A stretch of 64,000 nucleotides of DNA. Origin: Spirochaetota bacterium (GTDB taxonomy: Bacteria > Spirochaetota > UBA4802 > UBA5550). The notes below the pieces were generated by a model. The model saw only the letters and a program-made list of their open reading frames with translations, was not told the origin of the DNA and ran no database searches. Both the position numbers and the translations under genes were made by a program. Positions 1 through 64,000 of this stretch are shown here, one piece after another. Where the stretch lies: the NCBI GenBank assembly GCA_017999915.1, contig JAGNKX010000007.1, positions 1 to 64,000 on the forward strand. Direction: 5' to 3'. The first letter of the stretch is position 1; every line of letters begins with the position of its first letter.

Positions 1-77
1 GCAGATAAATTTTAGTTTTTATAGGTTGGGCTATATTGATTTACACAAAAAGAGAGTTATTAGAACCTTGTTAAAAG

Positions 78-118
78 TGTAACCTATGTGCCCAGTTTAA
101 AATGTAACCCATGTGGCC
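78..118. repeat. Paired TGTAACC direct repeats resembling an insertion-sequence end
   Basis: Two near-identical 16-mers, TGTAACCTATGTGCCC at 78-93 and TGTAACCCATGTGGCC at 103-118, lie 25 nt apart. Serial repeats of this kind are typical of transposase-binding ends of IS21/IS481-like elements, but no transposase lies in the window. The rest of the first 231 nt shows no gene. The repeat is seen directly; the IS assignment is inference. Confidence 0.35.
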
Positions 119-231
119 GTTCCAACACTTCTGAACGTACTGGCCGATTATGAGTTAATTCAGAATAATCAGCACAACTCAGCGGAAACAATCAAGAAAT
201 GAAACATGGCCGCCTCTGACGAAAATCGCCG

Positions 232-747
232 TCAGTACGTGGCCTCCAGGGTGAACCTGGCGCCCGGCTGGGCGTAGACCCCGATTATTCTGAAGTTCCC
301 TAACGCGGTGATTCCGGACGCGTTGTCTATGATGGAGCTGCCGGTGCCGGGGAGGGAGGAGCATTGTTCCCAACCGGTGCAGTTCGAGGGCGTACCGGTC
401 CCGCCGTCAACGTCATTCTGGGCCCCCATGGCGATATTGCTGTCGGAATTCCAGGAAATAAGATCGTATCCGAAACTCTCCGTTGATGACGGAGAATGCC
501 TGAAATAGCAGTATCCCGTCGATGAGCCGGTGTACTGGTAATCGATGGGAATCTCGGTGAGGATCACCGTGGGATTACTGACGTTGGTGGAGCATACCTT
601 CGGCAGCGCGTTCAGGAGCATCAGCGTGTTCAGGTTCGAATCGTCCGATTCCTTCTTTGTATCGCATGCCGCGATCGAGAAAAACATGGCCGCGATGACC
701 GTTAATAAGGGAAACGATTTTACGGCGGTGTGTCGATGAATTAACAT
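232..747 (-). CDS. Small secreted lipoprotein, unknown function
   Basis: The 171-residue product has a basic N-terminus, a hydrophobic stretch and a lipobox ending IAAC at about residue 28, so it should be lipid-anchored outside the inner membrane. After the Cys comes a Ser/Asp-rich linker and a short leucine-rich patch (LNTLMLLNALPK), then a Cys-containing, Gly/Ser/Thr-rich domain of about 120 residues that I do not recognise. An AGAGGA ribosome site lies just upstream of the ATG. The protein downstream of the next gene boundary (792-1238) has the same N-terminal plan, so the two may be tandem relatives. No function can be assigned. Confidence 0.75.
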   Translation of the reverse strand: MLIHRHTAVKSFPLLTVIAAMFFSIAACDTKKESDDSNLNTLMLLNALPKVCSTNVSNPTVILTEIPIDYQYTGSSTGYCYFRHSPSSTESFGYDLISWNSDSNIAMGAQNDVDGGTGTPSNCTGWEQCSSLPGTGSSIIDNASGITALGNFRIIGVYAQPGARFTLEATY

Positions 748-791
748 TATGAGTGTCCTCTTATGAGTATGATGAAAGTGTCACATTCTGC

Positions 792-1238
792 TCAGTCTTT
801 CGTTGCTATGCCATAGGAATAAGTACTATTTAAAGTTATCGTATAAGAGCTGCCTGCTGTGAACGTGTAGGCGGTATCGTTGCAGCTGCCCGAAGATGAT
901 TGTGAGTACCACGATACTGTTCCGGCGTCGAAGGACTGGTAGCCGCTGTCAGTGCACGATCCGCCGCTATAGGCCGGAACATACCAGCTGGTGCAGTAGG
1001 TGCTGCTCCCGCAGGAGGAGGGCTTCATCGTAAAGGTTTTAGCGGTCCACCAGTAACAATTCCTGAATCGGATGCTTACGGTCCCGGTTGTCGGGCAACT
1101 GGCTGTAAAACCGCCGGAGCCGGATGCCGCCAAGAGCAGCAGAAGGGCCGATGAATTGTTGTCGCCGCTTTTCGTATCACAGGAGATTATTAATGAAAAA
1201 CATGTAACCAGGATCACCACCGCAGAGATAAATCGCAT
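792..1238 (-). CDS. Small lipoprotein with poly-leucine patch, unknown function
   Basis: The 148-residue product has a signal peptide and a lipobox ending IISC at about residue 20. The mature start is CDTKSGDNNSSALLLLLAAS, matching the C-D-T-K plus leucine-run layout of the neighbour at 232-747. The remainder is rich in Ser, Tyr, Trp and Cys (about eight Cys), suggesting a disulfide-bonded extracytoplasmic domain. A strong GGGAGGA site sits about 6 nt before the ATG. The gap to the next gene is 44 nt on the same strand, so the two genes may be co-transcribed. The family is unknown to me. Leucine runs just after the lipid Cys are common in Leptospira-type lipoproteins. Confidence 0.75.
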   Translation of the reverse strand: MRFISAVVILVTCFSLIISCDTKSGDNNSSALLLLLAASGSGGFTASCPTTGTVSIRFRNCYWWTAKTFTMKPSSCGSSTYCTSWYVPAYSGGSCTDSGYQSFDAGTVSWYSQSSSGSCNDTAYTFTAGSSYTITLNSTYSYGIATKD

Positions 1239-1275
1239 AGAATCCTCCCAACTTAGAATAGTTTATGTTTTTATT

Positions 1276-1427
1276 AACCCGCTCCGGGCGGGTTGGTCGT
1301 CTGTGTAGACTGCTTCAGACTCTTTGAAAATGTGTCATATAACTTCAATAAAATAAATTCAGGCTCTGTCGGCATCGTGGAATATACGTAGGTGATTATT
1401 TTTTTTATCGTGGTAAATACGTAGATG
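1276..1427. repeat. Intergenic hairpin and 21-nt direct repeat
   Basis: The 1239-1584 gap holds a perfect 7-bp hairpin (AACCCGC, 1276-1282, with GCGGGTT, 1288-1294). It also holds a 21-nt direct repeat at 1374-1394 and 1407-1427 (18 of 21 identical, containing ATCGTGG and TACGTAG). The hairpin has no T-run on either side, so it is not a good terminator. The direct repeat resembles serial transposase sites, like the pair at 78-118. No gene is visible in the gap. Confidence 0.4.
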
Positions 1428-1584
1428 GCCGTTTTTATCTCATTTTTTTCGGATAATTTTCAAAAACCGATGGCAGTTATGCTTCAGCGCCTATCGTGAA
1501 TCGATACCGCCCATGACAATCTGCGTATTTTAAACCGGCGTATAAGTATTGACACGGGACGGCCGGGGTTTCCAATATCATGGA

Positions 1585-2697
1585 ATGAAGACCGTTAACG
1601 ACATCAGGGCTGTCATTTATCTCCGTGAAGACAGGGACAATCCCATGGTGGAGCGTTTCCGCGCACTTTCCGGGAAGGATATTGTTGAATGCGCTGACGA
1701 GGGGGCCCTGGAATCGGCGGTTGAGGCGGTGAAGGCCCGGGGAATCCCCTCCAAGGAAGCGGTCATTCTGAAAAAATTCCCGGGCCGCATGTTCCAGAAG
1801 TGCCCCGGCTCGCCGGGCATGATCTGCTGCAATTACCTTTTGGTAAACATCGGCTTTAACTGCCTTTTCAACTGCACCTACTGCTACCTGAACTATTATC
1901 TCAATTCCTACGGCCTTGTGCAGTTCATCAACATAAACGATGCCCTGAAGGAGATCGGGGCCGCCGCCGCTGCTGACCGGGAGAAGGTCTTGCGGATAGG
2001 GTCCGGCGAGTACACCGATTCCCTGATGATGGACGAGATAACGGGTATCGGCGCGGACCTGGTCCGGATAGCGGCGCCATGGCGGAACCTGTTCCTCGAA
2101 TTGAAGACAAAATCGGACAACATCGGCCATCTCCTTGATATCCCGGAGAAGGGCAATGCCGTTCTGGCCTGGTCCCTCAATACGCCGGACAACATAGGCC
2201 TGTACGAGGCGGGATCGGCTTCACTGGAAGAGCGCCTCGCCGCCGCCGCTGCCGCCTGCCGCGCCGGGTACCTGACGGCCTTTCACTTTGACCCCATGAT
2301 CATCCACGACGGCTGGATCGACCGCTATTGCGAGGTGGTGGACCTCCTTTTCCGGAGGGTTGACCCGGCGCGGGTCGCCTGGATATCCCTCGGATGCTTC
2401 CGTTACAGTCCCGGCTTCAGGGAGATCATACAGGACGCCTTTCCGGGCCAGCGCCTCACAGTCGCGGAGCTTTTCCCGGGCCCCGACGGAAAGTACCGGT
2501 ACTTGAAGAAGACCAGGACCGGGGCCTATCGGGCGATGCTTGAAAGGATACGGTCTCACACCGATACTCCTTTCGTGTATCTCTGCATGGAGACTGAAAG
2601 CGTGTGGCGTGAAGTTTTCGGGGTCGAGTATAAGACATCGGAGGATCTGGAGAAAGTCTTTGGGGATCATCTCAAGAGAATGTTTATTACCGATTAA
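1585..2697 (+). CDS. Radical-SAM protein of the spore photoproduct lyase family
   Basis: The cluster-binding motif CLFNCTYC (C-x3-C-x2-C, Cys 93, 97 and 100 counted from the ATG at 1585) sits in a typical SPL-family setting, with an upstream Cys-containing CPGSPG segment and a downstream IGSGEYTDS segment like the SPL S-adenosylmethionine pocket. Length is about 370 residues, slightly over the usual 340. True SPL repairs the spore photoproduct in DNA. Homologues in bacteria that do not form spores have no settled role, and nothing here indicates sporulation. The ATG at 1585 is chosen over an upstream TTG at 1549. Neither has a clear ribosome site. It is transcribed alone. Confidence 0.8.
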   Translation: MKTVNDIRAVIYLREDRDNPMVERFRALSGKDIVECADEGALESAVEAVKARGIPSKEAVILKKFPGRMFQKCPGSPGMICCNYLLVNIGFNCLFNCTYCYLNYYLNSYGLVQFININDALKEIGAAAAADREKVLRIGSGEYTDSLMMDEITGIGADLVRIAAPWRNLFLELKTKSDNIGHLLDIPEKGNAVLAWSLNTPDNIGLYEAGSASLEERLAAAAAACRAGYLTAFHFDPMIIHDGWIDRYCEVVDLLFRRVDPARVAWISLGCFRYSPGFREIIQDAFPGQRLTVAELFPGPDGKYRYLKKTRTGAYRAMLERIRSHTDTPFVYLCMETESVWREVFGVEYKTSEDLEKVFGDHLKRMFITD

Positions 2698-2830
2698 GAA
2701 TTTATCCATTTCATTTGGGAATATAAAAATATAAGTCTTAAAAGATATAGAAAGTAATAATAATTTTTTCTGTCGACGATACAGAATAGAAATCAGGAAT
2801 ATCATTTTTTTATAAATCTGCCCTAAAATC

Positions 2831-3000
2831 ATCCGCCCGCAGGGCGGATACTGATAGGCGCTTGTTGTTTGAGTCCTCACCGAACGGAGCGAAGCGGAGT
2901 GAATGAGGGCGAGTTAAGCGCCGAGGCCGTCGCGCCGATTGAGCGACCGGGGAGAAGGGGAGCCCGAGGGGAGGAGGGCAAGGAGCCCTTCGCCCCTCGG
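2831..3000. repeat. GC-rich intergenic block with nested hairpins
   Basis: The 2698-3134 gap is AT-rich apart from this block. It contains a perfect 8-bp hairpin (ATCCGCCC at 2831-2838 with GGGCGGAT at 2842-2849). It also contains a two-tier hairpin: outer CCGAGGGG 2964-2971 with CCCCTCGG 2993-3000, inner AGGGC 2975-2979 with GCCCT 2985-2989, apical loop AAGGA. The two-tier plan with AGGA at the tip recurs elsewhere in the window. An open frame runs through the block but has low-complexity composition and looks non-coding. Confidence 0.5.
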
Positions 3001-3134
3001 AAAAAAAAGAGACCCGTCCCTGAGGGGCGATTATTATATAAAAAATTAGTTATTAAATTCCTTTATTTTGTTGACCAATTTAAGAAGTTGATGTCCACTA
3101 TTGATTAAAAATAGAGGGAAAAACCTATCGTACA

Positions 3135-4283
3135 ATGGAGATCAAGATCTTGGAAGAGAAGGATTATCGCGAGAGTCAGAGGGAGCTGAAGCAGGTTTCC
3201 GATATGCTCAATCAACTCTACGCGTCGGTTAATATAGAAGGATTAAAGAAAAGAATGGCCGAGCTCCAGGAGCAGACCCATCGGGAGGATTTCTGGCAGA
3301 ACAAGGAGGTCTTCACAAAGACCAACCAGGAGATCAGCGGCCTGAAAAGAAGGGTGGACCCCTTCGTGAGCCTGATGACCGAGGTGAGGGATACGGCCGA
3401 GCTCTTCGAGATGGCGCTCCAGGACAAGGATATCGACGTCCTCACCGAGCTGTCGGAGAAGATAGAAGGGTACCGGAAAAAATTCGACGAGATTGAAACG
3501 CTGGAGCTCCTGTCCGGGGAAGACGATTTCAACAACGCCTTCATAACGATACACCCCGGCGCCGGCGGCACTGAATCGCAGGATTGGGCCAACATGCTGT
3601 TCCGCATGTATTTCCGCTGGGGAGAGCAGAAAGGCTTCGCGGTGGAGTTCATCGATTACACTCCCGGTGAAGAGGCGGGGATCAAGAGTGCCACCATGCT
3701 GGTCAAGGGCGAGTACGCCTTCGGCCTTCTGAAATGCGAGCGCGGCATCCACCGCCTGGTGCGCATCTCCCCCTTTGACTCGAACAAGAGGCGCCACACC
3801 TCCTTCGCCTCCGTGGAGGTCATTCCCGAGGTGGCCGAGGACATCGATATAGAGATAAAGGAATCGGACCTCAGGATCGATACCTACCGTTCCTCAGGGG
3901 CCGGGGGCCAGCACGTCAACAAGACCGATTCCGCGGTCCGTATCACCCACCTTCCCACGGGGATCGTGACCCAGTGCCAGAACGAGCGGTCCCAGCACAA
4001 GAACAAGGCCTTCGCCATGAAGGTCCTCAAGGCGCGCCTCTACGAGCTGAGGAAGCGCGAATTCGAGGAAAAGCAGCAGGAGAAGATCGGCCAGAAGCAG
4101 GATATCTCCTGGGGCCACCAGATACGCTCCTACGTGTTCCAGCCCTACACCCTGGTCAAGGACCACCGGACGGGCGAGGAGACCGGGAGCGTCGATTACG
4201 TGTTTGACGGAGATATCGACCGTTTTATTTACGCCTACCTGCGGGGCAAGCGGACTTCCGACCAGGGACTTCCGCAGGAGTGA
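3135..4283 (+). CDS. prfB: Peptide chain release factor 2
   Basis: RF2 recognises UAA and UGA stop codons and triggers peptidyl-tRNA hydrolysis on the ribosome. The anticodon-mimic tripeptide SPF is at residues 212-214 (ISPFDSNKRRHTSF). The catalytic GGQ is at residues 257-259 in SSGAGGQHVNKTDSAV. At 382 residues with an N-terminal coiled region it is slightly longer than the E. coli protein. The gene is one continuous frame: there is no in-frame UGA or CUU-UGA slippery site near codon 25, so the classic autoregulatory frameshift is absent. The ATG is preceded by a rather distant GAGGG. Two unknown genes follow on the same strand after 22 nt, probably in one transcript. Confidence 0.97.
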   Translation: MEIKILEEKDYRESQRELKQVSDMLNQLYASVNIEGLKKRMAELQEQTHREDFWQNKEVFTKTNQEISGLKRRVDPFVSLMTEVRDTAELFEMALQDKDIDVLTELSEKIEGYRKKFDEIETLELLSGEDDFNNAFITIHPGAGGTESQDWANMLFRMYFRWGEQKGFAVEFIDYTPGEEAGIKSATMLVKGEYAFGLLKCERGIHRLVRISPFDSNKRRHTSFASVEVIPEVAEDIDIEIKESDLRIDTYRSSGAGGQHVNKTDSAVRITHLPTGIVTQCQNERSQHKNKAFAMKVLKARLYELRKREFEEKQQEKIGQKQDISWGHQIRSYVFQPYTLVKDHRTGEETGSVDYVFDGDIDRFIYAYLRGKRTSDQGLPQE

Positions 4284-4305
4284 CGGACATGAATGAGCGG
4301 CCGCT

Positions 4306-5163
4306 ATGAAGGTAACCATAGAACAATTATCCCGCCTGTTCGACAGGTACGGCGAAAACCTTGACGTCAAGTATTTCGACGACATCCTCGTAAAGGAGAG
4401 CTGTTATCTCTCAACCGACCTGGTCCTGAAGTCGCACCTCCCGCGCCTTGCCGAAAACGGCATTTCCGAGATAGAGGTCTTTTTCACGCCGACCCTCTAT
4501 GATCATCTTACCCAGGATTTCCCGGTCGAGTTCCGGAAGCCCTTCGGCCGCTGCACGATGAGCGAGATGGACAGGAAACTGGAGGAGCTGCGGGACGCCA
4601 ACACCCAGTCGAAGCGCAAGCGCTATCTACGCTGGATCGGCGAGATCTACGGCGTGGACAAGAACCTGGGCAAGCGCATCATTCTCCTTCGCAACAACGA
4701 GCCGGTCGATTTCAAGAAGTGGAACAACCTGAAGCGGGAGGTGGACCGGAACCATTATTTCCATTACCGCAATTCCGAGGTGGCCGTCATAATTTTCGTC
4801 GACCTCAAGGTGGCGCGCCAGAAAGAATACATAGAGCGTTTCAAGATAAATACCGATCTCATATCCCTTATCGTGTCGAAGAGCCAGGAGCCCGGCAACG
4901 TCATAGCACCGGATTTCATAGCCACCGAGGACGTCATCTCGGTGACCGAGCCGGGGATGCTCCTCGAGGAGTACATCAGGTCGAACGCGCGGCTCATCAT
5001 CATCGGGGAGAAGCTTGACGATTTCTACAAGCGGGCCCTTCTCCAGGTGCGCAATTACGATAAGTTCGTGCGGCTCCTGGTGGTGCCGTCCATTGATCAC
5101 AGCAACTGCCACGACTTTTTCCGCCAGGTGAATCTTGTCTATAACAACGACCGGTGGCTCTAG
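4306..5163 (+). CDS. Conserved-looking cytoplasmic protein, unknown function
   Basis: The 285-residue protein has no signal peptide or membrane segment. It starts 22 nt after prfB and ends 37 nt before the next gene, so the three probably form an operon. The sequence is charged and mixed alpha/beta with no motif I recognise. It has a basic, Arg/Lys-rich centre (around residues 95-150, including QSKRKRYLRWIGEIYG) and an acidic, Ile-rich C-terminal half. Composition and codon use match neighbouring core genes, which supports a genuine gene. Confidence 0.75.
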   Translation: MKVTIEQLSRLFDRYGENLDVKYFDDILVKESCYLSTDLVLKSHLPRLAENGISEIEVFFTPTLYDHLTQDFPVEFRKPFGRCTMSEMDRKLEELRDANTQSKRKRYLRWIGEIYGVDKNLGKRIILLRNNEPVDFKKWNNLKREVDRNHYFHYRNSEVAVIIFVDLKVARQKEYIERFKINTDLISLIVSKSQEPGNVIAPDFIATEDVISVTEPGMLLEEYIRSNARLIIIGEKLDDFYKRALLQVRNYDKFVRLLVVPSIDHSNCHDFFRQVNLVYNNDRWL

Positions 5164-5200
5164 GGACGGGGTATTTCGCATAGTAAAAACCGGAGGGCCT

Positions 5201-6106
5201 ATGCCAGCTAAAAACAAATTCTCGAAATATCTGCAGCCGATGGATTTCAGCTCGTCCATTGAAAAGGAGATGGGAAGCATCGATTTCGGGTCGATCATGC
5301 CCGATTCCGCCCGCCGGAAGGAAAAGCTTTTCCTCAGGTCCTTCAAGGGCGAGGACCTTTACAAGATAATGGCCGACGTCAAGCTCATCGCCCACCTCGA
5401 GGCCAAGGGCTTCAGCGACCTTAAGGTGGAGGTGGACGTCGACGACGCCTATGTCCATTACATGAAGCTGTACTACAGGGATGTCGATCCTGACAATATC
5501 CTGCTGGACCTCAGGCTGAGCGAGTCCCGCTTTGTGCCGGAAAAGGAGTTCTTCGAGGACGATTCGATCCACACCTATGACATGGTCGTCATAGAATGGC
5601 TCTCGGCGCAGAATCCGCTGCATAAATTCAACAAGGACAAGCCCCAGCTTCCCGGCCAGAAGTCCCCGGGCCTGGGGATCCTGAATTACTGCTTCGAGAT
5701 GATGTACGTCGTGGCCCGTGAGGTGATCAAGGACGGGTTTCTCGACATCCCCGACCACATGCACGGCGCCATCATGTATTCCAGGAAATTCAAGTTTTTC
5801 AACCCCGCCCACGAGGGGATACTCCGGGCCATCATGAGGGACCTGGGCAAGTATTCCCTCTCCGACATATCCTGGGGCATCATCACCCAGACCATCATAG
5901 AGGAATACAAGAACCAGCCCCAGGCCTATGCGCCGTCGGAACAGGTATTCTACGTCTCCGACCGTATGAGGGACTACTTCCGCTCGAAAAAGTACACGAC
6001 CGTGTACAACAAGTATTTCAGGCGCAAGCATTACCGCTTCGAATACGACGAGATGATCAAGCGCAGGGAATCGATGCTGAAAAATAAAAACATCGTGGAC
6101 CTGTAG
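5201..6106 (+). CDS. Conserved-looking cytoplasmic protein, unknown function
   Basis: I start this gene at the ATG at 5201 because it has a near-ideal GGAGGG site (5192-5197) 3 nt upstream. A longer reading from 5135 would overlap the preceding gene. The 301-residue product has no signal or transmembrane segment. It is rich in Asp, Tyr and Lys, with an aromatic and basic C-terminus (FRRKHYRFEYDEMIKRRES). No family is recognised. It is the third gene of the prfB run and converges with the flagellar pair, leaving only 2 nt between the two stop codons. Confidence 0.75.
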   Translation: MPAKNKFSKYLQPMDFSSSIEKEMGSIDFGSIMPDSARRKEKLFLRSFKGEDLYKIMADVKLIAHLEAKGFSDLKVEVDVDDAYVHYMKLYYRDVDPDNILLDLRLSESRFVPEKEFFEDDSIHTYDMVVIEWLSAQNPLHKFNKDKPQLPGQKSPGLGILNYCFEMMYVVAREVIKDGFLDIPDHMHGAIMYSRKFKFFNPAHEGILRAIMRDLGKYSLSDISWGIITQTIIEEYKNQPQAYAPSEQVFYVSDRMRDYFRSKKYTTVYNKYFRRKHYRFEYDEMIKRRESMLKNKNIVDL

Positions 6107-6108
6107 TA

Positions 6109-6576
6109 TCACCGGCCGGAGCGGCCGTCGTCCGCCCCGCCGGCCTCCTTCAGCCTGGAGAGACGCGAGAGATCGTCTATGCTGTTCCTGATCTCCTCCG
6201 ACGCCGTCTCCATCAGGCCCAGCAATTCCTTCCGTTTTTCGAAGAGGGTTTTCACTGTCCCATGGACCTGTTCCCGCGCCGCGATGAGCCCGACCGCGTC
6301 GCCGCTGCCGCGGAGGATGTCGTAGAGCGTTTTCCGGCGCGTCCCGACGAGGGACGCGAGGGACGCTTCCTCCTTCGCTATGTCGAAATCGACGGCGTCG
6401 ATATCGTCGATGACGCCGCCGTCCGTGCCGATGATCTCCATCGCCTTTTCGAGGTTGCCAGATCTGCAGTAATGAAGTTTGTCGGATTCGCTCAGGAGCA
6501 GTGCGTTCAGCAGTTGAAGCTTCGTCGTATAGAGCCGGACGAGGCCGGAGACCATTGAAGCCGCGTCATCCCTCAA
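6109..6576 (-). CDS. FlgN/FliT-like flagellar export chaperone
   Basis: The 155-residue, almost wholly helical product starts inside the end of fliS (11-nt overlap), so translation is probably coupled. FlgN and FliT are small helical chaperones that hold hook-filament junction or cap proteins before export. The length, predicted helix, amphipathic heptads (KLQLLNALLLSESDKLHYCR) and position right after fliS fit this role. The sequence itself is too variable to name the substrate. The C-terminus is Gly/Arg/Asp-rich and probably disordered. Confidence 0.6.
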   Translation of the reverse strand: MRDDAASMVSGLVRLYTTKLQLLNALLLSESDKLHYCRSGNLEKAMEIIGTDGGVIDDIDAVDFDIAKEEASLASLVGTRRKTLYDILRGSGDAVGLIAAREQVHGTVKTLFEKRKELLGLMETASEEIRNSIDDLSRLSRLKEAGGADDGRSGR

Positions 6577-7000
6577 CGCTGAAGCTTCCTTTGGCTCCCA
6601 CGTTGGTCTTGTCCGCCGTGGTCTCGTTGGCGGAGACCTTGTCCCAGGCGTCCCTGAGGTCCTTGATGAGCTTCAGGACGCCTTTTATGGTTTCGGGGTC
6701 TTTCTTGATGTTCGCTTCCAGGAGGACTTTCTTGAAGTAGAGGTACAGGTTGAAGAGGTTCTGCGATATCTCGCCGCCGTCCCTCATGTTCAGGGAAAGG
6801 AGGAGCTCGGTGATGATGTCCTGGGCCTTGATGATGTTGTTGTTGGCCACGTCGTAGGTTTTCGGGTTCATGTTCTCGATGGCGATGTTGAGGAACTTGA
6901 TGATCCCGTCATAGAGCATGACGATCAATTTCCCCTGGTTTGCCGTGGCGATCTGGGTCTTCTTATATTCGTTGAAAGGATTCTTTTCGGGCAAGGCCAT
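6566..7000 (-). CDS. fliS: Flagellar export chaperone FliS
   Basis: FliS binds the C-terminal helix of flagellin in the cytoplasm, stops it polymerising early and passes it to the type III export gate. The 144-residue product carries the family signature Y-x3-QIATANQGKLIVMLYDGIIKFL near residues 12-37 and then four amphipathic helices. It is first in a two-gene minus-strand unit with the FlgN/FliT-like gene. No flagellin or fliD lies in the window, so the flagellar genes are split across the genome. The tail after about residue 125 is Thr/Asn/Gly-rich and looks disordered. Confidence 0.9.
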   Translation of the reverse strand: MALPEKNPFNEYKKTQIATANQGKLIVMLYDGIIKFLNIAIENMNPKTYDVANNNIIKAQDIITELLLSLNMRDGGEISQNLFNLYLYFKKVLLEANIKKDPETIKGVLKLIKDLRDAWDKVSANETTADKTNVGAKGSFSVEG

Positions 7001-7330
7001 TGATTCCCCCGGTCTGTCATAGTTATGGGCGTCATGGACGCTCCCTGCCGACCCTGCGCGGCCGGCATTCTCGCGTCAAAACGTCAGATCCTGTTCTATT
7101 ATCGTATTAATATGCATCAATCTGAATTATTAATTCCCAGCGGGAGAGTATCTTTTAATAATTAATATACGGAACTTTCCAATAATAGACAAATTTAAAT
7201 TCATCTTATATGAAAATAAATATCTGTTGGTCCCTTCCCGGGGGCGGAATAACGGGCTGGCCCGTCCGTTGCCGGCAAGCCGTGGAAATCTTATGGCGAT
7301 CGCTAAAAAATGCCCGGAACCGCGCGGCGC
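7001..7330. other. Intergenic region upstream of fliS, no gene
   Basis: The 330-nt gap between fliS (5' end) and purC (3' end) is very AT-rich at 7095-7225, which is where the fliS promoter should lie. I could not fit a convincing sigma-28 or sigma-70 box. A short ACGGGC/GCCCGT palindrome lies at 7252-7265 with a 2-nt centre. No RNA gene or open frame of note is visible. Confidence 0.5.
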
Positions 7331-8218
7331 CTACTTGCTGAAAATCGCCTCGATCCTCCTGAGGATCTCATGGTATTTTTCCAGGGTCTTTGAAACGATC
7401 TCGTCCGGCAGGGGGGGAGGCGGCGAGTTCTTGTCCCAGGCGGTTGTTTCCAGGTAGTCCCGGATATACTGCTTGTCGAAGCTCACCGGAGAGGTTCCGA
7501 CCCGGTAGGACTCTTCGTCCCAGAAACGGGAGCTGTCGGGCGTAAGGACCTCGTCGATGAGGATGATCTCGTTGTCGGCGAAGCCGAACTCGAGCTTGGT
7601 ATCGGCAAGGATGATCCCCTGGCGTATCATCATGTCCCGGGCGAACTCGTAGATCCGGAGGGTCGTTTCGCCGAGGCGGTAGGCGAGCTCATCGCCGAGC
7701 TTGGCGCGCATCACGTCGACCGGGACGTTGATGTCATGGCCCGAATCTTCCTTCGTGGCAGGGGTGAAAAGGGGCGCATCCAGTTTTTGCGCGAGCTGGA
7801 GGCCGGCCGGCAGGGTTATGCCGCAGACCGATCCCTTTTCCTGGTAGTCCTTCCACCCGGTTCCGATGATATAGCCCCGGGCGATGCATTCGAAGTCGAT
7901 ACGCTCCGTTTTGCGCACGATGACGGAGCGGTCTTTCAGGATCTCGGGGAAGTCGCAGAAGGGCTTCGGGAAATTGGCGACGTTGTCCTCGACGATGTGG
8001 TTCTTGATGACCTTTATGTTCTTGAACCAGAGGTTCGAGATCTTGTTCAGGATAATGCCCTTGCCGGGGATGCCGTTGGGAAACACGTGGTCAAAGGCCG
8101 ATATGCGGTCGGTCGAGACTATGAGGAGATGCTCCTTGTCGACGGTGTACAGGTCGCGGACCTTGCCGCTGTATTTCTTTTTGACGCCTGGTATCTTAAA
8201 GCTGACCAGTGGTTCCAT
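7331..8218 (-). CDS. purC: Phosphoribosylaminoimidazole-succinocarboxamide synthase
   Basis: SAICAR synthase joins aspartate to CAIR with ATP in de novo purine synthesis. Family motifs are clear: the N-terminal GKVRDLY phosphate-binding segment, STDRISAFDHV, the conserved ARGYIIGTGWKDY, and the late DEVLTPDSSRFW aspartate/metal segment. The 295-residue length fits the longer SAICAR-synthase branch rather than the roughly 235-residue E. coli type. It stands alone, with no other pur gene nearby and no purine riboswitch that I can see upstream. The C-terminal run of four prolines is unusual but harmless. Confidence 0.95.
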   Translation of the reverse strand: MEPLVSFKIPGVKKKYSGKVRDLYTVDKEHLLIVSTDRISAFDHVFPNGIPGKGIILNKISNLWFKNIKVIKNHIVEDNVANFPKPFCDFPEILKDRSVIVRKTERIDFECIARGYIIGTGWKDYQEKGSVCGITLPAGLQLAQKLDAPLFTPATKEDSGHDINVPVDVMRAKLGDELAYRLGETTLRIYEFARDMMIRQGIILADTKLEFGFADNEIILIDEVLTPDSSRFWDEESYRVGTSPVSFDKQYIRDYLETTAWDKNSPPPPLPDEIVSKTLEKYHEILRRIEAIFSK

Positions 8219-8362
8219 AGGGGTCTCCCGGTTTTTTATGGAGCGTGATTATAGGGATAATGACAAAAATCCTCTACTGATATTTTATGTCGTATCATGG
8301 CGTATTTTGTCAACAAAAAGTAAGTCGGGTTGGGCATTTTCCAATCAAATTATTGAGATGGA

Positions 8363-8464
8363 GGTGTGACAGGGTGCTCACACTCACCCGCCAAAAAACT
8401 ACGTCCTGTACTATGGCGGGCGGGAGCTTCCTGCTCCCTGTGAGTGTGAGCACCCTGTCACACC
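8363..8464. repeat. Large palindromic element, copy 1
   Basis: A perfect 25-bp inverted repeat (8363-8387 with 8440-8464) encloses about 52 nt. That interior holds two further hairpins: CCCGCCA...TGGCGGG (8387-8393 with 8414-8420) and GGGAGC...GCTCCC (8422-8427 with 8433-8438, loop TTCCT). The whole folds as a three-way junction. A second copy lies at 9363-9470 in the same orientation, with a conserved core and a different outer stem. Nothing coding overlaps it convincingly. Confidence 0.85.
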
Positions 8465-8589
8465 TTATTCACTTTATTGGTAAATGCCTTGTGTTGTTAA
8501 TTGGACAGTCCTCGGCCCTTCGGCTCTTTTTCTGACGCACCATCTATAATAATCACTTGGAACAGCTATTGGATTCTGAGCGGATATAC

Positions 8590-8730
8590 TAATACGGAAG
8601 CCCTCTCCATTTCATGGAGGCAGCAGCTAGTACATCCATGTACGCTGCTGCATACGCGACATCCTGTCGCTAAGGGCGCGCTGAAGGCGGGGTGAGGTTG
8701 AATGCGGAGAGGGGGATCGAGGGGGTGAGG
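8590..8730. repeat. Diverged copy of the C-rich/G-rich dispersed repeat with two hairpins
   Basis: It begins TAATACGGAAGCCCTCTCCA, the same internal signature seen in the arrays near 35.2 and 44.25 kb, and ends in GGAGAGGG and GGGTGAGG. Inside are GCAGCAGC (8620-8627) pairing with GCTGCTGC (8644-8651) around GTACAT/ATGTAC, and GCGACA (8656-8661) pairing with TGTCGC (8665-8670). This fills most of the gap downstream of the palindromic element. Confidence 0.6.
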
Positions 8731-8787
8731 TGGTGCAATACGATTGCAATAGACAGAATAAGTGGATTAATAATAAATTGACAGGAT

Positions 8788-8816
8788 TGGTTGTATCCTT
8801 TTAACTCCGCTATAAT
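8788..8816 (+). promoter_or_regulatory. Candidate sigma-70-type promoter
   Basis: TATAAT at 8811-8816 is a perfect -10 box, with TTGGTT at 8788-8793 as a weak -35 box 17 nt away. Transcription would start near 8823, only about 7 nt before the ATG at 8830, so the message could be almost leaderless. Confidence 0.45.
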
Positions 8817-8829
8817 CTTACATGAGTAT

Positions 8830-9336
8830 ATGAATTCAATACGTGCACATAGGATCAAGTCGGTCGGGGGGATTGCCGTCCTTGCCGTTGCCCTGGCCCT
8901 GACCGGTTACGGGGCCGGGCTGCTCCTCGGGGGCAGGTTCATGGAAAGCATAATTTTACGGGAGGGGAGGTTCCCTCTTCTCCTGTCCAGGCCGGTCAAC
9001 CAGTTTTACGATGTTTACTCGCTGATCAACAGCGCCAATCCCTTCAGCAGGCTGAGCGGGTATTATTCCCTGGTGGACAACAACATGGTCAGCGAGGATT
9101 TCATCGCCGAGCGGTACGGCAAGGAGCGTTTTGTCGTCATCCAGCGGACCCTCCTGTGGGCCCTCAGCCGGTCCAGGGACAGGAAAAAGGCGCTGAAATT
9201 CTACGCCTCTGTATACCCTGCCAGCGACGACTCGCTGAAAAAAGATATTTTGCGGCACATGATGAGGCTGGACGGCAGCTATTATCATAGCTTTATATTA
9301 AGGAACAAGGTTAACCCTTCTTTCATTCCTGAATAG
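8830..9336 (+). CDS. Membrane-anchored protein, unknown function
   Basis: The ATG at 8830 is chosen because the longer reading starts inside the promoter. The 168-residue product has one N-terminal transmembrane segment (GIAVLAVALALTGYGAGLLL) after a short basic head. A mostly helical domain of about 120 residues follows, rich in Arg, Tyr and Ser and predicted outside the inner membrane. There is no lipobox and no known family. No clear ribosome site is present. The gene is bracketed by the two copies of the large palindromic element (8363-8464 and 9363-9470). Confidence 0.6.
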   Translation: MNSIRAHRIKSVGGIAVLAVALALTGYGAGLLLGGRFMESIILREGRFPLLLSRPVNQFYDVYSLINSANPFSRLSGYYSLVDNNMVSEDFIAERYGKERFVVIQRTLLWALSRSRDRKKALKFYASVYPASDDSLKKDILRHMMRLDGSYYHSFILRNKVNPSFIPE

Positions 9337-9362
9337 CTCAGGTATTTTAAATTTAGTTGTAT

Positions 9363-9470
9363 GCGCTGAGGGTACAGCACTCCCGCTCACCCGCCAAAAT
9401 AGTACGTCCTGTACTATGGCGGGCGGGAGCCTCCTGCTCCCTGTGAGCGTGAGCGCCATACCCTCAGCGC
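9363..9470. repeat. Large palindromic element, copy 2
   Basis: Arms of 28 nt (9363-9390 with 9443-9470) pair at 24 of 28 positions. The core has hairpin CCCGCCA/TGGCGGG with TAGTAC/GTACTA on top (9390-9423, apical GTCCT) and hairpin GGGAGC/GCTCCC (9425-9441, apical CTCCT). The core is nearly identical to copy 1, while the outer stem differs on both arms together. Confidence 0.85.
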
Positions 9471-9623
9471 TAAATTTCACTATGAGTTACATTCTTTGGA
9501 ATAAATTTTATTCCCGTTTCTAAGCATTATCAGCCTTATAACTTGATCGCCCATCAATTTATTTTATTCTTGTCAAAGAAAAGCGCATGGCACATAAAGG
9601 GACCAGAATCATGGAGTATCGTC

Positions 9624-10874
9624 ATGGATAACAAAGAATATATCGAACAATTGTGCCGGGACGCGCGGGCGGCCTCCCGGGTGGTCGCGAACTACACCAC
9701 GGTGCAGAAGAACAACCTGCTCCTGAAAATTGCCGCCGATCTGCGTTTAAAGACCGACTACATCATTGCAGAGAACAAAAAGGACCTGGAGGCGGCCAAA
9801 AAGGACGGAGTTTCCAGTGCTCTCTACGACCGCCTCCTCCTGAACAGGGGCCGCATCGCGGCCATGGCGGTTTCCATTGAGGAAATAGCCCTATTGCCCG
9901 ATCCGGTGGGCAGGATCGAAAAGATGACCGTGCGCCCGTCCGGGATCCGCGTCGGCCAGATGCGGATACCCCTGGGCGTCGTCGCCGTGATTTACGAGGC
10001 GCGCCCCAATGTCACCACCGATATCGCGGCCCTCTGCATCAAGTCGGGAAACGCGGCCGTCCTCCGGGGCGGCAAGGAGGCGATCCACTCCAACAGCGCC
10101 CTTCACGCCGTGGTCCGCGGGGCCCTTGCAGAATCCGGGTGCCCTGAGAGCGCCGTGACCTTCATCGGCAGGACCGAACGCGAGCTGGTGCCGGTATTAT
10201 TGAAAATGAAACAGTACATCGATATCGTGATCCCCCGCGGCGGCGAGGCCCTCATCAGGGCGGTCTCGGAGGAATCGACGATACCGGTCATCAAGCATGA
10301 CAAGGGCGTGTGCCATATCTTCATTGACGAGAGCGCCGGCGAGGAGATGGCCAACCGTATCGCGGTGAACGCCAAGGTCCAGCGTCCCGGCGTGTGCAAC
10401 GCCATGGAAACGCTGCTTATCCACGCGAAATATCCCCATAAGGAATCGCTCCTTAAAAGCCTGGCGGATTGCAAGGTCGCCATCAGGGGCTGCGAGCGCG
10501 CCGTGGCGGTGCTGCCCGGCGTTGTAACGGCGGCCGCGCCCGGCGATTATGGGTACGAGTTCCTCGACCTCATCCTTGCCGTTAAGATAGTGGACTCCCT
10601 CGACGAGGCCATGGAGCACATCGCCCGTTACGGCTCCGGCCACTCGGAATCGATCGTCACCAACGATTACCTGAATTCCGAGCGGTTCCTCCGGGAGGTC
10701 GATTCCGCCGCGGTCTTCGTCAACGCGTCGACGCGCTTCCATGACGGCGGCGAATTCGGCCTCGGCGCGGAGGTGGGGATATCGACGCAGAAACTCCATG
10801 CCCGGGGCGCCATGGGCGTGGAGGGGCTGACGACCCTGAAATACGTCGTATACGGGAAAGGAGAGGTGCGGTAG
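9624..10874 (+). CDS. proA: Gamma-glutamyl phosphate reductase
   Basis: ProA reduces gamma-glutamyl phosphate to glutamate semialdehyde with NADPH, the second step of proline synthesis. The catalytic Cys lies in the signature RPGVCNAMETLL. Other family blocks include the Rossmann segment and the C-terminal RFHDGGEFGLGAEVGISTQK. The ATG at 9624 gives 416 residues, close to the usual 417, and has a GGAG site 7 nt upstream. An upstream reading from 9543 would add 27 atypical residues. proB is not in the window. proA heads a tight run with nadD, LCP and rsfS. Confidence 0.96.
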   Translation: MDNKEYIEQLCRDARAASRVVANYTTVQKNNLLLKIAADLRLKTDYIIAENKKDLEAAKKDGVSSALYDRLLLNRGRIAAMAVSIEEIALLPDPVGRIEKMTVRPSGIRVGQMRIPLGVVAVIYEARPNVTTDIAALCIKSGNAAVLRGGKEAIHSNSALHAVVRGALAESGCPESAVTFIGRTERELVPVLLKMKQYIDIVIPRGGEALIRAVSEESTIPVIKHDKGVCHIFIDESAGEEMANRIAVNAKVQRPGVCNAMETLLIHAKYPHKESLLKSLADCKVAIRGCERAVAVLPGVVTAAAPGDYGYEFLDLILAVKIVDSLDEAMEHIARYGSGHSESIVTNDYLNSERFLREVDSAAVFVNASTRFHDGGEFGLGAEVGISTQKLHARGAMGVEGLTTLKYVVYGKGEVR

Positions 10875-10877
10875 GCC

Positions 10878-11459
10878 TTGAAACTGGGCATATTCGGGGG
10901 GACCTTCAACCCGATCCATTACGGCCATCTCATAAACGCCGAAATGATCAGGTCCGATTTCGATCTTGACAGGATCATCCTGGTGCCGGCCAAGTATCCG
11001 GTGCACAAGTCCCTTGCCGGGGAGGTGCCCGCGGAAGAGCGATACGCCATGGCCGTCCTCGCGGCGGCGGAGGCGAAGGAATACGAGGTGTCCAGGATTG
11101 AAATTGACAGGAATGGGCCTTCCTATACCATAACCACAGTCCAGGCTCTTCAGGAGCGGTATCCCGGCAGCGAGCTGAATCTCATCGTCGGGATGGATTC
11201 CCTGAACACTATCGATACGTGGCGCGAGACGGAGCGCCTGCTCAAACACGTGTCGCTCATCGTGATGCGCCGTCCCGGCGAAGCCTGCGCTCCTGACGTC
11301 GACCTCGGAAAGTGCATGGTGCGCTTCGCGGACAATCCGCTGATCGACATCAGCTCAACCGTCATCAGGGAGCGGCTCCGCGCGGGCAAATCGGTGCGTT
11401 TTCTCATGCCCGACGCGGTCATAGATTATATTGCCAGAAAGGGGTTATACAGAAATTGA
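10878..11459 (+). CDS. nadD: Nicotinate-nucleotide adenylyltransferase
   Basis: NadD transfers AMP from ATP to nicotinate mononucleotide in NAD synthesis. The nucleotidyltransferase motif GTFNPIHYGH (His14, His17) is at the N-terminus and the second motif, ISSTVIRERL, is near residue 155. The 193-residue length is typical. Translation starts at TTG, 3 nt after the proA stop, with AGGAGAGG about 12 nt upstream, so it is likely translationally coupled. nadD next to rsfS is a widely conserved arrangement. Confidence 0.95.
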   Translation: MKLGIFGGTFNPIHYGHLINAEMIRSDFDLDRIILVPAKYPVHKSLAGEVPAEERYAMAVLAAAEAKEYEVSRIEIDRNGPSYTITTVQALQERYPGSELNLIVGMDSLNTIDTWRETERLLKHVSLIVMRRPGEACAPDVDLGKCMVRFADNPLIDISSTVIRERLRAGKSVRFLMPDAVIDYIARKGLYRN

Positions 11460-12568
11460 AACGTAAAGTAATGATAGGCGGGGTCGCCGCTCTCATCGCG
11501 GCGGTATCGCTCCTCGTGTACTACTGCTACGGCGTTAAGACGAGGAACGCCGTCGAGAAGCTCATACAGAAGAAAAAAATCATCAACATACTGGTCGCCG
11601 GCAGCAACAAGGACGTCGACCGCAAGCACAAGTTTTTCGCCATCCTGAGCATCAATCCCGACAACAAGCGGATCGGCATAACCTTCATCCCGCCGTCGTT
11701 CAAGATACGGCTCGACGATGACGGCGACCACTGCGCCCGCATCGACGAGGTCGTGGTGTACAATTTCAACCGGATGCGGTATTCCCTCCAGAAGGACCTC
11801 AAGCTCAACATCCCCTTTTACGCGGAGATATACGCCCTGGACGTGGAGCGCATGGTAAACCTGATGGAGGGGGTCGAGATGTTCGTCCTGGACCAGGCCA
11901 AGGACGTGCCGGGCCTGGGCTTCGGCGTGAACTATTTCGACGGCCAGAAGGTGATGCGCTACATCAATACCGTGGACGAGAACTCGATCTATCTGAAATA
12001 CGACCGGATCCTGGACGTCATCATGACCCTCTACAAGGACCGCGAGCGCCTGGAGCGCTTCAACAAGCTCGAATTCATCAGGGAAATGCTGAAATCGGCC
12101 AACACCAATCTCCTTCCCCAGGAGGTGACGGGGATATGCGATCTCATCTTCAAGGACGGCGACGTGATCGCGACGGTGCTGCCCGGCTTCATCAAGGAAA
12201 ACTATTACGTGATGGACGACATCACCTTCCGCATATATGAAAAGGAGTTCCTGTCACTCCTGATCGTCGACAAGAGCGAGAAGGAGACGAACTCGTCGAT
12301 CAAGGTGAAGATCCTCAACGGCACCGACGTGCCGGGCCTGGCGCGCAAGATGCGGGAGAGCCTGATCCGGGAGGGGCTGAGCGTTGTCGAGTTCGGCACC
12401 TCGCCGTACCGGAAAATGTCCAAGTCCGTCATCATCAACAAGCGGGGCAACGTCGCCGCCGTGAACCGCGTGGCCGAGCTGACCGGCATCCAGAACATAT
12501 ATCATATCATCGACAACACGCAGCTCCACAACGTGCTGATCATTCTCGGCGAGGACCTTGCGAAGTGA
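11456..12568 (+). CDS. LytR-CpsA-Psr family protein with LytR_C domain
   Basis: The N-terminus has a short basic head and one membrane segment (residues about 5-25). An LCP-type core follows (NILVAGSNKDVD..., about residues 40-240), then a C-terminal LytR_C domain (from about residue 275, VKILNGTDVPGLARKMRES). LCP enzymes attach glycopolymers to peptidoglycan or other acceptors outside the membrane. LytR_C alone is thought to bind the envelope. The start is TTG 11456, overlapping the nadD stop (TTGA). An ATG five codons later is possible. The stop overlaps the rsfS start. The LCP core is divergent, and I cannot confirm its catalytic arginines. Confidence 0.8.
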   Translation: MKRKVMIGGVAALIAAVSLLVYYCYGVKTRNAVEKLIQKKKIINILVAGSNKDVDRKHKFFAILSINPDNKRIGITFIPPSFKIRLDDDGDHCARIDEVVVYNFNRMRYSLQKDLKLNIPFYAEIYALDVERMVNLMEGVEMFVLDQAKDVPGLGFGVNYFDGQKVMRYINTVDENSIYLKYDRILDVIMTLYKDRERLERFNKLEFIREMLKSANTNLLPQEVTGICDLIFKDGDVIATVLPGFIKENYYVMDDITFRIYEKEFLSLLIVDKSEKETNSSIKVKILNGTDVPGLARKMRESLIREGLSVVEFGTSPYRKMSKSVIINKRGNVAAVNRVAELTGIQNIYHIIDNTQLHNVLIILGEDLAK

Positions 12569-12927
12569 CTGATTTTAATGCAATGACCGAAGAGGAGATG
12601 ACGGACCTGTTCCGCCAGTGCGCACGGGTCCTTGACGAAAAGAAGGGCGCGGATATCGTGTTCATGGACCTCAGGAGCGTGAACAGCTATCTCGATTATT
12701 TCATCATAGCGACCGGCAACTCGCGGGTCCACTGCCGCTCCCTGGCGCGCGAGCTGGAGAAATTCATGCATTCCCGGGGTATCCGCCAGCGCAACCGGCC
12801 GGATTACGATTCGGGATGGATCATACTAGACTGCAGCGAGCTGATCGTCCATATTTTCACCCAGGAGATGCGGGAGTATTACCAGCTGGAAAAGCTGTGG
12901 GGCGACGCGCGGATACTGACAATGTAA
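12565..12927 (+). CDS. rsfS: Ribosomal silencing factor RsfS
   Basis: RsfS binds ribosomal protein L14 on the large subunit and blocks subunit joining when nutrients run low. The 120-residue product shows the family pattern: DIVFMDLRSV, SYLDYFIIATGNS, and the C-terminal SGWIILDCSELIVHIF then YYQLEKLWGDA. It starts at GTG overlapping the LCP stop (GTGA). The nadD-rsfS pairing is common across bacteria and supports both names. Confidence 0.95.
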   Translation: MTDFNAMTEEEMTDLFRQCARVLDEKKGADIVFMDLRSVNSYLDYFIIATGNSRVHCRSLARELEKFMHSRGIRQRNRPDYDSGWIILDCSELIVHIFTQEMREYYQLEKLWGDARILTM

Positions 12928-12947
12928 GGTATCGGGGGACCTGAGGT

Positions 12948-13385
12948 ATGAAGAACAAGATCGTCGCGCTTATGGCGGTTCTCATCGCGCTGCACTGCGC
13001 AGCCTGCGGGAAGATGGAGGAAAAAAAGCTTGAAGTCAATCCCCTGCATGTGATGAAGCTGTACCTGGAGAAATGGAAGAAAAACGACTGGAAGGCGCTT
13101 TACGCGATGACTGACCCGAGCTTCATGCAGAAGCTTCGGACGCAGAAGCTGTCGCCGGAATTGCAGAGATTGAGCGACCAGGACCTCTTTGTCCATGAAT
13201 TTCAGCAGGCCCGGCGGCTGAACCCGGCCAAGGTCCTGAAATCATACGAGATCATATCTATTACGCCATACAATAAGGGAGATACGACACTCTGGGGTGA
13301 CGTTGTCATCAACGGGAAGAAAAGAAGGATACCCCTGACGCTGGATGGGTTATCCTTGAAAGTCGATCTTACGAGGATCGAATAA
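12948..13385 (+). CDS. Lipoprotein, unknown function
   Basis: The 145-residue product has a signal peptide and the lipobox ending CAAC at about residue 20, followed by GKMEEKKLEV. The mature part has a helix such as LEKWKKNDWKALYAMTDPSF and then a short beta-rich tail, similar in outline to NTF2-like or DUF4878 lipoproteins. That resemblance is by eye only. It begins 20 nt after rsfS and probably belongs to the same transcript. Confidence 0.7.
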   Translation: MKNKIVALMAVLIALHCAACGKMEEKKLEVNPLHVMKLYLEKWKKNDWKALYAMTDPSFMQKLRTQKLSPELQRLSDQDLFVHEFQQARRLNPAKVLKSYEIISITPYNKGDTTLWGDVVINGKKRRIPLTLDGLSLKVDLTRIE

Positions 13386-13449
13386 TAAGGGCCGTCCCGG
13401 ACATCGCCGCGGCGGCCGCCAAAGAAACATACGGGGAGGGTGACAAACA

Positions 13450-13791
13450 GTGTTAACCATAGATTGCTCCGAACATAAAGACCTGCTCATAATATCGCTG
13501 GACGGCGAGCTCATTTTCAACGAGATGGAAGAGGCCGACAAGCTCATCTCGGAGAAGCTGGCGAAAAAGCCGCGCGTCGTCGCGATGAACTGCAAGAAGC
13601 TCAATAGCCTTGATTCATCCGGATTGGGACTTTTCATAAAGTTTTCCAAGGAAGCGAAGAAGATGAATACCAGGCTGGTGTTCCTGGAAATAACGGACCA
13701 CGTCTCGACGCTGTTCGATGTTTCGAAGCTCGAAAGCATTTTCGAGATAATGTCGCAGGACGATTTTGACAAGACGTTTCCGAAAAAATAA
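13450..13791 (+). CDS. STAS-domain anti-sigma factor antagonist
   Basis: A single 113-residue STAS domain like SpoIIAA/RsbV. The phosphorylatable Ser lies in the conserved SLDSSGLGLFIKFSK segment at about residues 55-69. Such proteins bind a serine kinase/anti-sigma factor when unphosphorylated and free the sigma factor. In Leptospira-like bacteria many are orphan regulators. It starts at GTG 13450 with a GGGAGGGTGA site 9-15 nt upstream and follows the lipoprotein after 64 nt. No partner kinase or phosphatase is in the window. Confidence 0.88.
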   Translation: MLTIDCSEHKDLLIISLDGELIFNEMEEADKLISEKLAKKPRVVAMNCKKLNSLDSSGLGLFIKFSKEAKKMNTRLVFLEITDHVSTLFDVSKLESIFEIMSQDDFDKTFPKK

Positions 13792-13826
13792 TTCTCCCGG
13801 AGGGCGCCGCCAGCGGCGTCATTCCG

Positions 13827-14393
13827 TCATGCCGGGCCGGGAAGGGACGCCCCGCCGATCGTATCCCACCGAGTGTCGTTTTTCGCCAGAAGGGAAAGCT
13901 CCAGCCCATCATTGACCGTTTCCGCGATCGCGAACGTATGGGGCGTCCGGGAGCCGACGTAATGGCTTCCGGGATTGCAGAGTATGCCATGTTCGGTTCT
14001 CCTGATCACGGGGACATGGGTGTGCCCGAAGAGGAGCACCTGCGCGCCGGACACGGCCATGAGGGCGTCCATTGCGGCGAAGTTCTTTTCCCACGCCTCG
14101 GCCGGCAGGTACGGGTTGAGGTCGAGGCGGTGTCCGTGGAGGAGGAGCGCCGTGCGGGTCCCGAGGGGAACGCTCAGCCTCTCGGGATAGGGCGAGGCCC
14201 CGTCCTCGTTCCCTGACACGGCGATGAGGGGGATGCCCGACTCCCGGGACACTGCCGCGGCGTCGAGGACGCCGTCGCCGAGGTGGATGACGGCGTCGAA
14301 GGGGCCCTTCGCGGCGAGGGCGTCCCGCATCGTTTCAGGGTTCCCGTGGGTATCCGAAAAAATGGCCCAGCGCATGTTCGCGGTGTCGCTCAT
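13827..14393 (-). CDS. YfcE/MJ0936-family metallophosphoesterase
   Basis: Calcineurin-like phosphoesterase of 188 residues. The five metal motifs are in order: FSDTHGN (about residues 12-18), HLGD, SGNED, LLHGH and FGHTHVP, with NPGS after them. The family hydrolyses phosphodiesters in vitro; the natural substrate is unknown. Its start overlaps the stop of the upstream sensor kinase (ATGA), so they are translated together and the enzyme may act in that signalling pathway. The Gly/Pro-rich end is not conserved. Confidence 0.88.
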   Translation of the reverse strand: MSDTANMRWAIFSDTHGNPETMRDALAAKGPFDAVIHLGDGVLDAAAVSRESGIPLIAVSGNEDGASPYPERLSVPLGTRTALLLHGHRLDLNPYLPAEAWEKNFAAMDALMAVSGAQVLLFGHTHVPVIRRTEHGILCNPGSHYVGSRTPHTFAIAETVNDGLELSLLAKNDTRWDTIGGASLPGPA

Positions 14394-16891
14394 TCCATTA
14401 TGCTCTGGATCACTTCCTTGAGGTCGTCGATGGCATAGGGCTTGGCCACGACGCCGCTGAATCCGAAGGACCGGAAATCTGCCATGACCGGGTCTATTGA
14501 ATAGCCGCTCGATACAATGGCCTTGACAGCGGGGTCGAAATCCCTGAGCAGCTTGATCGCGTCTTTGCCGCCCATGCCCCCGGGCACCGTCAGGTCCATG
14601 ATGACGAAATCAAAGGGGCTTCCGCTCGCCTTCGCCTTTATATAGAGGTCAATCGCGTTTTTCCCGTCGCTGGCCCCCACGGTTTCAAAACCGAGGCGGC
14701 CCAGTATCCTCCTGCCCACCTCGAGGACCATCTCGTCATCGTCCATGATGAGGGCCCTGCCTCCGTTGAGGTCCGCGCGGCCCTGGTTCTTCGCCGCCGC
14801 GGCGACCGCCAGGTCGGTGGCGGGCAGGAAAACGGTGAAGCAGGTGCCGTTCTGCTCCCTTGATTCGACGTTGATATAGCCGTTATGCTTGCGGACGATG
14901 GAATAGGTCACCGACAGGCCGAGGCCGCTCCCCTTTTCCTTTGTCGTGAAAAACGGGTCGAATATCTTGTGGAGGTGCTTCCGCGGGATGCCGTAACCCG
15001 TGTCCGAAATTTGTATGGCCAGGTAATTGCCCGGCGCGAAGGACGGATCGTCCCCGGCCGCGACGACCCGGTTCTCGGCGGTGATCGTGGCGATGCCCCC
15101 TCCCGGCATGGCCTCGCGGCAGTTCAGCACCAGGTTATGGATCACCTGGCTGATCTGTCCCTCGTCGATCTCGGCGTTCCAGAGGTTGTCCGGAATGATG
15201 AAGGTGCTCTTTATCTGCGAGCCGCGGAGGACGAAATCGGCCGTGCCGATCAGGAGCTCGCGGATGGAGGCGATCTTCTTGATGGGGGCCCCCCCCTTGG
15301 AGAACGTCAGGAGCTGCATGGTGAGGTCTTTCGCCCTCTCTGAGGCTTTCTCGGCCTCGCAGAGGATGCCGTAGCTTTTTGAATCCGCGGTCAGGTCGAG
15401 CTTGGCGATGGATATGTTGCCCATGATGGCGGTGAGAAGGTTGTTGAAATCGTGGGCGATGCCGCCGGCGAATATTCCCAGGGACTCTATCTTGCTCGTC
15501 TTCAGGAGCTCGTTTTCCGTCTGCTTTCGCTTGGTGATATCGTGGACGACGGACCACATCCCCGTATTGTTGCCGTTTTCATCCTGTATGAGGTATATCC
15601 TGAGCTCGATGGGGACCGTGGCGCCGTCCTTACGGATGTATTCCTTTTCAAACAGATCGGAGTGTCCCCTGGCCAGCACCTGCTCCTGGATGATCTTTCT
15701 CTGGGTCTCGTGCCACCGCTGCGGTGTCAGGTTCCATATCGTCATGGAATACAATTCCTCGGAGGTGAAGGCCGTGATCTGCTGGTACGCGGAGTTGAAC
15801 TCGATGATCCTGCCGTCCATGTCGAGGCTCACGAACCCGTCGAGCATGCTGTCATAGAGCTTGCGATACCGCCGCTCGGACGCGAGGAGGGAGCGCTCGA
15901 TGATTTTCCTGTTCGTGATGTTGTCGATGAGGATGAGACCCCTCCCGCTCTGTCTGAGGGGAGCGTACCGCATCATGGCGTCCTGGACGAGGCCGTTTTT
16001 TGAGCGCACTTTCGCTTCGATGGAATTCAAAGATTCTTCCTCGCCGGAATTCTCGACGATGAGGCGCCATTCGGCCTTGATCAGCCTGCGGTATTCCTCC
16101 TCGGGATAGGCGAGCTCCCACCACCTGTCAATCGACGGCAGGTCCTCTTTCCCGTACCCGAAGATGGTGCTGTTCGAGGTGCCCAGAAAATCAAGGCTTC
16201 CGTCCTTGCCGATGATGGCCATGATCTGGGGCGATTCCTCGATAACGCCGCGGAACAGCTCCTCGCTTTTTCGGATCTGCTCCTCTGCGGACCTTGCCTT
16301 TTCGAGGGCAACGCGGTTTATCGTGTATACCTGGTAGGATATGGCCCCGCACATGATATAGGTGATGGTGGTGTCCACGGTAAACGACAGCAGCACCATG
16401 TCAGGAACGTCCCCGCGGTTTTTTAAAAGAAAAACGAAAATGTAAAGGGCCGCGATATTAATCACATAGTAGAATATCATGGGATGGGTCATACGGTCGA
16501 CGATCAGGGGGGTGAAGGTGAGAAGGCCCAGGATGAGCACCGCCGACATCATCCTCTCGATATAATTGACGTTGTGCAAATCGAGGAATAAATACGACCA
16601 GAGGGTTATAAGCGTTATTATGAGAAACAGGTGAGCGGCGGCGAAGAATCTTCCCGATCGAAGAATGAATAATATGATAATGAGGGCCGACCCGTGAAAA
16701 ACGATGGGAATCTTTGAATAGACGCTCCAGTTAAAATTGACGGCAAAAAAAAGGTACACCGGTATGACGAAGACCAGGATTATCCCGCAGATAGTAAGCA
16801 TTACCTTCGATTTTTGCTGCAGGATAAAATCCTTATCCTCGTATTTATATAGAAAATAGCGGATGATTGATTTCAGGGGATTAACGCTCAT
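14390..16891 (-). CDS. Hybrid sensor histidine kinase (7TM-PAS-PAS-HisKA-HATPase-REC)
   Basis: The 833-residue inner-membrane kinase has about seven transmembrane helices in residues 25-205 and two PAS domains (about 215-335 and 340-455). A HisKA domain follows with His in GIAHDFNNLL (about residue 475), then an HATPase domain (DTGYGIPRKHLHKIFDPFF, KGSGLGLS) and a C-terminal receiver with Asp in VIMDLTVPGGMGG and Lys in VAKPY. It should autophosphorylate and pass phosphate to its own receiver. No separate output regulator is near. The membrane region resembles the one in the kinase at 30039-31472. The phosphoesterase gene overlaps its end. Confidence 0.92.
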   Translation of the reverse strand: MSVNPLKSIIRYFLYKYEDKDFILQQKSKVMLTICGIILVFVIPVYLFFAVNFNWSVYSKIPIVFHGSALIIILFILRSGRFFAAAHLFLIITLITLWSYLFLDLHNVNYIERMMSAVLILGLLTFTPLIVDRMTHPMIFYYVINIAALYIFVFLLKNRGDVPDMVLLSFTVDTTITYIMCGAISYQVYTINRVALEKARSAEEQIRKSEELFRGVIEESPQIMAIIGKDGSLDFLGTSNSTIFGYGKEDLPSIDRWWELAYPEEEYRRLIKAEWRLIVENSGEEESLNSIEAKVRSKNGLVQDAMMRYAPLRQSGRGLILIDNITNRKIIERSLLASERRYRKLYDSMLDGFVSLDMDGRIIEFNSAYQQITAFTSEELYSMTIWNLTPQRWHETQRKIIQEQVLARGHSDLFEKEYIRKDGATVPIELRIYLIQDENGNNTGMWSVVHDITKRKQTENELLKTSKIESLGIFAGGIAHDFNNLLTAIMGNISIAKLDLTADSKSYGILCEAEKASERAKDLTMQLLTFSKGGAPIKKIASIRELLIGTADFVLRGSQIKSTFIIPDNLWNAEIDEGQISQVIHNLVLNCREAMPGGGIATITAENRVVAAGDDPSFAPGNYLAIQISDTGYGIPRKHLHKIFDPFFTTKEKGSGLGLSVTYSIVRKHNGYINVESREQNGTCFTVFLPATDLAVAAAAKNQGRADLNGGRALIMDDDEMVLEVGRRILGRLGFETVGASDGKNAIDLYIKAKASGSPFDFVIMDLTVPGGMGGKDAIKLLRDFDPAVKAIVSSGYSIDPVMADFRSFGFSGVVAKPYAIDDLKEVIQSIME

Positions 16892-17020
16892 ATTTCATTT
16901 CGATCAGGATAAATAAATGAGGGTATGCCGCAAAAATGTCAAGATAATAATAAATACCCCGCGGCCCGGCTCCGGGAAAAAGGAGTGGCAGGCGTGACGA
17001 ACGGTTTTTCGGTGAAACGA

Positions 17021-18277
17021 TCAGAACAAGCTGAATACCAGCGTCAGCGACAGGGCTGAAATGGCGATCGTAAAGAGCACCACGATAACGTTGTACAGTC
17101 TCGTGTTGGCGTAATCCCGCATGATTTTTTTGTCGTTGATGATGACGAGCATGCAGACCAGCACGAAGGGAAGGACGAGGCCGTTTATGACCTGCGAGAT
17201 CATCATTATCCTGATCAGGGGGATGTCGGGCATCAGGATGACCCCGGCGCCGATGAATATGAGCAGGGTGTACAGGATGTAGAATTGCGGCGCCTCGGTG
17301 AAATTCTTGTCGACCCCGGTCTCCCACCCGAAGCTTTCGCACACGCTGTAGGCCGTGGAGAGGGGGAGGATGGAGGCCGCGAAGAGGGACGCGTTCAGGA
17401 GGCCGAAGGCGAAAAGGAAGTAGCAGTAGTCTCCGGCCAGGGGGCGCAGGGCGCTGGCCGCGTCCGCCGCGGTCTTGATCGGCTGCTGGCCGTGGCCGCT
17501 GAAGAGCACGGTTCCGCACACGACGATGATGAAAAAGGCGACGATGTTGACGACGGTGCAGCCGATTATGGTGTCGATCTTCGAGTAGCGGTAGTTGTCG
17601 GCCTGGATCCCCTTTTCCGCCACCGAGGCCTGCTGGTAGAACTGCATCCACGGCGCGATGGTCGTTCCGATGACGCCGACGCAGGCGACCAGGTAATCGT
17701 ACTGGAAGTGGATGCGGGGCCGCACGATCTCGCTCGCGATTTCCGGCCAGGGCTGCTCCACCATGAATCCTGAAACGATATAGCTGATATAGAATACGCA
17801 GGCGACGAGGAACACCTTTTCCACCGACTTGTATGATCCCTTGACCACGATGTACCATACGACGCAGGCCCCGGCCGGCACCGACACGTACTTGCTGATG
17901 CCGAAGAGCTCCAGGCTCGCGGCGATGCCGGCGAATTCCGAGATGATGTTACCGAAATTGGTGAGGAGGATTAGGATCATCAGGTAGAAGGTGATCTTGA
18001 CGCCGAACTTTTCCCTGATCAGGTCGGAGAGGCCCTTGCCGGTGATGACGCCCATGCGGTTGCACATTTCCTGGACGAGCACCAGGGCGATGGTTATGGG
18101 GATGAGCGTCCAGAGGAGGGCGAACTTGAAATTGGCGCCCGCGAGGGAGTAGGTCGTGATGCCGCCGGCGTCGTTGTCGACGTTGGCGGTGATGATGCCG
18201 GGGCCCATCACCGACAGGAAGAGGATGAGGCGCTGTATCCTGGGGTTCGATTTTATCGATTCGAAGATTCTCATCAT
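17021..18277 (-). CDS. Nramp-family divalent metal transporter, Mg-type site
   Basis: The 418-residue, 11-helix SLC11/Nramp-fold protein is divergent at the metal site. The usual DPGN of helix 1 reads DAGG (Asp36 kept, Asn to Gly39, in NVDNDAGG). The helix 6 A-x-x-M-P-H site reads T-T-I-A-P-W (residues 205-210), so the metal-selecting Met is Ala. Nramp relatives lacking this Met include magnesium transporters (NRMTs), so Mg2+ is a better guess than Mn2+ or Fe2+. Its ATG overlaps the stop of the MgtE-N/CBS gene upstream, which supports an Mg2+-linked role. Confidence 0.85.
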   Translation of the reverse strand: MMRIFESIKSNPRIQRLILFLSVMGPGIITANVDNDAGGITTYSLAGANFKFALLWTLIPITIALVLVQEMCNRMGVITGKGLSDLIREKFGVKITFYLMILILLTNFGNIISEFAGIAASLELFGISKYVSVPAGACVVWYIVVKGSYKSVEKVFLVACVFYISYIVSGFMVEQPWPEIASEIVRPRIHFQYDYLVACVGVIGTTIAPWMQFYQQASVAEKGIQADNYRYSKIDTIIGCTVVNIVAFFIIVVCGTVLFSGHGQQPIKTAADAASALRPLAGDYCYFLFAFGLLNASLFAASILPLSTAYSVCESFGWETGVDKNFTEAPQFYILYTLLIFIGAGVILMPDIPLIRIMMISQVINGLVLPFVLVCMLVIINDKKIMRDYANTRLYNVIVVLFTIAISALSLTLVFSLF

Positions 18278-19563
18278 ACTTCCTCGGTCTCCTCACGGAT
18301 CTCGGGGAACACCGGCTCGAGGGCGTCCTTGATGGTGATGATGCCCTGTATACGGTCATATTCGTCGACGACTGGGACCACGGTGAAATTATATTTGTAG
18401 AATATCTGGGCCACGAGCTTGATGTGGGTGTCCACCTTGACCCTGACGACGTTCTCCCGCATGATATCCCCGATCGGCGTCTTCGATTCCGCCTTCAGGA
18501 GCTGTTTCAGGGTGAGCACGCCGATGGGCACGTCAAGGTCGTTCAGCACGTAGATGTAGTATATCGATTCTATGTCATCGGCCATCTTCTTGATCCTCTT
18601 CATGACCTTTGCCGCGGTCTCGCCCTGCTGGGCGGACAGGAACTCCGTGTTCATGAGGCTGCCCGCCACGCGGTCCGAATGCTTGAGGAGGGTCTTGATC
18701 TGGCCGACCTTTTCCTCCGGGAGGAGCTTGAACAGGTCGGAAACGGTCTCGTAGGGCATCTCGTCGAGAAGGTCCACGACCTCGTCCATGGGGGTCTCGT
18801 CCAGTATCCGGGCCAGGCGCTCGTGATCTATGGACTTGGCCATCATGAGGCGCATCTTCAGGGGCAATTCCTGTAAGATGTCCGACGCGGTGGCGTCGTC
18901 AAAGGAATTGAAAATGAGCAGGCGCTCCTCGGCCCCCAGGTCGATGAGTATGTCCGCCAGGTCGGCGGGGTGGAGCTGGGAGAGCTTGGAAGAGGGGACC
19001 CTGAGCGAGAGGGACTTGAAGTCCTCGGTCGCGGTAATGGGCTGGACGAACTTCCAGGAGATGAACTTGTCCTTCAGCTCGTAGGCGAAGAGCCATTTTA
19101 CCGCGGAATTGAAGAACCTGAGCCAGCCGAGCCGCCGAAGCAGCCCCTTGAAACCGACATCGACGTGGACGAGCCAGAGCTTGATGCCGTCCTTCAGGAT
19201 GTGCAGGTCGTTCACCCGCACCACCTTGGACCCGGCAATATCGACGATCTGCTTGTCCCAGAAGGTCTCCCGGAGGCGCAGCTCGCTGGCTGACAGCTTG
19301 AAGGGCTCCACCGGGTGGTCCGCCTCGTCAAGAACGACGAGCCTGTCCTCGAGGATGTTTTCGATGTATTTCCAGGGGTAATAGAGGAGCTTTTTCCGGA
19401 ATCCCTTGCGCACGATCAGGGCGTTGATCTTCGGGTACATGCCATGGACGTCGGCGACGACGTCATAGAGCCTGCCGATGGAGACGCTGTTGGCGTCGAC
19501 GACCGGCAGATTGATGATCTGCGACAGGTATATGAAGGATGCATGTCGGGCCCGGTCGGTCAT
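18274..19563 (-). CDS. Soluble PRC-barrel/MgtE-N/CBS protein, partner of the Nramp transporter
   Basis: The 429-residue cytoplasmic protein has two PRC-barrel-like segments (about residues 10-80 and 95-160), an MgtE N-terminal helical superfamily domain (about 175-290, LHPADLADILIDLG), and two CBS motifs (about 295-425). In MgtE channels these cytosolic domains sense Mg2+ and close the pore. Here the pore domain is absent and the next gene, overlapping by 4 nt, encodes an Nramp-like transporter. I infer that this protein gates or regulates that transporter. Such soluble MgtE-N/CBS proteins do occur beside Nramp genes in other bacteria. Confidence 0.85.
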   Translation of the reverse strand: MTDRARHASFIYLSQIINLPVVDANSVSIGRLYDVVADVHGMYPKINALIVRKGFRKKLLYYPWKYIENILEDRLVVLDEADHPVEPFKLSASELRLRETFWDKQIVDIAGSKVVRVNDLHILKDGIKLWLVHVDVGFKGLLRRLGWLRFFNSAVKWLFAYELKDKFISWKFVQPITATEDFKSLSLRVPSSKLSQLHPADLADILIDLGAEERLLIFNSFDDATASDILQELPLKMRLMMAKSIDHERLARILDETPMDEVVDLLDEMPYETVSDLFKLLPEEKVGQIKTLLKHSDRVAGSLMNTEFLSAQQGETAAKVMKRIKKMADDIESIYYIYVLNDLDVPIGVLTLKQLLKAESKTPIGDIMRENVVRVKVDTHIKLVAQIFYKYNFTVVPVVDEYDRIQGIITIKDALEPVFPEIREETEEV

Positions 19564-19619
19564 ATGGATTGGTCTCTTGTTTCATGGACGCGGTTAAAAA
19601 TGTACCGTATGAATGAGTA

Positions 19620-19749
19620 CCCGCGCCATGGGCGCGGGCTTGTTTCATACAATATCCATACTGCATATTTTTCAAGTAGAATTGGCTGGAAAATTGAAAT
19701 AATTTTAATTAATCGCAGTCCGGCATCCGTCCTGCCGATAGTTATCGGC
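19620..19749. repeat. Intergenic hairpin and GCCGATAGTTATCGGC palindrome
   Basis: The 394-nt gap between the divergent MgtE-N/CBS and TMEM43 genes holds an 8-bp hairpin (CCCGCGCC 19620-19627, GGCGCGGG 19631-19638). On the minus strand this falls in the leader of the metal-transport unit, about 57 nt before its start, and could affect expression. The near-palindrome GCCGATAGTTATCGGC is at 19734-19749 and recurs elsewhere. No open frame of note is present. Confidence 0.5.
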
Positions 19750-19957
19750 TTCCTGTTGTTTTTCTTTACGGCGCGTGAAAACTCGGAGCGTTGAGGACAC
19801 GCACGACATTTAATTTAAATTCTTGACATTTATTTCAAGTTGTGGCTGTGATAAAAGCCGGTCGCAGATGGATTTTTCCGTATGGTGCATGCAGCTGCTT
19901 CAGGCTGAATATAACGTTCGCCGGAAGAGATAAATATTAAAAAAAGGAGGATTCATT

Positions 19958-21052
19958 ATGGTTGATGATAGCGGCATGAGCGAAACTTCCGTAACAACCG
20001 AGGGCCCGCTGAGCCAGATCGGTTCGTCTATCAAGGGTGTCTTTATCGGACTGATATGCTTCATAGCGGCATTTCCGGTGCTGTATTGCGGAGCTACCAG
20101 GGTGATGTGGAACAAGGTTCTTAAAGAAGCTGTTCCTGTCGAGCAGGCCAAATCGGGCAAACCGGCATACGTGACCGGCATAGCCACGGCTGAAAAGATC
20201 GGCGATCCTCCCAATGTCGCCGTCGGGGATTACCTGACGATATCGAAGACCCCCCAGGTGTACGCATGGGTCGAGCATGTCAAGGAAGAATCGAAGAAAG
20301 AGCGCTCCGGAGTGGCGAGCAAGAAGACCACCACGACCAAGACCTATTCCTACGCGCTGGAATGGACCGGCGATCCGAAGCCTATTTCATCATTTAACAA
20401 TGAAAAATGGCAGACCTGGTGCCGCAACAATAACCTGAATCCCAACGTGCTGAACCCCACCCTGGACGAGAAGGCGACATCCATCTACGCCAACAACTGC
20501 CAGGTCAAGGGCTATGCTATCGACGTAAAAGCGGTCTCCTTTTACTCCGGCTCCAAGGACATGGGGTCCAAGTACATCAAGGGGAAGGAGGGCGCCCCGG
20601 TCCTGGGCGACAAGCGGATCAACTACACCGCGCAGCCCTCGGGAGTCGAGTACACCTTCGCAGGCGCCGTGAGCGGCAAGAGCATCGTTCCCTTCGAATC
20701 CGGCAAGGAAACCAAGCTGGCCGGCGGCACCGGCAGCTTTGACGCCCTTATCCAGGGGCTGAAGTCGGAAGATAAAATGAAGGGGATACTCTTCTTCTTC
20801 GGCGGGTTCATACTTATGGCCATAGGCCTGAATGGCATGATTGGCCCGCTCACTACGCTCCTCGAGTTCATCCCCTTCCTGGGCGACCTGGGCGCGGGCC
20901 TGATCAGGGTGGTACTCACCATCGTCGCCCTCGTGATTTCGGCCCTGTTCTACTGGCTCATCAAGCTCTGGTTCCTGTGGCTGATTCTCATCATAGCGGG
21001 CGTTGTCGCCATGATTGTCATCAAGAAGATGAAAAAGCCGGCGACTGCGTAA
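19958..21052 (+). CDS. TMEM43 (LUMA) family membrane protein
   Basis: The 364-residue product has one N-terminal transmembrane helix (about residues 25-50) and a large extracytoplasmic, mainly beta domain (about 55-265). A C-terminal cluster of three helices (about 268-360) carries the signature GLNGMIGPLTTLLEFIPFLG. This is the plan of the TMEM43/DUF1625 family, conserved from bacteria to animals and without an established bacterial role. A strong AAGGAGG site is 8 nt upstream. It is monocistronic with a good terminator, and its message is bracketed by two copies of the 14-nt palindrome CCGATAGTTATCGG. Confidence 0.85.
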   Translation: MVDDSGMSETSVTTEGPLSQIGSSIKGVFIGLICFIAAFPVLYCGATRVMWNKVLKEAVPVEQAKSGKPAYVTGIATAEKIGDPPNVAVGDYLTISKTPQVYAWVEHVKEESKKERSGVASKKTTTTKTYSYALEWTGDPKPISSFNNEKWQTWCRNNNLNPNVLNPTLDEKATSIYANNCQVKGYAIDVKAVSFYSGSKDMGSKYIKGKEGAPVLGDKRINYTAQPSGVEYTFAGAVSGKSIVPFESGKETKLAGGTGSFDALIQGLKSEDKMKGILFFFGGFILMAIGLNGMIGPLTTLLEFIPFLGDLGAGLIRVVLTIVALVISALFYWLIKLWFLWLILIIAGVVAMIVIKKMKKPATA

Positions 21053-21053
21053 A

Positions 21054-21067
21054 CCGATAACTATCGG
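21054..21067. repeat. CCGATAACTATCGG palindrome copy after TMEM43 gene
   Basis: CCGATAACTATCGG begins 2 nt after the TAA stop. It is the reverse complement of the palindromic word at 19735-19748, and the same word lies inside a gene at 33576-33589. Confidence 0.7.
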
Positions 21068-21081
21068 AACGAAAAAACAGA

Positions 21082-21109
21082 GGGGCTGTCAAGCGACAGT
21101 CCCTTTTTT
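21082..21109 (+). terminator. Rho-independent terminator of the TMEM43 gene
   Basis: A 9-bp stem (21082-21090 with 21095-21103, one G-T wobble) has a 4-nt loop AAGC and six T residues immediately after. The position, 30 nt after the stop codon, is right for the preceding gene. Confidence 0.85.
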
Positions 21110-21120
21110 ATTGAAACAAT

Positions 21121-21148
21121 GAATGCGCGGTCACGTGACCGCGCATTC
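21121..21148. repeat. Perfect 28-nt palindrome between convergent genes
   Basis: Arms of 14 nt (GAATGCGCGGTCAC) meet at a central CACGTG with no spacer. It overlaps the first base of the stop codon of the minus-strand gene. It could end transcription of that gene or serve as a bidirectional stop, although no T-run follows on the minus strand. Confidence 0.6.
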
Positions 21149-22230
21149 TAAATCGGGTTTTTCTTCGAAAAAAAAACCAGGTACAGGAACACGGCATAGG
21201 CGGCCACGGCCGCGATGGAGAAGGCCCGGAAGTAAAAACCCAGGGGAGCCAGCACCGTCACCACTATCCAGTGGAACAGGATGACCTTCCCCGAGTGGAG
21301 CTTCAGGGGGAAATCGTCGCGCCGGCAGATCACCGCCAGGCCGTTCAGGTTCCAGCCGTAAAGCGAAATAAGGGCGTGGAGCTTCAGGAGGAGCTTCCCT
21401 CCCGGCGGCTCCGGTATGAATACGTACAGGAGGATATAGGCGATCCCGGTGACGGCGGTCATGATCAGGAACACCGCGCCGGAAGTGAGGAAGGCCTTGG
21501 CCTGTCGGCGCTCTCCCAGCTTCAGGTACATGGTGAAGATGATGACCACTGTGACGAAGAGGATCAGGGCGATGGCAAGCTGGGCCATGACCAGCTCCAG
21601 GAGGATGAACACGAAGAAGATGATCACGCCCAGGTTCACAGCCCAGAAGCAGTACTCCCGGAGGAGGCCCATCCGCCGGCCGCCGGTCTTTTCCATCATC
21701 CCGAACATGACCGACATGGTTATGAGGGACACCGGGAAGGAGAACCCGAGAAAGAATATGTCCAGGGTGAGCTTGGGGGACGACACCACGTGCCAGTATT
21801 CATGGTTGCAGATCACCAGGGAAGATATGGCAAGGCCCAGGGAGAGGCAGAGGAGGGACGCCTGGTGGAACTTCGCCGACACCGGCACCGACCCCCTGAA
21901 GAAATCCCACGGGAAGAAGGAGAATCGCTCCGCCCTGACGGTCTCCACCAGGAGCCCCAGCGTAACGGCGACGGCGACCGCGTAGAGATACATCTGGAAG
22001 AACGCGAACACCGCGTAAAGGAGCGAGAGAATGTAAAACGACCCGGTCCTCGGGGAGAGACGGTCCTTTTGCTCCGTGTAGACCAGTATGCACGCGCCGC
22101 CGCTGCAGAGATTGAACAGGAAAATGTGAAGGCGCTCGAAATTAAGGCCCGGGACAAAGAGCTGAAGAAAGCCGAAAACCAGGGCCGTTGTCATTGTCAG
22201 GAGGAGGATGGTTTTTGTCATGGTGTTCAT
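21148..22230 (-). CDS. Polytopic inner-membrane protein, unknown function
   Basis: The 360-residue protein has about ten hydrophobic helices and almost no soluble domain. Conserved-looking polar residues inside membrane segments include ICNHEYWH (about residues 140-147) and a His-rich C-terminal half (LKLHALISLYGWNLNG, KLHSGKVILFHW). His-bearing helices could bind haem or metal, but I cannot name a family. It ends an apparent three-gene unit with the two epimerase-like genes, 51 nt after the upstream gene. Confidence 0.75.
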   Translation of the reverse strand: MNTMTKTILLLTMTTALVFGFLQLFVPGLNFERLHIFLFNLCSGGACILVYTEQKDRLSPRTGSFYILSLLYAVFAFFQMYLYAVAVAVTLGLLVETVRAERFSFFPWDFFRGSVPVSAKFHQASLLCLSLGLAISSLVICNHEYWHVVSSPKLTLDIFFLGFSFPVSLITMSVMFGMMEKTGGRRMGLLREYCFWAVNLGVIIFFVFILLELVMAQLAIALILFVTVVIIFTMYLKLGERRQAKAFLTSGAVFLIMTAVTGIAYILLYVFIPEPPGGKLLLKLHALISLYGWNLNGLAVICRRDDFPLKLHSGKVILFHWIVVTVLAPLGFYFRAFSIAAVAAYAVFLYLVFFSKKNPI

Positions 22231-22281
22231 GGTCTGCCGTTCCGGTGACGTTATTGCCCGCTGCCGGGATACATTATATCT

Positions 22282-23649
22282 TCACCGCTCTTTAATACCA
22301 AGCAAAAAATGGAGCGCCTTTTCCAGCGTTTCATGCTTGAACCGGTAGCCGGATTGGACCAGCTTGCGGCATGATACGCGGGTGCTCGAGAGGAGCACCT
22401 CCCGTCCCATCCTTCCGAATATCAGGCGGATGACCGGCGCCGGAATGGACAGGAGCGCCGGCCGCCCCAGGACCCTGGCCAGGGTCGCCACGAATTCCCT
22501 GTTGCTCACCGGAGCCGGCGCCGCGATGTTGACCGCTCCCCTGACGCCGTCGTTGAACAGAATGTGCTCCACCGCTCCGACCAGGTCCTCCATGGAAATC
22601 CAGCTTATGTACTGGCCGCCGGGGCCCATCACCCCGCCCAGGCCGAGGCGCGCGGCTGGTAGGTAGCGGCCCAGGGCGCCGCCGGCCGGATGGAGGACCA
22701 CGCCGATGCGGAGGAAGATCACGCGGATGCCCCGCTCCACCGCGGGCCGGGCCGCGGCCTCCCAGGCGCGGCAGACCCCGGAAATGAAGTCCGCTCCGGG
22801 GGGATCTTCTTCGGTCAAGGTGGAGTCGCCGCGGTTTCCGTACAGCCCTATGGCCGAGGCGCAGAGGAGGGTCCCCGGCGGATTGTCCATGGCGGCCAGC
22901 CGTTCCGCGATCAGTCGGGTTCCCCTGACGCGGCTTTTCATGATGCGCTCCATTTTTTCATTGGTCCAGGCCCCTTCGCCGATGGGCTCCCCCGCCAGGT
23001 GTATGACAGCGTCGGTGCCGCTGAAATCGTGGTCGATGATCCCCCTGTCCGGGTCCCAGGAGGCGCCGCCCGCGGCGGCGCCATGACGCGCCAGCGCCGT
23101 GATGTGATGGCCCTGGGTTCCGAGGAACGGGACGAGGCTTTTGCCGATAAGGCCGCTCGCGCCGGTCACGGCTATCCTCAGGGGACGTCGCCTTTCCCTG
23201 AGTATTGTGTCATGGAGGGTGATCCGATGGCGGTAATCGAACATTCTCTCGATCTTACGGCGGATATAACCGCCGATGAAGAGCCTGGTGACCGCGTGGA
23301 CCTTGAAGCGGTACTGGATCCGGTCTTCCAGGAAGCTCGTGCTGCCATCGCCCGGTATGAAGAGGTGCTCGTGGCGCCATTCGGAAAAGGGGCCCCGCAC
23401 CTGCACATCGGCGAAGCGCCTGCCCGGAACGACATCGCGGTGGCGCGCCGTCCAACGTATCTTTATCGGGCCGATGGAGAGGAGGAATGTCGTTGTCGAA
23501 CCCTCGCTTACGGATCCCTCATCGATGACCTCGACCCGTTCCCAGGGAGGAGTCAGGCGCTGGAGCGCGCCGGGACTCCCGTGCCATCGGTAGAGGGCGT
23601 CGGCGGACACGGGGAAGGGGGTCCGCTTGATGAATTGTTCACGGTCCAT
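22282..23649 (-). CDS. SRPBCC domain fused to TIGR01777-family epimerase
   Basis: The 455-residue protein has residues 1-150 forming an SRPBCC (START-like) ligand-binding domain (FPVSADALYRWHGSPGALQR at the start). Residues about 158-455 are an SDR-type epimerase of the TIGR01777/YfcH family, with Rossmann motif VTGASGLIGKSL and family blocks DAVIHLAGEPI, ASAIGLYGNRGD and ISWISMEDLVGA. Enzyme activity is unproven for this family. A hydrophobic-ligand or cell-division link has been proposed from plant and bacterial relatives. It lies 9 nt after a second family member, which suggests gene duplication within an operon. Confidence 0.9.
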   Translation of the reverse strand: MDREQFIKRTPFPVSADALYRWHGSPGALQRLTPPWERVEVIDEGSVSEGSTTTFLLSIGPIKIRWTARHRDVVPGRRFADVQVRGPFSEWRHEHLFIPGDGSTSFLEDRIQYRFKVHAVTRLFIGGYIRRKIERMFDYRHRITLHDTILRERRRPLRIAVTGASGLIGKSLVPFLGTQGHHITALARHGAAAGGASWDPDRGIIDHDFSGTDAVIHLAGEPIGEGAWTNEKMERIMKSRVRGTRLIAERLAAMDNPPGTLLCASAIGLYGNRGDSTLTEEDPPGADFISGVCRAWEAAARPAVERGIRVIFLRIGVVLHPAGGALGRYLPAARLGLGGVMGPGGQYISWISMEDLVGAVEHILFNDGVRGAVNIAAPAPVSNREFVATLARVLGRPALLSIPAPVIRLIFGRMGREVLLSSTRVSCRKLVQSGYRFKHETLEKALHFLLGIKER

Positions 23650-23658
23650 CGGCTGCTC

Positions 23659-24573
23659 TCAGGGTTTCCCGATGATATCGGCAAGGGCCTCCCTGATGGC
23701 GGGATAGCGGAAAGCGAATTTTTCTTTCTGCAGGCGCGACGGCAGCGCTTTCTGCCCCTTGAGAAGAAAACCGCCGAATTCGCCCATGGCCATCTTCAAT
23801 AGAAAGCCGGGCGCGGGGGGCACGATGGGGAAAGTCCCCAGGGCGCGGTTGAGCTCCCGGGTCAGCTCGCGGTTCGTCACCGGCGCCGGTGCCGTGCAGT
23901 TGACCGGGCCCTTCAGGGACCTGCGCTCCAGGGTGAAGAGGAGCGCCGACGCGAGGTCGTCCTCGTGTATCCAGGAAAACCACTGCTTCCCCGGACCGAG
24001 GCGGTTCCCCAGGCGCATCCTGAAAATTTTGGCGAGGATGTCCATGGCGCCGCCGCTCCGTCCCAGGATCACCCCGAACCGCGTCAGGACCACCCGGGCG
24101 CCGAAATCCCCGGCCCTGAGGGCCTCCGCCTCCCAGTCCCGGCTCACCCGGGCAAGGAAATCATCGCCCGGAGGGTCATTTTCCGTGAGGGCCTCGTCGC
24201 CGTGAAAACCGTAATAACCCACCGCGGAGGCGTTGATCAGGTCGATGGATCCCTTTTTACGCTTTCCCATGGCGTCGACGACATTCCGCGTTATGAGGAT
24301 ACGGCTGTTGTATATCGCTTCTTTTTTTTGCCTTGTCCAGCGGCTGAAGATCGAAACGCCGGCGAGGTTGACCACCGCGTCATGGCCCGCCAGGACCTCC
24401 TGCCAGGGGCCCGGCTTCGACGCGTCGGCCGAGATGACCGACACCCCTTCTGGCGGCGCGGCCTTGTTGGCCGGATTGTGCTCTATCACCGTGACGCCGT
24501 GGCCCTTCCGGATGAGCAGGGCCGTTAGCCTGGTCCCGACGAATCCGAGGCCCCCTGTGATGAATATTTTCAT
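23659..24573 (-). CDS. TIGR01777-family epimerase (NAD-dependent SDR)
   Basis: The 304-residue extended SDR has the N-terminal dinucleotide motif TGGLGFVGTRLTALL and family blocks NLAGVSIFSRW, NASAVGYYGFHGDEAL and FSWIHEDDLASA. It is paralogous to the C-terminal part of the gene just downstream but lacks the SRPBCC domain. First gene of a three-gene minus-strand unit. The substrate is unknown; the sequence supports only an NAD(P)-binding sugar- or steroid-like epimerase or reductase fold. Confidence 0.9.
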   Translation of the reverse strand: MKIFITGGLGFVGTRLTALLIRKGHGVTVIEHNPANKAAPPEGVSVISADASKPGPWQEVLAGHDAVVNLAGVSIFSRWTRQKKEAIYNSRILITRNVVDAMGKRKKGSIDLINASAVGYYGFHGDEALTENDPPGDDFLARVSRDWEAEALRAGDFGARVVLTRFGVILGRSGGAMDILAKIFRMRLGNRLGPGKQWFSWIHEDDLASALLFTLERRSLKGPVNCTAPAPVTNRELTRELNRALGTFPIVPPAPGFLLKMAMGEFGGFLLKGQKALPSRLQKEKFAFRYPAIREALADIIGKP

Positions 24574-24779
24574 ATTATTACCTCCGGGGCGTTATCATTT
24601 AATTGGAATAACTGAAGGTTCCCTGTAACAGTTCACGGATAGAGTGACAGTAGCGCCCTTCATGAAAGAAGTCTACAAATAAATTATTATTGATAAATAA
24701 TGGGCGGTTATTATTTTGTAACTCAAAAAAGACTGCTGTTTCTTACTATCTGTATAAAATTCCACGGAGCAGCTTAACG

Positions 24780-25427
24780 ATGAAAAAAGCACTGGTAGCG
24801 GTCGGCATAATCGGATTTTGCGTCCTTATCTATTTTGTATGCGGCGAGTCGGATAAGCCCGGCGATTCAAAGTCTTCCCTGATGACGAGCACCGAGGATA
24901 GCGGGAACAGGGGCACGGGCCCGGATGAGGAAGAGTCCGGCGCGGAAAGCGATGTCGACCAGGAAAAAACCGACCAGGAGGAAGCCCGGAAAACGCCTGA
25001 AAATACGGTCTCCTTCATGGTGAGAGGCGAGGGCCGCACCAACACCTACAAATCGGTCAATCCCTTCATCAAGATCGCCCGGTCGTCGGATTTGACCGGC
25101 TATGTGGCCAACTTCGCCAGCGACATGACCGGCATCAAGGTCGCGGACCAGTCGACCTACAGCCATGTGTTTTCCATGCTGATCCCGGGAGACGTGACGC
25201 CGGGCGCCCTCTCCGAACGATCAAGCAACTTCATGGTCCAGTACTTCGGCACCGAAAGCGGGGTGATGTACAGCCTCGATGTCAATTATCCCTTTACCCT
25301 CACCATCGACGAATGGGGAGGCCCCGGCGGAAGGGCCAGGGGCACCTTTTCCGGCGAATTGAAAGTCGATGGGTCGGGCAACGTCATCTATATCCAGGAT
25401 GGGAGATTCGACGCCGGGATTCAGTAG
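24780..25427 (+). CDS. Secreted or membrane-anchored acidic protein, unknown function
   Basis: The start ATG is at 24780 (ACGGAGC about 10 nt upstream); a longer reading would add 30 atypical residues. The 215-residue product begins MKKALVAVGIIGFCVLIYFV followed by CGES. The YFVC could be a relaxed lipobox, or the segment may just be an anchor. An acidic, low-complexity linker (about residues 30-75, rich in Glu, Asp and Ser) separates it from a C-terminal beta-rich domain. No known family. The neighbouring genes are unrelated, so no role can be inferred. Confidence 0.65.
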   Translation: MKKALVAVGIIGFCVLIYFVCGESDKPGDSKSSLMTSTEDSGNRGTGPDEEESGAESDVDQEKTDQEEARKTPENTVSFMVRGEGRTNTYKSVNPFIKIARSSDLTGYVANFASDMTGIKVADQSTYSHVFSMLIPGDVTPGALSERSSNFMVQYFGTESGVMYSLDVNYPFTLTIDEWGGPGGRARGTFSGELKVDGSGNVIYIQDGRFDAGIQ

Positions 25428-25511
25428 CTTCACGTTTCCATCCCTCTTTCCTCTTGACTTTGCATACATATCTATTACGAATGTTCATATCCCATTTTTT
25501 GAGAGGGTCCT

Positions 25512-27695
25512 ATGAGCGATAATCCTTTACACCGTCTGGCGAATCCTTCCTCCACCGATAATCCTTTACGCCGCCTGATGAATCCTTCCTCCATTGCCAC
25601 TGTCGGTGCGGGGAACAACTTCATGAAAATGGGAACCATGCAGACCCTGAGCATCGTGAAGGATGGCTACAAAGGAAAGTTCTTTCCCATCCATCCCAGG
25701 GAAAAGAAGATACTGGGCCACGACGCATATCCTTCGGTGGCGGACCTGCCCGAGGCCCCGGACCTGGCGTTCCTGGTGGTCCCGGCATCGGAGGTGACGA
25801 AGCTCCTGGAGGAGTTCGGCAGGAAAGGCACGAAAAGCGCCATCATCATCACCGCGGGCTTCGGCGAGCTCGGCGAGGAAGGACGCCAGATGCAGAGGAG
25901 ACTCAACGATATCTCCTCCGAGTACGGCATACGGTTCCTGGGGCCCAACTGCATGGGCATCATCAATACCGAGATATCCCTGAACACCACGGTCATGCCC
26001 TACCTGTATCCCCCCGGCTCCCTGGGATTCGCCTCGCAGAGCGGCACCTACGTGACCCAGACGATCCCGTACCTGGGCAAGAAGGGGCTTCGCTTCAGCA
26101 AGGCCATCAGCGTGGGCAACAGCGCCAACATCGACATCACCGACGCCCTGGAATACCTGGGTGAGGATGATCAGACCAGGGCCATATCCCTCTATATCGA
26201 GGGTCTCCGCGACGTGCCGCGCTTCATCGAGACCGCGCGGAAGATAACGCCCCGCAAGCCGGTGCTGGCCCAGTACGTGGGAGGCTCCGGCGCCGGAGCC
26301 CGGTCGAGCCTGAGCCACACCGGCTCCATGGCGGCCCCGGACCACCTCTACGACGGCCTCTTCAGGCAGGCGGGCATCATACGGGTCCATTCCATCGAGG
26401 AGCTCTATCACTACGGGAACATGATGGCGGTGCAGCCGCCCCTCAGGGGAAAGCGGATAGGGGTCTTCACCAATTCCGGCGGTCCCGGCTCTGCCATGGC
26501 CAATATCCTTGAGCAGGGCGGCCTGGAGGTGCCGGAATTCTCGAAGAAGCTGCAGGAGTCCCTGCGGCCCCTGATGCCGCCCCACGCGCCGAGCGGCAAT
26601 CCCGTCGACATGACCTTCAGCCTGGACATCGAGGTGCTGGGCCAGAAGATACCGGAGATCGTGATCGAAAGCGGCGAGGTGGACGGGATCGTGATCCACG
26701 GCATCATGCGGTCCGGTTACATCAGTTTCGCCTATGACCATTTCAGGAGCTTCCTTAACGACGCGCCGGTGGAGAACCTGCTGGCGGGCCTGCCCGACAG
26801 CAGGGAGAAGATCGTATCCATCAAGCGCTTCGGCATACCTGTGGCCATATCGAGCTTTTACGACCGGGACGACGATTACATGACCGCCTACGAGGACAAC
26901 GGGTTCCCGGTCTTCGATTCCCCTGAAAAGACCGCGGGCGCCATGGTGACGCTGCTGCGCCACAGGGAGATCCGGGAGCGGAAACCCTGGGAAAGGCCGG
27001 CGGTTCCGGCCCCGCCGGCGGAGGCTTCAAGGATCGTCGGCGAAGCCCGCGGAAGGGGTCAGAGCAACCTCGACGAGCACGGCTCGAAGCTCTTTTTGAA
27101 GTCATGGGGCATCCCCGTGACAGAGGAGATCGTCGTCAATTCCGAAGATGAGGCTGCGGCCGCGGCTGACCGGGCCGGGTATCCCCTGGTCCTCAAGGCA
27201 AGCGCGGCCGACATTATGCACAAGACGGGCAAGGGCCTTATATATCTCAACCTGAAAACGAAAGATGAGGCGGCGGCCTCCTTCCGTAAGATACGGGAGG
27301 CGGCGGGCGCGCCGGTGCCGGTCATTGCCTACCGGATGGTGAAGGGCGACCGGGAGTTAGTGGCAGGCGTGGTGCGCGCTCCGGGGTTCGGTCCGTCGGT
27401 CATGTTCGGCCTCGGCGGCATCTTCACCGAGGCCCTGGGCGACATGGTCTTCAGGCCCTCGCCACTGACCGTGAACGACGCCGAGGAGATGGCTAACGAC
27501 ATCAGGTCGAAGAAGCTCCTCGGCCCCTTCCGCGGCATGGAGGCAGTGAACATGAAGTCCCTGGCGAACATCCTTCACCGGCTGAGCCTTATCCCCCTGG
27601 CCCATCCGGAAGTGGCGGAGATCGATATCAATCCGATCATCATCGAGGGGTCAGAGCCGGTGGCGGTGGACGCGCTGGTGGTGTTTGGGAAGTAA
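25512..27695 (+). CDS. ADP-forming acyl-CoA synthetase (fused alpha-beta)
   Basis: The 727-residue protein joins both subunits of ADP-forming acetyl-CoA synthetase: a CoA-binding Rossmann domain (about residues 30-150), succinyl-CoA-ligase-like domains (about 155-480) and a C-terminal ATP-grasp domain (about 510-725, KASAADIMHKT). The phospho-accepting His of the alpha part is probably that in SLSHTGSMA (about residue 267). The enzyme interconverts acyl-CoA plus ADP with acid plus ATP, giving ATP by substrate-level phosphorylation, or works in reverse. The substrate is not predictable. The first 13 codons after the ATG region are tandemly duplicated (25518-25595). The ribosome site is GAGAGGG. 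Confidence 0.9.
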   Translation: MSDNPLHRLANPSSTDNPLRRLMNPSSIATVGAGNNFMKMGTMQTLSIVKDGYKGKFFPIHPREKKILGHDAYPSVADLPEAPDLAFLVVPASEVTKLLEEFGRKGTKSAIIITAGFGELGEEGRQMQRRLNDISSEYGIRFLGPNCMGIINTEISLNTTVMPYLYPPGSLGFASQSGTYVTQTIPYLGKKGLRFSKAISVGNSANIDITDALEYLGEDDQTRAISLYIEGLRDVPRFIETARKITPRKPVLAQYVGGSGAGARSSLSHTGSMAAPDHLYDGLFRQAGIIRVHSIEELYHYGNMMAVQPPLRGKRIGVFTNSGGPGSAMANILEQGGLEVPEFSKKLQESLRPLMPPHAPSGNPVDMTFSLDIEVLGQKIPEIVIESGEVDGIVIHGIMRSGYISFAYDHFRSFLNDAPVENLLAGLPDSREKIVSIKRFGIPVAISSFYDRDDDYMTAYEDNGFPVFDSPEKTAGAMVTLLRHREIRERKPWERPAVPAPPAEASRIVGEARGRGQSNLDEHGSKLFLKSWGIPVTEEIVVNSEDEAAAAADRAGYPLVLKASAADIMHKTGKGLIYLNLKTKDEAAASFRKIREAAGAPVPVIAYRMVKGDRELVAGVVRAPGFGPSVMFGLGGIFTEALGDMVFRPSPLTVNDAEEMANDIRSKKLLGPFRGMEAVNMKSLANILHRLSLIPLAHPEVAEIDINPIIIEGSEPVAVDALVVFGK
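25518..25595 (+). repeat. 39-nt in-frame tandem duplication in acyl-CoA synthetase gene
   Basis: Units at 25518-25556 and 25557-25595 match at 33 of 39 positions and encode DNPLHRLANPSST and DNPLRRLMNPSSI. The second unit fits the usual N-terminus of the family (L-x-x-L-x-NP-x-S), so the first is probably the extra copy. Confidence 0.9.
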
Positions 27696-27705
27696 TATAT
27701 AAAAT

Positions 27706-28061
27706 GCCCCTCATCCCCCGACCCGCGTTCTCAGGATGAGGTTGATGCAAACGCAGCCACAGGATGTGGCGAAAGCGTTTGCCTTCTCCCATTGAGAACT
27801 GAAGAAAGGAGAAGGGGTGCTGAATTAAAGAACCTTATTGCGGGAACCCTCTCCTTTGTTGGTTGCCCCTCACCCACCGGACCGCGTTCTCAGGATGAGG
27901 TTGATGCAAACGCAGCCACAGGATGTGGTGAAAGCGTTTGCCCTCTCCCATTAAGAAATGAAGTAAGGCGAGGGGGCTGAGATAAATGCCTTAATGCGGA
28001 AACCCTCTCCTTATTTTCCGAGTTTAATGGGAGAGGGTGCCCCGGAGGGGCGGGTGAGGGG
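27706..28061. repeat. Dispersed C-rich/G-rich repeat, two tandem units with two-tier hairpins
   Basis: The block opens CCCCTCATCCCCC and closes CGGGTGAGGGG. Two units about 159 nt apart each contain a two-tier hairpin: GCAAACGC / GCGTTTGC with CCACA-GGA-TGTGG on top (27747-27782 and 27906-27941). Each is followed by CTCTCCCATT(A/G)AGAA and GAAACCCTCTCCTT-type segments shared with the arrays at 35.1-36.4 kb. It fills the gap before the FmdB-type gene. Confidence 0.85.
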
Positions 28062-28137
28062 TATATTAAAATAAATATGTTGACTCTATGAAGAGATTTC
28101 AGTAATTTAGATACAACTAAAGATTAGAGGTTTTTCC

Positions 28138-28347
28138 ATGCCCATCTATGAATTCACCTGCAGCGACTGCGGCGAGCAATTTTCGGAGATCCGCCGCATG
28201 GGAGAGGACAAGGGGGTTCCCTGTCCCAAATGCAATTCGGTCAACACAAAGAAGATGATATCCAGCTTCGCTTCCATATCGAGCAGCTCGTCGCCGGGGT
28301 GCCCCTCGGTGTCAACCTGCGCCCATGCCCACTCCGGCGGCGGATGA
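28138..28347 (+). CDS. FmdB-family zinc-ribbon protein
   Basis: The 69-residue protein has the family start MPIYEFTCSDCGEQF and two Cys pairs (C8/C11 and CPKC at about 29-32) that would bind one zinc. The FmdB family was named for a regulator of formamidase in Methylophilus; most members have no known target. The Ser/Gly/Cys/His-rich tail is usual. It stands between the repeat block and the converging PBP4-type gene. Confidence 0.9.
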   Translation: MPIYEFTCSDCGEQFSEIRRMGEDKGVPCPKCNSVNTKKMISSFASISSSSSPGCPSVSTCAHAHSGGG

Positions 28348-28396
28348 AAGCCCTCGCGTTAAGGCCGGTCCGGTCTTTTATAAAACACTGCCGATA

Positions 28397-29899
28397 TCAC
28401 AGCTCCTCGACCCAACCGGTGACGATGCCGTCCATGGTTTTCTTCGCGCTGTTGAGCCACCCGTAGACCTTCGCCATCGATTCCTTGCTGCGGCGGTCCG
28501 GGTCGGAATCGTAGACCTGGCGCGCGTCGATGTCGCTGATATAGATCGTGAAGGCCATGGTCCGGCGCGATTTTGTATAGAGATATCCTGCCAGGGCCAC
28601 GGCGTAGTTGATGGTGCCGGTCTTGGCCCACACGTGGAAGGCGGTGTTCGGATCTCCGAAGCGGTTCATGAGGGACCATTCCCAGCCTGACGCGGGCAGG
28701 AAATTGCGGTATTTTTTGCCGCCATAGTCCTGGGCGTCGGCGTAGACCAGGACCGCCGTCATCTGCTCCGGGGTTATCCTGTTTTTCGGCGTCAGGCCGG
28801 AGCCGTTGAACAGCCTGCATTCCTTCCAGTCGATATTCTCCAGCCTGCCTGAAAAATACTTTGAAAGCTCCAGGGCCGCGCCGTCAAGCCTCATCGCGTT
28901 ACCGGTCTTATCCTTGACCGCGCCGAGCATCGCCAGCTCGGCCATGAGGTTGATGCTGTAGGTGAGGGTAAGGTCCACGATGTCCGCCAGCCTCTGGCCG
29001 CGGTGCGTTGCGATCGCGCTGGCCGTCAAGGGCATGGCGCCGGGCCCGATGGGGCCCTTGATGGCTATACCGCGCATCGCGCAGAGCTTGGCGAACATGT
29101 GGGCGGTGTACCGTCCCGGTTTTTTGACCGGGAGGCGCTCCGTTCCGTCCCTTGTTTCATCCGGCGACAGGAGCCATGTCTCGGACCCTCCCAGCTCCCG
29201 GTAGGTGAACTTGATGTTTTCCCTTAATTTGTCCCTGGAGAATCCGGTGCCGTTCACCGGGAGGGTCGGGGTCAGGAATATCTCCATGGCCTTCGCTTTT
29301 TTGTCGCGCTTCCATTCGGCCATGATGGTGTTGTAATCAAGGGAGAGGGCGCTCACCCCGGAGTTGAAGGAGACGTCCGGCTCCATGTCCGGGTCGATGC
29401 TCGGCGAGGCGGCGAGGGCGCTCTCGTCGTAGCATAGCCGTCCCTCCACGGAGGCAATCCCTTTTTCCTTCATGCGGTCTATCATGGCCATGAGGTCGCT
29501 CACGGTGAGCAGGGGATCGCCGGTCCCTTTCAGGTACAGGTCGCCCTTCAGAACGCCCTTAGAAATGGAGCCTTTGTATGAAAGATATGTCTCGAAGCGG
29601 TATTCGGGGCCGAGGACATTAAGGGCGAACACCGTGGCCGGCACCTTTGTCGTTGACGCCGGGATGAAGGGGCGCGTCCTGTTGTGGGACCGCACCACGG
29701 TCTTCCGGTCCAGGTCGTAGACCAGGTAGCCGATATTCTCCGGCGGTATGCCGTTCAGGAGGGACGTATCCGGTCCGGGTGATGATTTTTCCGGGCCGAA
29801 GGAGACGTCCGCGTCAACGGGCCTGAACCCGCAGGAAAGGAATAGCAGCATGGCTAAGAAGATGCCGGTAATAATGAGGGCTCTATTGTTTAATGGCAC
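28397..29899 (-). CDS. dacB: D-alanyl-D-alanine carboxypeptidase/endopeptidase (PBP4, S13)
   Basis: The 500-residue serine peptidase has an N-terminal signal with lipobox LFLSC (about residue 23), so it is probably a lipoprotein. The penicillin-binding triad is present: SxxK as S82-T-T-K85 (PASTTK), SxN as YSINLMAE (about residue 317) and KTG as WAKTGTINY (about residue 433). Family S13 enzymes cleave D-Ala-D-Ala ends and meso-DAP cross-links in peptidoglycan. Length and the inserted middle domain match DacB. It is transcribed alone. Confidence 0.93.
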   Translation of the reverse strand: MPLNNRALIITGIFLAMLLFLSCGFRPVDADVSFGPEKSSPGPDTSLLNGIPPENIGYLVYDLDRKTVVRSHNRTRPFIPASTTKVPATVFALNVLGPEYRFETYLSYKGSISKGVLKGDLYLKGTGDPLLTVSDLMAMIDRMKEKGIASVEGRLCYDESALAASPSIDPDMEPDVSFNSGVSALSLDYNTIMAEWKRDKKAKAMEIFLTPTLPVNGTGFSRDKLRENIKFTYRELGGSETWLLSPDETRDGTERLPVKKPGRYTAHMFAKLCAMRGIAIKGPIGPGAMPLTASAIATHRGQRLADIVDLTLTYSINLMAELAMLGAVKDKTGNAMRLDGAALELSKYFSGRLENIDWKECRLFNGSGLTPKNRITPEQMTAVLVYADAQDYGGKKYRNFLPASGWEWSLMNRFGDPNTAFHVWAKTGTINYAVALAGYLYTKSRRTMAFTIYISDIDARQVYDSDPDRRSKESMAKVYGWLNSAKKTMDGIVTGWVEEL

Positions 29900-29970
29900 G
29901 GTGTTCCTCCGGGACGGGTTGGTATCGGCTTCATATTGATCATGGAAGCGGCGCGGTCAATAATAATTTG

Positions 29971-30024
29971 GCGGCCAGGATGGCCAAAAAGCGCTCGGCG
30001 TGCCCCGGAGGGGCGGGTGAGGGG
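29971..30024. repeat. Partial dispersed repeat (hairpin plus GGGTGAGGGG end)
   Basis: GGCGGCCAGGATGGCC followed by AAAAAGCGCTC matches the two-tier hairpin at 35565-35600, and the end GTGCCCCGGAGGGGCGGGTG and following AGGGG matches the close of the block at 27706-28061. Only the right end of the repeat is left here. Confidence 0.7.
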
Positions 30025-30038
30025 TCTTGATTGAAGAG

Positions 30039-31472
30039 CTATTGCCTCTTCAGTATGCCGAAGCGAATGGTGAACCTGGCGCCTTTATCGACATTGATCG
30101 AAAGTTCGGCGTTCAGCTGCCTTGCCAGCGCGTTGACGAGCTGCAATCCCATGGTGCTGCCGCCGTTGTTTTCCAGCAAACCCGCATCAAAGCCCGGGCC
30201 GGAATCCGATATTTCCAGGGTCGCGACGCCATCCGCCGCGGACATGGCAAGCTCTATCCGGCAGGGACGGTCGTCAACGCAGGCGTGCTTGATCGAGTTT
30301 GTCAGGATTTCGTTGATGAGGATGCCGCAGGGGATGGCCTGCTCGATGGACAGGTGGATCGAATCGAAGCGTGTCGAAACCTGGAGGGCGTCGGAGCCTC
30401 TCATGGAAAGCTGGATGATGTCCTTCAGCAGCTGCTCGATATAGGCCGCCATGTCCACCCGGCTGAAACTGCCGGACTGGTATATTTTTTCATGTATGAG
30501 GGCCATGGAATGGATCCTGCTTATGGCGTCATTGATGACGGTCTTTGTCCGCGGATCCCCGATGTTGTCCGCCTGCATGTTGAGCAGGCTTGAGATGATC
30601 TGCATGTTGTTCTTGACCCGGTGGTGTATCTCCCTGAGGAGGACGTTCTTTTCCTCGAGGGAATCGCCGATGATACGCTGGGACGCCGTCAGCTCCCTGT
30701 TCTGCGCTTCGAACTCCTCGTTGGTCGCGGCCAGCTCCTCCATGGCGGCCTCGAGCTCCTCGTTGGTGGCGACAAGATCCTCGTTGAGCGCCTCAAGCTC
30801 GACGTTGGCGGCCGCCAGCTTCCTCCTGCTTTCCTCCGACCTGTCCAGGGCGGCCCGGTTTATCGAGAACAGGTTGTAGGCCATTATTACGACGACCGCC
30901 GATGCGACGATGATATCGCCGATATAATCGATCATCGCGGTTGCCGGTAGGCCCATTTCAGGAAAGACCAGCCTGGCGAACAGTACGGCTCCCAGTACCG
31001 TTGCCGCTGAATAGACGGGGATGGCAACGGGGCGGTTCTTTATGACCAGCGGGCTCATTGAGAGAATGGCGAACAGGACGACGATCGTGTCCAGCCGTTC
31101 CACGGGCCCGCTTTTATCGATGAACATTATGGACCATATCAGGAGCTGCGAGGCGATGAATAAGATGTGGCCGGCCGGGGTGAACCGGCCCTTGATGACG
31201 AGGATGATGACAATGAAGAATATTATGAAAGCGGCCAGGAGCGGCGCGATTATGGGCCAGTAAATCGCATAGCCATAGGCTGCCTTGGTGAGGCTCAGGT
31301 AGATGTTGTAGGCAATGATGAAGGGAAAGATCGTGATTGCCGTGATGCTTACGCGCAGAAGAAACCGCGATTTGAGCTTGATGATGTAATCTGAATCATC
31401 GTACCGGGTGAGCAAGCGGTCAAGAAAGCCGCCCGTTACCTGGTTCCCTCCATCATTGCGTTTGAAATTCAT
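30039..31472 (-). CDS. Membrane sensor histidine kinase (HisKA_2 type)
   Basis: The 477-residue protein has about seven transmembrane helices (residues about 25-205), a long coiled coil rich in the ATNEELEA pattern (about 212-275), then a HisKA_2 domain with His in [13 protein letters not shown] (about residue 290) and an HATPase_c domain ([31 protein letters not shown]). It has no PAS or receiver. The membrane part shares its plan and an entry motif (Y-x-D-x-D-(Y/F)-I-x(2)-(K/Q)-x-K-S) with the kinase at 14390-16891. The output partner is not nearby. Confidence 0.92.
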
Positions 31473-31486
31473 GATATAAGCAATTA

Positions 31487-31523
31487 TTGAATGAATTGTA
31501 AAATATCAAGTATAATTTACAAT
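31487..31523 (+). promoter_or_regulatory. Candidate promoter with overlapping inverted repeat
   Basis: TTGAAT (31487-31492) and TATAAT (31511-31516) are 18 nt apart and point at the TPR gene. An inverted repeat ATTGTAAA (31495-31502) and TTTACAAT (31516-31523) overlaps this region and could be an operator for the divergent kinase and TPR genes. Confidence 0.4.
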
Positions 31524-31644
31524 GTTAGAACCGGGGTAGCGGTATCCGTGATGATGCCCCTGTCGGGATCAAGGAATGTTTTGATCGAGATTGGCTTATA
31601 TTAATTAGATTGACCTTCATTCGATTATAAGTATTATTAATAAC

Positions 31645-32025
31645 ATGAAGCACTACGAAGACATTGAAGCCGACGACTGTTACGACATGGCGGTGGAGTG
31701 GATACGCCACGGGAACTACGACAAGGCGGTCCATTATTTCACCCGCGCCATCGAGCTGAACCAGTATTTCATCTACGCCTACATCGCCCTGGCAAGGACC
31801 TTCGCGACCCAGAAGAAATACACCGACGCTGTACATATTTTGAAGAAGGCTTCCCGCATGGACCCCGCTTTTGACCGCCTCCACTACCTGATGGCCAAGT
31901 ACGCCTACAAGAACGGTGACTACAAGAATGCCCTTATCGCCATCGGTAAGGCCATCGAGATGGACCCGAAGGAATTATACGAGGAAGCCCGAGGCATAAT
32001 CGAGGCCGGGTATCATCGCCGCTGA
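31645..32025 (+). CDS. Small TPR protein
   Basis: The 126-residue product is built of about three tetratricopeptide repeats, recognisable by YDMAVEWIRHGNYDKAVHYF, AYIALARTFATQKKYTDAVH and AKYAYKNGDYKNALIAIGKA. TPR proteins are binding scaffolds. No signal peptide, so probably cytoplasmic. There is no ribosome site before the ATG, and a TTGACC / TATTAT pair at 31610-31637 would start transcription almost at the ATG, hinting at a leaderless message. Divergent from the kinase gene. Confidence 0.8.
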   Translation: MKHYEDIEADDCYDMAVEWIRHGNYDKAVHYFTRAIELNQYFIYAYIALARTFATQKKYTDAVHILKKASRMDPAFDRLHYLMAKYAYKNGDYKNALIAIGKAIEMDPKELYEEARGIIEAGYHRR

Positions 32026-32033
32026 ACGGGATA

Positions 32034-32154
32034 TCTCTCGCGGAGACGCGGAGATTGAATGTTTTTCTAATGAAGCAAGATGATTTACAGAATCAGAAAG
32101 TCCATTTTAATAAAGCATTGATTTCATCATCATTCTCTGCGTCTCTGCGAGAAT
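32034..32154. repeat. Inverted repeat of a CTCGCAGAGACGCAGAGA-type element
   Basis: Arms at 32034-32055 and 32133-32154 pair at about 18 of 22 positions and bracket about 77 nt without a gene. The arm sequence is a common intergenic element in many bacterial genomes. It lies between convergent genes. Confidence 0.65.
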
Positions 32155-32174
32155 TCCTCAATTAATATCCATGC

Positions 32175-32909
32175 CTAGAACGTGGCCGTGACTCCGAACA
32201 CCCCGTAATGGAAGAGCGAGAAGGTGTAGACCCTTGAATTGTCCGCGCCGCCTTCCAGGATGCGGTATCCCGCCTTTATAAGGACGTTCTTGTTGATATG
32301 GTACTGGAACGCGAAGAGGATGTCCTCGGCCCGTCCCACGGGTCCCACGAGCCAGTCGGCGTCCATGAGGAAGCTGAATTGCGGCGCGAACATCCACTGG
32401 AGCCGTATGGTTATGAGGGGCACGAACCCCAGGTCCGGCCGCGTGGTCCTCACATTGAGGCTGTCGAGCCTGATATAGGCTTCCCTGATCTTCCCGGTGA
32501 GGCCGATGCCGAACTCAATCTTGTCGTTCTTCACGATATCATAGCGATAGGTGAGGCGCCAGGAGTTGAATTTAAAGGTGGCCCTCATCGGGGTCATGGG
32601 GAAGTAGAGGGTGTTCCTGAAAAGGAGAAACCGGTCCGATTTTCCCTCGTAGTCGATCTTCAGGGGGGCGGCCAGGACATAGATGTTGTGCCGGTCCTGG
32701 ATGGTCCATCCGACCCTGGCCCGGATAAAATACCACGGCTCGTTGCCCAGGGTACCCGGCATCGAGAACCTGGTGCCGTACCTGCCGTTTATCCGCACGT
32801 CGTTCAACCCGGTGAAAACCGGTCCTGTCTCCAGGTCCAGGAAGGGACCAGCCTGTAGGGGAACTGCCAGGAGGGTCAGAGCCAATGCCGTATATAGTAT
32901 AAGTTTCAT
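32175..32909 (-). CDS. Outer-membrane beta-barrel protein, unknown function
   Basis: The 244-residue product has a clear signal peptide cleaved after PLQA (about residue 20). Alternating hydrophobic and polar strands and a C-terminal phenylalanine are typical of barrels recognised by BAM. Strands such as WRLTYRYDIV and ITIRLQWMF support 8-10 strands. It resembles a DUF2490-type barrel only in outline. It ends close to the inverted repeat at 32034-32154 and shares no operon. Confidence 0.7.
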   Translation of the reverse strand: MKLILYTALALTLLAVPLQAGPFLDLETGPVFTGLNDVRINGRYGTRFSMPGTLGNEPWYFIRARVGWTIQDRHNIYVLAAPLKIDYEGKSDRFLLFRNTLYFPMTPMRATFKFNSWRLTYRYDIVKNDKIEFGIGLTGKIREAYIRLDSLNVRTTRPDLGFVPLITIRLQWMFAPQFSFLMDADWLVGPVGRAEDILFAFQYHINKNVLIKAGYRILEGGADNSRVYTFSLFHYGVFGVTATF

Positions 32910-33100
32910 TGTAGGTATCCTCCAAGTTTAGATTATATTAAAATAATATAATTCCATTTTGCTGATACGTCAATAGTTGGTTCCGGTTCAATTGATTTAT
33001 TATTAATGGGTTTCTTATCCTTGAAGTAAGCCGATTTAAATGATATCACTTTAACCTTGCTCAATGCGGACAGTGTGACTCCCGCCGGGAGATGTAAAGA

Positions 33101-33284
33101 GCTCTGACCCCTCCTTGCAAATAATAGGGCTCTGACCCTCTAAAATCTATGCAAAAATGAATAGGAATCGTCATTCATAATGAATGTAAATTTCGTCATA
33201 TCCGTCGATTCTATAAAAAAATCTTGCAAATTAACCTCTCCATCCGTCTTGATGGGGCGTATCAGGGGCCCCCGGGGTCAGAGC
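33101..33284. repeat. Three copies of GGGTCAGAGC in the leader of the GIY-YIG gene
   Basis: GCTCTGACCC lies at 33101-33110 and 33129-33138, and its reverse complement at 33275-33284. Two more copies are in the following gene (33861-33870 and 34145-34154). The rest of the 32910-33302 gap is AT-rich and shows no gene. Confidence 0.7.
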
Positions 33285-33302
33285 AGGGGCCGCGGCAATG
33301 TT

Positions 33303-34295
33303 ATGAAAGATAGCTCTCGCTGGTTCGTGTACATGCTTGAATGCGAAAACGGCTCCTACTACACCGGATCCACCGATGACCTGGGACGCCGGTACAGGGA
33401 GCACCGTAAGGGCACGGCCAAATCAAAGTATACCAGGAGCTTCAGGCCGGTGCGGATAGCCCGGTGCTGGACCCTGCGAGGGTCGCGGGGTGACGCCCAG
33501 AGGGTGGAGCGGCTCATCCAGGGCATGAGCCGGCAGGCAAAGGACGGGGTCATAGCCGATCCCGCCTCTCTCCGGCCGATAGTTATCGGCGCCTATGATA
33601 CTGATTTCGCCATTGCCCCCTATCATCACGGGCCGCGGGACGAGGTCCCGGAAGCCGAGCGGGACATCACGCGGTTTTCGGCCCATGAGGGGGACAGGAA
33701 GATCGCCAATCCCTACCTCGACGAGGTCCTTGCCCTCATCGAGGAGCGCGGCGCGACGGATCGGGACGATCTCCTGGTCCTGCTCGGCGAGGCGCGTTCG
33801 GATTTTATCGGCCGCTACGCCTTCTCAATCCCGACCCTGGACATCATCGAGGAGATAGCGGCTCTGACCCCACTGGTGGAGATCGGCGCCGGCAACGGGT
33901 ACTGGGCCCGGTGCCTGGCCGACGCCGGGGCGGATATCATCGCCTATGACCGGCGTCCCCCCGGGGAGGAAGCGCCCTGGGACTGGCGGGAGGGGAACCA
34001 GTGGTTCGACGATACCTGGTACCACGTGGAGGAGGGCGATGAGGCGATGGCCGGGCTCTACCCTGAGCGGGCGCTGTTACTCTGCTGGCCTCCGATCAAC
34101 GATCCCATGGCGGCCAATGCCCTGCACCGTTACATTCAGGCCGGGGGTCAGAGCCTCATTTTTATCGGAAGCCGCGGCTCCTGCGGGGATGACGACTTCT
34201 TCGAGATGCTCGGGGCGATGAAGCTCCGGTCGAAGGCCAAGCTCTGGTCCTGGCCGGGGGTGGACGACTGGATGTGGATATATGATTTGACTTAA
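33303..34295 (+). CDS. GIY-YIG nuclease domain fused to methyltransferase-like domain
   Basis: I start at ATG 33303 because the GIY-YIG domain begins there (FVYMLECENGSYYTG); upstream residues look random. Residues about 6-85 form a YhbQ/UPF0213-type GIY-YIG domain with RRYREHRKG, KYTRSFRPVRI and a late Glu in RVERLIQG. The C-terminal part (about 130-330) has a methyltransferase-like glycine motif EIGAGNGYWARCLADAGA, then IAYDRRPP and a LLLCWPPIND segment. The fusion would couple DNA cleavage or binding with a SAM-dependent reaction. Stand-alone YhbQ proteins are usually about 100 residues. Function unknown. Confidence 0.75.
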   Translation: MKDSSRWFVYMLECENGSYYTGSTDDLGRRYREHRKGTAKSKYTRSFRPVRIARCWTLRGSRGDAQRVERLIQGMSRQAKDGVIADPASLRPIVIGAYDTDFAIAPYHHGPRDEVPEAERDITRFSAHEGDRKIANPYLDEVLALIEERGATDRDDLLVLLGEARSDFIGRYAFSIPTLDIIEEIAALTPLVEIGAGNGYWARCLADAGADIIAYDRRPPGEEAPWDWREGNQWFDDTWYHVEEGDEAMAGLYPERALLLCWPPINDPMAANALHRYIQAGGQSLIFIGSRGSCGDDDFFEMLGAMKLRSKAKLWSWPGVDDWMWIYDLT

Positions 34296-34296
34296 T

Positions 34297-34466
34297 GCCC
34301 TCACCCCCCCGGCCCCAAATGCACTATAGCCCCCCGACCCCCGGAGGGGGCGTGTGACAAAGTGAGTAATATTCATATGTGATATTATAAGTATGATGTA
34401 AATATTATGTATTTGAAATCCCAATAATTTGTTGGACTCATGCCCCCTGCGGGGGACAGGGGGGTC
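34297..34466. repeat. Fragments of the dispersed C-rich/G-rich repeat
   Basis: A partial copy (CCCTCACCCCCCCGGCCCC, then CCCCCCGACCCCCGGAGGGG) is at 34297-34358, and a CCCCCT/AGGGGG hairpin is at 34443-34465. AT-rich sequence lies between. This is the gap before the MBL-fold gene. Confidence 0.6.
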
Positions 34467-34486
34467 TAACTACAAGGAAGGACATT

Positions 34487-35110
34487 ATGATAATCGAGCA
34501 AATTCTGGTGACGCACATGGCGGTGTTCTGCTACCTGGTGGCGGACGAAAAAACGAAGGAGGGCGTCCTCATCGACCCGGCCGGTGACCATGAGCTCATA
34601 GAGAGCGTCGTGGCGAAGTACGGCATCGCGATAAAGTATATCATCAATACCCACGGCCATTTCGACCATACGTCGGGGAACGATTACTGGATGAAGAAGA
34701 CCGGCGCTTCGCTGCTGATCCACGAATCGGACGCGCGCAAGCTGGGGAGCCTGACGAGCAGGTTCTTCTCCCGGACCATGGGAGGGAAGACGTCTCCCCC
34801 GCCGCAGATGACCCTGAAGGACGGAGACGTGATACACGTCGGCTCGGGGCAGCTGCGGGTCATCGAAACGCCGGGCCATTCGGCCGGGAGCATCTGCCTC
34901 TACATGGCGGGGCATATTTTCACCGGCGATACCCTGTTCACCGAGGGTATGGGCCGCACCGATCTGCCCGACGGCTCCATGAAAAAGATCATGGAGTCGA
35001 TTAAGAACAAGATCCTCTCGCTGCCGGACAGCACGGTCATCTGGCCGGGCCATCATTACGGGCGCTATCCCACCTCGACCGTTAAGGAGCAGAAGGGGTA
35101 TTATCGGTAG
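34487..35110 (+). CDS. MBL-fold metallohydrolase (glyoxalase II/persulfide dioxygenase-like)
   Basis: The 207-residue product carries the metal motif THGHFDH (about residues 55-61), GHSAGS (about 130), FTGDTLF (about 145) and PGHHYG (about 190), in the usual order for glyoxalase II and ETHE1-type enzymes. It may hydrolyse an acyl-glutathione-like thioester or oxidise a persulfide. The sequence does not decide between them. An AAGGAAGG site is at 34474-34481. It is monocistronic between repeat blocks. Confidence 0.88.
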   Translation: MIIEQILVTHMAVFCYLVADEKTKEGVLIDPAGDHELIESVVAKYGIAIKYIINTHGHFDHTSGNDYWMKKTGASLLIHESDARKLGSLTSRFFSRTMGGKTSPPPQMTLKDGDVIHVGSGQLRVIETPGHSAGSICLYMAGHIFTGDTLFTEGMGRTDLPDGSMKKIMESIKNKILSLPDSTVIWPGHHYGRYPTSTVKEQKGYYR

Positions 35111-35119
35111 GATTATATT

Positions 35120-35661
35120 CCCTCACCCCCCCGGCCCCCTCTCCCATTAAGAATTGAAGAAAGGAGAGGGGGGGGCGATGATAAAGACGTTATAGCGGAA
35201 ACCCACTCCTTTGTTGTTGGTTGCCCCTCATCCCCCAGCCCCTAATTCCATTGAGAACTGAAGAAAGGTGAGGGAGTGCGATGATAAAGACGTTATAGCA
35301 GAAACCCACTCCTTTGTTGTTGGTTGCCCCTCATCCCCCGACCCCTTCTCCCATTAAGAATAGAAGAAAGGAGAAGGGGAGTTTAATTAAATGCCTTTAA
35401 TGCGGAAATCCTCTCCTTTATTGTTGGTAGCCCCTCACCCCCCGGCCCCCTCTCCAATTAAGAATTGAAGAAAGGCGAGGAGGGCTGAGATAAAAACCTT
35501 AATGCGGAAACCCTCTCCTTTTTACCAAGCTTAATGGGAGAGGCGCCGAACAGGACGTTTCAGTGTCGAGCGCGGCCAGGATGGCCAAAAAGCGCTCGAC
35601 GTGCGCGGAGCGCGGGTGAGGGACAATCCCCTGAGAGCGTGCATGGAGCGCGGGTGAGGGG
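35120..35661. repeat. Tandem array of about 103-nt C-rich/G-rich repeats with two-tier hairpin
   Basis: Units start CCCCTCA(C/T)CCCC at about 35120, 35224, 35327 and 35431, giving a period of 103-104 nt. Each holds a CTCTCCCATTAAGAATTGAA-type segment and a (C/G)GGAAACCC(A/T)CTCC-type segment. A right-hand end piece closes with CGGGTGAGGGG. Within that end piece a two-tier hairpin is inserted: GTCGAGCGC (35565-35573), GGCCA-GGA-TGGCC (35574-35586), AAAAA, GCGCTCGAC (35592-35600). No spacers as in CRISPR are present. Confidence 0.9.
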
Positions 35662-35735
35662 TAAAATCTTAAAAAGATTTTTTAATATTTCATATTCCTG
35701 TTCGTATAATCTATAAATAACAAGATAGAAATGAT

Positions 35736-36071
35736 ATGGACCATAAGAAGAAGTTATTCTCCAGAGAATTGAGAAAAGAATCAACCCTGCATGAAATAAA
35801 AGTTTGGGAAAAACTCAGGGACAGGAGATTCTTAAACCTCAAATTCAGACGCCAGCATGTGATTGAAGGTTTTGTTGTTGATTTTTATTGTCATCAATTA
35901 CGTCTAGCAATTGAAATTGATGGTGGTATACATGAGCGGCAACAGGATTATGATGATCTTCGACAGCATTTGATTGAATGTGAAGGGATAAGATTCATTC
36001 GTGTGACGAACGAAGAAGTCATTGCTGACATGGATAAATTATTTAAAAAAATAATCGATACATTCAGATGA
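35736..36071 (+). CDS. DUF559 (Vsr-like) endonuclease-fold protein
   Basis: The 111-residue protein is a complete DUF559 domain, a small PD-(D/E)xK-type nuclease fold related to Vsr. Catalytic-type residues are Asp in FVVDFYC (about residue 49) and Glu-x-Asp in AIEIDGGIHE (about 62-71). It also has the basic RRFLNLKFRRQHVIEG segment. The target and role of DUF559 proteins are unknown. The gene is more A+T-rich than neighbours and stands inside an array of 103-nt repeats: it begins 74 nt after one array block and ends 14 nt before the next. No ribosome site is obvious. Confidence 0.88.
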   Translation: MDHKKKLFSRELRKESTLHEIKVWEKLRDRRFLNLKFRRQHVIEGFVVDFYCHQLRLAIEIDGGIHERQQDYDDLRQHLIECEGIRFIRVTNEEVIADMDKLFKKIIDTFR

Positions 36072-36085
36072 TGTTGAGAATAGAG

Positions 36086-36400
36086 CCCCTCACCCCCCGG
36101 CCCCCTCTCCCATTAAGAAATGAAGAAAGGCGAGGGGGAGCGATGATAAAGTTCTTATGGCGAGACCCTACTGCTTTGTTGTTGGTTGCCCCTCACCCCC
36201 CCCCCCGGCCCCCTCTCCCATTAAGAATTGAAGAAAGGAGAGGGGGAGCGATGATAAAGACGTTATAGAGGAAACCCTCTCCTTTTTACCAAGCTTAATG
36301 GGAGAGGGGGCGCGGAGCGCGGGTGAGGGACAATCCCCTGAGAGCGTGCACGGATCGCAGGTGAGGGCTAAGAAATGGGAGAGGGGTAGGGGGTGAGGGG
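36086..36400. repeat. Second half of the 103-nt repeat array
   Basis: Units begin CCCCTCACCCCC at 36086 and 36189 (103 nt apart) and end in GGGTGAGGGG at 36400. The closing part (36276 on) repeats the closing part of the array at 35120-35661 nearly word for word, including ACCAAGCTTAATGGGAGAGG and AATCCCCTGAGAGCGTGCA, but without the two-tier hairpin insertion. Confidence 0.9.
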
Positions 36401-36418
36401 TTGAAAGACAGAACCCGC

Positions 36419-39205
36419 CTACTTCCCCGCCTGCTTCTGCACGTTTTCCAGCATCAGTTCGGCCCGCATCTTCTCGTAGAAGGAGTAGGTCGTGTAGAAC
36501 TTGAAGTACTTGTGCTGCAGGCTCGACAGGTCGATGCCCGTTATAAAGGGCTTGAAATCCTTCATGTCCGCTGCCGATGAGAAGAGACTTTTGGCGAAAT
36601 CCGCGACCGTGTTCCTGGTGAAGGCCCCGGTCTTGCGGCCGTCGGGAAGGGTCATGCTGTAGAGGATCTCGCGGTTCTGGCCGAAGGAGACGGAGAGGAC
36701 GCAGGGCTGTATCTTTTTCTGGATGTTCTCGATCCTGACGGAATGCTCCGGGTCTATCTTGCTCACCGAGTAGTTCATGTACATGTCCTTCTTCAGCTGG
36801 CAGAGCTCCACGGCGTTTTCGGATTTCGCCAGGGGGGACCCGGGGTTCACCGAGATTATCTGGGACGACACGTTTTTGGCGAAGAGGAAGAGCCTGGTCA
36901 GGTAATCGAACATGATGTCCGCCGGCTTGCGGAAATAGAAGAAGGAGCCGCTCTCGTCGAAGAGGTAGAAGTAGCTGTATTTCCTGTCGCTGTCGAAATA
37001 TATTTGGATCGTGTCGGCCCTGGAGTTTTCCACCATGGTGCGGAGGAAGTTGAGCTCCTTGATGGACGAATCGACCCTGATGAGGTTCTTCAGGCCGTAG
37101 TTGAAGGAGAGGCTCAGCATCATCTTCATCTCGGACTCGCAGAGAATGGTGTCGACGACGGTCGCTCCCCCCGATTTCTTGGTGTAGAAGATGAGGTACT
37201 GGTTCCCCACCATGGTGATGTAGCTCTTCTTGGCCTCCGGGTCGCCGCCGATGAAGAACTCGTAGATGTCCCGTATGAACGCCTTCAGGCGCATGAATTC
37301 CTTGGTGGCGCCGTAGGGGAGGGACGAGACTACGTTCACCGCGCTCTCGAAATCGCTCCTGGTCGCGAGGGCCCCGTTCAGGATCCGCGACAGGATCGGA
37401 ATGATGTCCATTTCGTTCTTGAAAACCTCGAACTTGGTGGATCCCCAGCTGTCGTGGTAGAGGAAGAAGAACTCGTCGATCTTCCGCGAATACTTCGAGT
37501 AGAGGTTAAAGATGATGTAGTTCATGACCGGGAAGGGGTCCCGGACGTAGTCCTCCTGGAAGGCGCTCATCTTCTTGAACATGAAATTGGACGAGACATC
37601 CGAGATCAGGTCGCGGAGGAAGCTGGTTTCCAGGCTGTGAAGGCCGGTATCGATCTCCAGCCGGGTGTAGTCCTTCTTGAACAGGCCGTTCAGGCTGATC
37701 CACACCGAGAGGCCCAGGAGGGTCTTGTCCTTGTGGAGGATGACGATCTGCGGGGTGTTGTCCACGATGAGGCGCTTGGACAGGAACCAGGTCTCGTTCC
37801 CCTTCTGGTCCCGCACGTACTCGATTTTCAGGAGCTTCTCCGGCGGATAGTTCTTGAAGCTCAGGGTGTTGTCGATCTTGTTGTCCGCCACCTGGAAGTG
37901 GGTGTAGATCTTCCGGCTGATGGCCTTGATCTCCTCGTCGGTGAAGCTGTGCTTGACCTTGTGCGTCTCCATGCTCCCGATGATGCGGCGGTATTCTTGA
38001 AGGACGAACTTCTTGGCGTTGTTCAGGAGCTTGCTCACCGGCTCGATGCTCCAGTTGTGGAAATCGTCCATTTCCTTGACCTTGACCGCGGCCCAGCCCC
38101 ATCTCTTCACATACTCGACCATGACGCGGGCCTTGTCCGGATTGTACCCTTCCTCGGCTTTATTGATGCGGGAGAGCATCGGCTCGACCTTGAGGTAAAA
38201 GGAGGCCTTCAGGACGTCCAGGGAATCCCGGTCCTTGACGATGTTGGCGTAATAATCGAACACGTTGTTGAACATGATGACATAGGCGTCGGTATATTCA
38301 GGCGTGAGCTTGTCTTCCTGGATGTTCTTCTTGATGATGTTGCAGATGAATGGGTTCTCGGAGTAATTGTTGATGTAGCGCGCCAGCAGCCCAAGCTTGA
38401 TGATCGACTTGAAGGGATTGCCCAGGGACTTGAGGATCTGGAACAGCCCCGCGGTGAGAAAATCCTCCTGCTTAATGCTGTAGATGTTCCCGATGTCTAT
38501 GAACTGGCCGGCCAGCTCCGATTGGCCCGCCGCCGCGAGCCAGTTCATGTAGGTCCTGTTGTCGGCGTTCTCCGGCACGACCCACCAGAAGGGCATCTTG
38601 CCGTTCAGCACTATCGAGCTGCGGAAAAACTCCTCCTTCAGGAGCTCCCCGATGGAGGATCCGGAAAACTGCTCCTCGTCGGCGAACACGTTGTTCCTGA
38701 TGCGGCCGATCTCGTTCAGGTAGAAATGCACTTCGATATTGAACTTGTCGAAGACCCAGCTTTCGATGGCGCGCAGCTTGGTCTTGTAAAGGTTGATGAG
38801 CTCCCGGCCATAGTGGCCGTCCTGGTAGCAGAGCCAGAAGTCGAAATCGGACTGCTTGGTGTAGGCGATGGTGCCGCAGCTGCCGATGAGGGCGATCATC
38901 AGCAGGAAGGGGTTGCTTGACCGGGAGCGGTGGATCCCCGCCTCCGGGAATCGTTTCGTGATGAACTCCATGAGCCGGGGCGAGGGAGAGTAATCGAAGA
39001 CGCCCTGGGGCAGGCGCGGCTCCGCCACGTGTCCCGGCAGTCCCGGAGCGTTGACATGGAGCAGGTAGGTGATGAATTCCAGGAGGTTAACCAGCTGCGG
39101 GTCCGACAGGATCCTCTGCAGGTTCCCAAGCTTCAACTCGTTGTATTTCCGGAACTTCTCTTGATACGTTTTTATTCTATCGATTATATTCGAACTGGCT
39201 TCCAT
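36419..39205 (-). CDS. Class I (CyaA-type) adenylate cyclase
   Basis: The 928-residue cytoplasmic protein (ATG at 39205; a GTG at 39247 is also possible) matches class I adenylate cyclase. The nucleotidyltransferase centre IGSCGTIAYTKQSDFDFWLC (about residues 107-126) supplies two Asp in DFDFW. Conserved downstream blocks include LNGKMPFWWVVP and FIDIGNIYSIKQEDFLTAGL and KSIIKLGLLARYI. It would make cAMP from ATP. E. coli CyaA is 848 residues. The C-terminal half (about residues 430-928) is less similar and probably regulatory. No phosphotransferase gene or Crp-like regulator is near. Confidence 0.85.
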   Translation of the reverse strand: MEASSNIIDRIKTYQEKFRKYNELKLGNLQRILSDPQLVNLLEFITYLLHVNAPGLPGHVAEPRLPQGVFDYSPSPRLMEFITKRFPEAGIHRSRSSNPFLLMIALIGSCGTIAYTKQSDFDFWLCYQDGHYGRELINLYKTKLRAIESWVFDKFNIEVHFYLNEIGRIRNNVFADEEQFSGSSIGELLKEEFFRSSIVLNGKMPFWWVVPENADNRTYMNWLAAAGQSELAGQFIDIGNIYSIKQEDFLTAGLFQILKSLGNPFKSIIKLGLLARYINNYSENPFICNIIKKNIQEDKLTPEYTDAYVIMFNNVFDYYANIVKDRDSLDVLKASFYLKVEPMLSRINKAEEGYNPDKARVMVEYVKRWGWAAVKVKEMDDFHNWSIEPVSKLLNNAKKFVLQEYRRIIGSMETHKVKHSFTDEEIKAISRKIYTHFQVADNKIDNTLSFKNYPPEKLLKIEYVRDQKGNETWFLSKRLIVDNTPQIVILHKDKTLLGLSVWISLNGLFKKDYTRLEIDTGLHSLETSFLRDLISDVSSNFMFKKMSAFQEDYVRDPFPVMNYIIFNLYSKYSRKIDEFFFLYHDSWGSTKFEVFKNEMDIIPILSRILNGALATRSDFESAVNVVSSLPYGATKEFMRLKAFIRDIYEFFIGGDPEAKKSYITMVGNQYLIFYTKKSGGATVVDTILCESEMKMMLSLSFNYGLKNLIRVDSSIKELNFLRTMVENSRADTIQIYFDSDRKYSYFYLFDESGSFFYFRKPADIMFDYLTRLFLFAKNVSSQIISVNPGSPLAKSENAVELCQLKKDMYMNYSVSKIDPEHSVRIENIQKKIQPCVLSVSFGQNREILYSMTLPDGRKTGAFTRNTVADFAKSLFSSAADMKDFKPFITGIDLSSLQHKYFKFYTTYSFYEKMRAELMLENVQKQAGK

Positions 39206-39417
39206 GGCTGCTGTGCTGTCTATCTGTCTATAAAGAATAAAAAACACCGAAAGGGCCGGATCGGCATCCCCATTGCAATTAACTTAAAACCTTATATCTA
39301 AAAAGCAAGTAAGAATTATCGGTTTGGCCGGATTTATGGAAAATAGTTCATGGACCTGTACAGTTATTGCCGATTATATAGAGAGAGGGAGCCATAATAA
39401 TCGCCAAGGAGACAGAT

Positions 39418-39930
39418 ATGCAGGAACTGATCAACGAATCCATCATGACCATGGTAAACGACGGTACGCTGGGCATCGAGCGGGTGAAAAGCCTTATTTA
39501 TATTAAGACCTTTATCGACCGGATTTCTACGAAAAACTACATCGAGGAGGAATCGGCCCGGGAGCTGGAAAAGAAGTACGGCGTACGGCCCAATATCATC
39601 ACCTGGGGCGATTATTTCCAGACGGAAATAGCGACCTCCCTCGCGGTCCTGCCCGAAGAGGAGTTCGACAGGGCCCTGTCGACGCTTAAATTCGACATGG
39701 TCGCCAGCTGGTTCATTTTCTGCGAAAAGGAACAGGACTTTTTCGAGTGGGTCGACGCCACCCATGAGGCGATCATCAAGGCCAAGGACTCCGGGTACAC
39801 CGAGGAGGAAGAGGAGATACTCCACCTCAAGATCCTGAAGGAGTACTACGTGAACCTGGGGCTGGTGAACAACTTCACCGACGCCGAGATGCAGTGGTTC
39901 AACGGGTTCCAGGAGGCGAAGGTGGTGTAG
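39418..39930 (+). CDS. Cytoplasmic protein, unknown function
   Basis: The 170-residue protein is acidic, helical and rich in Glu, Ile and aromatic residues, with no signal, membrane segment or known motif. An AAGGAGA site lies 8 nt before the ATG. It points away from the adenylate cyclase gene across a 212-nt gap, so the two may share a regulatory region. It ends 10 nt before a repeat block. Confidence 0.7.
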   Translation: MQELINESIMTMVNDGTLGIERVKSLIYIKTFIDRISTKNYIEEESARELEKKYGVRPNIITWGDYFQTEIATSLAVLPEEEFDRALSTLKFDMVASWFIFCEKEQDFFEWVDATHEAIIKAKDSGYTEEEEEILHLKILKEYYVNLGLVNNFTDAEMQWFNGFQEAKVV

Positions 39931-39940
39931 GGGGGGAGAA

Positions 39941-40110
39941 CCCCTCATCCCCTGGCCCCTTGTTAGATTTGTCCCTCACCCGCCCCTCCGGGGCACCCTC
40001 TCCCATTAAGCTTGGTAAAAAGGAGAGGGTTTCTGTAATAATGGATTTTACAACATTCCCCTTCTCCTTTTTTCAATTCTTAATGGGAGAAGGGGACAGG
40101 AGATGAGGGG
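39941..40110. repeat. Single dispersed repeat in opposite orientation
   Basis: A compact copy has inverted ends CCCCTCATCCCC and GGAGATGAGGGG. Its inner sequence matches the reverse complement of the closing part of the arrays (CCCATTAAGCTTGGTAAAAA) and then a TTCAATTCTTAATGGGAGAA segment. This single unit shows the element's likely borders. Confidence 0.85.
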
Positions 40111-40145
40111 TTAATCCAAGAAACTATATGTTTTTTTTGTTATAA

Positions 40146-43100
40146 TTAATTGTGCTCTATCCGCTGGTTGATGAAATACCTGCAAATACGGACCATTTTT
40201 TTTATCGAAGCCTCTTTGCGATACATTGGCAAATGCATGTATGGCATGTTGATGATTTTTATATCACCCTGTAATTTTTTTAAATATGAAGGAAATGGCA
40301 GATATTTCCATTCCAGAGACTTAAAGATCAATACGGGACAAGAAATACTATTGCCTTCATATTCCATGCATGCAGGTGTATAAAACTTATCATACAATGT
40401 CCTGTCTTCTTTTGTACCGTATGTGGCGATTTCCTTAATTTGCCCGAAAATTTTATAATATACCCTGCGGCTTTTGATTCTTAGGCTATTCAGTAAGTAT
40501 TTAAATCCATAATCGTTAATACCTTCAGAAAATGAATAGTTTCTACCTAATCTGGCAAAATCTAACAGAACCAGCAATCCGATTGTTTTCCCTCTCTTGA
40601 CCAATTCAAGGCAAACTTCAAAGGCCGCTATTTCATCCAGGCAGTATGACCAGATATAGAAGGGCCTGTCAGGATTCACTTCGATCATTTCATCGGCATA
40701 ATGTGAAGCCATCTTTTGAATCGAGAAACTGTTCATATCTTCAAATAGTATATCGCTGCCCACGATGTTGATCCCGTAAACCGGGCGGTCCTTTTCCCAG
40801 AATTCAGCGCATTTTTTTACAACCAGGGTAGAGCCGATATAAAATATCGGAATTTTCGATCCTTTATCATTGAATGTTTCCAACACACCGGTCTCTAATG
40901 AAGCTTTGCCTCCGCAATATTCGGCAATGCCATGGACAGTAGGATTTTTAAACAATCTTATAAGAGGTATCTCTTTTCCAAGAAACGTTTCGATTCTGTG
41001 TATTAACTTTACGGCCAGTAATGAATTACCACCCAGGTCAAAAAAATTTTCGAAGAGTCCAACCTTGTTGATCTTAAGCGTATCTTTAAAAATTTCCGCA
41101 ATCTTCAATTCAACATCCGTCCGGGGCCCGACAAATGTCTTTACGTCTGTGTCCGTCACCGACTCCGGCAAGGCGTTCCTGTTTATTTTACCGTTGGGAG
41201 TGAGGGGAATGCTGCCGAGCTCGATATAATGCGCCGGCACCATGTAGTCCGGCAGAGTATTTCTCATGTGGTTTTGAAGCCTGTGAATATCAATGGATGT
41301 ATCATGTTCGGGTACATAGTACGCCACAACCAGGGGATTTCCGGGATTGTCCTCCCGTAAAACCGCAATGCAGTCCTTTATGCCATTGAAGCTGCCAATG
41401 GCGGCCTCTATCTCGCCCAATTCGACCCTGAAGCCCCTGATTTTTACCTGTGAATCCCTTCTTCCGATATACTCCATCATGCCGTCAGGCAGGTATCTTC
41501 CCAGGTCCCCGGTCCTATACATCCTGTCTGCCGGACTGTTTGTAAAAGGATTGGTGATGAATCTTTCTTCGGTTAACTTTTCATCATTGAGATAACCCAG
41601 CGATAAGTGGGGGGAGCGAATATATATCTCTCCCGGTTCGCTGATACCGCACATTTTCATCCCGTCATTTAATATCAATAACTGGCTATTTTCAATGCCC
41701 CTGCCAATGGGCACCTTCAGGGACGGTGATTCATCATTGGCTATATAGTACCCCATTGCCTGGGGTGTTTCTGTTGTTCCATAGAAATTGACGCAGGCGC
41801 AGCGGGGGAATATTTTTTTCATTTTCCTCACTAACGATGACTGTAGGATATCCCCCCCGGAGAAGGCGTAGCGCAGGCAATGGATCTGATTTATGGCGGT
41901 CCTTTCGCCGGTGATTATCTCGCCCATGGCCGGCGTATAATGAATGACGCTGATGTTATTTTTTGATATCCACCCAAGCAGTTCCTTGGGCCTGTACATA
42001 ATGTCAGGTCCCGGTATGTGCAATGTCGCGCCTAAAGATAAGGGCAGAAAGATATCCCGTAACAGAGGATCATGGCCCAATCCGGAAAGCATCGAAACAT
42101 GTTCATGCTGATTCAAGTCAAATGTCCGTATCTGCCATTCGATAAAATTGACCACCGGCGTGTGTGTTCCCATGATCCCTTTAGGCAAGCCCGTGGTTCC
42201 GGAAGTATAGATCACATAGAGCATATCGCTGGGATCCGGGGCGGTCCCCGGGACGCCCTCCGGACAGTTTTCCAGTAACCGGCTGATCTCTCCATGGCTG
42301 TTTGGCAATGCCATGGTTTCGAAATGCTGGCGGATGTATTCAACCGTGTCTTTCTGAATATCAATCCCGTCAATGACTATGCAGAATTTCGGTTTGGCGT
42401 CATTGAGATAGTGAAGAACGCGAGACTGCGGATTTGAGGGGTCAATAATAAGAAAGGCAGCGCCCGATTTAATTGTTCCCAGTATCGAGCAGACGAGGGC
42501 GGCGCCTTTTTTCGCAAGGATCGCCACGGTATCGCCCCTGCCGATATTTTTACCATGCAGATAATGGGCGACTCTGTTTGATGTCACTGACAATTGCCCG
42601 TAGGTCCATGTTTCGTTTTCGTCGGATACAGCGACCTTGCCGGGATCCATCTCCGCGTGCCGGTTGAAATCGTCAATAATTAGCCTGCCCGGATTTTCTT
42701 TGAGAACGGCTGTGGGATCGGGAAGCAGATATGCCATGTTCTCCGTTACAAGAGAATGGTCGCGGATAGGGGAATCCGGTTTTTCCATGACCTGGGAAAT
42801 CAGACATTCGATTTGCTCCATGATAAATTGTATTCTTACTTCAGTGAAGAGGTTCTTGTTATATATCAATTCCAGCTTGATCCGTTCGTACGGCCTTATA
42901 TACAGCTCGATATCGTAATTGGTCCCCCGGGTCGCTATTTCCGGTGTCAGGTTATTGCAATTGATTCCCACCAGGGTCAGGTTGTCTTCCGGATAGGGGA
43001 AGGAGTTGATGAATACCTGGAACAGGGGATTGATATTGGCTTCGCGCTTTACATTAAGGTCTTCCACGATTTTCTGAAAGGGGTATTCTTCATTGGCCAC

Positions 43101-44072
43101 TGAAGTCATGACATCTTCATTCACCGATTCTAAAACGCTCCTGAACGTTTGATCGCCGTGTATTCTTGCCCGATGCACCAGTGTCACCACAAACATGCCA
43201 ATCAGATCCTGGATTTCACTTCGTTTTCTTCCCGATGAGGGGAAACCGACCAGCAGGTCTTCCTGGGCGGTTATTTTGCATAAAAGTATGTCAAAAACAG
43301 ATAACATGAACTTGAAAACAGTGGTGTTTTCTTGACTAATGAAATTTCGTATTTGATTTGATAAGGGAATTGATAGAATTTTCACCAGGGAAGACGCTTC
43401 ATACTTTTCTTTTTCAAACCTTGAATAATCAGCCGGTAAAGTTAATCTCTCCCTCGGTTCGGCAAGCTTTTCAATCCAATAACGCTTTTGTTCTATTATC
43501 TTTTCGCTGTTATAATCTTCTATTTGCTGAACCGAATATTCCTGATACGAGGTTGATAATTCCGGCAATTGCGGTTCGCCGTTATTGACATAGGCATTAT
43601 AGCATAGCGAAAGGTCATTGAAGAATATCCGCTGCGAAATGCCATCGCCGATTATATGATGCATGTCGATATATAGATAATGCTCATCAGTACCGGTTTG
43701 GATGAGAAACAGATGAAATAAGGAATCCTCTGTTAAAACCAATGGCCTTTTTGTTGCCTCAAATAAAACTCTCTTTATTTCTTCATATGAGGAATTCGGC
43801 ATCTGTTTTATTTCTAAAGAGACATCGGTGTGTTCAGAAACAGCCTGAATAGGGTCGCCATTGTTATTAATGCGAAAAGTTGTTCGCAAAGATCCATGTC
43901 TTTTTATTACATGATTGACGCTCTTCTGCAGGGCTTCAATATTCAAATGACCATGGAGTTGGAAAATACTGGGCAGCCGGTAATAGGTATTGCTGGGCGC
44001 GAGTTTGTCCAGGAACCAGAGACGTTCCTGGCTGAATGAAAGGAGTCCGTATTGAAGAAAAAAGTCGTTCAT
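40146..44072 (-). CDS. One-module NRPS (C-A-PCP-TE) with cysteine thioesterase
   Basis: The 1308-residue protein has a condensation domain (1-440, HHIIGDG at 138-144) and an adenylation domain (about 465-960, ATP loop YTSGTTGLPKG at 622-632, RTGDLGRYLPDG). It also has a carrier domain with Ser1017 in LGGNSLLAVKL and a C-terminal alpha/beta-hydrolase thioesterase (about 1070-1308). The thioesterase nucleophile Ser is Cys1144 (SYCLDEIAAFE), with Asp1171 and His1280 as probable partners. The A domain's GLGHDPLLRDIFLPL resembles aminoadipate-reductase-like A domains. Its position in a polysaccharide locus suggests transfer of an amino acid or small acyl group to a glycan. The substrate is unknown. 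Confidence 0.93.
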   Translation of the reverse strand: MNDFFLQYGLLSFSQERLWFLDKLAPSNTYYRLPSIFQLHGHLNIEALQKSVNHVIKRHGSLRTTFRINNNGDPIQAVSEHTDVSLEIKQMPNSSYEEIKRVLFEATKRPLVLTEDSLFHLFLIQTGTDEHYLYIDMHHIIGDGISQRIFFNDLSLCYNAYVNNGEPQLPELSTSYQEYSVQQIEDYNSEKIIEQKRYWIEKLAEPRERLTLPADYSRFEKEKYEASSLVKILSIPLSNQIRNFISQENTTVFKFMLSVFDILLCKITAQEDLLVGFPSSGRKRSEIQDLIGMFVVTLVHRARIHGDQTFRSVLESVNEDVMTSVANEEYPFQKIVEDLNVKREANINPLFQVFINSFPYPEDNLTLVGINCNNLTPEIATRGTNYDIELYIRPYERIKLELIYNKNLFTEVRIQFIMEQIECLISQVMEKPDSPIRDHSLVTENMAYLLPDPTAVLKENPGRLIIDDFNRHAEMDPGKVAVSDENETWTYGQLSVTSNRVAHYLHGKNIGRGDTVAILAKKGAALVCSILGTIKSGAAFLIIDPSNPQSRVLHYLNDAKPKFCIVIDGIDIQKDTVEYIRQHFETMALPNSHGEISRLLENCPEGVPGTAPDPSDMLYVIYTSGTTGLPKGIMGTHTPVVNFIEWQIRTFDLNQHEHVSMLSGLGHDPLLRDIFLPLSLGATLHIPGPDIMYRPKELLGWISKNNISVIHYTPAMGEIITGERTAINQIHCLRYAFSGGDILQSSLVRKMKKIFPRCACVNFYGTTETPQAMGYYIANDESPSLKVPIGRGIENSQLLILNDGMKMCGISEPGEIYIRSPHLSLGYLNDEKLTEERFITNPFTNSPADRMYRTGDLGRYLPDGMMEYIGRRDSQVKIRGFRVELGEIEAAIGSFNGIKDCIAVLREDNPGNPLVVAYYVPEHDTSIDIHRLQNHMRNTLPDYMVPAHYIELGSIPLTPNGKINRNALPESVTDTDVKTFVGPRTDVELKIAEIFKDTLKINKVGLFENFFDLGGNSLLAVKLIHRIETFLGKEIPLIRLFKNPTVHGIAEYCGGKASLETGVLETFNDKGSKIPIFYIGSTLVVKKCAEFWEKDRPVYGINIVGSDILFEDMNSFSIQKMASHYADEMIEVNPDRPFYIWSYCLDEIAAFEVCLELVKRGKTIGLLVLLDFARLGRNYSFSEGINDYGFKYLLNSLRIKSRRVYYKIFGQIKEIATYGTKEDRTLYDKFYTPACMEYEGNSISCPVLIFKSLEWKYLPFPSYLKKLQGDIKIINMPYMHLPMYRKEASIKKMVRICRYFINQRIEHN

Positions 44073-44156
44073 ATTTGCTTTATTGAAAAAATGTATCAGA
44101 TTATTACTTCCTCAATCATATAAAGCTTAGGCTGTCTGTCAAGATACAATTTCGAT

Positions 44157-44298
44157 CTCACCCGCGCTTTGCTCGCCATTTTTTAATCCTCACCCACAGA
44201 CCTCTCCATAAAATGGTGAGTTGGAAAAGTGTTGAAATCATTAATACCGAAACCCTTTCCATTTGATGGAGAGGGTGCGCGGAGCGTGAGTGAGGTCG
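44157..44298. repeat. Diverged dispersed repeat copy
   Basis: It opens CTCACCCGCGC and closes GCGCGGAGCGTGAGTGAGG. The middle TAATACCGAAACCCTTTCCA is the diagnostic internal word. It fills the gap between the VanZ and NRPS genes. Confidence 0.65.
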
Positions 44299-44330
44299 GA
44301 CAATGGAACTGGGGGTGAGAGACCAAACCC

Positions 44331-45509
44331 TCAGTCCGGATTCTTTTGTTTATTAATATGAAAAACATGGTTGCCGAGCGGAGTCGAGGCAGACACGCTT
44401 ATGTATGCATGCGATTTTTCAAATACCACAACCCCGAGTATCGTACCCAGAGTATTGCAAACAAGGTCTGTCAGGGAGGATGAACGGAACGGCATGTAAA
44501 CCTGAATCAGTTCGATGGCGAGGCTTATGGAGAAGCCGGTGAAGATAGCCGTGATATATACGAATGATTTGCGTTTTACGCCACAAACCCTGAAAAGGGC
44601 CGGAAGGAAAAATCCGAGTGGAATAAAACCCATAATGTTGATGGTTATATCTGAATAATATTTGATTTCTCGCCAGTAATTCACCCACGGTTTTGAAAGG
44701 ACCATTTTCTTTATTGCATGAAGGTGTCCAGGGATTATCAGGTTGTTACGCCAGGTAATGATATTGTGAAGAACGGGACCTGATGGTTCGTTCATTGGAT
44801 ACAGGGCTATGATGCTTTTTTCCCGCGAAAGAGAATCATGATCATGAGTGAGCCACATGACATAATGTTTGGACGCCTCGAACTGGTTCAACGCCCCTCT
44901 ATAAATAGCTAGTCCCTGTATCTCTCCTTCCCAGGGGACCCTGATGCGGGGATCGTTGCCCACCAAGAGGCGGGCGTTGGAAAGATTATCATTCATGGGA
45001 TTGAGTATGTATCTCGGGAATAGAGACGCTTTTTTGCCGTCAATATAAACGGTCGTACCAGATGCATCCATTGACACTGTTATTAAAGCCGTCTTATCCG
45101 TGATAAAAGCATCAGTCACCCCGACTTCATGGTATGCGTATTCCCCTGAAGGTCTTTGAACCCGCCTCCGCAAGATCAACTCGGACTTCCATTTTGCCAT
45201 CATGAAGATTTCCGGGTCCTTATCGTCATAGAAGCAAAGGATGTTGGAAAGCCAATTTTTCGTGGCAGAGTAGGGTTTTATCCGTATTTCAATGATTAGT
45301 GTATTATTATCCAGATTAGATAAAAGGCTTGAGTACGATAATATGTCGGCTTCTAGAATCTGGTTGTTTCTGATAAGAATGATTCCTTTATTGTCATTTA
45401 ATCGGCGGACGTTGTTTGCCGGTTTGAATTCAAATGGCCAGAAGCCTGCAAAAAGAATGATCAGTAGTATGATAATATTGATTAGAATTAATAATGGTTT
45501 TAATTTCAT
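44331..45509 (-). CDS. VanZ-like membrane protein with LamG-type domain
   Basis: The 392-residue product has one N-terminal helix (about residues 5-25), a beta-sandwich LamG/concanavalin-like domain (about 60-240, with VYIDGKKASLF and GEIQGLAIYRGAL), and a C-terminal VanZ domain of about four helices. That domain carries NIMGFIPLGFFLPAL, AIELIQVYMPFRSSSLTDLV and NTLGTILGV. VanZ domains occur beside envelope genes; VanZ gives teicoplanin resistance in some species, but the general role is unknown. The LamG part probably binds sugars outside. Third or fourth gene of a minus-strand polysaccharide run. Confidence 0.85.
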   Translation of the reverse strand: MKLKPLLILINIIILLIILFAGFWPFEFKPANNVRRLNDNKGIILIRNNQILEADILSYSSLLSNLDNNTLIIEIRIKPYSATKNWLSNILCFYDDKDPEIFMMAKWKSELILRRRVQRPSGEYAYHEVGVTDAFITDKTALITVSMDASGTTVYIDGKKASLFPRYILNPMNDNLSNARLLVGNDPRIRVPWEGEIQGLAIYRGALNQFEASKHYVMWLTHDHDSLSREKSIIALYPMNEPSGPVLHNIITWRNNLIIPGHLHAIKKMVLSKPWVNYWREIKYYSDITINIMGFIPLGFFLPALFRVCGVKRKSFVYITAIFTGFSISLAIELIQVYMPFRSSSLTDLVCNTLGTILGVVVFEKSHAYISVSASTPLGNHVFHINKQKNPD

Positions 45510-45554
45510 TAGCGGCCTAGTGTATGCATCAATTTTATAGATGATATGCTAGTC

Positions 45555-46847
45555 TCACCATGTGCCATTCAGTGCAAGAGAGACGCGATTTCTATAGTAA
45601 CCGGTTATTCCCTGAATGGCAGCCCCATTGCTATACACATAGCCGCCTATTAGGCTATACCCCGCCACGTATGCGTAATTCCATGTGAAATTGTATGACA
45701 TGGTGGCGGATACATGTTCTGTGAATTCATATGTGGCCGATACTGATAATCCAACGAGCCTGTTGGTCGTTTTCGTGGTAAAGATATAAACTTCACCATA
45801 AAAAGCCGAGGAAGTGAATAACAGTTTATCGAAAATTTGGCGTGTTATGTTCCCATCAATTCGCCAATTGGTTGTCGGATCAGCATTATTGGCCAAAACT
45901 GAATTCTGATAGGTGAAATTCAAGCTGGCATTGGTCCTTTGATCTACATCATGGGATACCATAATGTAGGTATAGAGGCTTATGTCATAGGGGGTGCTTG
46001 GAGGAATCACATACTGAACGCCAAGGGCAGTTATATTGCCTCGTGTGTTATGGGGTGAAAAAACGAAATCCGGCGATACCCGTCCTTCTATGAATAATTG
46101 CCGAGTGAAATCGTGCCGGTAACCCACACCAGGTCGGTGGACCTGAAGGATGCCTCCAGGATATGATCTGGTCCACTGGTATTCGTAAAATAAATATGTA
46201 TAGTTGGATGAGTCCCAGTGTATTTCGTGCTGCATCCGTGCCGTATTAACTAGGGAGTATTTTAGGTCTTGGTTGAGATTTATCGGGTAAAAAAACCTTT
46301 CAGTATACCATCGACTATTGCGAGTATAAAAATACTTGCTGAAACTGTTTGTGTATATCAATCGTATCAGGTAATACTTGTTAGCCTCAAATATGCCGGT
46401 AAGGTTGAAATTGTTTCTCCAGTATCGCATCCTCCCCTCTGAGGTGCCAAATAAATTTTCAAAAGTATCCGGTTCGGGAAAATTCTGAAAAACCTCGGAA
46501 ATCTGGAAAGACACAAGTTCGGAAAAAGCTTTTGTCAGATTTAATGCCGCATCCTGATTGTTGTTCGTTAAACCAAAATGCCTGGCATAGATCTGCTGGT
46601 TAACATGGCCCATCAGGTCAAGGGTATATGTTTTCCCTTCGTGGTGCAGTCCCAGGGCGATTAGAATTTCGGAAATATAATCGTATTTCTTTTTCTGAAG
46701 GGGGGTTTCGGCGATGGCTCTGATGTTGTCATCAAAGGTTTCACGGATTGTGCCGATTATGTTGAATTCCCAGGCATAGGATATGCCGGCTGCTGAAAAA
46801 AGCAGCAGTATTACTAATGCCCCAATTAAAGAAAAAAGTTTTCCCAT
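45555..46847 (-). CDS. Outer-membrane beta-barrel of the polysaccharide locus
   Basis: The 430-residue product has a signal peptide ending AGISYA (about residue 25). Many amphipathic strands alternate with turns, and the protein ends in tryptophan (LALNGTW), fitting a 16-18-strand barrel. It resembles the uncharacterised barrels found in exopolysaccharide gene clusters (TIGR03016/ExoP-like in outline). It lies 9 nt after the sugar transferase gene, so it is co-transcribed and may help export or anchor the polymer. Confidence 0.75.
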   Translation of the reverse strand: MGKLFSLIGALVILLLFSAAGISYAWEFNIIGTIRETFDDNIRAIAETPLQKKKYDYISEILIALGLHHEGKTYTLDLMGHVNQQIYARHFGLTNNNQDAALNLTKAFSELVSFQISEVFQNFPEPDTFENLFGTSEGRMRYWRNNFNLTGIFEANKYYLIRLIYTNSFSKYFYTRNSRWYTERFFYPINLNQDLKYSLVNTARMQHEIHWDSSNYTYLFYEYQWTRSYPGGILQVHRPGVGYRHDFTRQLFIEGRVSPDFVFSPHNTRGNITALGVQYVIPPSTPYDISLYTYIMVSHDVDQRTNASLNFTYQNSVLANNADPTTNWRIDGNITRQIFDKLLFTSSAFYGEVYIFTTKTTNRLVGLSVSATYEFTEHVSATMSYNFTWNYAYVAGYSLIGGYVYSNGAAIQGITGYYRNRVSLALNGTW

Positions 46848-46856
46848 GACAGGATT

Positions 46857-48317
46857 TTATCGCCCATGGCCAAGGAGCATCACGAAGATCGTCTTGAAGA
46901 AAACTTTAACATCCAGCTTGAGCGACCAGTTGTCTATATACTCCAGGTCCAGATCCATCCACTGGTCGAAGCTCAGGTCGTTGCGGTTTGGCTGTATCTG
47001 CCAGATGCAGGTGATGCCCGGCTTCATGGAGAGACGCCTTCGGTGCCAGATGTTGTATTGGGCTACTTCCGAAGGAAGGGGAGGCCGCGGGCCGATGAGG
47101 CTCATCTCGCCTTTGAATATGTTGAAGAGCTGGGGAAGCTCGTCCAGGCTTGTCTTTCTTAATATTTTCCCTATGATGGGGATGATGCGCGGATCGTTTT
47201 TAATCTTAAAGGCGGGGCCGTCAGCCTCGTTAAGGGCCTTCAATTCTTCCAGCTTTTTCTCAGCGTCCCTCACCATTGTCCTGAACTTGTACACATTAAA
47301 AATTCTGCCGTTCAGTCCCACTCTCTCCTGCTTGAATAATACGGGTCCCGGAGAAGCGATTTTAATCATGGCCGATATGATCAATAAAAAGGGCGATAAT
47401 ATTAAAAGCATGACCCCGGATACTAAGTAATCGGAAAAGAGTTTCATCAGCAGGTCCCGCTCCCTGTTGCTGGTGGAGCTGAGCACCATGGAGGGTATCC
47501 CGTTCAGCTCGTCGAAGTAGACCTGCGCTACCTTCGGCTCGTAAAAAAGGGAATGAATATGCCAATCCGGAAAGATCCTCACCTTGATGCCCATTAGCTC
47601 AATAAGGTGTATGTAGGCTTCGACGTTCTCTATCTGGTACATCGGCATGGCGAATATTACTTCATCAACGACGTTCTTTATAATCAGGGCTTGAATATCA
47701 TCCACAGCCCCGATTACTTTTATGTCATCCTTGACGTGTTTTCCTATCCTGTCTTTATTTATATCCAAGCAGCCGATGATATTATAATGTCCCTTGATAG
47801 AGTTGATCAAGTTGATGGCACCTACGGCTCTTTCTTTACTACCGATGATAAGCATGTTGCATTTATTGTATTCCGACTGCTCAGATTTTTTACTAACCCA
47901 ATAAATGATTGTTTTGCTGATCATTAATGTTAAAATATTGATGATATAAAAAAAGCCGAGGATTAACCTGCTGACGTCTCTTATTTTTAAAAGAAAAAGA
48001 AGCAGAACGAGCATAATAATACCGGCTGATACAACTTTGATAATATTGCTGTATATTATAGATAATTTTTTGGAAGCCGGAGTGTCCGTATTTATAAAAA
48101 ATAGCAGAATGAACCAGATGATTATTACAAACAGAGCAATTATAACATAATCAGGGCTCTCGCCTACTCCAGTGGATGTATGTGGTATAAAATTAGCTCT
48201 TATTTGATAGGCGACTATGTAGGCAACAAGGGTGAGCCCAATATCAAGTAACCTGTTTAATTGGACGATCAGTTGCCGTTTCTGTAATTTATCTATCAGC
48301 AAAATATTCTCCCGCAT
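46857..48317 (-). CDS. Polyprenyl-phosphate sugar-1-phosphate transferase (WbaP/WcaJ type)
   Basis: The 486-residue membrane enzyme starts polymer synthesis by moving a sugar-1-phosphate onto undecaprenyl phosphate. It has four N-terminal helices, a CoA-binding-like domain (about residues 150-260) and a C-terminal catalytic domain after a fifth helix. The catalytic domain shows KRLFDLLVSG-like KLFSDYLVSG, FKQERVGLNGRIFNVYKFRT and the conserved SLDELPQLFNIFKGEMSLIG, with GPRPP and RLSMKPGITCIWQ. First gene of the minus-strand run and divergent from the Wza-type gene across 1 kb. Confidence 0.93.
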   Translation of the reverse strand: MRENILLIDKLQKRQLIVQLNRLLDIGLTLVAYIVAYQIRANFIPHTSTGVGESPDYVIIALFVIIIWFILLFFINTDTPASKKLSIIYSNIIKVVSAGIIMLVLLLFLLKIRDVSRLILGFFYIINILTLMISKTIIYWVSKKSEQSEYNKCNMLIIGSKERAVGAINLINSIKGHYNIIGCLDINKDRIGKHVKDDIKVIGAVDDIQALIIKNVVDEVIFAMPMYQIENVEAYIHLIELMGIKVRIFPDWHIHSLFYEPKVAQVYFDELNGIPSMVLSSTSNRERDLLMKLFSDYLVSGVMLLILSPFLLIISAMIKIASPGPVLFKQERVGLNGRIFNVYKFRTMVRDAEKKLEELKALNEADGPAFKIKNDPRIIPIIGKILRKTSLDELPQLFNIFKGEMSLIGPRPPLPSEVAQYNIWHRRRLSMKPGITCIWQIQPNRNDLSFDQWMDLDLEYIDNWSLKLDVKVFFKTIFVMLLGHGR

Positions 48318-49328
48318 CGCTATTTATTTGTTATCATATAAATAACTGAGTTGTTAATTGTAAAAGCGATGTTATGCAAAATATAATATACAATTTATTA
48401 TAGAAATTTATCTGTTTGGATTTGCCACAATAATAAAAGAATTAAAGATCTGATTTAGATTATTCAGCTTAAAGAAACTATAATCCAAGAATTAGTCAAT
48501 AAAAAAAGGGACGGTGTTTTTTTATAAATTAAAATATATCATTCCGATGATTAATAAAAACTACATAGTATTAGATTTTAATCGACATTTAGACTATTCA
48601 TATCATATTAAGTGAGTTATTAAGATATCCAGAAATTAAGTAATCTCTTAATACCATTGTCATAAATAATTTAACAGTGGATCATTTGAGACCAATCGAT
48701 GATCTCGAAAGAATAAATTATTATGGCATTCCATGGATGAATCATTTAAAATGGCACTATCAATTATAAAATCCTGATGTTATAATTATATACATAATTT
48801 ATGTTCTGAATGTATTTAAGGAATTGGATGCATTCCTCTTTAAAAATGCATCGTGAGAAGTTAGCACTCTTAGAATACCATCGCCACCTTCTGTTTAGTC
48901 ACTGATTAGGATTTCTCCGCAGACGTTCGGAAGTCAATGCCTTATGTTCTTTTATTATGTAATATATTCCGTCTGCAAATGTATCCTTGTTCAGTTGAGA
49001 TATTCATGAGACATAATGAAAAAAAATTCGGACAAATTTTTAGATCTTTTAATTTAATTTTAAAAAGAGAACCAGGGCAATTATATTATTCTTGAATATA
49101 TATAGAAGTTAATATTGTATGGCTAATATAGATTAACGTGTATATAAAAAAGTTTTTCGATAATAATAAATCCCCCCTTAAGGACTAATTTTAATTAGTT
49201 TAGGAGAAAAATGTTGCATGTTAATTTCAAACTATAAATTGTATTTGTTAATTGATCAATAATTCGTAAGAATAGACAAACCATTATAAAAAATTACAAT
49301 CAATTAGTAATCCCAAGGAGGAAATATT
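48318..49328. promoter_or_regulatory. 1-kb AT-rich divergent control region
   Basis: No convincing gene longer than a few codons exists here. It separates the two divergent halves of the polysaccharide locus and is very AT-rich, with many TATAAT-like words and no strong -35/-10 pair I would commit to. A perfect 16-nt palindrome ACTAATTTTAATTAGT is at 49184-49199, just before a tiny frame with a strong ribosome site. I found no ops/JUMPstart word. Confidence 0.5.
49211..49237 (+). CDS. Possible leader peptide (8 residues) upstream of wza-like gene
   Basis: The frame MLHVNFKL then TAA follows a TAGGAG ribosome site 5-6 nt upstream. It lies 91 nt before the Wza-like start and 12 nt after the 16-nt palindrome. 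Position and strong site fit a leader peptide, but eight codons can arise by chance. Confidence 0.25.
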   Translation: MLHVNFKL

Positions 49329-49907
49329 GTGAAGAAAACATGCTTTGTTTTGTTATTCTTCGTTACATTCAGCCTTCTGTCATTTATTCATATTTTTGCT
49401 CAAAGCGATGATTATAAAGTAGGTATCGGAGATATACTTGAGGTTAGGATTCTGAAGCCTGAGGCATCGACGGACAGGACAACGGTGACTCCAAGCGGGC
49501 AGATTTCTGTTGCATATATCGGCAGTCTTCATGTCAAAGATAAAACAATAACTGAAGTTCAAAAAGAAATACAATGGCGTCTCGCAAGCGGATATCTAAA
49601 ATATCCTGTTGTTGTTGTTGCACTGATTGAGTCGCGAAGTATGAATTTTACTGTTTCAGGTGAAGTGATTCGTCCGGGATCATACCAGCTTCAGGAGAAA
49701 ACCACTGTCTTAAAGGCTATATCTATTGCCGGCGGTTTTACTAGGTTTGGTTCTAAAAGCCGTGTAAAATTGCTCCGACCCTTTCCTGATAAACCTGGCT
49801 ATGATAGTATAAAGATCAATCTACAAAAAGCAATGAATGGTGACGCCAAAGAAGATGTAATACTTAAACCAGGCGACATTGTTGTCGTATCAGAGGGATT
49901 CTTTTAG
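49329..49907 (+). CDS. Wza-like polysaccharide export protein
   Basis: The 192-residue periplasmic/outer-membrane-associated protein has a signal peptide ending IFAQ (about residue 25). A Poly_export domain (YKVGIGDILEVRIL, TVTPSGQISVAYIGSLHVKD) and one SLBB-like domain (about 115-185) follow. There is no lipobox and no C-terminal helix, so it is a short form of the family. The GTG start has a strong AAGGAGG site 7 nt upstream. First gene of the plus-strand export run with the Wzc-like and Wzy-like genes. Confidence 0.9.
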   Translation: MKKTCFVLLFFVTFSLLSFIHIFAQSDDYKVGIGDILEVRILKPEASTDRTTVTPSGQISVAYIGSLHVKDKTITEVQKEIQWRLASGYLKYPVVVVALIESRSMNFTVSGEVIRPGSYQLQEKTTVLKAISIAGGFTRFGSKSRVKLLRPFPDKPGYDSIKINLQKAMNGDAKEDVILKPGDIVVVSEGFF

Positions 49908-50043
49908 TGAAGTGTTGCATTATAAAGAAAAAATAGACCTTAATGATAATGATGCCGATAGTAATTAAATTGGTTTTAAAAATGAATCGCAATATACTGA
50001 TTTCTGGTGAATGATGAAATATTACAAATAGTGGGATGATAAA

Positions 50044-51627
50044 ATGGAAAAAAGTAATATATCAATTAATACCTCTCGGGATTTTATTAGGCCGATCTTC
50101 AGGCATAAATTATTGATTTTGATATCATTTGTCATTATTAGTGTGATTACATATATAATCTTATTAATGTTTACCAATGTCTACGAGGCTAAAGTATTGA
50201 TACATATAAAGGGAATCGGGCAGATTGAGGCTCAAACCTATGAGCGACTCGTGGCAACAAGAATTCACTTTACACAGATGTCCATTGTCACATCCAACCC
50301 GGTAATGAAACGAGCTGTCAAGGCTCTGGAACTTGATAAAAGACCATTGGACTATGAAACAAAATTCTGTCACTCCCTTAAAGTCCCCCTGGTAAAATGG
50401 CAAGCATTCAAAACACGACGATATATAGACGGTCTAAGCCCGGAGCTTAAGCAGCACTATAGATTTACATTTGCATTAAATGCTCTTAAGACGAATACGA
50501 CAACGACACTTCGCCCTAACACCGATATATTCGAAATATCAGTTAAAGATTATGATCCTGCATCGGCCGTCGCGATCGCCAATGTTGTGAGCCGTTCTTT
50601 TATAATTTATGACTTAGAGCAGCAGTTGGTCGAACTGGAAATGAAATATGGCGACCTGCATCCGACAATACTGCAATTGCAGGATAACATTTATAAAATG
50701 AAGAACAATCTAACCGGCAATGAATTGTCGGATATGGATGCCTATGGAACTGCAAGTGTAAAAATAATCGAGCAGGCATCAACAAATTATTTACCGGTTG
50801 GAAAACCGAAGATCCTCATTTTTCTCGGTGGAATTATTTTTGCTTTGGTTTTCGGGGTCGGTTTGGCAATGGTTGTTGATATTTACAGTAATTCTTTTAA
50901 ATCACCGCAGGATTTTGTCGATCATTTCAATCTGCCGGTTATTGGGACGATACCGAAAAGAATATTTTTCCAAAAAAATAAAATCGGTATAGAAAAATCA
51001 TCTGAAATGTATGAATCCTTTATGAGCGATTTGGCCGATCAAATGTTTATATTTATGAAGATTCAAAAGCTTAAAGTATTGTTATTTGCTTCTGCGAATC
51101 CCGTTTCGTCAAATTCCACCATAACAAGCAATCTGGGATATCATCTGGCGGGTATGGGTATTAATGTACTTGTCATAGATGCAAACATAACGAAACCGGT
51201 TGTTGATAAGTTATTAAATATTAATGAGTCTCCTGGTTTGGGGGATATAATCAAAGACGATTCGCGGAAAATTGAAGAAATTATAATATCAAAAGATGCA
51301 AATATCAGTTTTATGCCGGTTGGCGCTTCTTCAAAAGATATAATGAGTCTTTTAAGTGAATCGAAATTAAAAACGATTTTCAAGTATTGTAAAAATAAAT
51401 ATGATGCGGTTTTGATTGATTGTACCCTTGTAAGTAAGATGTCGGATATGGCTATGTTATTTTCAAACGCCGATGGCGTTGTGGTAATTGCAAACGAGGG
51501 AACAGACCACTTGCAAGCGACGAAAAAGACAATATATCTTTTAAAAAAATATAATGCCAATATAGTAGGGGGAGTTTTAAATAATAGAACATTCCCAATA
51601 CCGGATTGGTTATATAAAAGGATGTAG
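50044..51627 (+). CDS. Wzz/Wzc-like chain-length protein with degenerate kinase domain
   Basis: The 527-residue product has the Wzz plan: a first helix (about residues 27-47), a periplasmic coiled domain and a second helix (about 262-285). A cytoplasmic BY-kinase-like domain follows (about 335-520). Its Walker A reads ASANPVSSNSTITSNLGYHL: the usual G-x-G-K-(S/T) lysine is Asn, so ATP binding should fail. Walker A' (VIDANITKP) and B (DAVLIDC) are recognisable but altered. There is no Tyr-rich tail. It likely keeps a chain-length role without kinase activity. Confidence 0.88.
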   Translation: MEKSNISINTSRDFIRPIFRHKLLILISFVIISVITYIILLMFTNVYEAKVLIHIKGIGQIEAQTYERLVATRIHFTQMSIVTSNPVMKRAVKALELDKRPLDYETKFCHSLKVPLVKWQAFKTRRYIDGLSPELKQHYRFTFALNALKTNTTTTLRPNTDIFEISVKDYDPASAVAIANVVSRSFIIYDLEQQLVELEMKYGDLHPTILQLQDNIYKMKNNLTGNELSDMDAYGTASVKIIEQASTNYLPVGKPKILIFLGGIIFALVFGVGLAMVVDIYSNSFKSPQDFVDHFNLPVIGTIPKRIFFQKNKIGIEKSSEMYESFMSDLADQMFIFMKIQKLKVLLFASANPVSSNSTITSNLGYHLAGMGINVLVIDANITKPVVDKLLNINESPGLGDIIKDDSRKIEEIIISKDANISFMPVGASSKDIMSLLSESKLKTIFKYCKNKYDAVLIDCTLVSKMSDMAMLFSNADGVVVIANEGTDHLQATKKTIYLLKKYNANIVGGVLNNRTFPIPDWLYKRM

Positions 51628-51829
51628 TATTCAGGATCCAGTCATATTTTAGATTCATATTACATGTTAGAGATAGATTTGAAAGGCGATAGATGTTTTG
51701 TAAAAAAGTTCATAGAAAAACATGAACAAATAGATAGTCATCTTGCCGGCCATGTATCGAGCCGGCCTCTTTGCTTGAATTTGATAAGTAAACATATCCC
51801 ATTACAATTTAAAACATCATAAATATATC

Positions 51830-53143
51830 ATGGAAGAAAGAATTATAGAATGGCAGCAATACGGAACTACTGTCATACATCCGCTCGGTATTCTTTTTGC
51901 TGTTATAATGTGGGGTCTGGTTCTATTTTTAAAAAGGGAGTACAAGGTTTTTCCCTATCTCATGATTGGATGTTTTATGACGTCCATGCAGCGCATTGTA
52001 GTTATGGGTATAAATTTTCCCTACATGAGAATAGCGATTCTCATTGGCATGCTTATAGTTCTGTTAAGTAGACAGTATCAGCTCAAGCTCAATACAATAG
52101 ACAAGGCAATCATCGCTTTTATCATATTGAAAGTTATTCTATGCGGGGTCCTTATGGGATCCTCGGGAGTAATAGAAAAATTAGGACAAGGTTGCGATAC
52201 TGTCTTGGCTTACTTTTTTTTGCGGTATATTTTTAGTGAGATCGAAGATTATACTTATATAATGAAATTTTTTGCTATTGCGAGTATTGTCATCGCTATC
52301 TTCATGATAAATGAAAAACTTTCAGGCAGAAATCTTTTTTCTTTTTTGGGCGGCGTACCTGAATTTACTATGGAGAGAGAGGGCAGATTACGCGCCCAGG
52401 CCGCAATTGATCATCCAATTTTAGCCGGGACGTTTGGCGCATTGCTGATCCCATTCATGTGGGTATTATGGAATCAAAAAAATAAATTTCATGCTTTGGC
52501 GGGTGCTATATCGGGTATTATTATTACGTTCACATCTGCATCAAGCGGCCCCATAATGACTTTAATGTCATCTTTTATTGGTTTGTTGTTGTGGAGATTC
52601 AGGGAAAAAAGAAAATACTTTATTTGGGCAATAATCATTCCAGTGGTGGTACTGCAATTGGTTATGAATAATCCCGTCTGGTTTATTTTTATGTATATAG
52701 ATTTTGCAGGAGGATCCACCGGGTATTTCCGGTCCATGCTGATTGATGAATCCATAAGACATTTACCGGAATGGCTTTTATATGGAACACGGTCATCGGG
52801 TCAGTGGGCATGGGGTTTGCAGGATACTACCAACCAGTATCTTAGGGAGGGTTTTGACGGAGGATTAATAACGTTGATCTTATTCGTAACAATTATTATA
52901 ATGGGTTTTAAATATGTCGGGAAATCGTTGGATATATTCAAGGATGATAGCATAAAACAAAAAACTGCTTGGGCACTGGGCACAATATTGTTTGCACATT
53001 GTGTTACATTTATTGGCGTAAGTTATTTTGGTCATATGGAATTCTTTTATTTTATGCATTTAGCAATGATCTCTTCGCTACTCGCTTTTAAAGAGGAGGA
53101 AGGGGGAGCAGCGGATCCGGAGAGGGCCTTGATGCCCGGATAG
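51830..53143 (+). CDS. O-antigen polymerase/ligase-like membrane protein
   Basis: The 437-residue protein has about ten to twelve transmembrane helices and a large periplasmic loop near residues 280-330, the layout of Wzy polymerases and WaaL ligases. The loop has WLLYGTRSSGQWAWGLQDTT and a following NQYLREGF with conserved Arg/Gly spacing of this family. Which of the two activities it has cannot be decided from sequence. The acidic tail EEEGGAADPERALMPG is probably disordered. No ribosome site is obvious. It follows the Wzc-like gene by 202 nt. Confidence 0.82.
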   Translation: MEERIIEWQQYGTTVIHPLGILFAVIMWGLVLFLKREYKVFPYLMIGCFMTSMQRIVVMGINFPYMRIAILIGMLIVLLSRQYQLKLNTIDKAIIAFIILKVILCGVLMGSSGVIEKLGQGCDTVLAYFFLRYIFSEIEDYTYIMKFFAIASIVIAIFMINEKLSGRNLFSFLGGVPEFTMEREGRLRAQAAIDHPILAGTFGALLIPFMWVLWNQKNKFHALAGAISGIIITFTSASSGPIMTLMSSFIGLLLWRFREKRKYFIWAIIIPVVVLQLVMNNPVWFIFMYIDFAGGSTGYFRSMLIDESIRHLPEWLLYGTRSSGQWAWGLQDTTNQYLREGFDGGLITLILFVTIIIMGFKYVGKSLDIFKDDSIKQKTAWALGTILFAHCVTFIGVSYFGHMEFFYFMHLAMISSLLAFKEEEGGAADPERALMPG

Positions 53144-53389
53144 CCATATAAAAAAACTGTTTCATTGTCCATTCAATGGATTATTGCAGATTCCATGATA
53201 ATAACCGCGGGCTTATAATGGGTGAAGTTGTGGTATCTTTCATGACGATAAAACGCAGTGGATCTGTAAAATATTTATTGTTCGAAAACCGATGTCCACT
53301 GCCGAGCGGGCGCCATGTGGCATTAGGTTGAAACATCCGGGCTATGGTTAAGAGGCTTTTTATATTTTAGATATGGATAAAAATCACCA

Positions 53390-54694
53390 ATGAAGCACAT
53401 CATTTTAACAGGCGCATCTTTGAGCAGCGAGAACAAGGGCATCAACGCGTTAACACTGGGCGCAATAGCATCATTGATTGAAAATAACCCCGGTATCGGT
53501 ATCGAGATATTCAATCAGGATTCAGACGAGGACTCTGAAAAGAGCCATGACCTGCTGATAAACGGGAAAAAATACTCCATTACCGAACACTATGTCTGGA
53601 GCTCGAAATTCATTCTGAGCGGACTGCTGCACCTGGTTTTTTTCTTCCTGCCCGGCAAATTAAAAGAATACCTTTTCGTGGATAAATTGAAAATATTCTA
53701 TGCCTTGCCGGTGCTGTTGAATAAAAAGTGGCGGAAGAAGAAAATCTATCGCAATGACCGGCGCCTCAAGGAGCTTGTCAACGCTGATTATGTGATCAAT
53801 CTCGCGGAGGGGGACAGTTTCAGCGATATATACGGGCTCCATGTCTTCCTCAGGCATTCTCTCGACAAGTACCTGGCTATTTCGCATAAGCGGAAGCTTA
53901 TCATTTTCCCCCAGACAATAGGTCCTTTTACATCAGTTCCCGGGAAAATGCTGGCGAAAAATGTTCTCAGGAGAGCCGATCTGGTCTATATCCGGGAGGA
54001 CCAGTCTTTCAACCATGTCACTGATTTATGCGGCAGTCTGCCTCATTTTAGACCAGCCAATGACATGGCATTCCTCATGAGTCCGGAAAAAGTTGACAAC
54101 CCAGAATTCGATGCCTTCATTAAAAGCGGAACCATCGTAGGAATCAATGTCAGTGGTTTTTTACATGATGTTTCCATTGGAAAAGACATGATCCTGGGAA
54201 GCGACGTCGATTATCCCAGGGTGACCGAACGAATTATACAGACGTTATTATCGTTTGACAGGAAAGTTAAAATTGTCTTTATCCCACACGTGGGAATAGA
54301 AGATCATCCACTCTCGGTGAAAATCGCGGAAAGACTTTCCCATATCATTCCCGCCGAGAGAATCTATGTCGTGGATTCCGGCTATTCGGCGCCGCAGCTC
54401 AAGTACCTGATTAGCAAGCTCGATTTTTTTACGGGTGCGCGGATGCATTCCTGCATCGCGGCGCTTTCTACGGGGGTGCCTACCGTTCCGCAGGCATACA
54501 GCTATAAATTTAAAGGGATAACCGGGAAAATTGGGCTGGATCAGTATGTTATCGATTTAAAAAAAGACACGGAAGAAGAAATGGTTGATAAGCTCAAAAA
54601 TGCCTATAAAAACAGTGCTGCGATAACAAGGCACCTGCACAAAGTAATACCTGCTATTATCAGTGAAGTCCGGGAATGCGGAAAATTACCATAA
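53390..54694 (+). CDS. Polysaccharide pyruvyl transferase-family protein
   Basis: The 434-residue protein has a GT-B-like fold of the PS_pyruv_trans family: N-terminal SLSSENKGINALTLGAIASL, central LIIFPQTIGPF, and late HSCIAALSTGVPTVPQAYS with KYLISKLDFFTGARM just before. Enzymes of this family add a ketal pyruvate from phosphoenolpyruvate to a sugar, or act as related transferases. It probably decorates the repeat unit. The 246-nt gap upstream has no gene; a TTATAAT word is at 53212-53218. The next gene is on the other strand. Confidence 0.9.
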   Translation: MKHIILTGASLSSENKGINALTLGAIASLIENNPGIGIEIFNQDSDEDSEKSHDLLINGKKYSITEHYVWSSKFILSGLLHLVFFFLPGKLKEYLFVDKLKIFYALPVLLNKKWRKKKIYRNDRRLKELVNADYVINLAEGDSFSDIYGLHVFLRHSLDKYLAISHKRKLIIFPQTIGPFTSVPGKMLAKNVLRRADLVYIREDQSFNHVTDLCGSLPHFRPANDMAFLMSPEKVDNPEFDAFIKSGTIVGINVSGFLHDVSIGKDMILGSDVDYPRVTERIIQTLLSFDRKVKIVFIPHVGIEDHPLSVKIAERLSHIIPAERIYVVDSGYSAPQLKYLISKLDFFTGARMHSCIAALSTGVPTVPQAYSYKFKGITGKIGLDQYVIDLKKDTEEEMVDKLKNAYKNSAAITRHLHKVIPAIISEVRECGKLP

Positions 54695-54713
54695 TTTTAA
54701 TTGTTCGCAATCC

Positions 54714-55841
54714 TTATTGAGTCCTGGCAATACGGAATCCCACATGGAATGCCGGATCATTACATGAGTTGCTGCTTGCATCAACGCCTATTTCGAGATA
54801 TTGATCGGCTGGTCGGTCCCAACATGATCCTGCGTCAAAGGCTCCATTTCCCGAATAATTTTCCAGCCATTTCCACACATTACCGGTCATGTCGTACAAG
54901 CCAAGGGCATTGGCTGTTTTTGATTTTATTACCGAGAGAGCAGACGTCCCATAAACGGCCACGGCCGATGTTGCCGTCGTATTTGAGTAATCCGCCGTTG
55001 CGCCGCTTGCCGAATTTCCCTTCGTGAAGTATGGATTGGAATATCCGGTCACGGTGTTTGTGTAATCATCTCCTCTATATCTTGCGCAGTACCAGTATTC
55101 AATTCTGGTGGGGAGCCTGAAGCCGGTCTTTGCGAGATCGGTCAAGGTCTCGTCGGCCAGCCATGTGTTGTCGATACCCGAGTAAACGCAATTTGCCGTG
55201 TTCCCTTCTTCCATTTCAGTCAGCCAGTTGCAGAGCATTACTGCTCCATACCATGTAATGCAAGTTACCGGCTTATTGGCAAATTCTGAATTACGAACTG
55301 AAAAAGTTCCGCCACTAAAAGCTATCTGAATATTATAATCTTCCGTGATGTTTGCTGTGGCGGTAAGTTTGAATAAAGACTGTCCGCCATAGTTGATCGA
55401 TGATGATGATAAATAGTTATAATCGCCTGAATTTAGAGAAAACTTGTCATTATTATAAGCCCACTGCAATACCTGGACGGCCATGGCATTGGTAAAATCC
55501 GTCTCCTGTATGAACATTTTTCTTGTCAACGTCTGTTTCGATGCATCTGATGAGCCATGAGGAAATGTAACACTTGATTGATTATTAGCATAGATCATAT
55601 TTACAATCTGCGTCCCTATTGTTATTGATACCTTCTGGCCCGGTGTCTGGGCGGACTGAAAAGAGTCGGTGCCGGGTGTGCCGGGCGTTGTCTTATTATT
55701 ATAGGTGTTTATTGATATCAAAAATTCGGGTTGCTCTAATTTTTCGATACCGGACATGCCTTTTATACAGGTAGTAAACGGCGTCAATGCTGCGAGCATT
55801 ATAATTACGGCTGGTTTTATACTAATTTTCATAAATTTCAT
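54714..55841 (-). CDS. Lipoprotein with formylglycine-generating-enzyme (SUMF1-like) domain
   Basis: The 375-residue product has a signal with a likely lipobox FTTC at about residue 24. A C-terminal FGE-sulfatase domain (about 110-375) carries PVTCITWYGAVMLCNWLTEM, GFRLPTRIEYWYCARYRG, LGLYDMTGNVWKWLEN and ends GFRIARTQ. Many members bind ligands rather than make formylglycine, and the active Cys pair of true FGE is not evident here. A role in recognising or modifying surface material is likely but unproven. It converges with the pyruvyl transferase gene. Confidence 0.85.
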   Translation of the reverse strand: MKFMKISIKPAVIIMLAALTPFTTCIKGMSGIEKLEQPEFLISINTYNNKTTPGTPGTDSFQSAQTPGQKVSITIGTQIVNMIYANNQSSVTFPHGSSDASKQTLTRKMFIQETDFTNAMAVQVLQWAYNNDKFSLNSGDYNYLSSSSINYGGQSLFKLTATANITEDYNIQIAFSGGTFSVRNSEFANKPVTCITWYGAVMLCNWLTEMEEGNTANCVYSGIDNTWLADETLTDLAKTGFRLPTRIEYWYCARYRGDDYTNTVTGYSNPYFTKGNSASGATADYSNTTATSAVAVYGTSALSVIKSKTANALGLYDMTGNVWKWLENYSGNGAFDAGSCWDRPADQYLEIGVDASSNSCNDPAFHVGFRIARTQ

Positions 55842-56104
55842 TGAATATTATTGGATATAATATCCTTCGGTTGATTAGAATTGAAATGATTGCTGATTGA
55901 TTTTTTATTTTTATGGAAAACAATAAACTACAAATATAGTTTATTGTTAAAAACGGGAAAAAAAGTCAATCAAAATATATGGGTTGGCCTTATATTGGAA
56001 GGCCACCGTTACTGGCGCGTTAATATAAAAATAGATGGACATATCCCATGAGATTGATTGTTATAAATAATAAATTTCAACAAGCTGGCTCCGAATCAAA
56101 ATTT

Positions 56105-56240
56105 TTTGCCGGGGGCAAAGGGCGAAGCGCTTTAAGGGCCCACGGCGGGCGCCGCACAGCCTGCGCCGCACAGCCTGCGCTGGGCAAGGTCGAAGTGAAT
56201 TTATCGAGCGGGCTCCCTGCGGGCGCGAAACGAAGTGTCG
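56105..56240. repeat. GC-rich intergenic repeat block
   Basis: The 439-nt gap before the next gene is AT-rich at first. It then holds a TTTGCC-GGG-GGCAAA hairpin (56105-56119), a 14-nt unit GCGCCGCACAGCCT repeated twice in tandem (56149-56176, plus a partial third), and a GGGCTCCCTGCGGGCGCG segment. It looks like another dispersed repeat, not a gene. Confidence 0.6.
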
Positions 56241-56280
56241 CGACAAGTCTGATTCCTATCACTTAACTGGAAGTATTATC

Positions 56281-57606
56281 ATGAATAAATCAATAATTAT
56301 ACCCATTATACTTTGTTTCGGTTTTCTTATGGGGTGGGCTCCATTGAAGCAAAGGACCGGTGAAACCCCGCAGGTATCCGAAATGGCACAGCCCAGGGAT
56401 AAAGCAATGGCCGGTGGAGACCAGTCGGATCTTTCAGACAGAACTTTTACACTGGCCGTCTGGCTGCAGGAAGCCCTGGACACGGTAAAAGGAAAAACCC
56501 TGGCCCAGAATTACAAGGAAATCGGGATTAACACCTATGCGGGACTCTGGATGTGGCCCAGGGAAGACTGGGCCTGGAAGGGATTTTCGGTTCAAACGGC
56601 CCGGGCGCTGAAGGATGCCGGCATAAAAGCCTATGCCGGGGATGATAAAAACGCCGTAGACTGGATAAACGGCCACCCCGAATTTCAAAATACGATAATC
56701 GGTTATCTCCTCGGCGACGAGCCTGATATGAACAGGAACAGCGGAATCAAGTCCGTGGCGGATGAAAATCTGCCGGCCGCCTGGAAAGCAAAAGGAGACG
56801 CCCTGCGCGCCCTGGATAAGAAGCGGCCCATTTACGCAAATTTCGGCAAACCCTTCGCAAAGGATGTCTGGTATAAAACGGAACACGGCGCCGCCGGATC
56901 GACGCAAGAGAAAGATTTTGCGCTTTATGTGGCGCCGACAACCGTCATTTCAAGCGACTTCTACGGGATAACCGATCCTTATGAGCCGCCGGAAAACCAC
57001 GGCATATGGACCTATGGAAGGGCTGTTCGGAACACAAGAAAATACTCTGGCGGGCGTCCCGTATGGGGCTTTGTTGAAACCTCCGGACCATCGAGAGACG
57101 CCTCAAGCTCAAACTGGATGTATCAGAAAATACCACCTTCATTGATAATGCCGATCGTATGGAACATGATCATTAATGGGGCCCAGGGGATAGTTTACTT
57201 CTGCCATGATTTTTCACCCGGCCCTTCCAATAAAGGAAAATACGCCGCCCTCCTTGAGCCGGGCATGCCTGAAGCGATCAAGTCCGCCAACGAATCGGTG
57301 ATGAGATACGGAGCGGTGCTCAAGGCGCCAACCGTTTCAGGAACCGTTGCGCAATCCGATGGCCCTGTCAGTGTCATTGCATTGACAAAGAGATTCAAGG
57401 GTCTGACTTATATTTTTGCAATGGGTGACGGAAATTCGAAATACCGGGAGGGTCTTGAAGTTAACGCAAAAATTATCGTAAAAGGCGAATCCGGAGTAAA
57501 AAAAGTGACCGTGCTGAATGATTCGCGGACAATCACCATGACCAATGGCGCATTTACCGATCATTTTAAGCCATATGAGCATCACGTATATAGAATTAAT
57601 AAATAA
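56281..57606 (+). CDS. Secreted glycoside-hydrolase-like protein, paralogue A
   Basis: The 441-residue product has a signal sequence (hydrophobic to about residue 20; a Cys at 12 does not make a good lipobox). A TIM-barrel-like domain follows (about 55-350) and then a short beta domain (to 441). Acidic residues in GYLLGDEPDMN and in PVWGFVETSGP are at positions expected for clan GH-A catalytic pairs, though I cannot assign a family. A close paralogue begins beyond the window end (63367-64000), about 60% identical by eye. It may cut or remodel the locus's own polymer. Confidence 0.72.
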   Translation: MNKSIIIPIILCFGFLMGWAPLKQRTGETPQVSEMAQPRDKAMAGGDQSDLSDRTFTLAVWLQEALDTVKGKTLAQNYKEIGINTYAGLWMWPREDWAWKGFSVQTARALKDAGIKAYAGDDKNAVDWINGHPEFQNTIIGYLLGDEPDMNRNSGIKSVADENLPAAWKAKGDALRALDKKRPIYANFGKPFAKDVWYKTEHGAAGSTQEKDFALYVAPTTVISSDFYGITDPYEPPENHGIWTYGRAVRNTRKYSGGRPVWGFVETSGPSRDASSSNWMYQKIPPSLIMPIVWNMIINGAQGIVYFCHDFSPGPSNKGKYAALLEPGMPEAIKSANESVMRYGAVLKAPTVSGTVAQSDGPVSVIALTKRFKGLTYIFAMGDGNSKYREGLEVNAKIIVKGESGVKKVTVLNDSRTITMTNGAFTDHFKPYEHHVYRINK

Positions 57607-57647
57607 TCAAAGGTTGAAGAAGAGAATTCGTCGTTTTGGATAATCTA

Positions 57648-59261
57648 TTACTTTTCTATTAATACAAAAACAGGATAGGGCCCGATTTTTAAAGAGATAG
57701 ATGCAGATATTGCTCTTTGAGGTCCGGTGGTGTAACCCAGCATATTATAAACAGTATAGGTGTCGCCGGCGGAGCATGGCACGGTGACAAAAAGCGGTTT
57801 TTCCACGTTCCAGGCCATTATGACCGATGTCGGAGTGGATGCGTTCGAATCAGGATCTATTGTGTAAGCATAATAGCCGTTGACGCCGTCGCTGATGGCA
57901 TTGTTGATTTTGGGCCTTGGCATGAGATGTATCATCGTGGCGGTAGCTGTAGTCTGGGCCCACCATTTCGAAACATGCCAGTAACCGTCATCACCCATTG
58001 CTATATCAAAAAAACCTCCGTTGTAATTATCTGCGTCGATAATATGAAAGGCGTTATAGCTTTCCAGCCCTGACCGCAGGGCGACAGCATATGCTCTTAT
58101 GACATAGGCTGCCTGCATGAATTCCGGGATCGGATATCGCGCGGCCAGGGCGGAAAATCTCCCCTGATCGCGGTGCCACCCCATGCAGATCTCGATCGGC
58201 TTGCCGGAGTTTCCGAAATCATCCATTATAGTGCGCACGCTCTTGAAGTAATTCGCCCAGGAAAACGTGTACCAGGCGAGGACGTATTCAGTGTCAGGCG
58301 GCCCGTCGAAGCTATAAGGATGCAGGGAGACGATATCGTAAAAATTCGAAGGATCATAGGTCCCGCCGCCGACAGGAGTGATGGATGCGCCGGGCTCCAG
58401 GTGGTCATTGTGGTCCCTTAATTCCTTCACATGCTGATGGACCATCCGGACCATATCCGGCTCTCTCACTGGAGATATGCCCTGCATTTTTATGCCCGCG
58501 GCTTCCCATGTCGCATTGGCGTGCAGGTGATGGTATGTGGCGCTCAACAGCTTTGCCAGTACAAGGGCCTGGTGGTCAAAGTCGCTTAGAACAGGATCGT
58601 TCCAGCTTTCGGGCTGGCGGTATAAATAGGACGGCTCGTCCCAGACTTCCACGATCAGTATCGGCTTGTTGGGCGCGGCTGGGTGTTCGGTGAAATAGGT
58701 GCCCCCGGGCCCGTACCTTCCGAGTACCGTATCAATATAATCCAGATAGCTCTGGATAAATTCTTCGTCAGTATTGAAACGCGGGGTCCCGGTGGTGGGA
58801 TTGATCTCGTCCCTCGCATATCCCAGCAGGGAATAAAAAAAATCAGCGTTATTGTCGCCGGCATATTGGATCATGTTCGCCATCGCGGTCTCATCCAGCG
58901 TTTCATGATAACCGCTTGAAACGAAAAATTTATTCCATCCGACTTTTTTAATGTTTTCAATATAGGATGGGTGTATCCAGTCGGAATGCCAGACGGATAA
59001 GCCGTATTTTATTGAGTTGGTTCCGGCCAGTGGGGGGAAACTCTGCTGAATGGAAGGATCCAGATGACCGATGGCTTTTGCGCCTTCAGTGGGTTGATAA
59101 AATGGATCACTCAGGATCAGGCCGATATCGACAAGCATCTTCGACAGGCTTCTATTGCGTTTTTCAAGTTTTTTGAAATTTACATCGTGACAGCCGCAAA
59201 GCCAAATCTGGGATGCAGTTAGTATACAAGCGCAAAATGTATTGAATATTCTGGTTTTCAT
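57648..59261 (-). CDS. Lipoprotein glycoside hydrolase-like protein (clan GH-A type)
   Basis: The 537-residue product (start at ATG 59261; a longer frame to 59294 is less likely) has a lipobox WLCGC at about residue 23. A TIM-barrel domain has VEVWDEPSYL as acid/base candidate and PIEICMGWH as nucleophile candidate, followed by a C-terminal beta domain (about 430-537). The WDEPS/IEICM pair is the pattern of GH-A families such as GH39 or GH5. The substrate is unknown, but being in the polysaccharide locus suggests a glycan. It is distinct from the two paralogous proteins on either side. Confidence 0.75.
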   Translation of the reverse strand: MKTRIFNTFCACILTASQIWLCGCHDVNFKKLEKRNRSLSKMLVDIGLILSDPFYQPTEGAKAIGHLDPSIQQSFPPLAGTNSIKYGLSVWHSDWIHPSYIENIKKVGWNKFFVSSGYHETLDETAMANMIQYAGDNNADFFYSLLGYARDEINPTTGTPRFNTDEEFIQSYLDYIDTVLGRYGPGGTYFTEHPAAPNKPILIVEVWDEPSYLYRQPESWNDPVLSDFDHQALVLAKLLSATYHHLHANATWEAAGIKMQGISPVREPDMVRMVHQHVKELRDHNDHLEPGASITPVGGGTYDPSNFYDIVSLHPYSFDGPPDTEYVLAWYTFSWANYFKSVRTIMDDFGNSGKPIEICMGWHRDQGRFSALAARYPIPEFMQAAYVIRAYAVALRSGLESYNAFHIIDADNYNGGFFDIAMGDDGYWHVSKWWAQTTATATMIHLMPRPKINNAISDGVNGYYAYTIDPDSNASTPTSVIMAWNVEKPLFVTVPCSAGDTYTVYNMLGYTTGPQRAISASISLKIGPYPVFVLIEK

Positions 59262-59294
59262 GGAATTGTTCTTGATAAATATAGTAAATTGCAA

Positions 59295-59796
59295 TCTCTT
59301 TATAATAGACCATAGTAATTACACGGGTTATATATAAACCAGCCGCATACCCCCAAAGACTTCCGCTAATACAAAAATCGCCGGACAGGGCCTAAGAATA
59401 TTGAGAAAATTTCTGGATATGTAAAGAGAATGTCCCTTTGTGGGATATTTGCTATTAATTGGCAAGGATATTTTTATGGATGGAAATGGAATTTTTTATT
59501 ACGGTTTTTATTCATCCTGAGATTACCGCGATAGGGGAAATGGATTTCCTCGGTATTCCCTGTCATGATCGACAGAATGTATAAGAGCAGCGGGTACTGC
59601 CATCTGCTGGTATTCAAGATCATCATGATGAGTATCATTCATGTTATCATGTAGTGCATGTGGTCCATTGGGACGGCCTGGCTGACCGCGTGTTTTTATC
59701 GATTCTAATACCATTCATGGTTGACATTATCATCTGAGTTGCGCCTATTGTACACTCCAAAGCCTTGTAGTCATATAATTAAATCACGCGGAGTAT
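59295..59796. promoter_or_regulatory. Intergenic control region before the flippase gene
   Basis: The 502-nt gap contains no convincing gene; a 63-codon open frame on the minus strand has no ribosome site or family. TATAAT at 59774-59779 is a possible -10 box for the flippase gene, and a perfect TTGACA at 59721-59726 lies too far upstream to pair with it. GGAG at 59790-59793 is the likely ribosome site. Confidence 0.4.
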
Positions 59797-61245
59797 ATGA
59801 AAGAGTTCAGTAAAAAGGGAGTGCTGCTGTCAAGCCTGTGGGCGTATTCCCAAAAATGGCTCGTCAAGATCGTCAGTTCGGCGAGCTTTTTCATACTGGC
59901 CAAGATTCTCGATCCCCACGATTTCGGATTGGCGGCTCTCTGCCAGCTGTTCATCGCCTTCTCGGATATATTCGTCAGCCAGGGCCTCGGGTACGCGATA
60001 ATTCAGCGAAAAGAAATATCGGATGATATTGTAAACATAGCTTTCTGGATTAACGCTTTTTTCGGCTTCATATTGATGGTCGTGCTCATGCTCTGCTCGA
60101 ATCTTATCGCGGGTTTTTTTAACGAGCCGGGCTTGAGGCTGTTGATAGTCTTCATGAGCTCTTCATTGTTTATTTCAGGCATCTCCCGTATCCACGTGGC
60201 GCTTTTGACAAAAAACATGAATTTTAAAAGCCTCGCCATCCGGGATTCGGTGAGTATTCTCATTTCATCAATAGTCGGTATTGTTTGCGCTCTGAACGGT
60301 TTCGGAGTGTGGAGTCTTGCGATTCAAAATGTATTGAATTCCATCATATCGGTAATAATATTGTGGAACTCGATAGTATGGCGACCAAGCTTGAAAATCA
60401 ATTTCAGACAGTTTGACGAATTCATGAAATTATATATATACGGTTTAAAGGTTCTTCTTGACAGCTTTTTGCTTTTCTTCTCGAGCAGGCTGGACGAGCT
60501 GGTCATCGGCAAATTATTCGACGCCGCCTCTCTGGGCTATTATTCGCTGGCAAAAAAAATCGTTCAAATCATATTCGAGCTTGGAATTTCAAGCGCCGGT
60601 ACGATTATTCTCCCCCTTCTGAGCCATCTGCAGAGCGATATCGAGAAATTCAAAAAGATAATATCATCGGTATTTTACCTGATACTGCCCGTATCAACGT
60701 TTATATGCCTGTATATCGCCATGAATTCAAAATCCATAATTCACATATTCGACGCCAAGTGGGCGTCATCGTATCCTATATTGTCGATTTATTCCATAAC
60801 CCTGATTTTCGGCATTATCCCGTTGCTCCTGCATTCGGCTTTTTTCGCGTTTAATAGACCGGGCTTTCCCGTTATAAGTAAAGTGATCAGATTATCCGTA
60901 ACGCCGGTCCTGTTTTTTGTATTTATGAAAATTGGCGCAAAGGGCATTGCCGTTTCCATCGTTGTTAGGGAATTTGTCTGCGCGATTCTGGATATTTATT
61001 TGTTGAAAAGGATTATTCCCGATTTTGACTTGCTGGTTTTCATTAAACCTATTTTAAAATCAAGCCTCTTTGTCATATTTGTTGTTTTAATTCATTACTT
61101 TATAATTGGAGATTATATCTACAACCTCGCCGAATTTGCCGCATATTCGATGGTTTTTGGCGTATTATCTTTGCTCTATCTCGTATACTTGCTTGATTAC
61201 AAAAAAATATATCAATGGTTGAGAAGCAGGGGAGAGCTTGCTTGA
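59797..61245 (+). CDS. Wzx-type lipid-linked oligosaccharide flippase
   Basis: The 482-residue protein has about 12-14 helices, typical of the MOP/PST flippase superfamily. The N-terminal SSLWAYSQKWLVKIVSSASF and the middle RLDELVIGKLFDAASLGYYS are the usual family patterns. It should carry the undecaprenyl-linked repeat unit across the inner membrane for polymerisation by the Wzy-like protein. It stands apart from the export genes. GGAG lies unusually close (3 nt) to the ATG. Confidence 0.9.
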   Translation: MKEFSKKGVLLSSLWAYSQKWLVKIVSSASFFILAKILDPHDFGLAALCQLFIAFSDIFVSQGLGYAIIQRKEISDDIVNIAFWINAFFGFILMVVLMLCSNLIAGFFNEPGLRLLIVFMSSSLFISGISRIHVALLTKNMNFKSLAIRDSVSILISSIVGIVCALNGFGVWSLAIQNVLNSIISVIILWNSIVWRPSLKINFRQFDEFMKLYIYGLKVLLDSFLLFFSSRLDELVIGKLFDAASLGYYSLAKKIVQIIFELGISSAGTIILPLLSHLQSDIEKFKKIISSVFYLILPVSTFICLYIAMNSKSIIHIFDAKWASSYPILSIYSITLIFGIIPLLLHSAFFAFNRPGFPVISKVIRLSVTPVLFFVFMKIGAKGIAVSIVVREFVCAILDIYLLKRIIPDFDLLVFIKPILKSSLFVIFVVLIHYFIIGDYIYNLAEFAAYSMVFGVLSLLYLVYLLDYKKIYQWLRSRGELA

Positions 61246-61384
61246 TTATTGGAGAATCGCTGTTCGAAAATCCATTATTGCGGAAGTAGCTTTCATGGGG
61301 AATGCCCTGCCGATAACTAACGCCGTAGCGGCATAATCGGCAAAAACAGTGAACCGTTATGGGTATTTGCAGATATCCATGGTA

Positions 61385-62125
61385 TTAATGCAGGATCAAC
61401 TGTCGAAGCTTGCAGGCAATGATTTCCAGGCCGGCCCCATTGAGATGTTCGCCATCGAGCGTATAATCAACGCTTAATTCCCCCGCCGGGGAAAGGAGTT
61501 CCTTCAGGTCGATATAATGCACCTGACCGGAAGCGATTTTTTTCATGTAATTATTTAGATTATTGATATCCTCCGCTTCCGGCATATGAATGCCGGCGTG
61601 GCCGGGAATGATGTGGCGCCGGTAGAGGGCGCGGTTTACCGGCGCGAGAGACAGCAGCCATATATCGGTACTCGGGGATTCTTTCCGGATTCTATTCACT
61701 ATCTCGGCATACTCCGACATTACGGTTTTGAGGGGGGCATCATTTTCCAGGTTGTTGAGGCCGATTAAAAGAACAATGTTGCGCGGTTTCCCTTTTGTGA
61801 TCACATGCAGTCTTTTAAGGATATCTCTCGTATCATCGCCATTGACGGCCCTATTCTTGGCATGGTCCCCGAGCCATTCATGCCACTCGCCGTAATCAAG
61901 GATGGAATCTCCGAGAAAAACCGTATCCCTGCGTTCTATCGGGGGCAATTTTTCAAATATATTATTTTTATTCTCGGCATAACCTATTTGAGATCGGGCA
62001 TGAAATAAACCGGCCGCTTTATCCATGACCCAGGTGTAGCCGCCTTTACGTTCAATGACGGCCAGGGCGATTCCCAGAAAAAAAATATTAAGTAATAGTG
62101 ATGATATAATAATGGGCCGTTTCAA
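61385..62125 (-). CDS. Membrane-anchored SGNH/GDSL hydrolase
   Basis: The 246-residue product has one N-terminal anchor helix (about residues 5-24) and an SGNH domain. Block I is VFLGDSIL (Ser about 73), with NRAVNGDD, then LLIGLNNL and the C-terminal DGEHLNGAG carrying the catalytic Asp and His. Such enzymes transfer or remove acetyl groups on glycans. The upstream gene, 24 nt away, is an acyltransferase-3, so the pair probably does sugar O-acylation in the periplasm, as the fused OafA-type proteins do. Confidence 0.88.
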   Translation of the reverse strand: MKRPIIISSLLLNIFFLGIALAVIERKGGYTWVMDKAAGLFHARSQIGYAENKNNIFEKLPPIERRDTVFLGDSILDYGEWHEWLGDHAKNRAVNGDDTRDILKRLHVITKGKPRNIVLLIGLNNLENDAPLKTVMSEYAEIVNRIRKESPSTDIWLLSLAPVNRALYRRHIIPGHAGIHMPEAEDINNLNNYMKKIASGQVHYIDLKELLSPAGELSVDYTLDGEHLNGAGLEIIACKLRQLILH

Positions 62126-62149
62126 TGCAGTGCTCCGATTTTTGATCGT

Positions 62150-63160
62150 TCATTTCATGCCAACGAATATTTTCCCGATCGGCAGTTTTCTTTCAATGAA
62201 TCTGGCAATCAATACGGGAATAAGCGCCCCGCACGAAAGCATGAGGATGAAACAAATATATTCATTGATGATATTAATCTGGTAGAGTATTCGGAAAAAA
62301 ATCTGCACGAACCATGACAGAAGATATATCTGGTATGAATAACCATCGATATATCCAAGAAATTTCCAGCCGTGATTGTCCATGAAGCATGCCAGTGAAA
62401 CAGAGAAGCATATACCAATGAACGCCGCAAAAAGCATCGGTATTTTTTCGGTGAGTTGCGGCAGAAATAAATTTACAAGTATAAGCGCCGTCAATGTTAT
62501 GAGGACAAGATGAATTTTTCCGCTCCGGTTGAGGCTTGCTTTGCATTGGGCAGCGGTAAGACAGCCGAGAAAAAAATAGAAGAAATAATCCATTGTTATC
62601 TGTAATCCGAAGACATTTGTGTATACAGGGTTGAAAATATTTAACAGCACCAAAGCGCCAATGACGGCCAGCGTGGCGACCAAACGGGTTTGATTTATCA
62701 TTGTCCTTAGAAACGGCGCCGCGATAAAGATAGAGAAAAGAACCGGCAGAAACCACATTGCTTTAATGGGATTTTCCGTGGGATAGATAATGCCGCGAAT
62801 ATATGTCACGAAGCTGAAATCGATGGGCCGGTTGGCGTACTTCGACAGAATCACCTTCGGAAAGAACGCCAGGGTGGAAAGCATAATGTACGGGATGAGC
62901 AGGCGTATGGCTTTATCCTTGATAAAAGAGACGTATCGTATGCTCCTGTCCCTGTTGCTGTGGATGAAAAGGTATCCCGATATGAACATGAACAATGGCA
63001 TATGGAAACTGTAAATAAAAGAGTGAAGCCAGATGATATCCGGAGGATAGGTGTCGATACTGCCTCGTGGAATACTGTGCCCCAAAACAACCAGCAGTAT
63101 GCCGAACGTCTGCAGGTTGAGTATGGACCGCAATTTGTCTGGGTTTACGGAGTTTGCCAT
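62150..63160 (-). CDS. Acyltransferase-3 family membrane protein
   Basis: The 336-residue integral membrane protein has about ten helices and the family motifs: LVVLGHSIPRGSI (catalytic His near residue 28), SFHMPLFMFISGYLF and the RLLIPY motif. Acyltransferase-3 proteins bring acyl groups from cytoplasmic CoA to the periplasm. It lacks the C-terminal SGNH domain found in OafA-like enzymes, but the next gene encodes exactly that domain. The two genes are probably co-transcribed and jointly acylate the polymer. Confidence 0.9.
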   Translation of the reverse strand: MANSVNPDKLRSILNLQTFGILLVVLGHSIPRGSIDTYPPDIIWLHSFIYSFHMPLFMFISGYLFIHSNRDRSIRYVSFIKDKAIRLLIPYIMLSTLAFFPKVILSKYANRPIDFSFVTYIRGIIYPTENPIKAMWFLPVLFSIFIAAPFLRTMINQTRLVATLAVIGALVLLNIFNPVYTNVFGLQITMDYFFYFFLGCLTAAQCKASLNRSGKIHLVLITLTALILVNLFLPQLTEKIPMLFAAFIGICFSVSLACFMDNHGWKFLGYIDGYSYQIYLLSWFVQIFFRILYQINIINEYICFILMLSCGALIPVLIARFIERKLPIGKIFVGMK

Positions 63161-63366
63161 TTTGTATATGAAGTAATGGGTTTATCGGCCTTGAATGAAT
63201 ATATGTATCCCTATTTTTTCCGGTCGAAAAGTCAATACTTTTCTGTCATGGAATTTGTGCCCCATTGATGGGTTGATAAAAAAACGATGCTCGGTCGGGC
63301 TATTGGAAAAAAACCGAACCGGCATCGCCGATGAAGAAAGCCGCTGTTTGATGAATCCAATAGAAT
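63161..63366. other. Intergenic region, no gene
   Basis: This gap lies between the acyltransferase gene (5' end) and the partial glycoside-hydrolase-like gene (3' end), all on the minus strand. It must contain the promoter of the acyltransferase/SGNH unit, but I could not fit a convincing box. Confidence 0.4.
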
Positions 63367-64000
63367 CTAGTTGTCTATCTTGTATATATGCAGTTCATAC
63401 GGTTCAAAATGATCATTGATTTTACCGTCGTTCATTGATATGACCCGGTTATCATTGAGCACCGATACGTTTTTAATGCCCGCTTCTCCTGCAATGGTTA
63501 TCTGCGCATTTACCGCCAGGCCATTCCTGTAGCTTGGGTTGCCGTCCCCCATGGCAAAAATAAATGTATCTCCCTCGTATCGCTTGGTCAGGGTGATAAC
63601 ATTCACCGGGCCGTCGGTAGATACTGTTGTGCCCGATATATCCGGTGATGTGAGGACTGCCTCGTAATTGCGAATGGATTCATTGGCCGCTTTGATTGCC
63701 GCTGGCATTCCCGGTTCAAGGAGAGCCGCGTAGGAACCTAATGAGTTAGGTGAAAAATCGTGGCAAAAATAAAGAATTCCCTTGGCGCCATTTATAACCA
63801 TGTTCCAGGCTATTGGCATAATATACGAAGGAGGCATTCGCTGGAACATCCAATTTGTGTTTGATGCATTAGTCCAGGGAGCTGACGCTTCGACAAAACC
63901 CCATACAGGGCGCATCCTGCCATAGTTCGCATATTTCCTTGTATTTCTCACCGCTCTTCCGTAAGTCCATATCCCGTGGTTTTCCGGGTTCTCCCATGGG
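63367..64000 (-). CDS. Secreted glycoside-hydrolase-like protein, paralogue B (5' end outside window)
   Basis: The frame runs without a stop to the last base of the window, reading ...WENPENHGIWTYGRAV before RNTRKY; the start lies beyond 64000. The visible 211 or so C-terminal residues match the C-terminal half of the protein at 56281-57606 at about 60% by eye. They share PVWGFVE, the MPIxWNMxINGAxGIxYFCHD segment, AALLEPGMP, FAMGDGN and the terminal beta domain. It is thus a duplicate on the opposite strand, at the other side of the flippase/acylation genes. An internal start at 63951 would cut the barrel and is rejected. Confidence 0.8.
   Translation of the reverse strand, partial: PWENPENHGIWTYGRAVRNTRKYANYGRMRPVWGFVEASAPWTNASNTNWMFQRMPPSYIMPIAWNMVINGAKGILYFCHDFSPNSLGSYAALLEPGMPAAIKAANESIRNYEAVLTSPDISGTTVSTDGPVNVITLTKRYEGDTFIFAMGDGNPSYRNGLAVNAQITIAGEAGIKNVSVLNDNRVISMNDGKINDHFEPYELHIYKIDN

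Follow-up and report, generated by a model that had tools for sequence, protein, structure and literature searches.

Short palindromic repeats are abundant in the intergenic regions of very many bacteria, and for several classes of them we know of no mobilising enzyme. The window, as the whole analysed stretch of 64,000 nt from a Spirochaetota genome is called here, contains a small nuclease gene of the DUF559 family with such repeats on both sides. This locus raises the question of whether gene and repeats form one mobile unit, and what moves it. The open papers that name DUF559 report no repeat link for it. The reading preferred in this study, with a probability of roughly 0.6, is that the window holds one copy of a mobile family of palindromic repeats in which the only gene encodes an EDxHD/Vsr-like nuclease acting on its own repeats.

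Structure of the locus

The gene and its repeats lie between a metallo-beta-lactamase-fold (MBL-fold) gene and cyaA, in the following order:

34487–35110, + strand: left neighbour, an MBL-fold gene (PF00753), one flank of the insertion site
35120–35431, + strand: three right-truncated repeat units, 103–105 nt each, of the dispersed type-D family CCTCAYCCCC..CCCCTCTCCCATTAAGAATTGAAGAAAGGAGAGGGG (TRF, repeat search, unit listing)
35432–35664, + strand: full type-D repeat ending the left block, with left hairpin, right hairpin, inner extra palindrome and GGGTGAGG end
35665–35735, + strand: A+T-rich leader of the nuclease gene (sequence)
35736–36071, + strand: DUF559 (EDxHD/PD-(D/E)XK, Vsr-like) nuclease gene, 111 aa (PF04480, alignment, AlphaFold)
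36087–36190, + strand: right-truncated type-D unit of the right block (repeat search, unit listing)
36191–36371, + strand: full type-D repeat ending the right block, a single long ssDNA hairpin (z −6.15)
36419–39247, − strand: right neighbour, a convergent class I adenylate cyclase gene (cyaA; PF01295/PF12633), the other flank of the insertion site

Six copies of the unit surround the gene, with start-to-start spacings of 104, 103, 104, 655 and 108 nt in a repeat search of the window, and TRF placed a tandem array at 35120–35521 (period 104, 3.9 copies). Four units before the gene and two after it, as given in the preliminary description, are present. Its period of 103–104 nt agrees with the spacings, but the 103-nt unit is a right-truncated form and the full element is longer. 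Both blocks do close in nearly the same right-end piece (35603–35664 and 36310–36371, 94% identical), and the gene is indeed A+T-rich, with 35% G+C against 51% for the window. The distances between gene and blocks, first put at 74 and 14 nt, were measured as 71 nt from the first block to the gene start and 15 nt from the gene end to the second block. The assignment of the ORF to DUF559 was borne out by PF04480, with 106.9 bits against a gathering cut-off of 20.6. Known RNA families were absent between 33 and 38 kb of the window. A defence system was considered and rejected; the padloc matches were weak, and the best one was tied with a homing endonuclease model.

The type-D repeat and gene-less copies

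One type-D unit used as a query gave 64 matches in the 5.46-Mb genome. Judged from solo copies, the full dispersed element runs from CCTCACCC to GGGTGAGG, is about 120–220 bp long and has a stem-loop near either end. Each block of the window array closes with one such full copy, and the copy at 36195–36330 folds into one long ssDNA hairpin (z −6.15) whose stability was equalled by 0 of 200 shuffled sequences. Since each block consists of truncated units and one full copy of this common dispersed repeat, the window array is a local expansion of a common repeat. The tandem array had been taken as the functional unit, and this part of the preliminary description was rejected: a single unit, or half of one, flanks most DUF559 genes on either side, the 104-nt unit is the solo repeat in truncated form, and the array looks secondary. 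Copies of the family had further been placed at 8.6, 27.7, 30.0, 34.3, 39.9 and 44.2 kb, and CCTCACCC, GGGTGAGG or CCCTCTCC motifs were found at all six sites. Four of these were delimited as follows:

27700–28060, no strand assigned: single or double type-D copies with nested ACATCCTGT-like palindromes (unit search, motifs)
34299–34475, no strand assigned: remnant with a type-D left end and a type-B pair (CCCCCCGACCCCCGG...GGGGGACAGGGGGG) that encloses A+T-rich sequence of about 85 nt (sequence, ORF list, motifs)
39940–40100, no strand assigned: solo type-D copy (motifs, unit listing)
44150–44320, no strand assigned: solo degenerate type-D copy (motifs, unit listing)

The remnant at 34299–34475 contains no ORF of 90 aa or more. 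In general, gene-less copies of DUF559-linked repeats measure about 100–220 bp and are REPIN/MITE-like. Palindromes of the ACATCCTGT or CCTCATCCTGAGAACG type are nested in hairpin arms at 8.6, 27.7–28.0 and 35.54–35.60 kb of the window, and likewise at loci of several genera (L015, L082, L088 and L106). An NRPS-like ORF of 1308 aa (40146–44072) lies between the solo type-D copies at 39.9 and 44.2 kb; this ORF was the top-scoring control in the flank test described below.

Association of DUF559 genes with flanking repeats

All three DUF559 loci in the genome of the window are flanked on both sides by hairpin repeats with C-runs and G-runs, the other two by type-B repeats (GCCCCCTnCGGGGG-like). 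Loci in relatives were located with a profile made from a five-sequence DUF559 alignment, a search blind to flanks, which found DUF559 in 35 of 59 relatives; GC-rich hairpin repeats occur at nearly every one of these loci. Many loci escaped a strict search for 7-bp hairpins, and a flank-alignment test was used in its place. The 250 nt upstream was aligned to the reverse-complemented 250 nt downstream, and a score of 30 or more was a pass. Across about 35 relatives, an inverted flank match was found at 38 of 70 DUF559 loci versus 1 of 148 other ORFs of the same loci (Fisher 6e-22). Outside the phylum (Cyanobacteria, Chloroflexi, Bacteroidota, Gemmatimonadota, Planctomycetota, Armatimonadota, Cloacimonadota, Margulisbacteria and others), flank repeats in inverted or direct orientation reached a score of 28 at 55/71 DUF559 loci and 5/155 controls (6e-32). 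A lack of DUF559 enrichment at repeats across genomes had been named beforehand as evidence against a link; the enrichment is strong in the gene's own phylum and in others. The suggestion that a Vsr-like nuclease acts on palindromic repeats, or is mobilised with them, gains support well outside this locus from this enrichment and from the empty sites reported below, but not in the part that made the tandem array the unit.

ParE toxin genes gave 0/28 in the flank test. When ORFs were extended, DUF559 passed at 31 of 57 loci, and the difference was significant against ParE (p=1e-7) but not against GIY-YIG (p=0.11). CCCC hairpins lay on both sides of the gene at 32/59 and 32/71 DUF559 loci in two sets, versus 1/26 for GIY-YIG and 0/30 for ParE. 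About a quarter or more of the DUF559 loci fail the flank test. Repeat-flanked DUF559 genes also occur in sphingomonads and Picosynechococcus; the E. coli gene has only a short repeat-like stretch downstream, and several other plasmid loci have a repeat on one side only.

Repeat type and nuclease clade

Between genomes, the similarity of flank repeats rose with nuclease identity, with medians of 18 below 50% identity, 28 at 50–60% and 41 above (0/500 permutations). For 47 genes that share their genome with a paralogue, the flank repeats resembled those of the closest nuclease elsewhere more than those of the most distant such paralogue (median 34 versus 17, p=1e-7). In these comparisons repeat type goes with the nuclease clade, not with the host genome. 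Common descent of gene and flanks explains part of the correlation, and such joint descent amounts to gene and repeats being one unit. The correlation of protein and flanks across phyla was weak (rho 0.17, 16/1000 permutations).

Among genomes with five or more repeat cores, the cognate nuclease was present in 6 of 8 for type A (p about 1e-5) and 11 of 13 for type B (p about 7e-6); nuclease types were set by eye from flanks and protein clade, which makes these tests partly circular at the gene's own copy, a circularity absent for the many copies away from the gene, and the reversed control of the type-B core search was poor because the pattern read backwards resembles itself. One genome, G000, has 38 type-A repeat cores and no type-A nuclease gene. 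Thus, repeats can persist after the gene is lost or rely on a different helper, and the type-A repeats of G000 are possibly a relic family after gene loss.

Mobility and insertion sites

In Anabaena/Dolichospermum relatives, a unit of ~600 bp consisting of the gene between two repeats of about 92 bp is found with 90–97% identity between flanking sequences that are unrelated, and homology breaks off near the repeat ends. The genome G002 has two 300-bp copies, 99.3% identical and with the gene internally deleted, at two sites; there are also gene-less forms of ~190 bp that share the hairpins and outer TIR of these copies. Candidate target duplications in G002 are 4–5 bp long and A/T-rich (e.g. 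AATTA, TAATT); none could be fixed for type D or for the cyanobacterial units.

The insertion site in the window was compared with the same junction in relatives. The MBL-cyaA junction measures a few nt in G003 and about 30 nt in G001; in G005 it contains a short stub of a repeat, and in G004 another DUF559 element, of type B. The comparison for empty sites, proposed earlier as a check, thus found this site empty in two sister species. A further solo copy, upstream of recR, is missing in G001, G003, G004 and G005. At one and the same short junction, sister species differ in repeat or DUF559 type (L068 and L129 versus window 35111–36418; L022 and L284), and shared junctions with differing elements suggest insertion hot spots. 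At the level of sequence, the linkage of gene and repeats, their co-diversification, the insertion polymorphism and the presence of the unit at unrelated sites are evident.

Fold and selection of the nuclease

E20, D49, E60-x-D62 and H66 are invariant in the DUF559 protein alignment. In Foldseek, the AlphaFold model of the 111-aa protein (pLDDT 88.7) matched 3hrl, a DUF559 structure, and the I-Bth0305I catalytic domain (3r3p, E 1.7e-5). A profile search pointed to I-Bth0305I as well (E 5e-5), and Vsr structures were weaker in the fold ranking (1vsr at rank 15, 1cw0 at rank 20). Among structural relatives that have been characterised by experiment, the homing endonuclease I-Bth0305I is the nearest. 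Many DUF559 copies in the relatives' genomes have decayed, with stops and fragments. The dN/dS values of close DUF559 gene pairs are 0.03–0.29 and indicate that the protein is under purifying selection, its function being kept while many copies decay.

Proposed mechanism and alternative explanations

The ends of the proposed element would be hairpin-forming inverted palindromic repeats with C-runs and G-runs. Its autonomous form would be repeat-DUF559-repeat, about 0.5–0.6 kb, and the far commoner gene-less repeat pair of about 100–220 bp would be moved in trans, as in REPINs or MITEs. Each nuclease clade, we infer, would recognise and bind the hairpins at the ends of its cognate repeats and then nick or cut there, and host repair would place copies of the repeat, some including the gene and some not, at new sites, most of them intergenic; the repeats would spread as a result, and the nuclease itself would be what amplifies them. 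In the window, a type-D element would have entered the MBL-fold/cyaA junction, and the flanking repeats would later have expanded to short tandem blocks. No lone nuclease is known to join DNA, which counts against this proposal at the integration step.

The strongest rival is homing into existing repeats. According to this explanation, the repeats spread by other means, and DUF559 passes from one repeat to another by break repair, copying nothing but itself, with multicopy, harmless intergenic repeats as its insertion sites. Such a history fits the kinship with I-Bth0305I, the repeats without a cognate gene in some genomes (type A in G000) and the position of the gene, which often lies mid-unit between the two hairpins of a unit (e.g. 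L153, L155 and L156), as homing insertion would give. However, high-copy families are seldom without a cognate gene (2/8 genomes for type A, 2/13 for type B), and the entire repeat-gene-repeat unit occurs between unrelated host flanks, which indicates that the unit itself moves. Homing is considered unlikely.

Conventional transposition is less probable still. Here, the repeats would be the ends of a MITE or IS moved by an unlinked transposase, and DUF559 would be cargo kept otherwise; we regard this as a rather improbable account. It draws on G001 and G002, where an outer TIR (ACTYGAGTTAGGCGAA) with the candidate 4–5-bp target duplications lies beyond the hairpins. This TIR could belong to an unseen transposase. 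However, among the copies listed for these two draft genomes with a 1-mismatch pattern, inward-facing TIR pairs are separated by about 125–480 bp, which leaves no room for a transposase, and DUF559, in the longest pair, is the only gene between them. None of the 20 RAYT/Y1 transposases of the genus has DUF559-type repeats (other repeats are found there), and RAYT was rejected as the mobiliser in this genus. Moreover, the same gene family is associated with differing repeat families in many phyla, and ParE cargo genes lie outside such repeats.

The view that the gene of a VSP-repair or restriction nuclease piles up in repeat-rich intergenic regions is very improbable: Caulobacter VsrA, a DUF559 protein, does act as a Vsr-like enzyme (PMC12907096), and some DUF559 genes adjoin or lie within methyltransferase genes, but neither same-locus control genes nor ParE genes have such flanks, which rules out chance or an accessory-gene habitat, and repeat type goes with the nuclease clade. 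Several DUF559 proteins encoded near methyltransferase genes may nevertheless work in R-M or VSP repair.

Comparison with known systems

The mobile repeat-nuclease family proposed here resembles the REPIN/RAYT system in its hairpin inverted doublets, many gene-less copies, tandem clusters and repeat-flanked enzyme gene, and in a repeat type tied to the enzyme clade (PMC3116915). It differs in that DUF559 is a PD-(D/E)XK/EDxHD nuclease whereas RAYT is a Y1 transposase, and the repeats of the RAYT genes in the genus are unrelated. With the EDxHD homing endonuclease I-Bth0305I it shares the fold of the catalytic domain, profile similarity and the character of a selfish nuclease gene. However, no intron or intein was seen around the DUF559 gene, which is often inside a repeat unit; the protein (111 aa) has no separate DNA-binding domain, and the gene is flanked by multicopy palindromic repeats with abundant gene-less copies. 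The likeness to Vsr lies in a nuclease fold that matches more weakly (1vsr, 1cw0). In contrast to Vsr, the DUF559 gene of the window has no linkage to a cytosine methyltransferase, its neighbours being the MBL-fold gene and cyaA, and it sits in mobile repeats.

Short non-autonomous inverted-repeat copies, and candidate 4–5-bp target duplications in one genus, recall MITEs with an autonomous IS, but the nuclease is the only ORF found between the ends. As with Rickettsia palindromic elements (RPE; PMC10969869), some copies lie in frame inside genes and are translated; this comparison rests on in-frame placement (L172, L162, L222 and L296) and does not claim RPE membership, the sequence being different and an in-frame copy here being able to carry the DUF559 gene as well. 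At these four loci methyltransferase genes contain DUF559 and its own repeats in frame, and gene-less repeats within such genes are translated as well (e.g. SPSPSTGEGRGEG). CGTC REPs, for which no dedicated transposase is known (PMC3733652), are likewise palindromic; they differ in sequence from the DUF559 repeats, and in this phylum repeats of the CGTC kind appear to pair with small GIY-YIG genes.

The RAYT genes of the genus (L249–L268) have repeats of their own, GCTCTGACCCC... and GGGTTTAAACCC. A TTCGTATA-like upstream motif is common to these RAYT genes and the DUF559 gene of the window.

A parallel in GIY-YIG genes and its significance

GIY-YIG genes had been taken as a control, and 10 of 29 proved to be repeat-flanked in the flank test; thus, they are not a negative control. 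Their repeats belong to another class (GTCATTGCGAG, GTCATTCCCGCG, GTCATCCTGAGCG and similar). Motifs of the GTCAT type were found on both sides of 9/26 GIY-YIG genes, 0/59 and 0/71 DUF559 genes and 0/30 ParE genes. By description, these repeats look like the CGTC REPs of PMC3733652.

Two nuclease families with their own repeat classes point to a general principle. They may represent an undescribed class of mobile DNA, in which small nucleases act alone, without transposase or recombinase, to spread the commonest intergenic repeats in most bacterial phyla, DUF559 acting on C-run/G-run hairpins and GIY-YIG on GTCAT/CGTC-type REPs. This wider proposal is tentative, its chances being placed slightly below even. 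If lone nucleases are the missing partners, the long-standing question of how such repeats are mobilised can be put to a direct test. A large domain of unknown function would gain a role, and a spread of DNA that needs no transposase may exist. The proposal, if true, would also account for draft contigs often ending at DUF559 genes and for the translated repeat inserts within methyltransferases.

Small single-domain GIY-YIG genes with GTCAT/CGTC-type palindromes on both sides were observed at L312, L314, L316, L318, L320–L323, L332 and L337.
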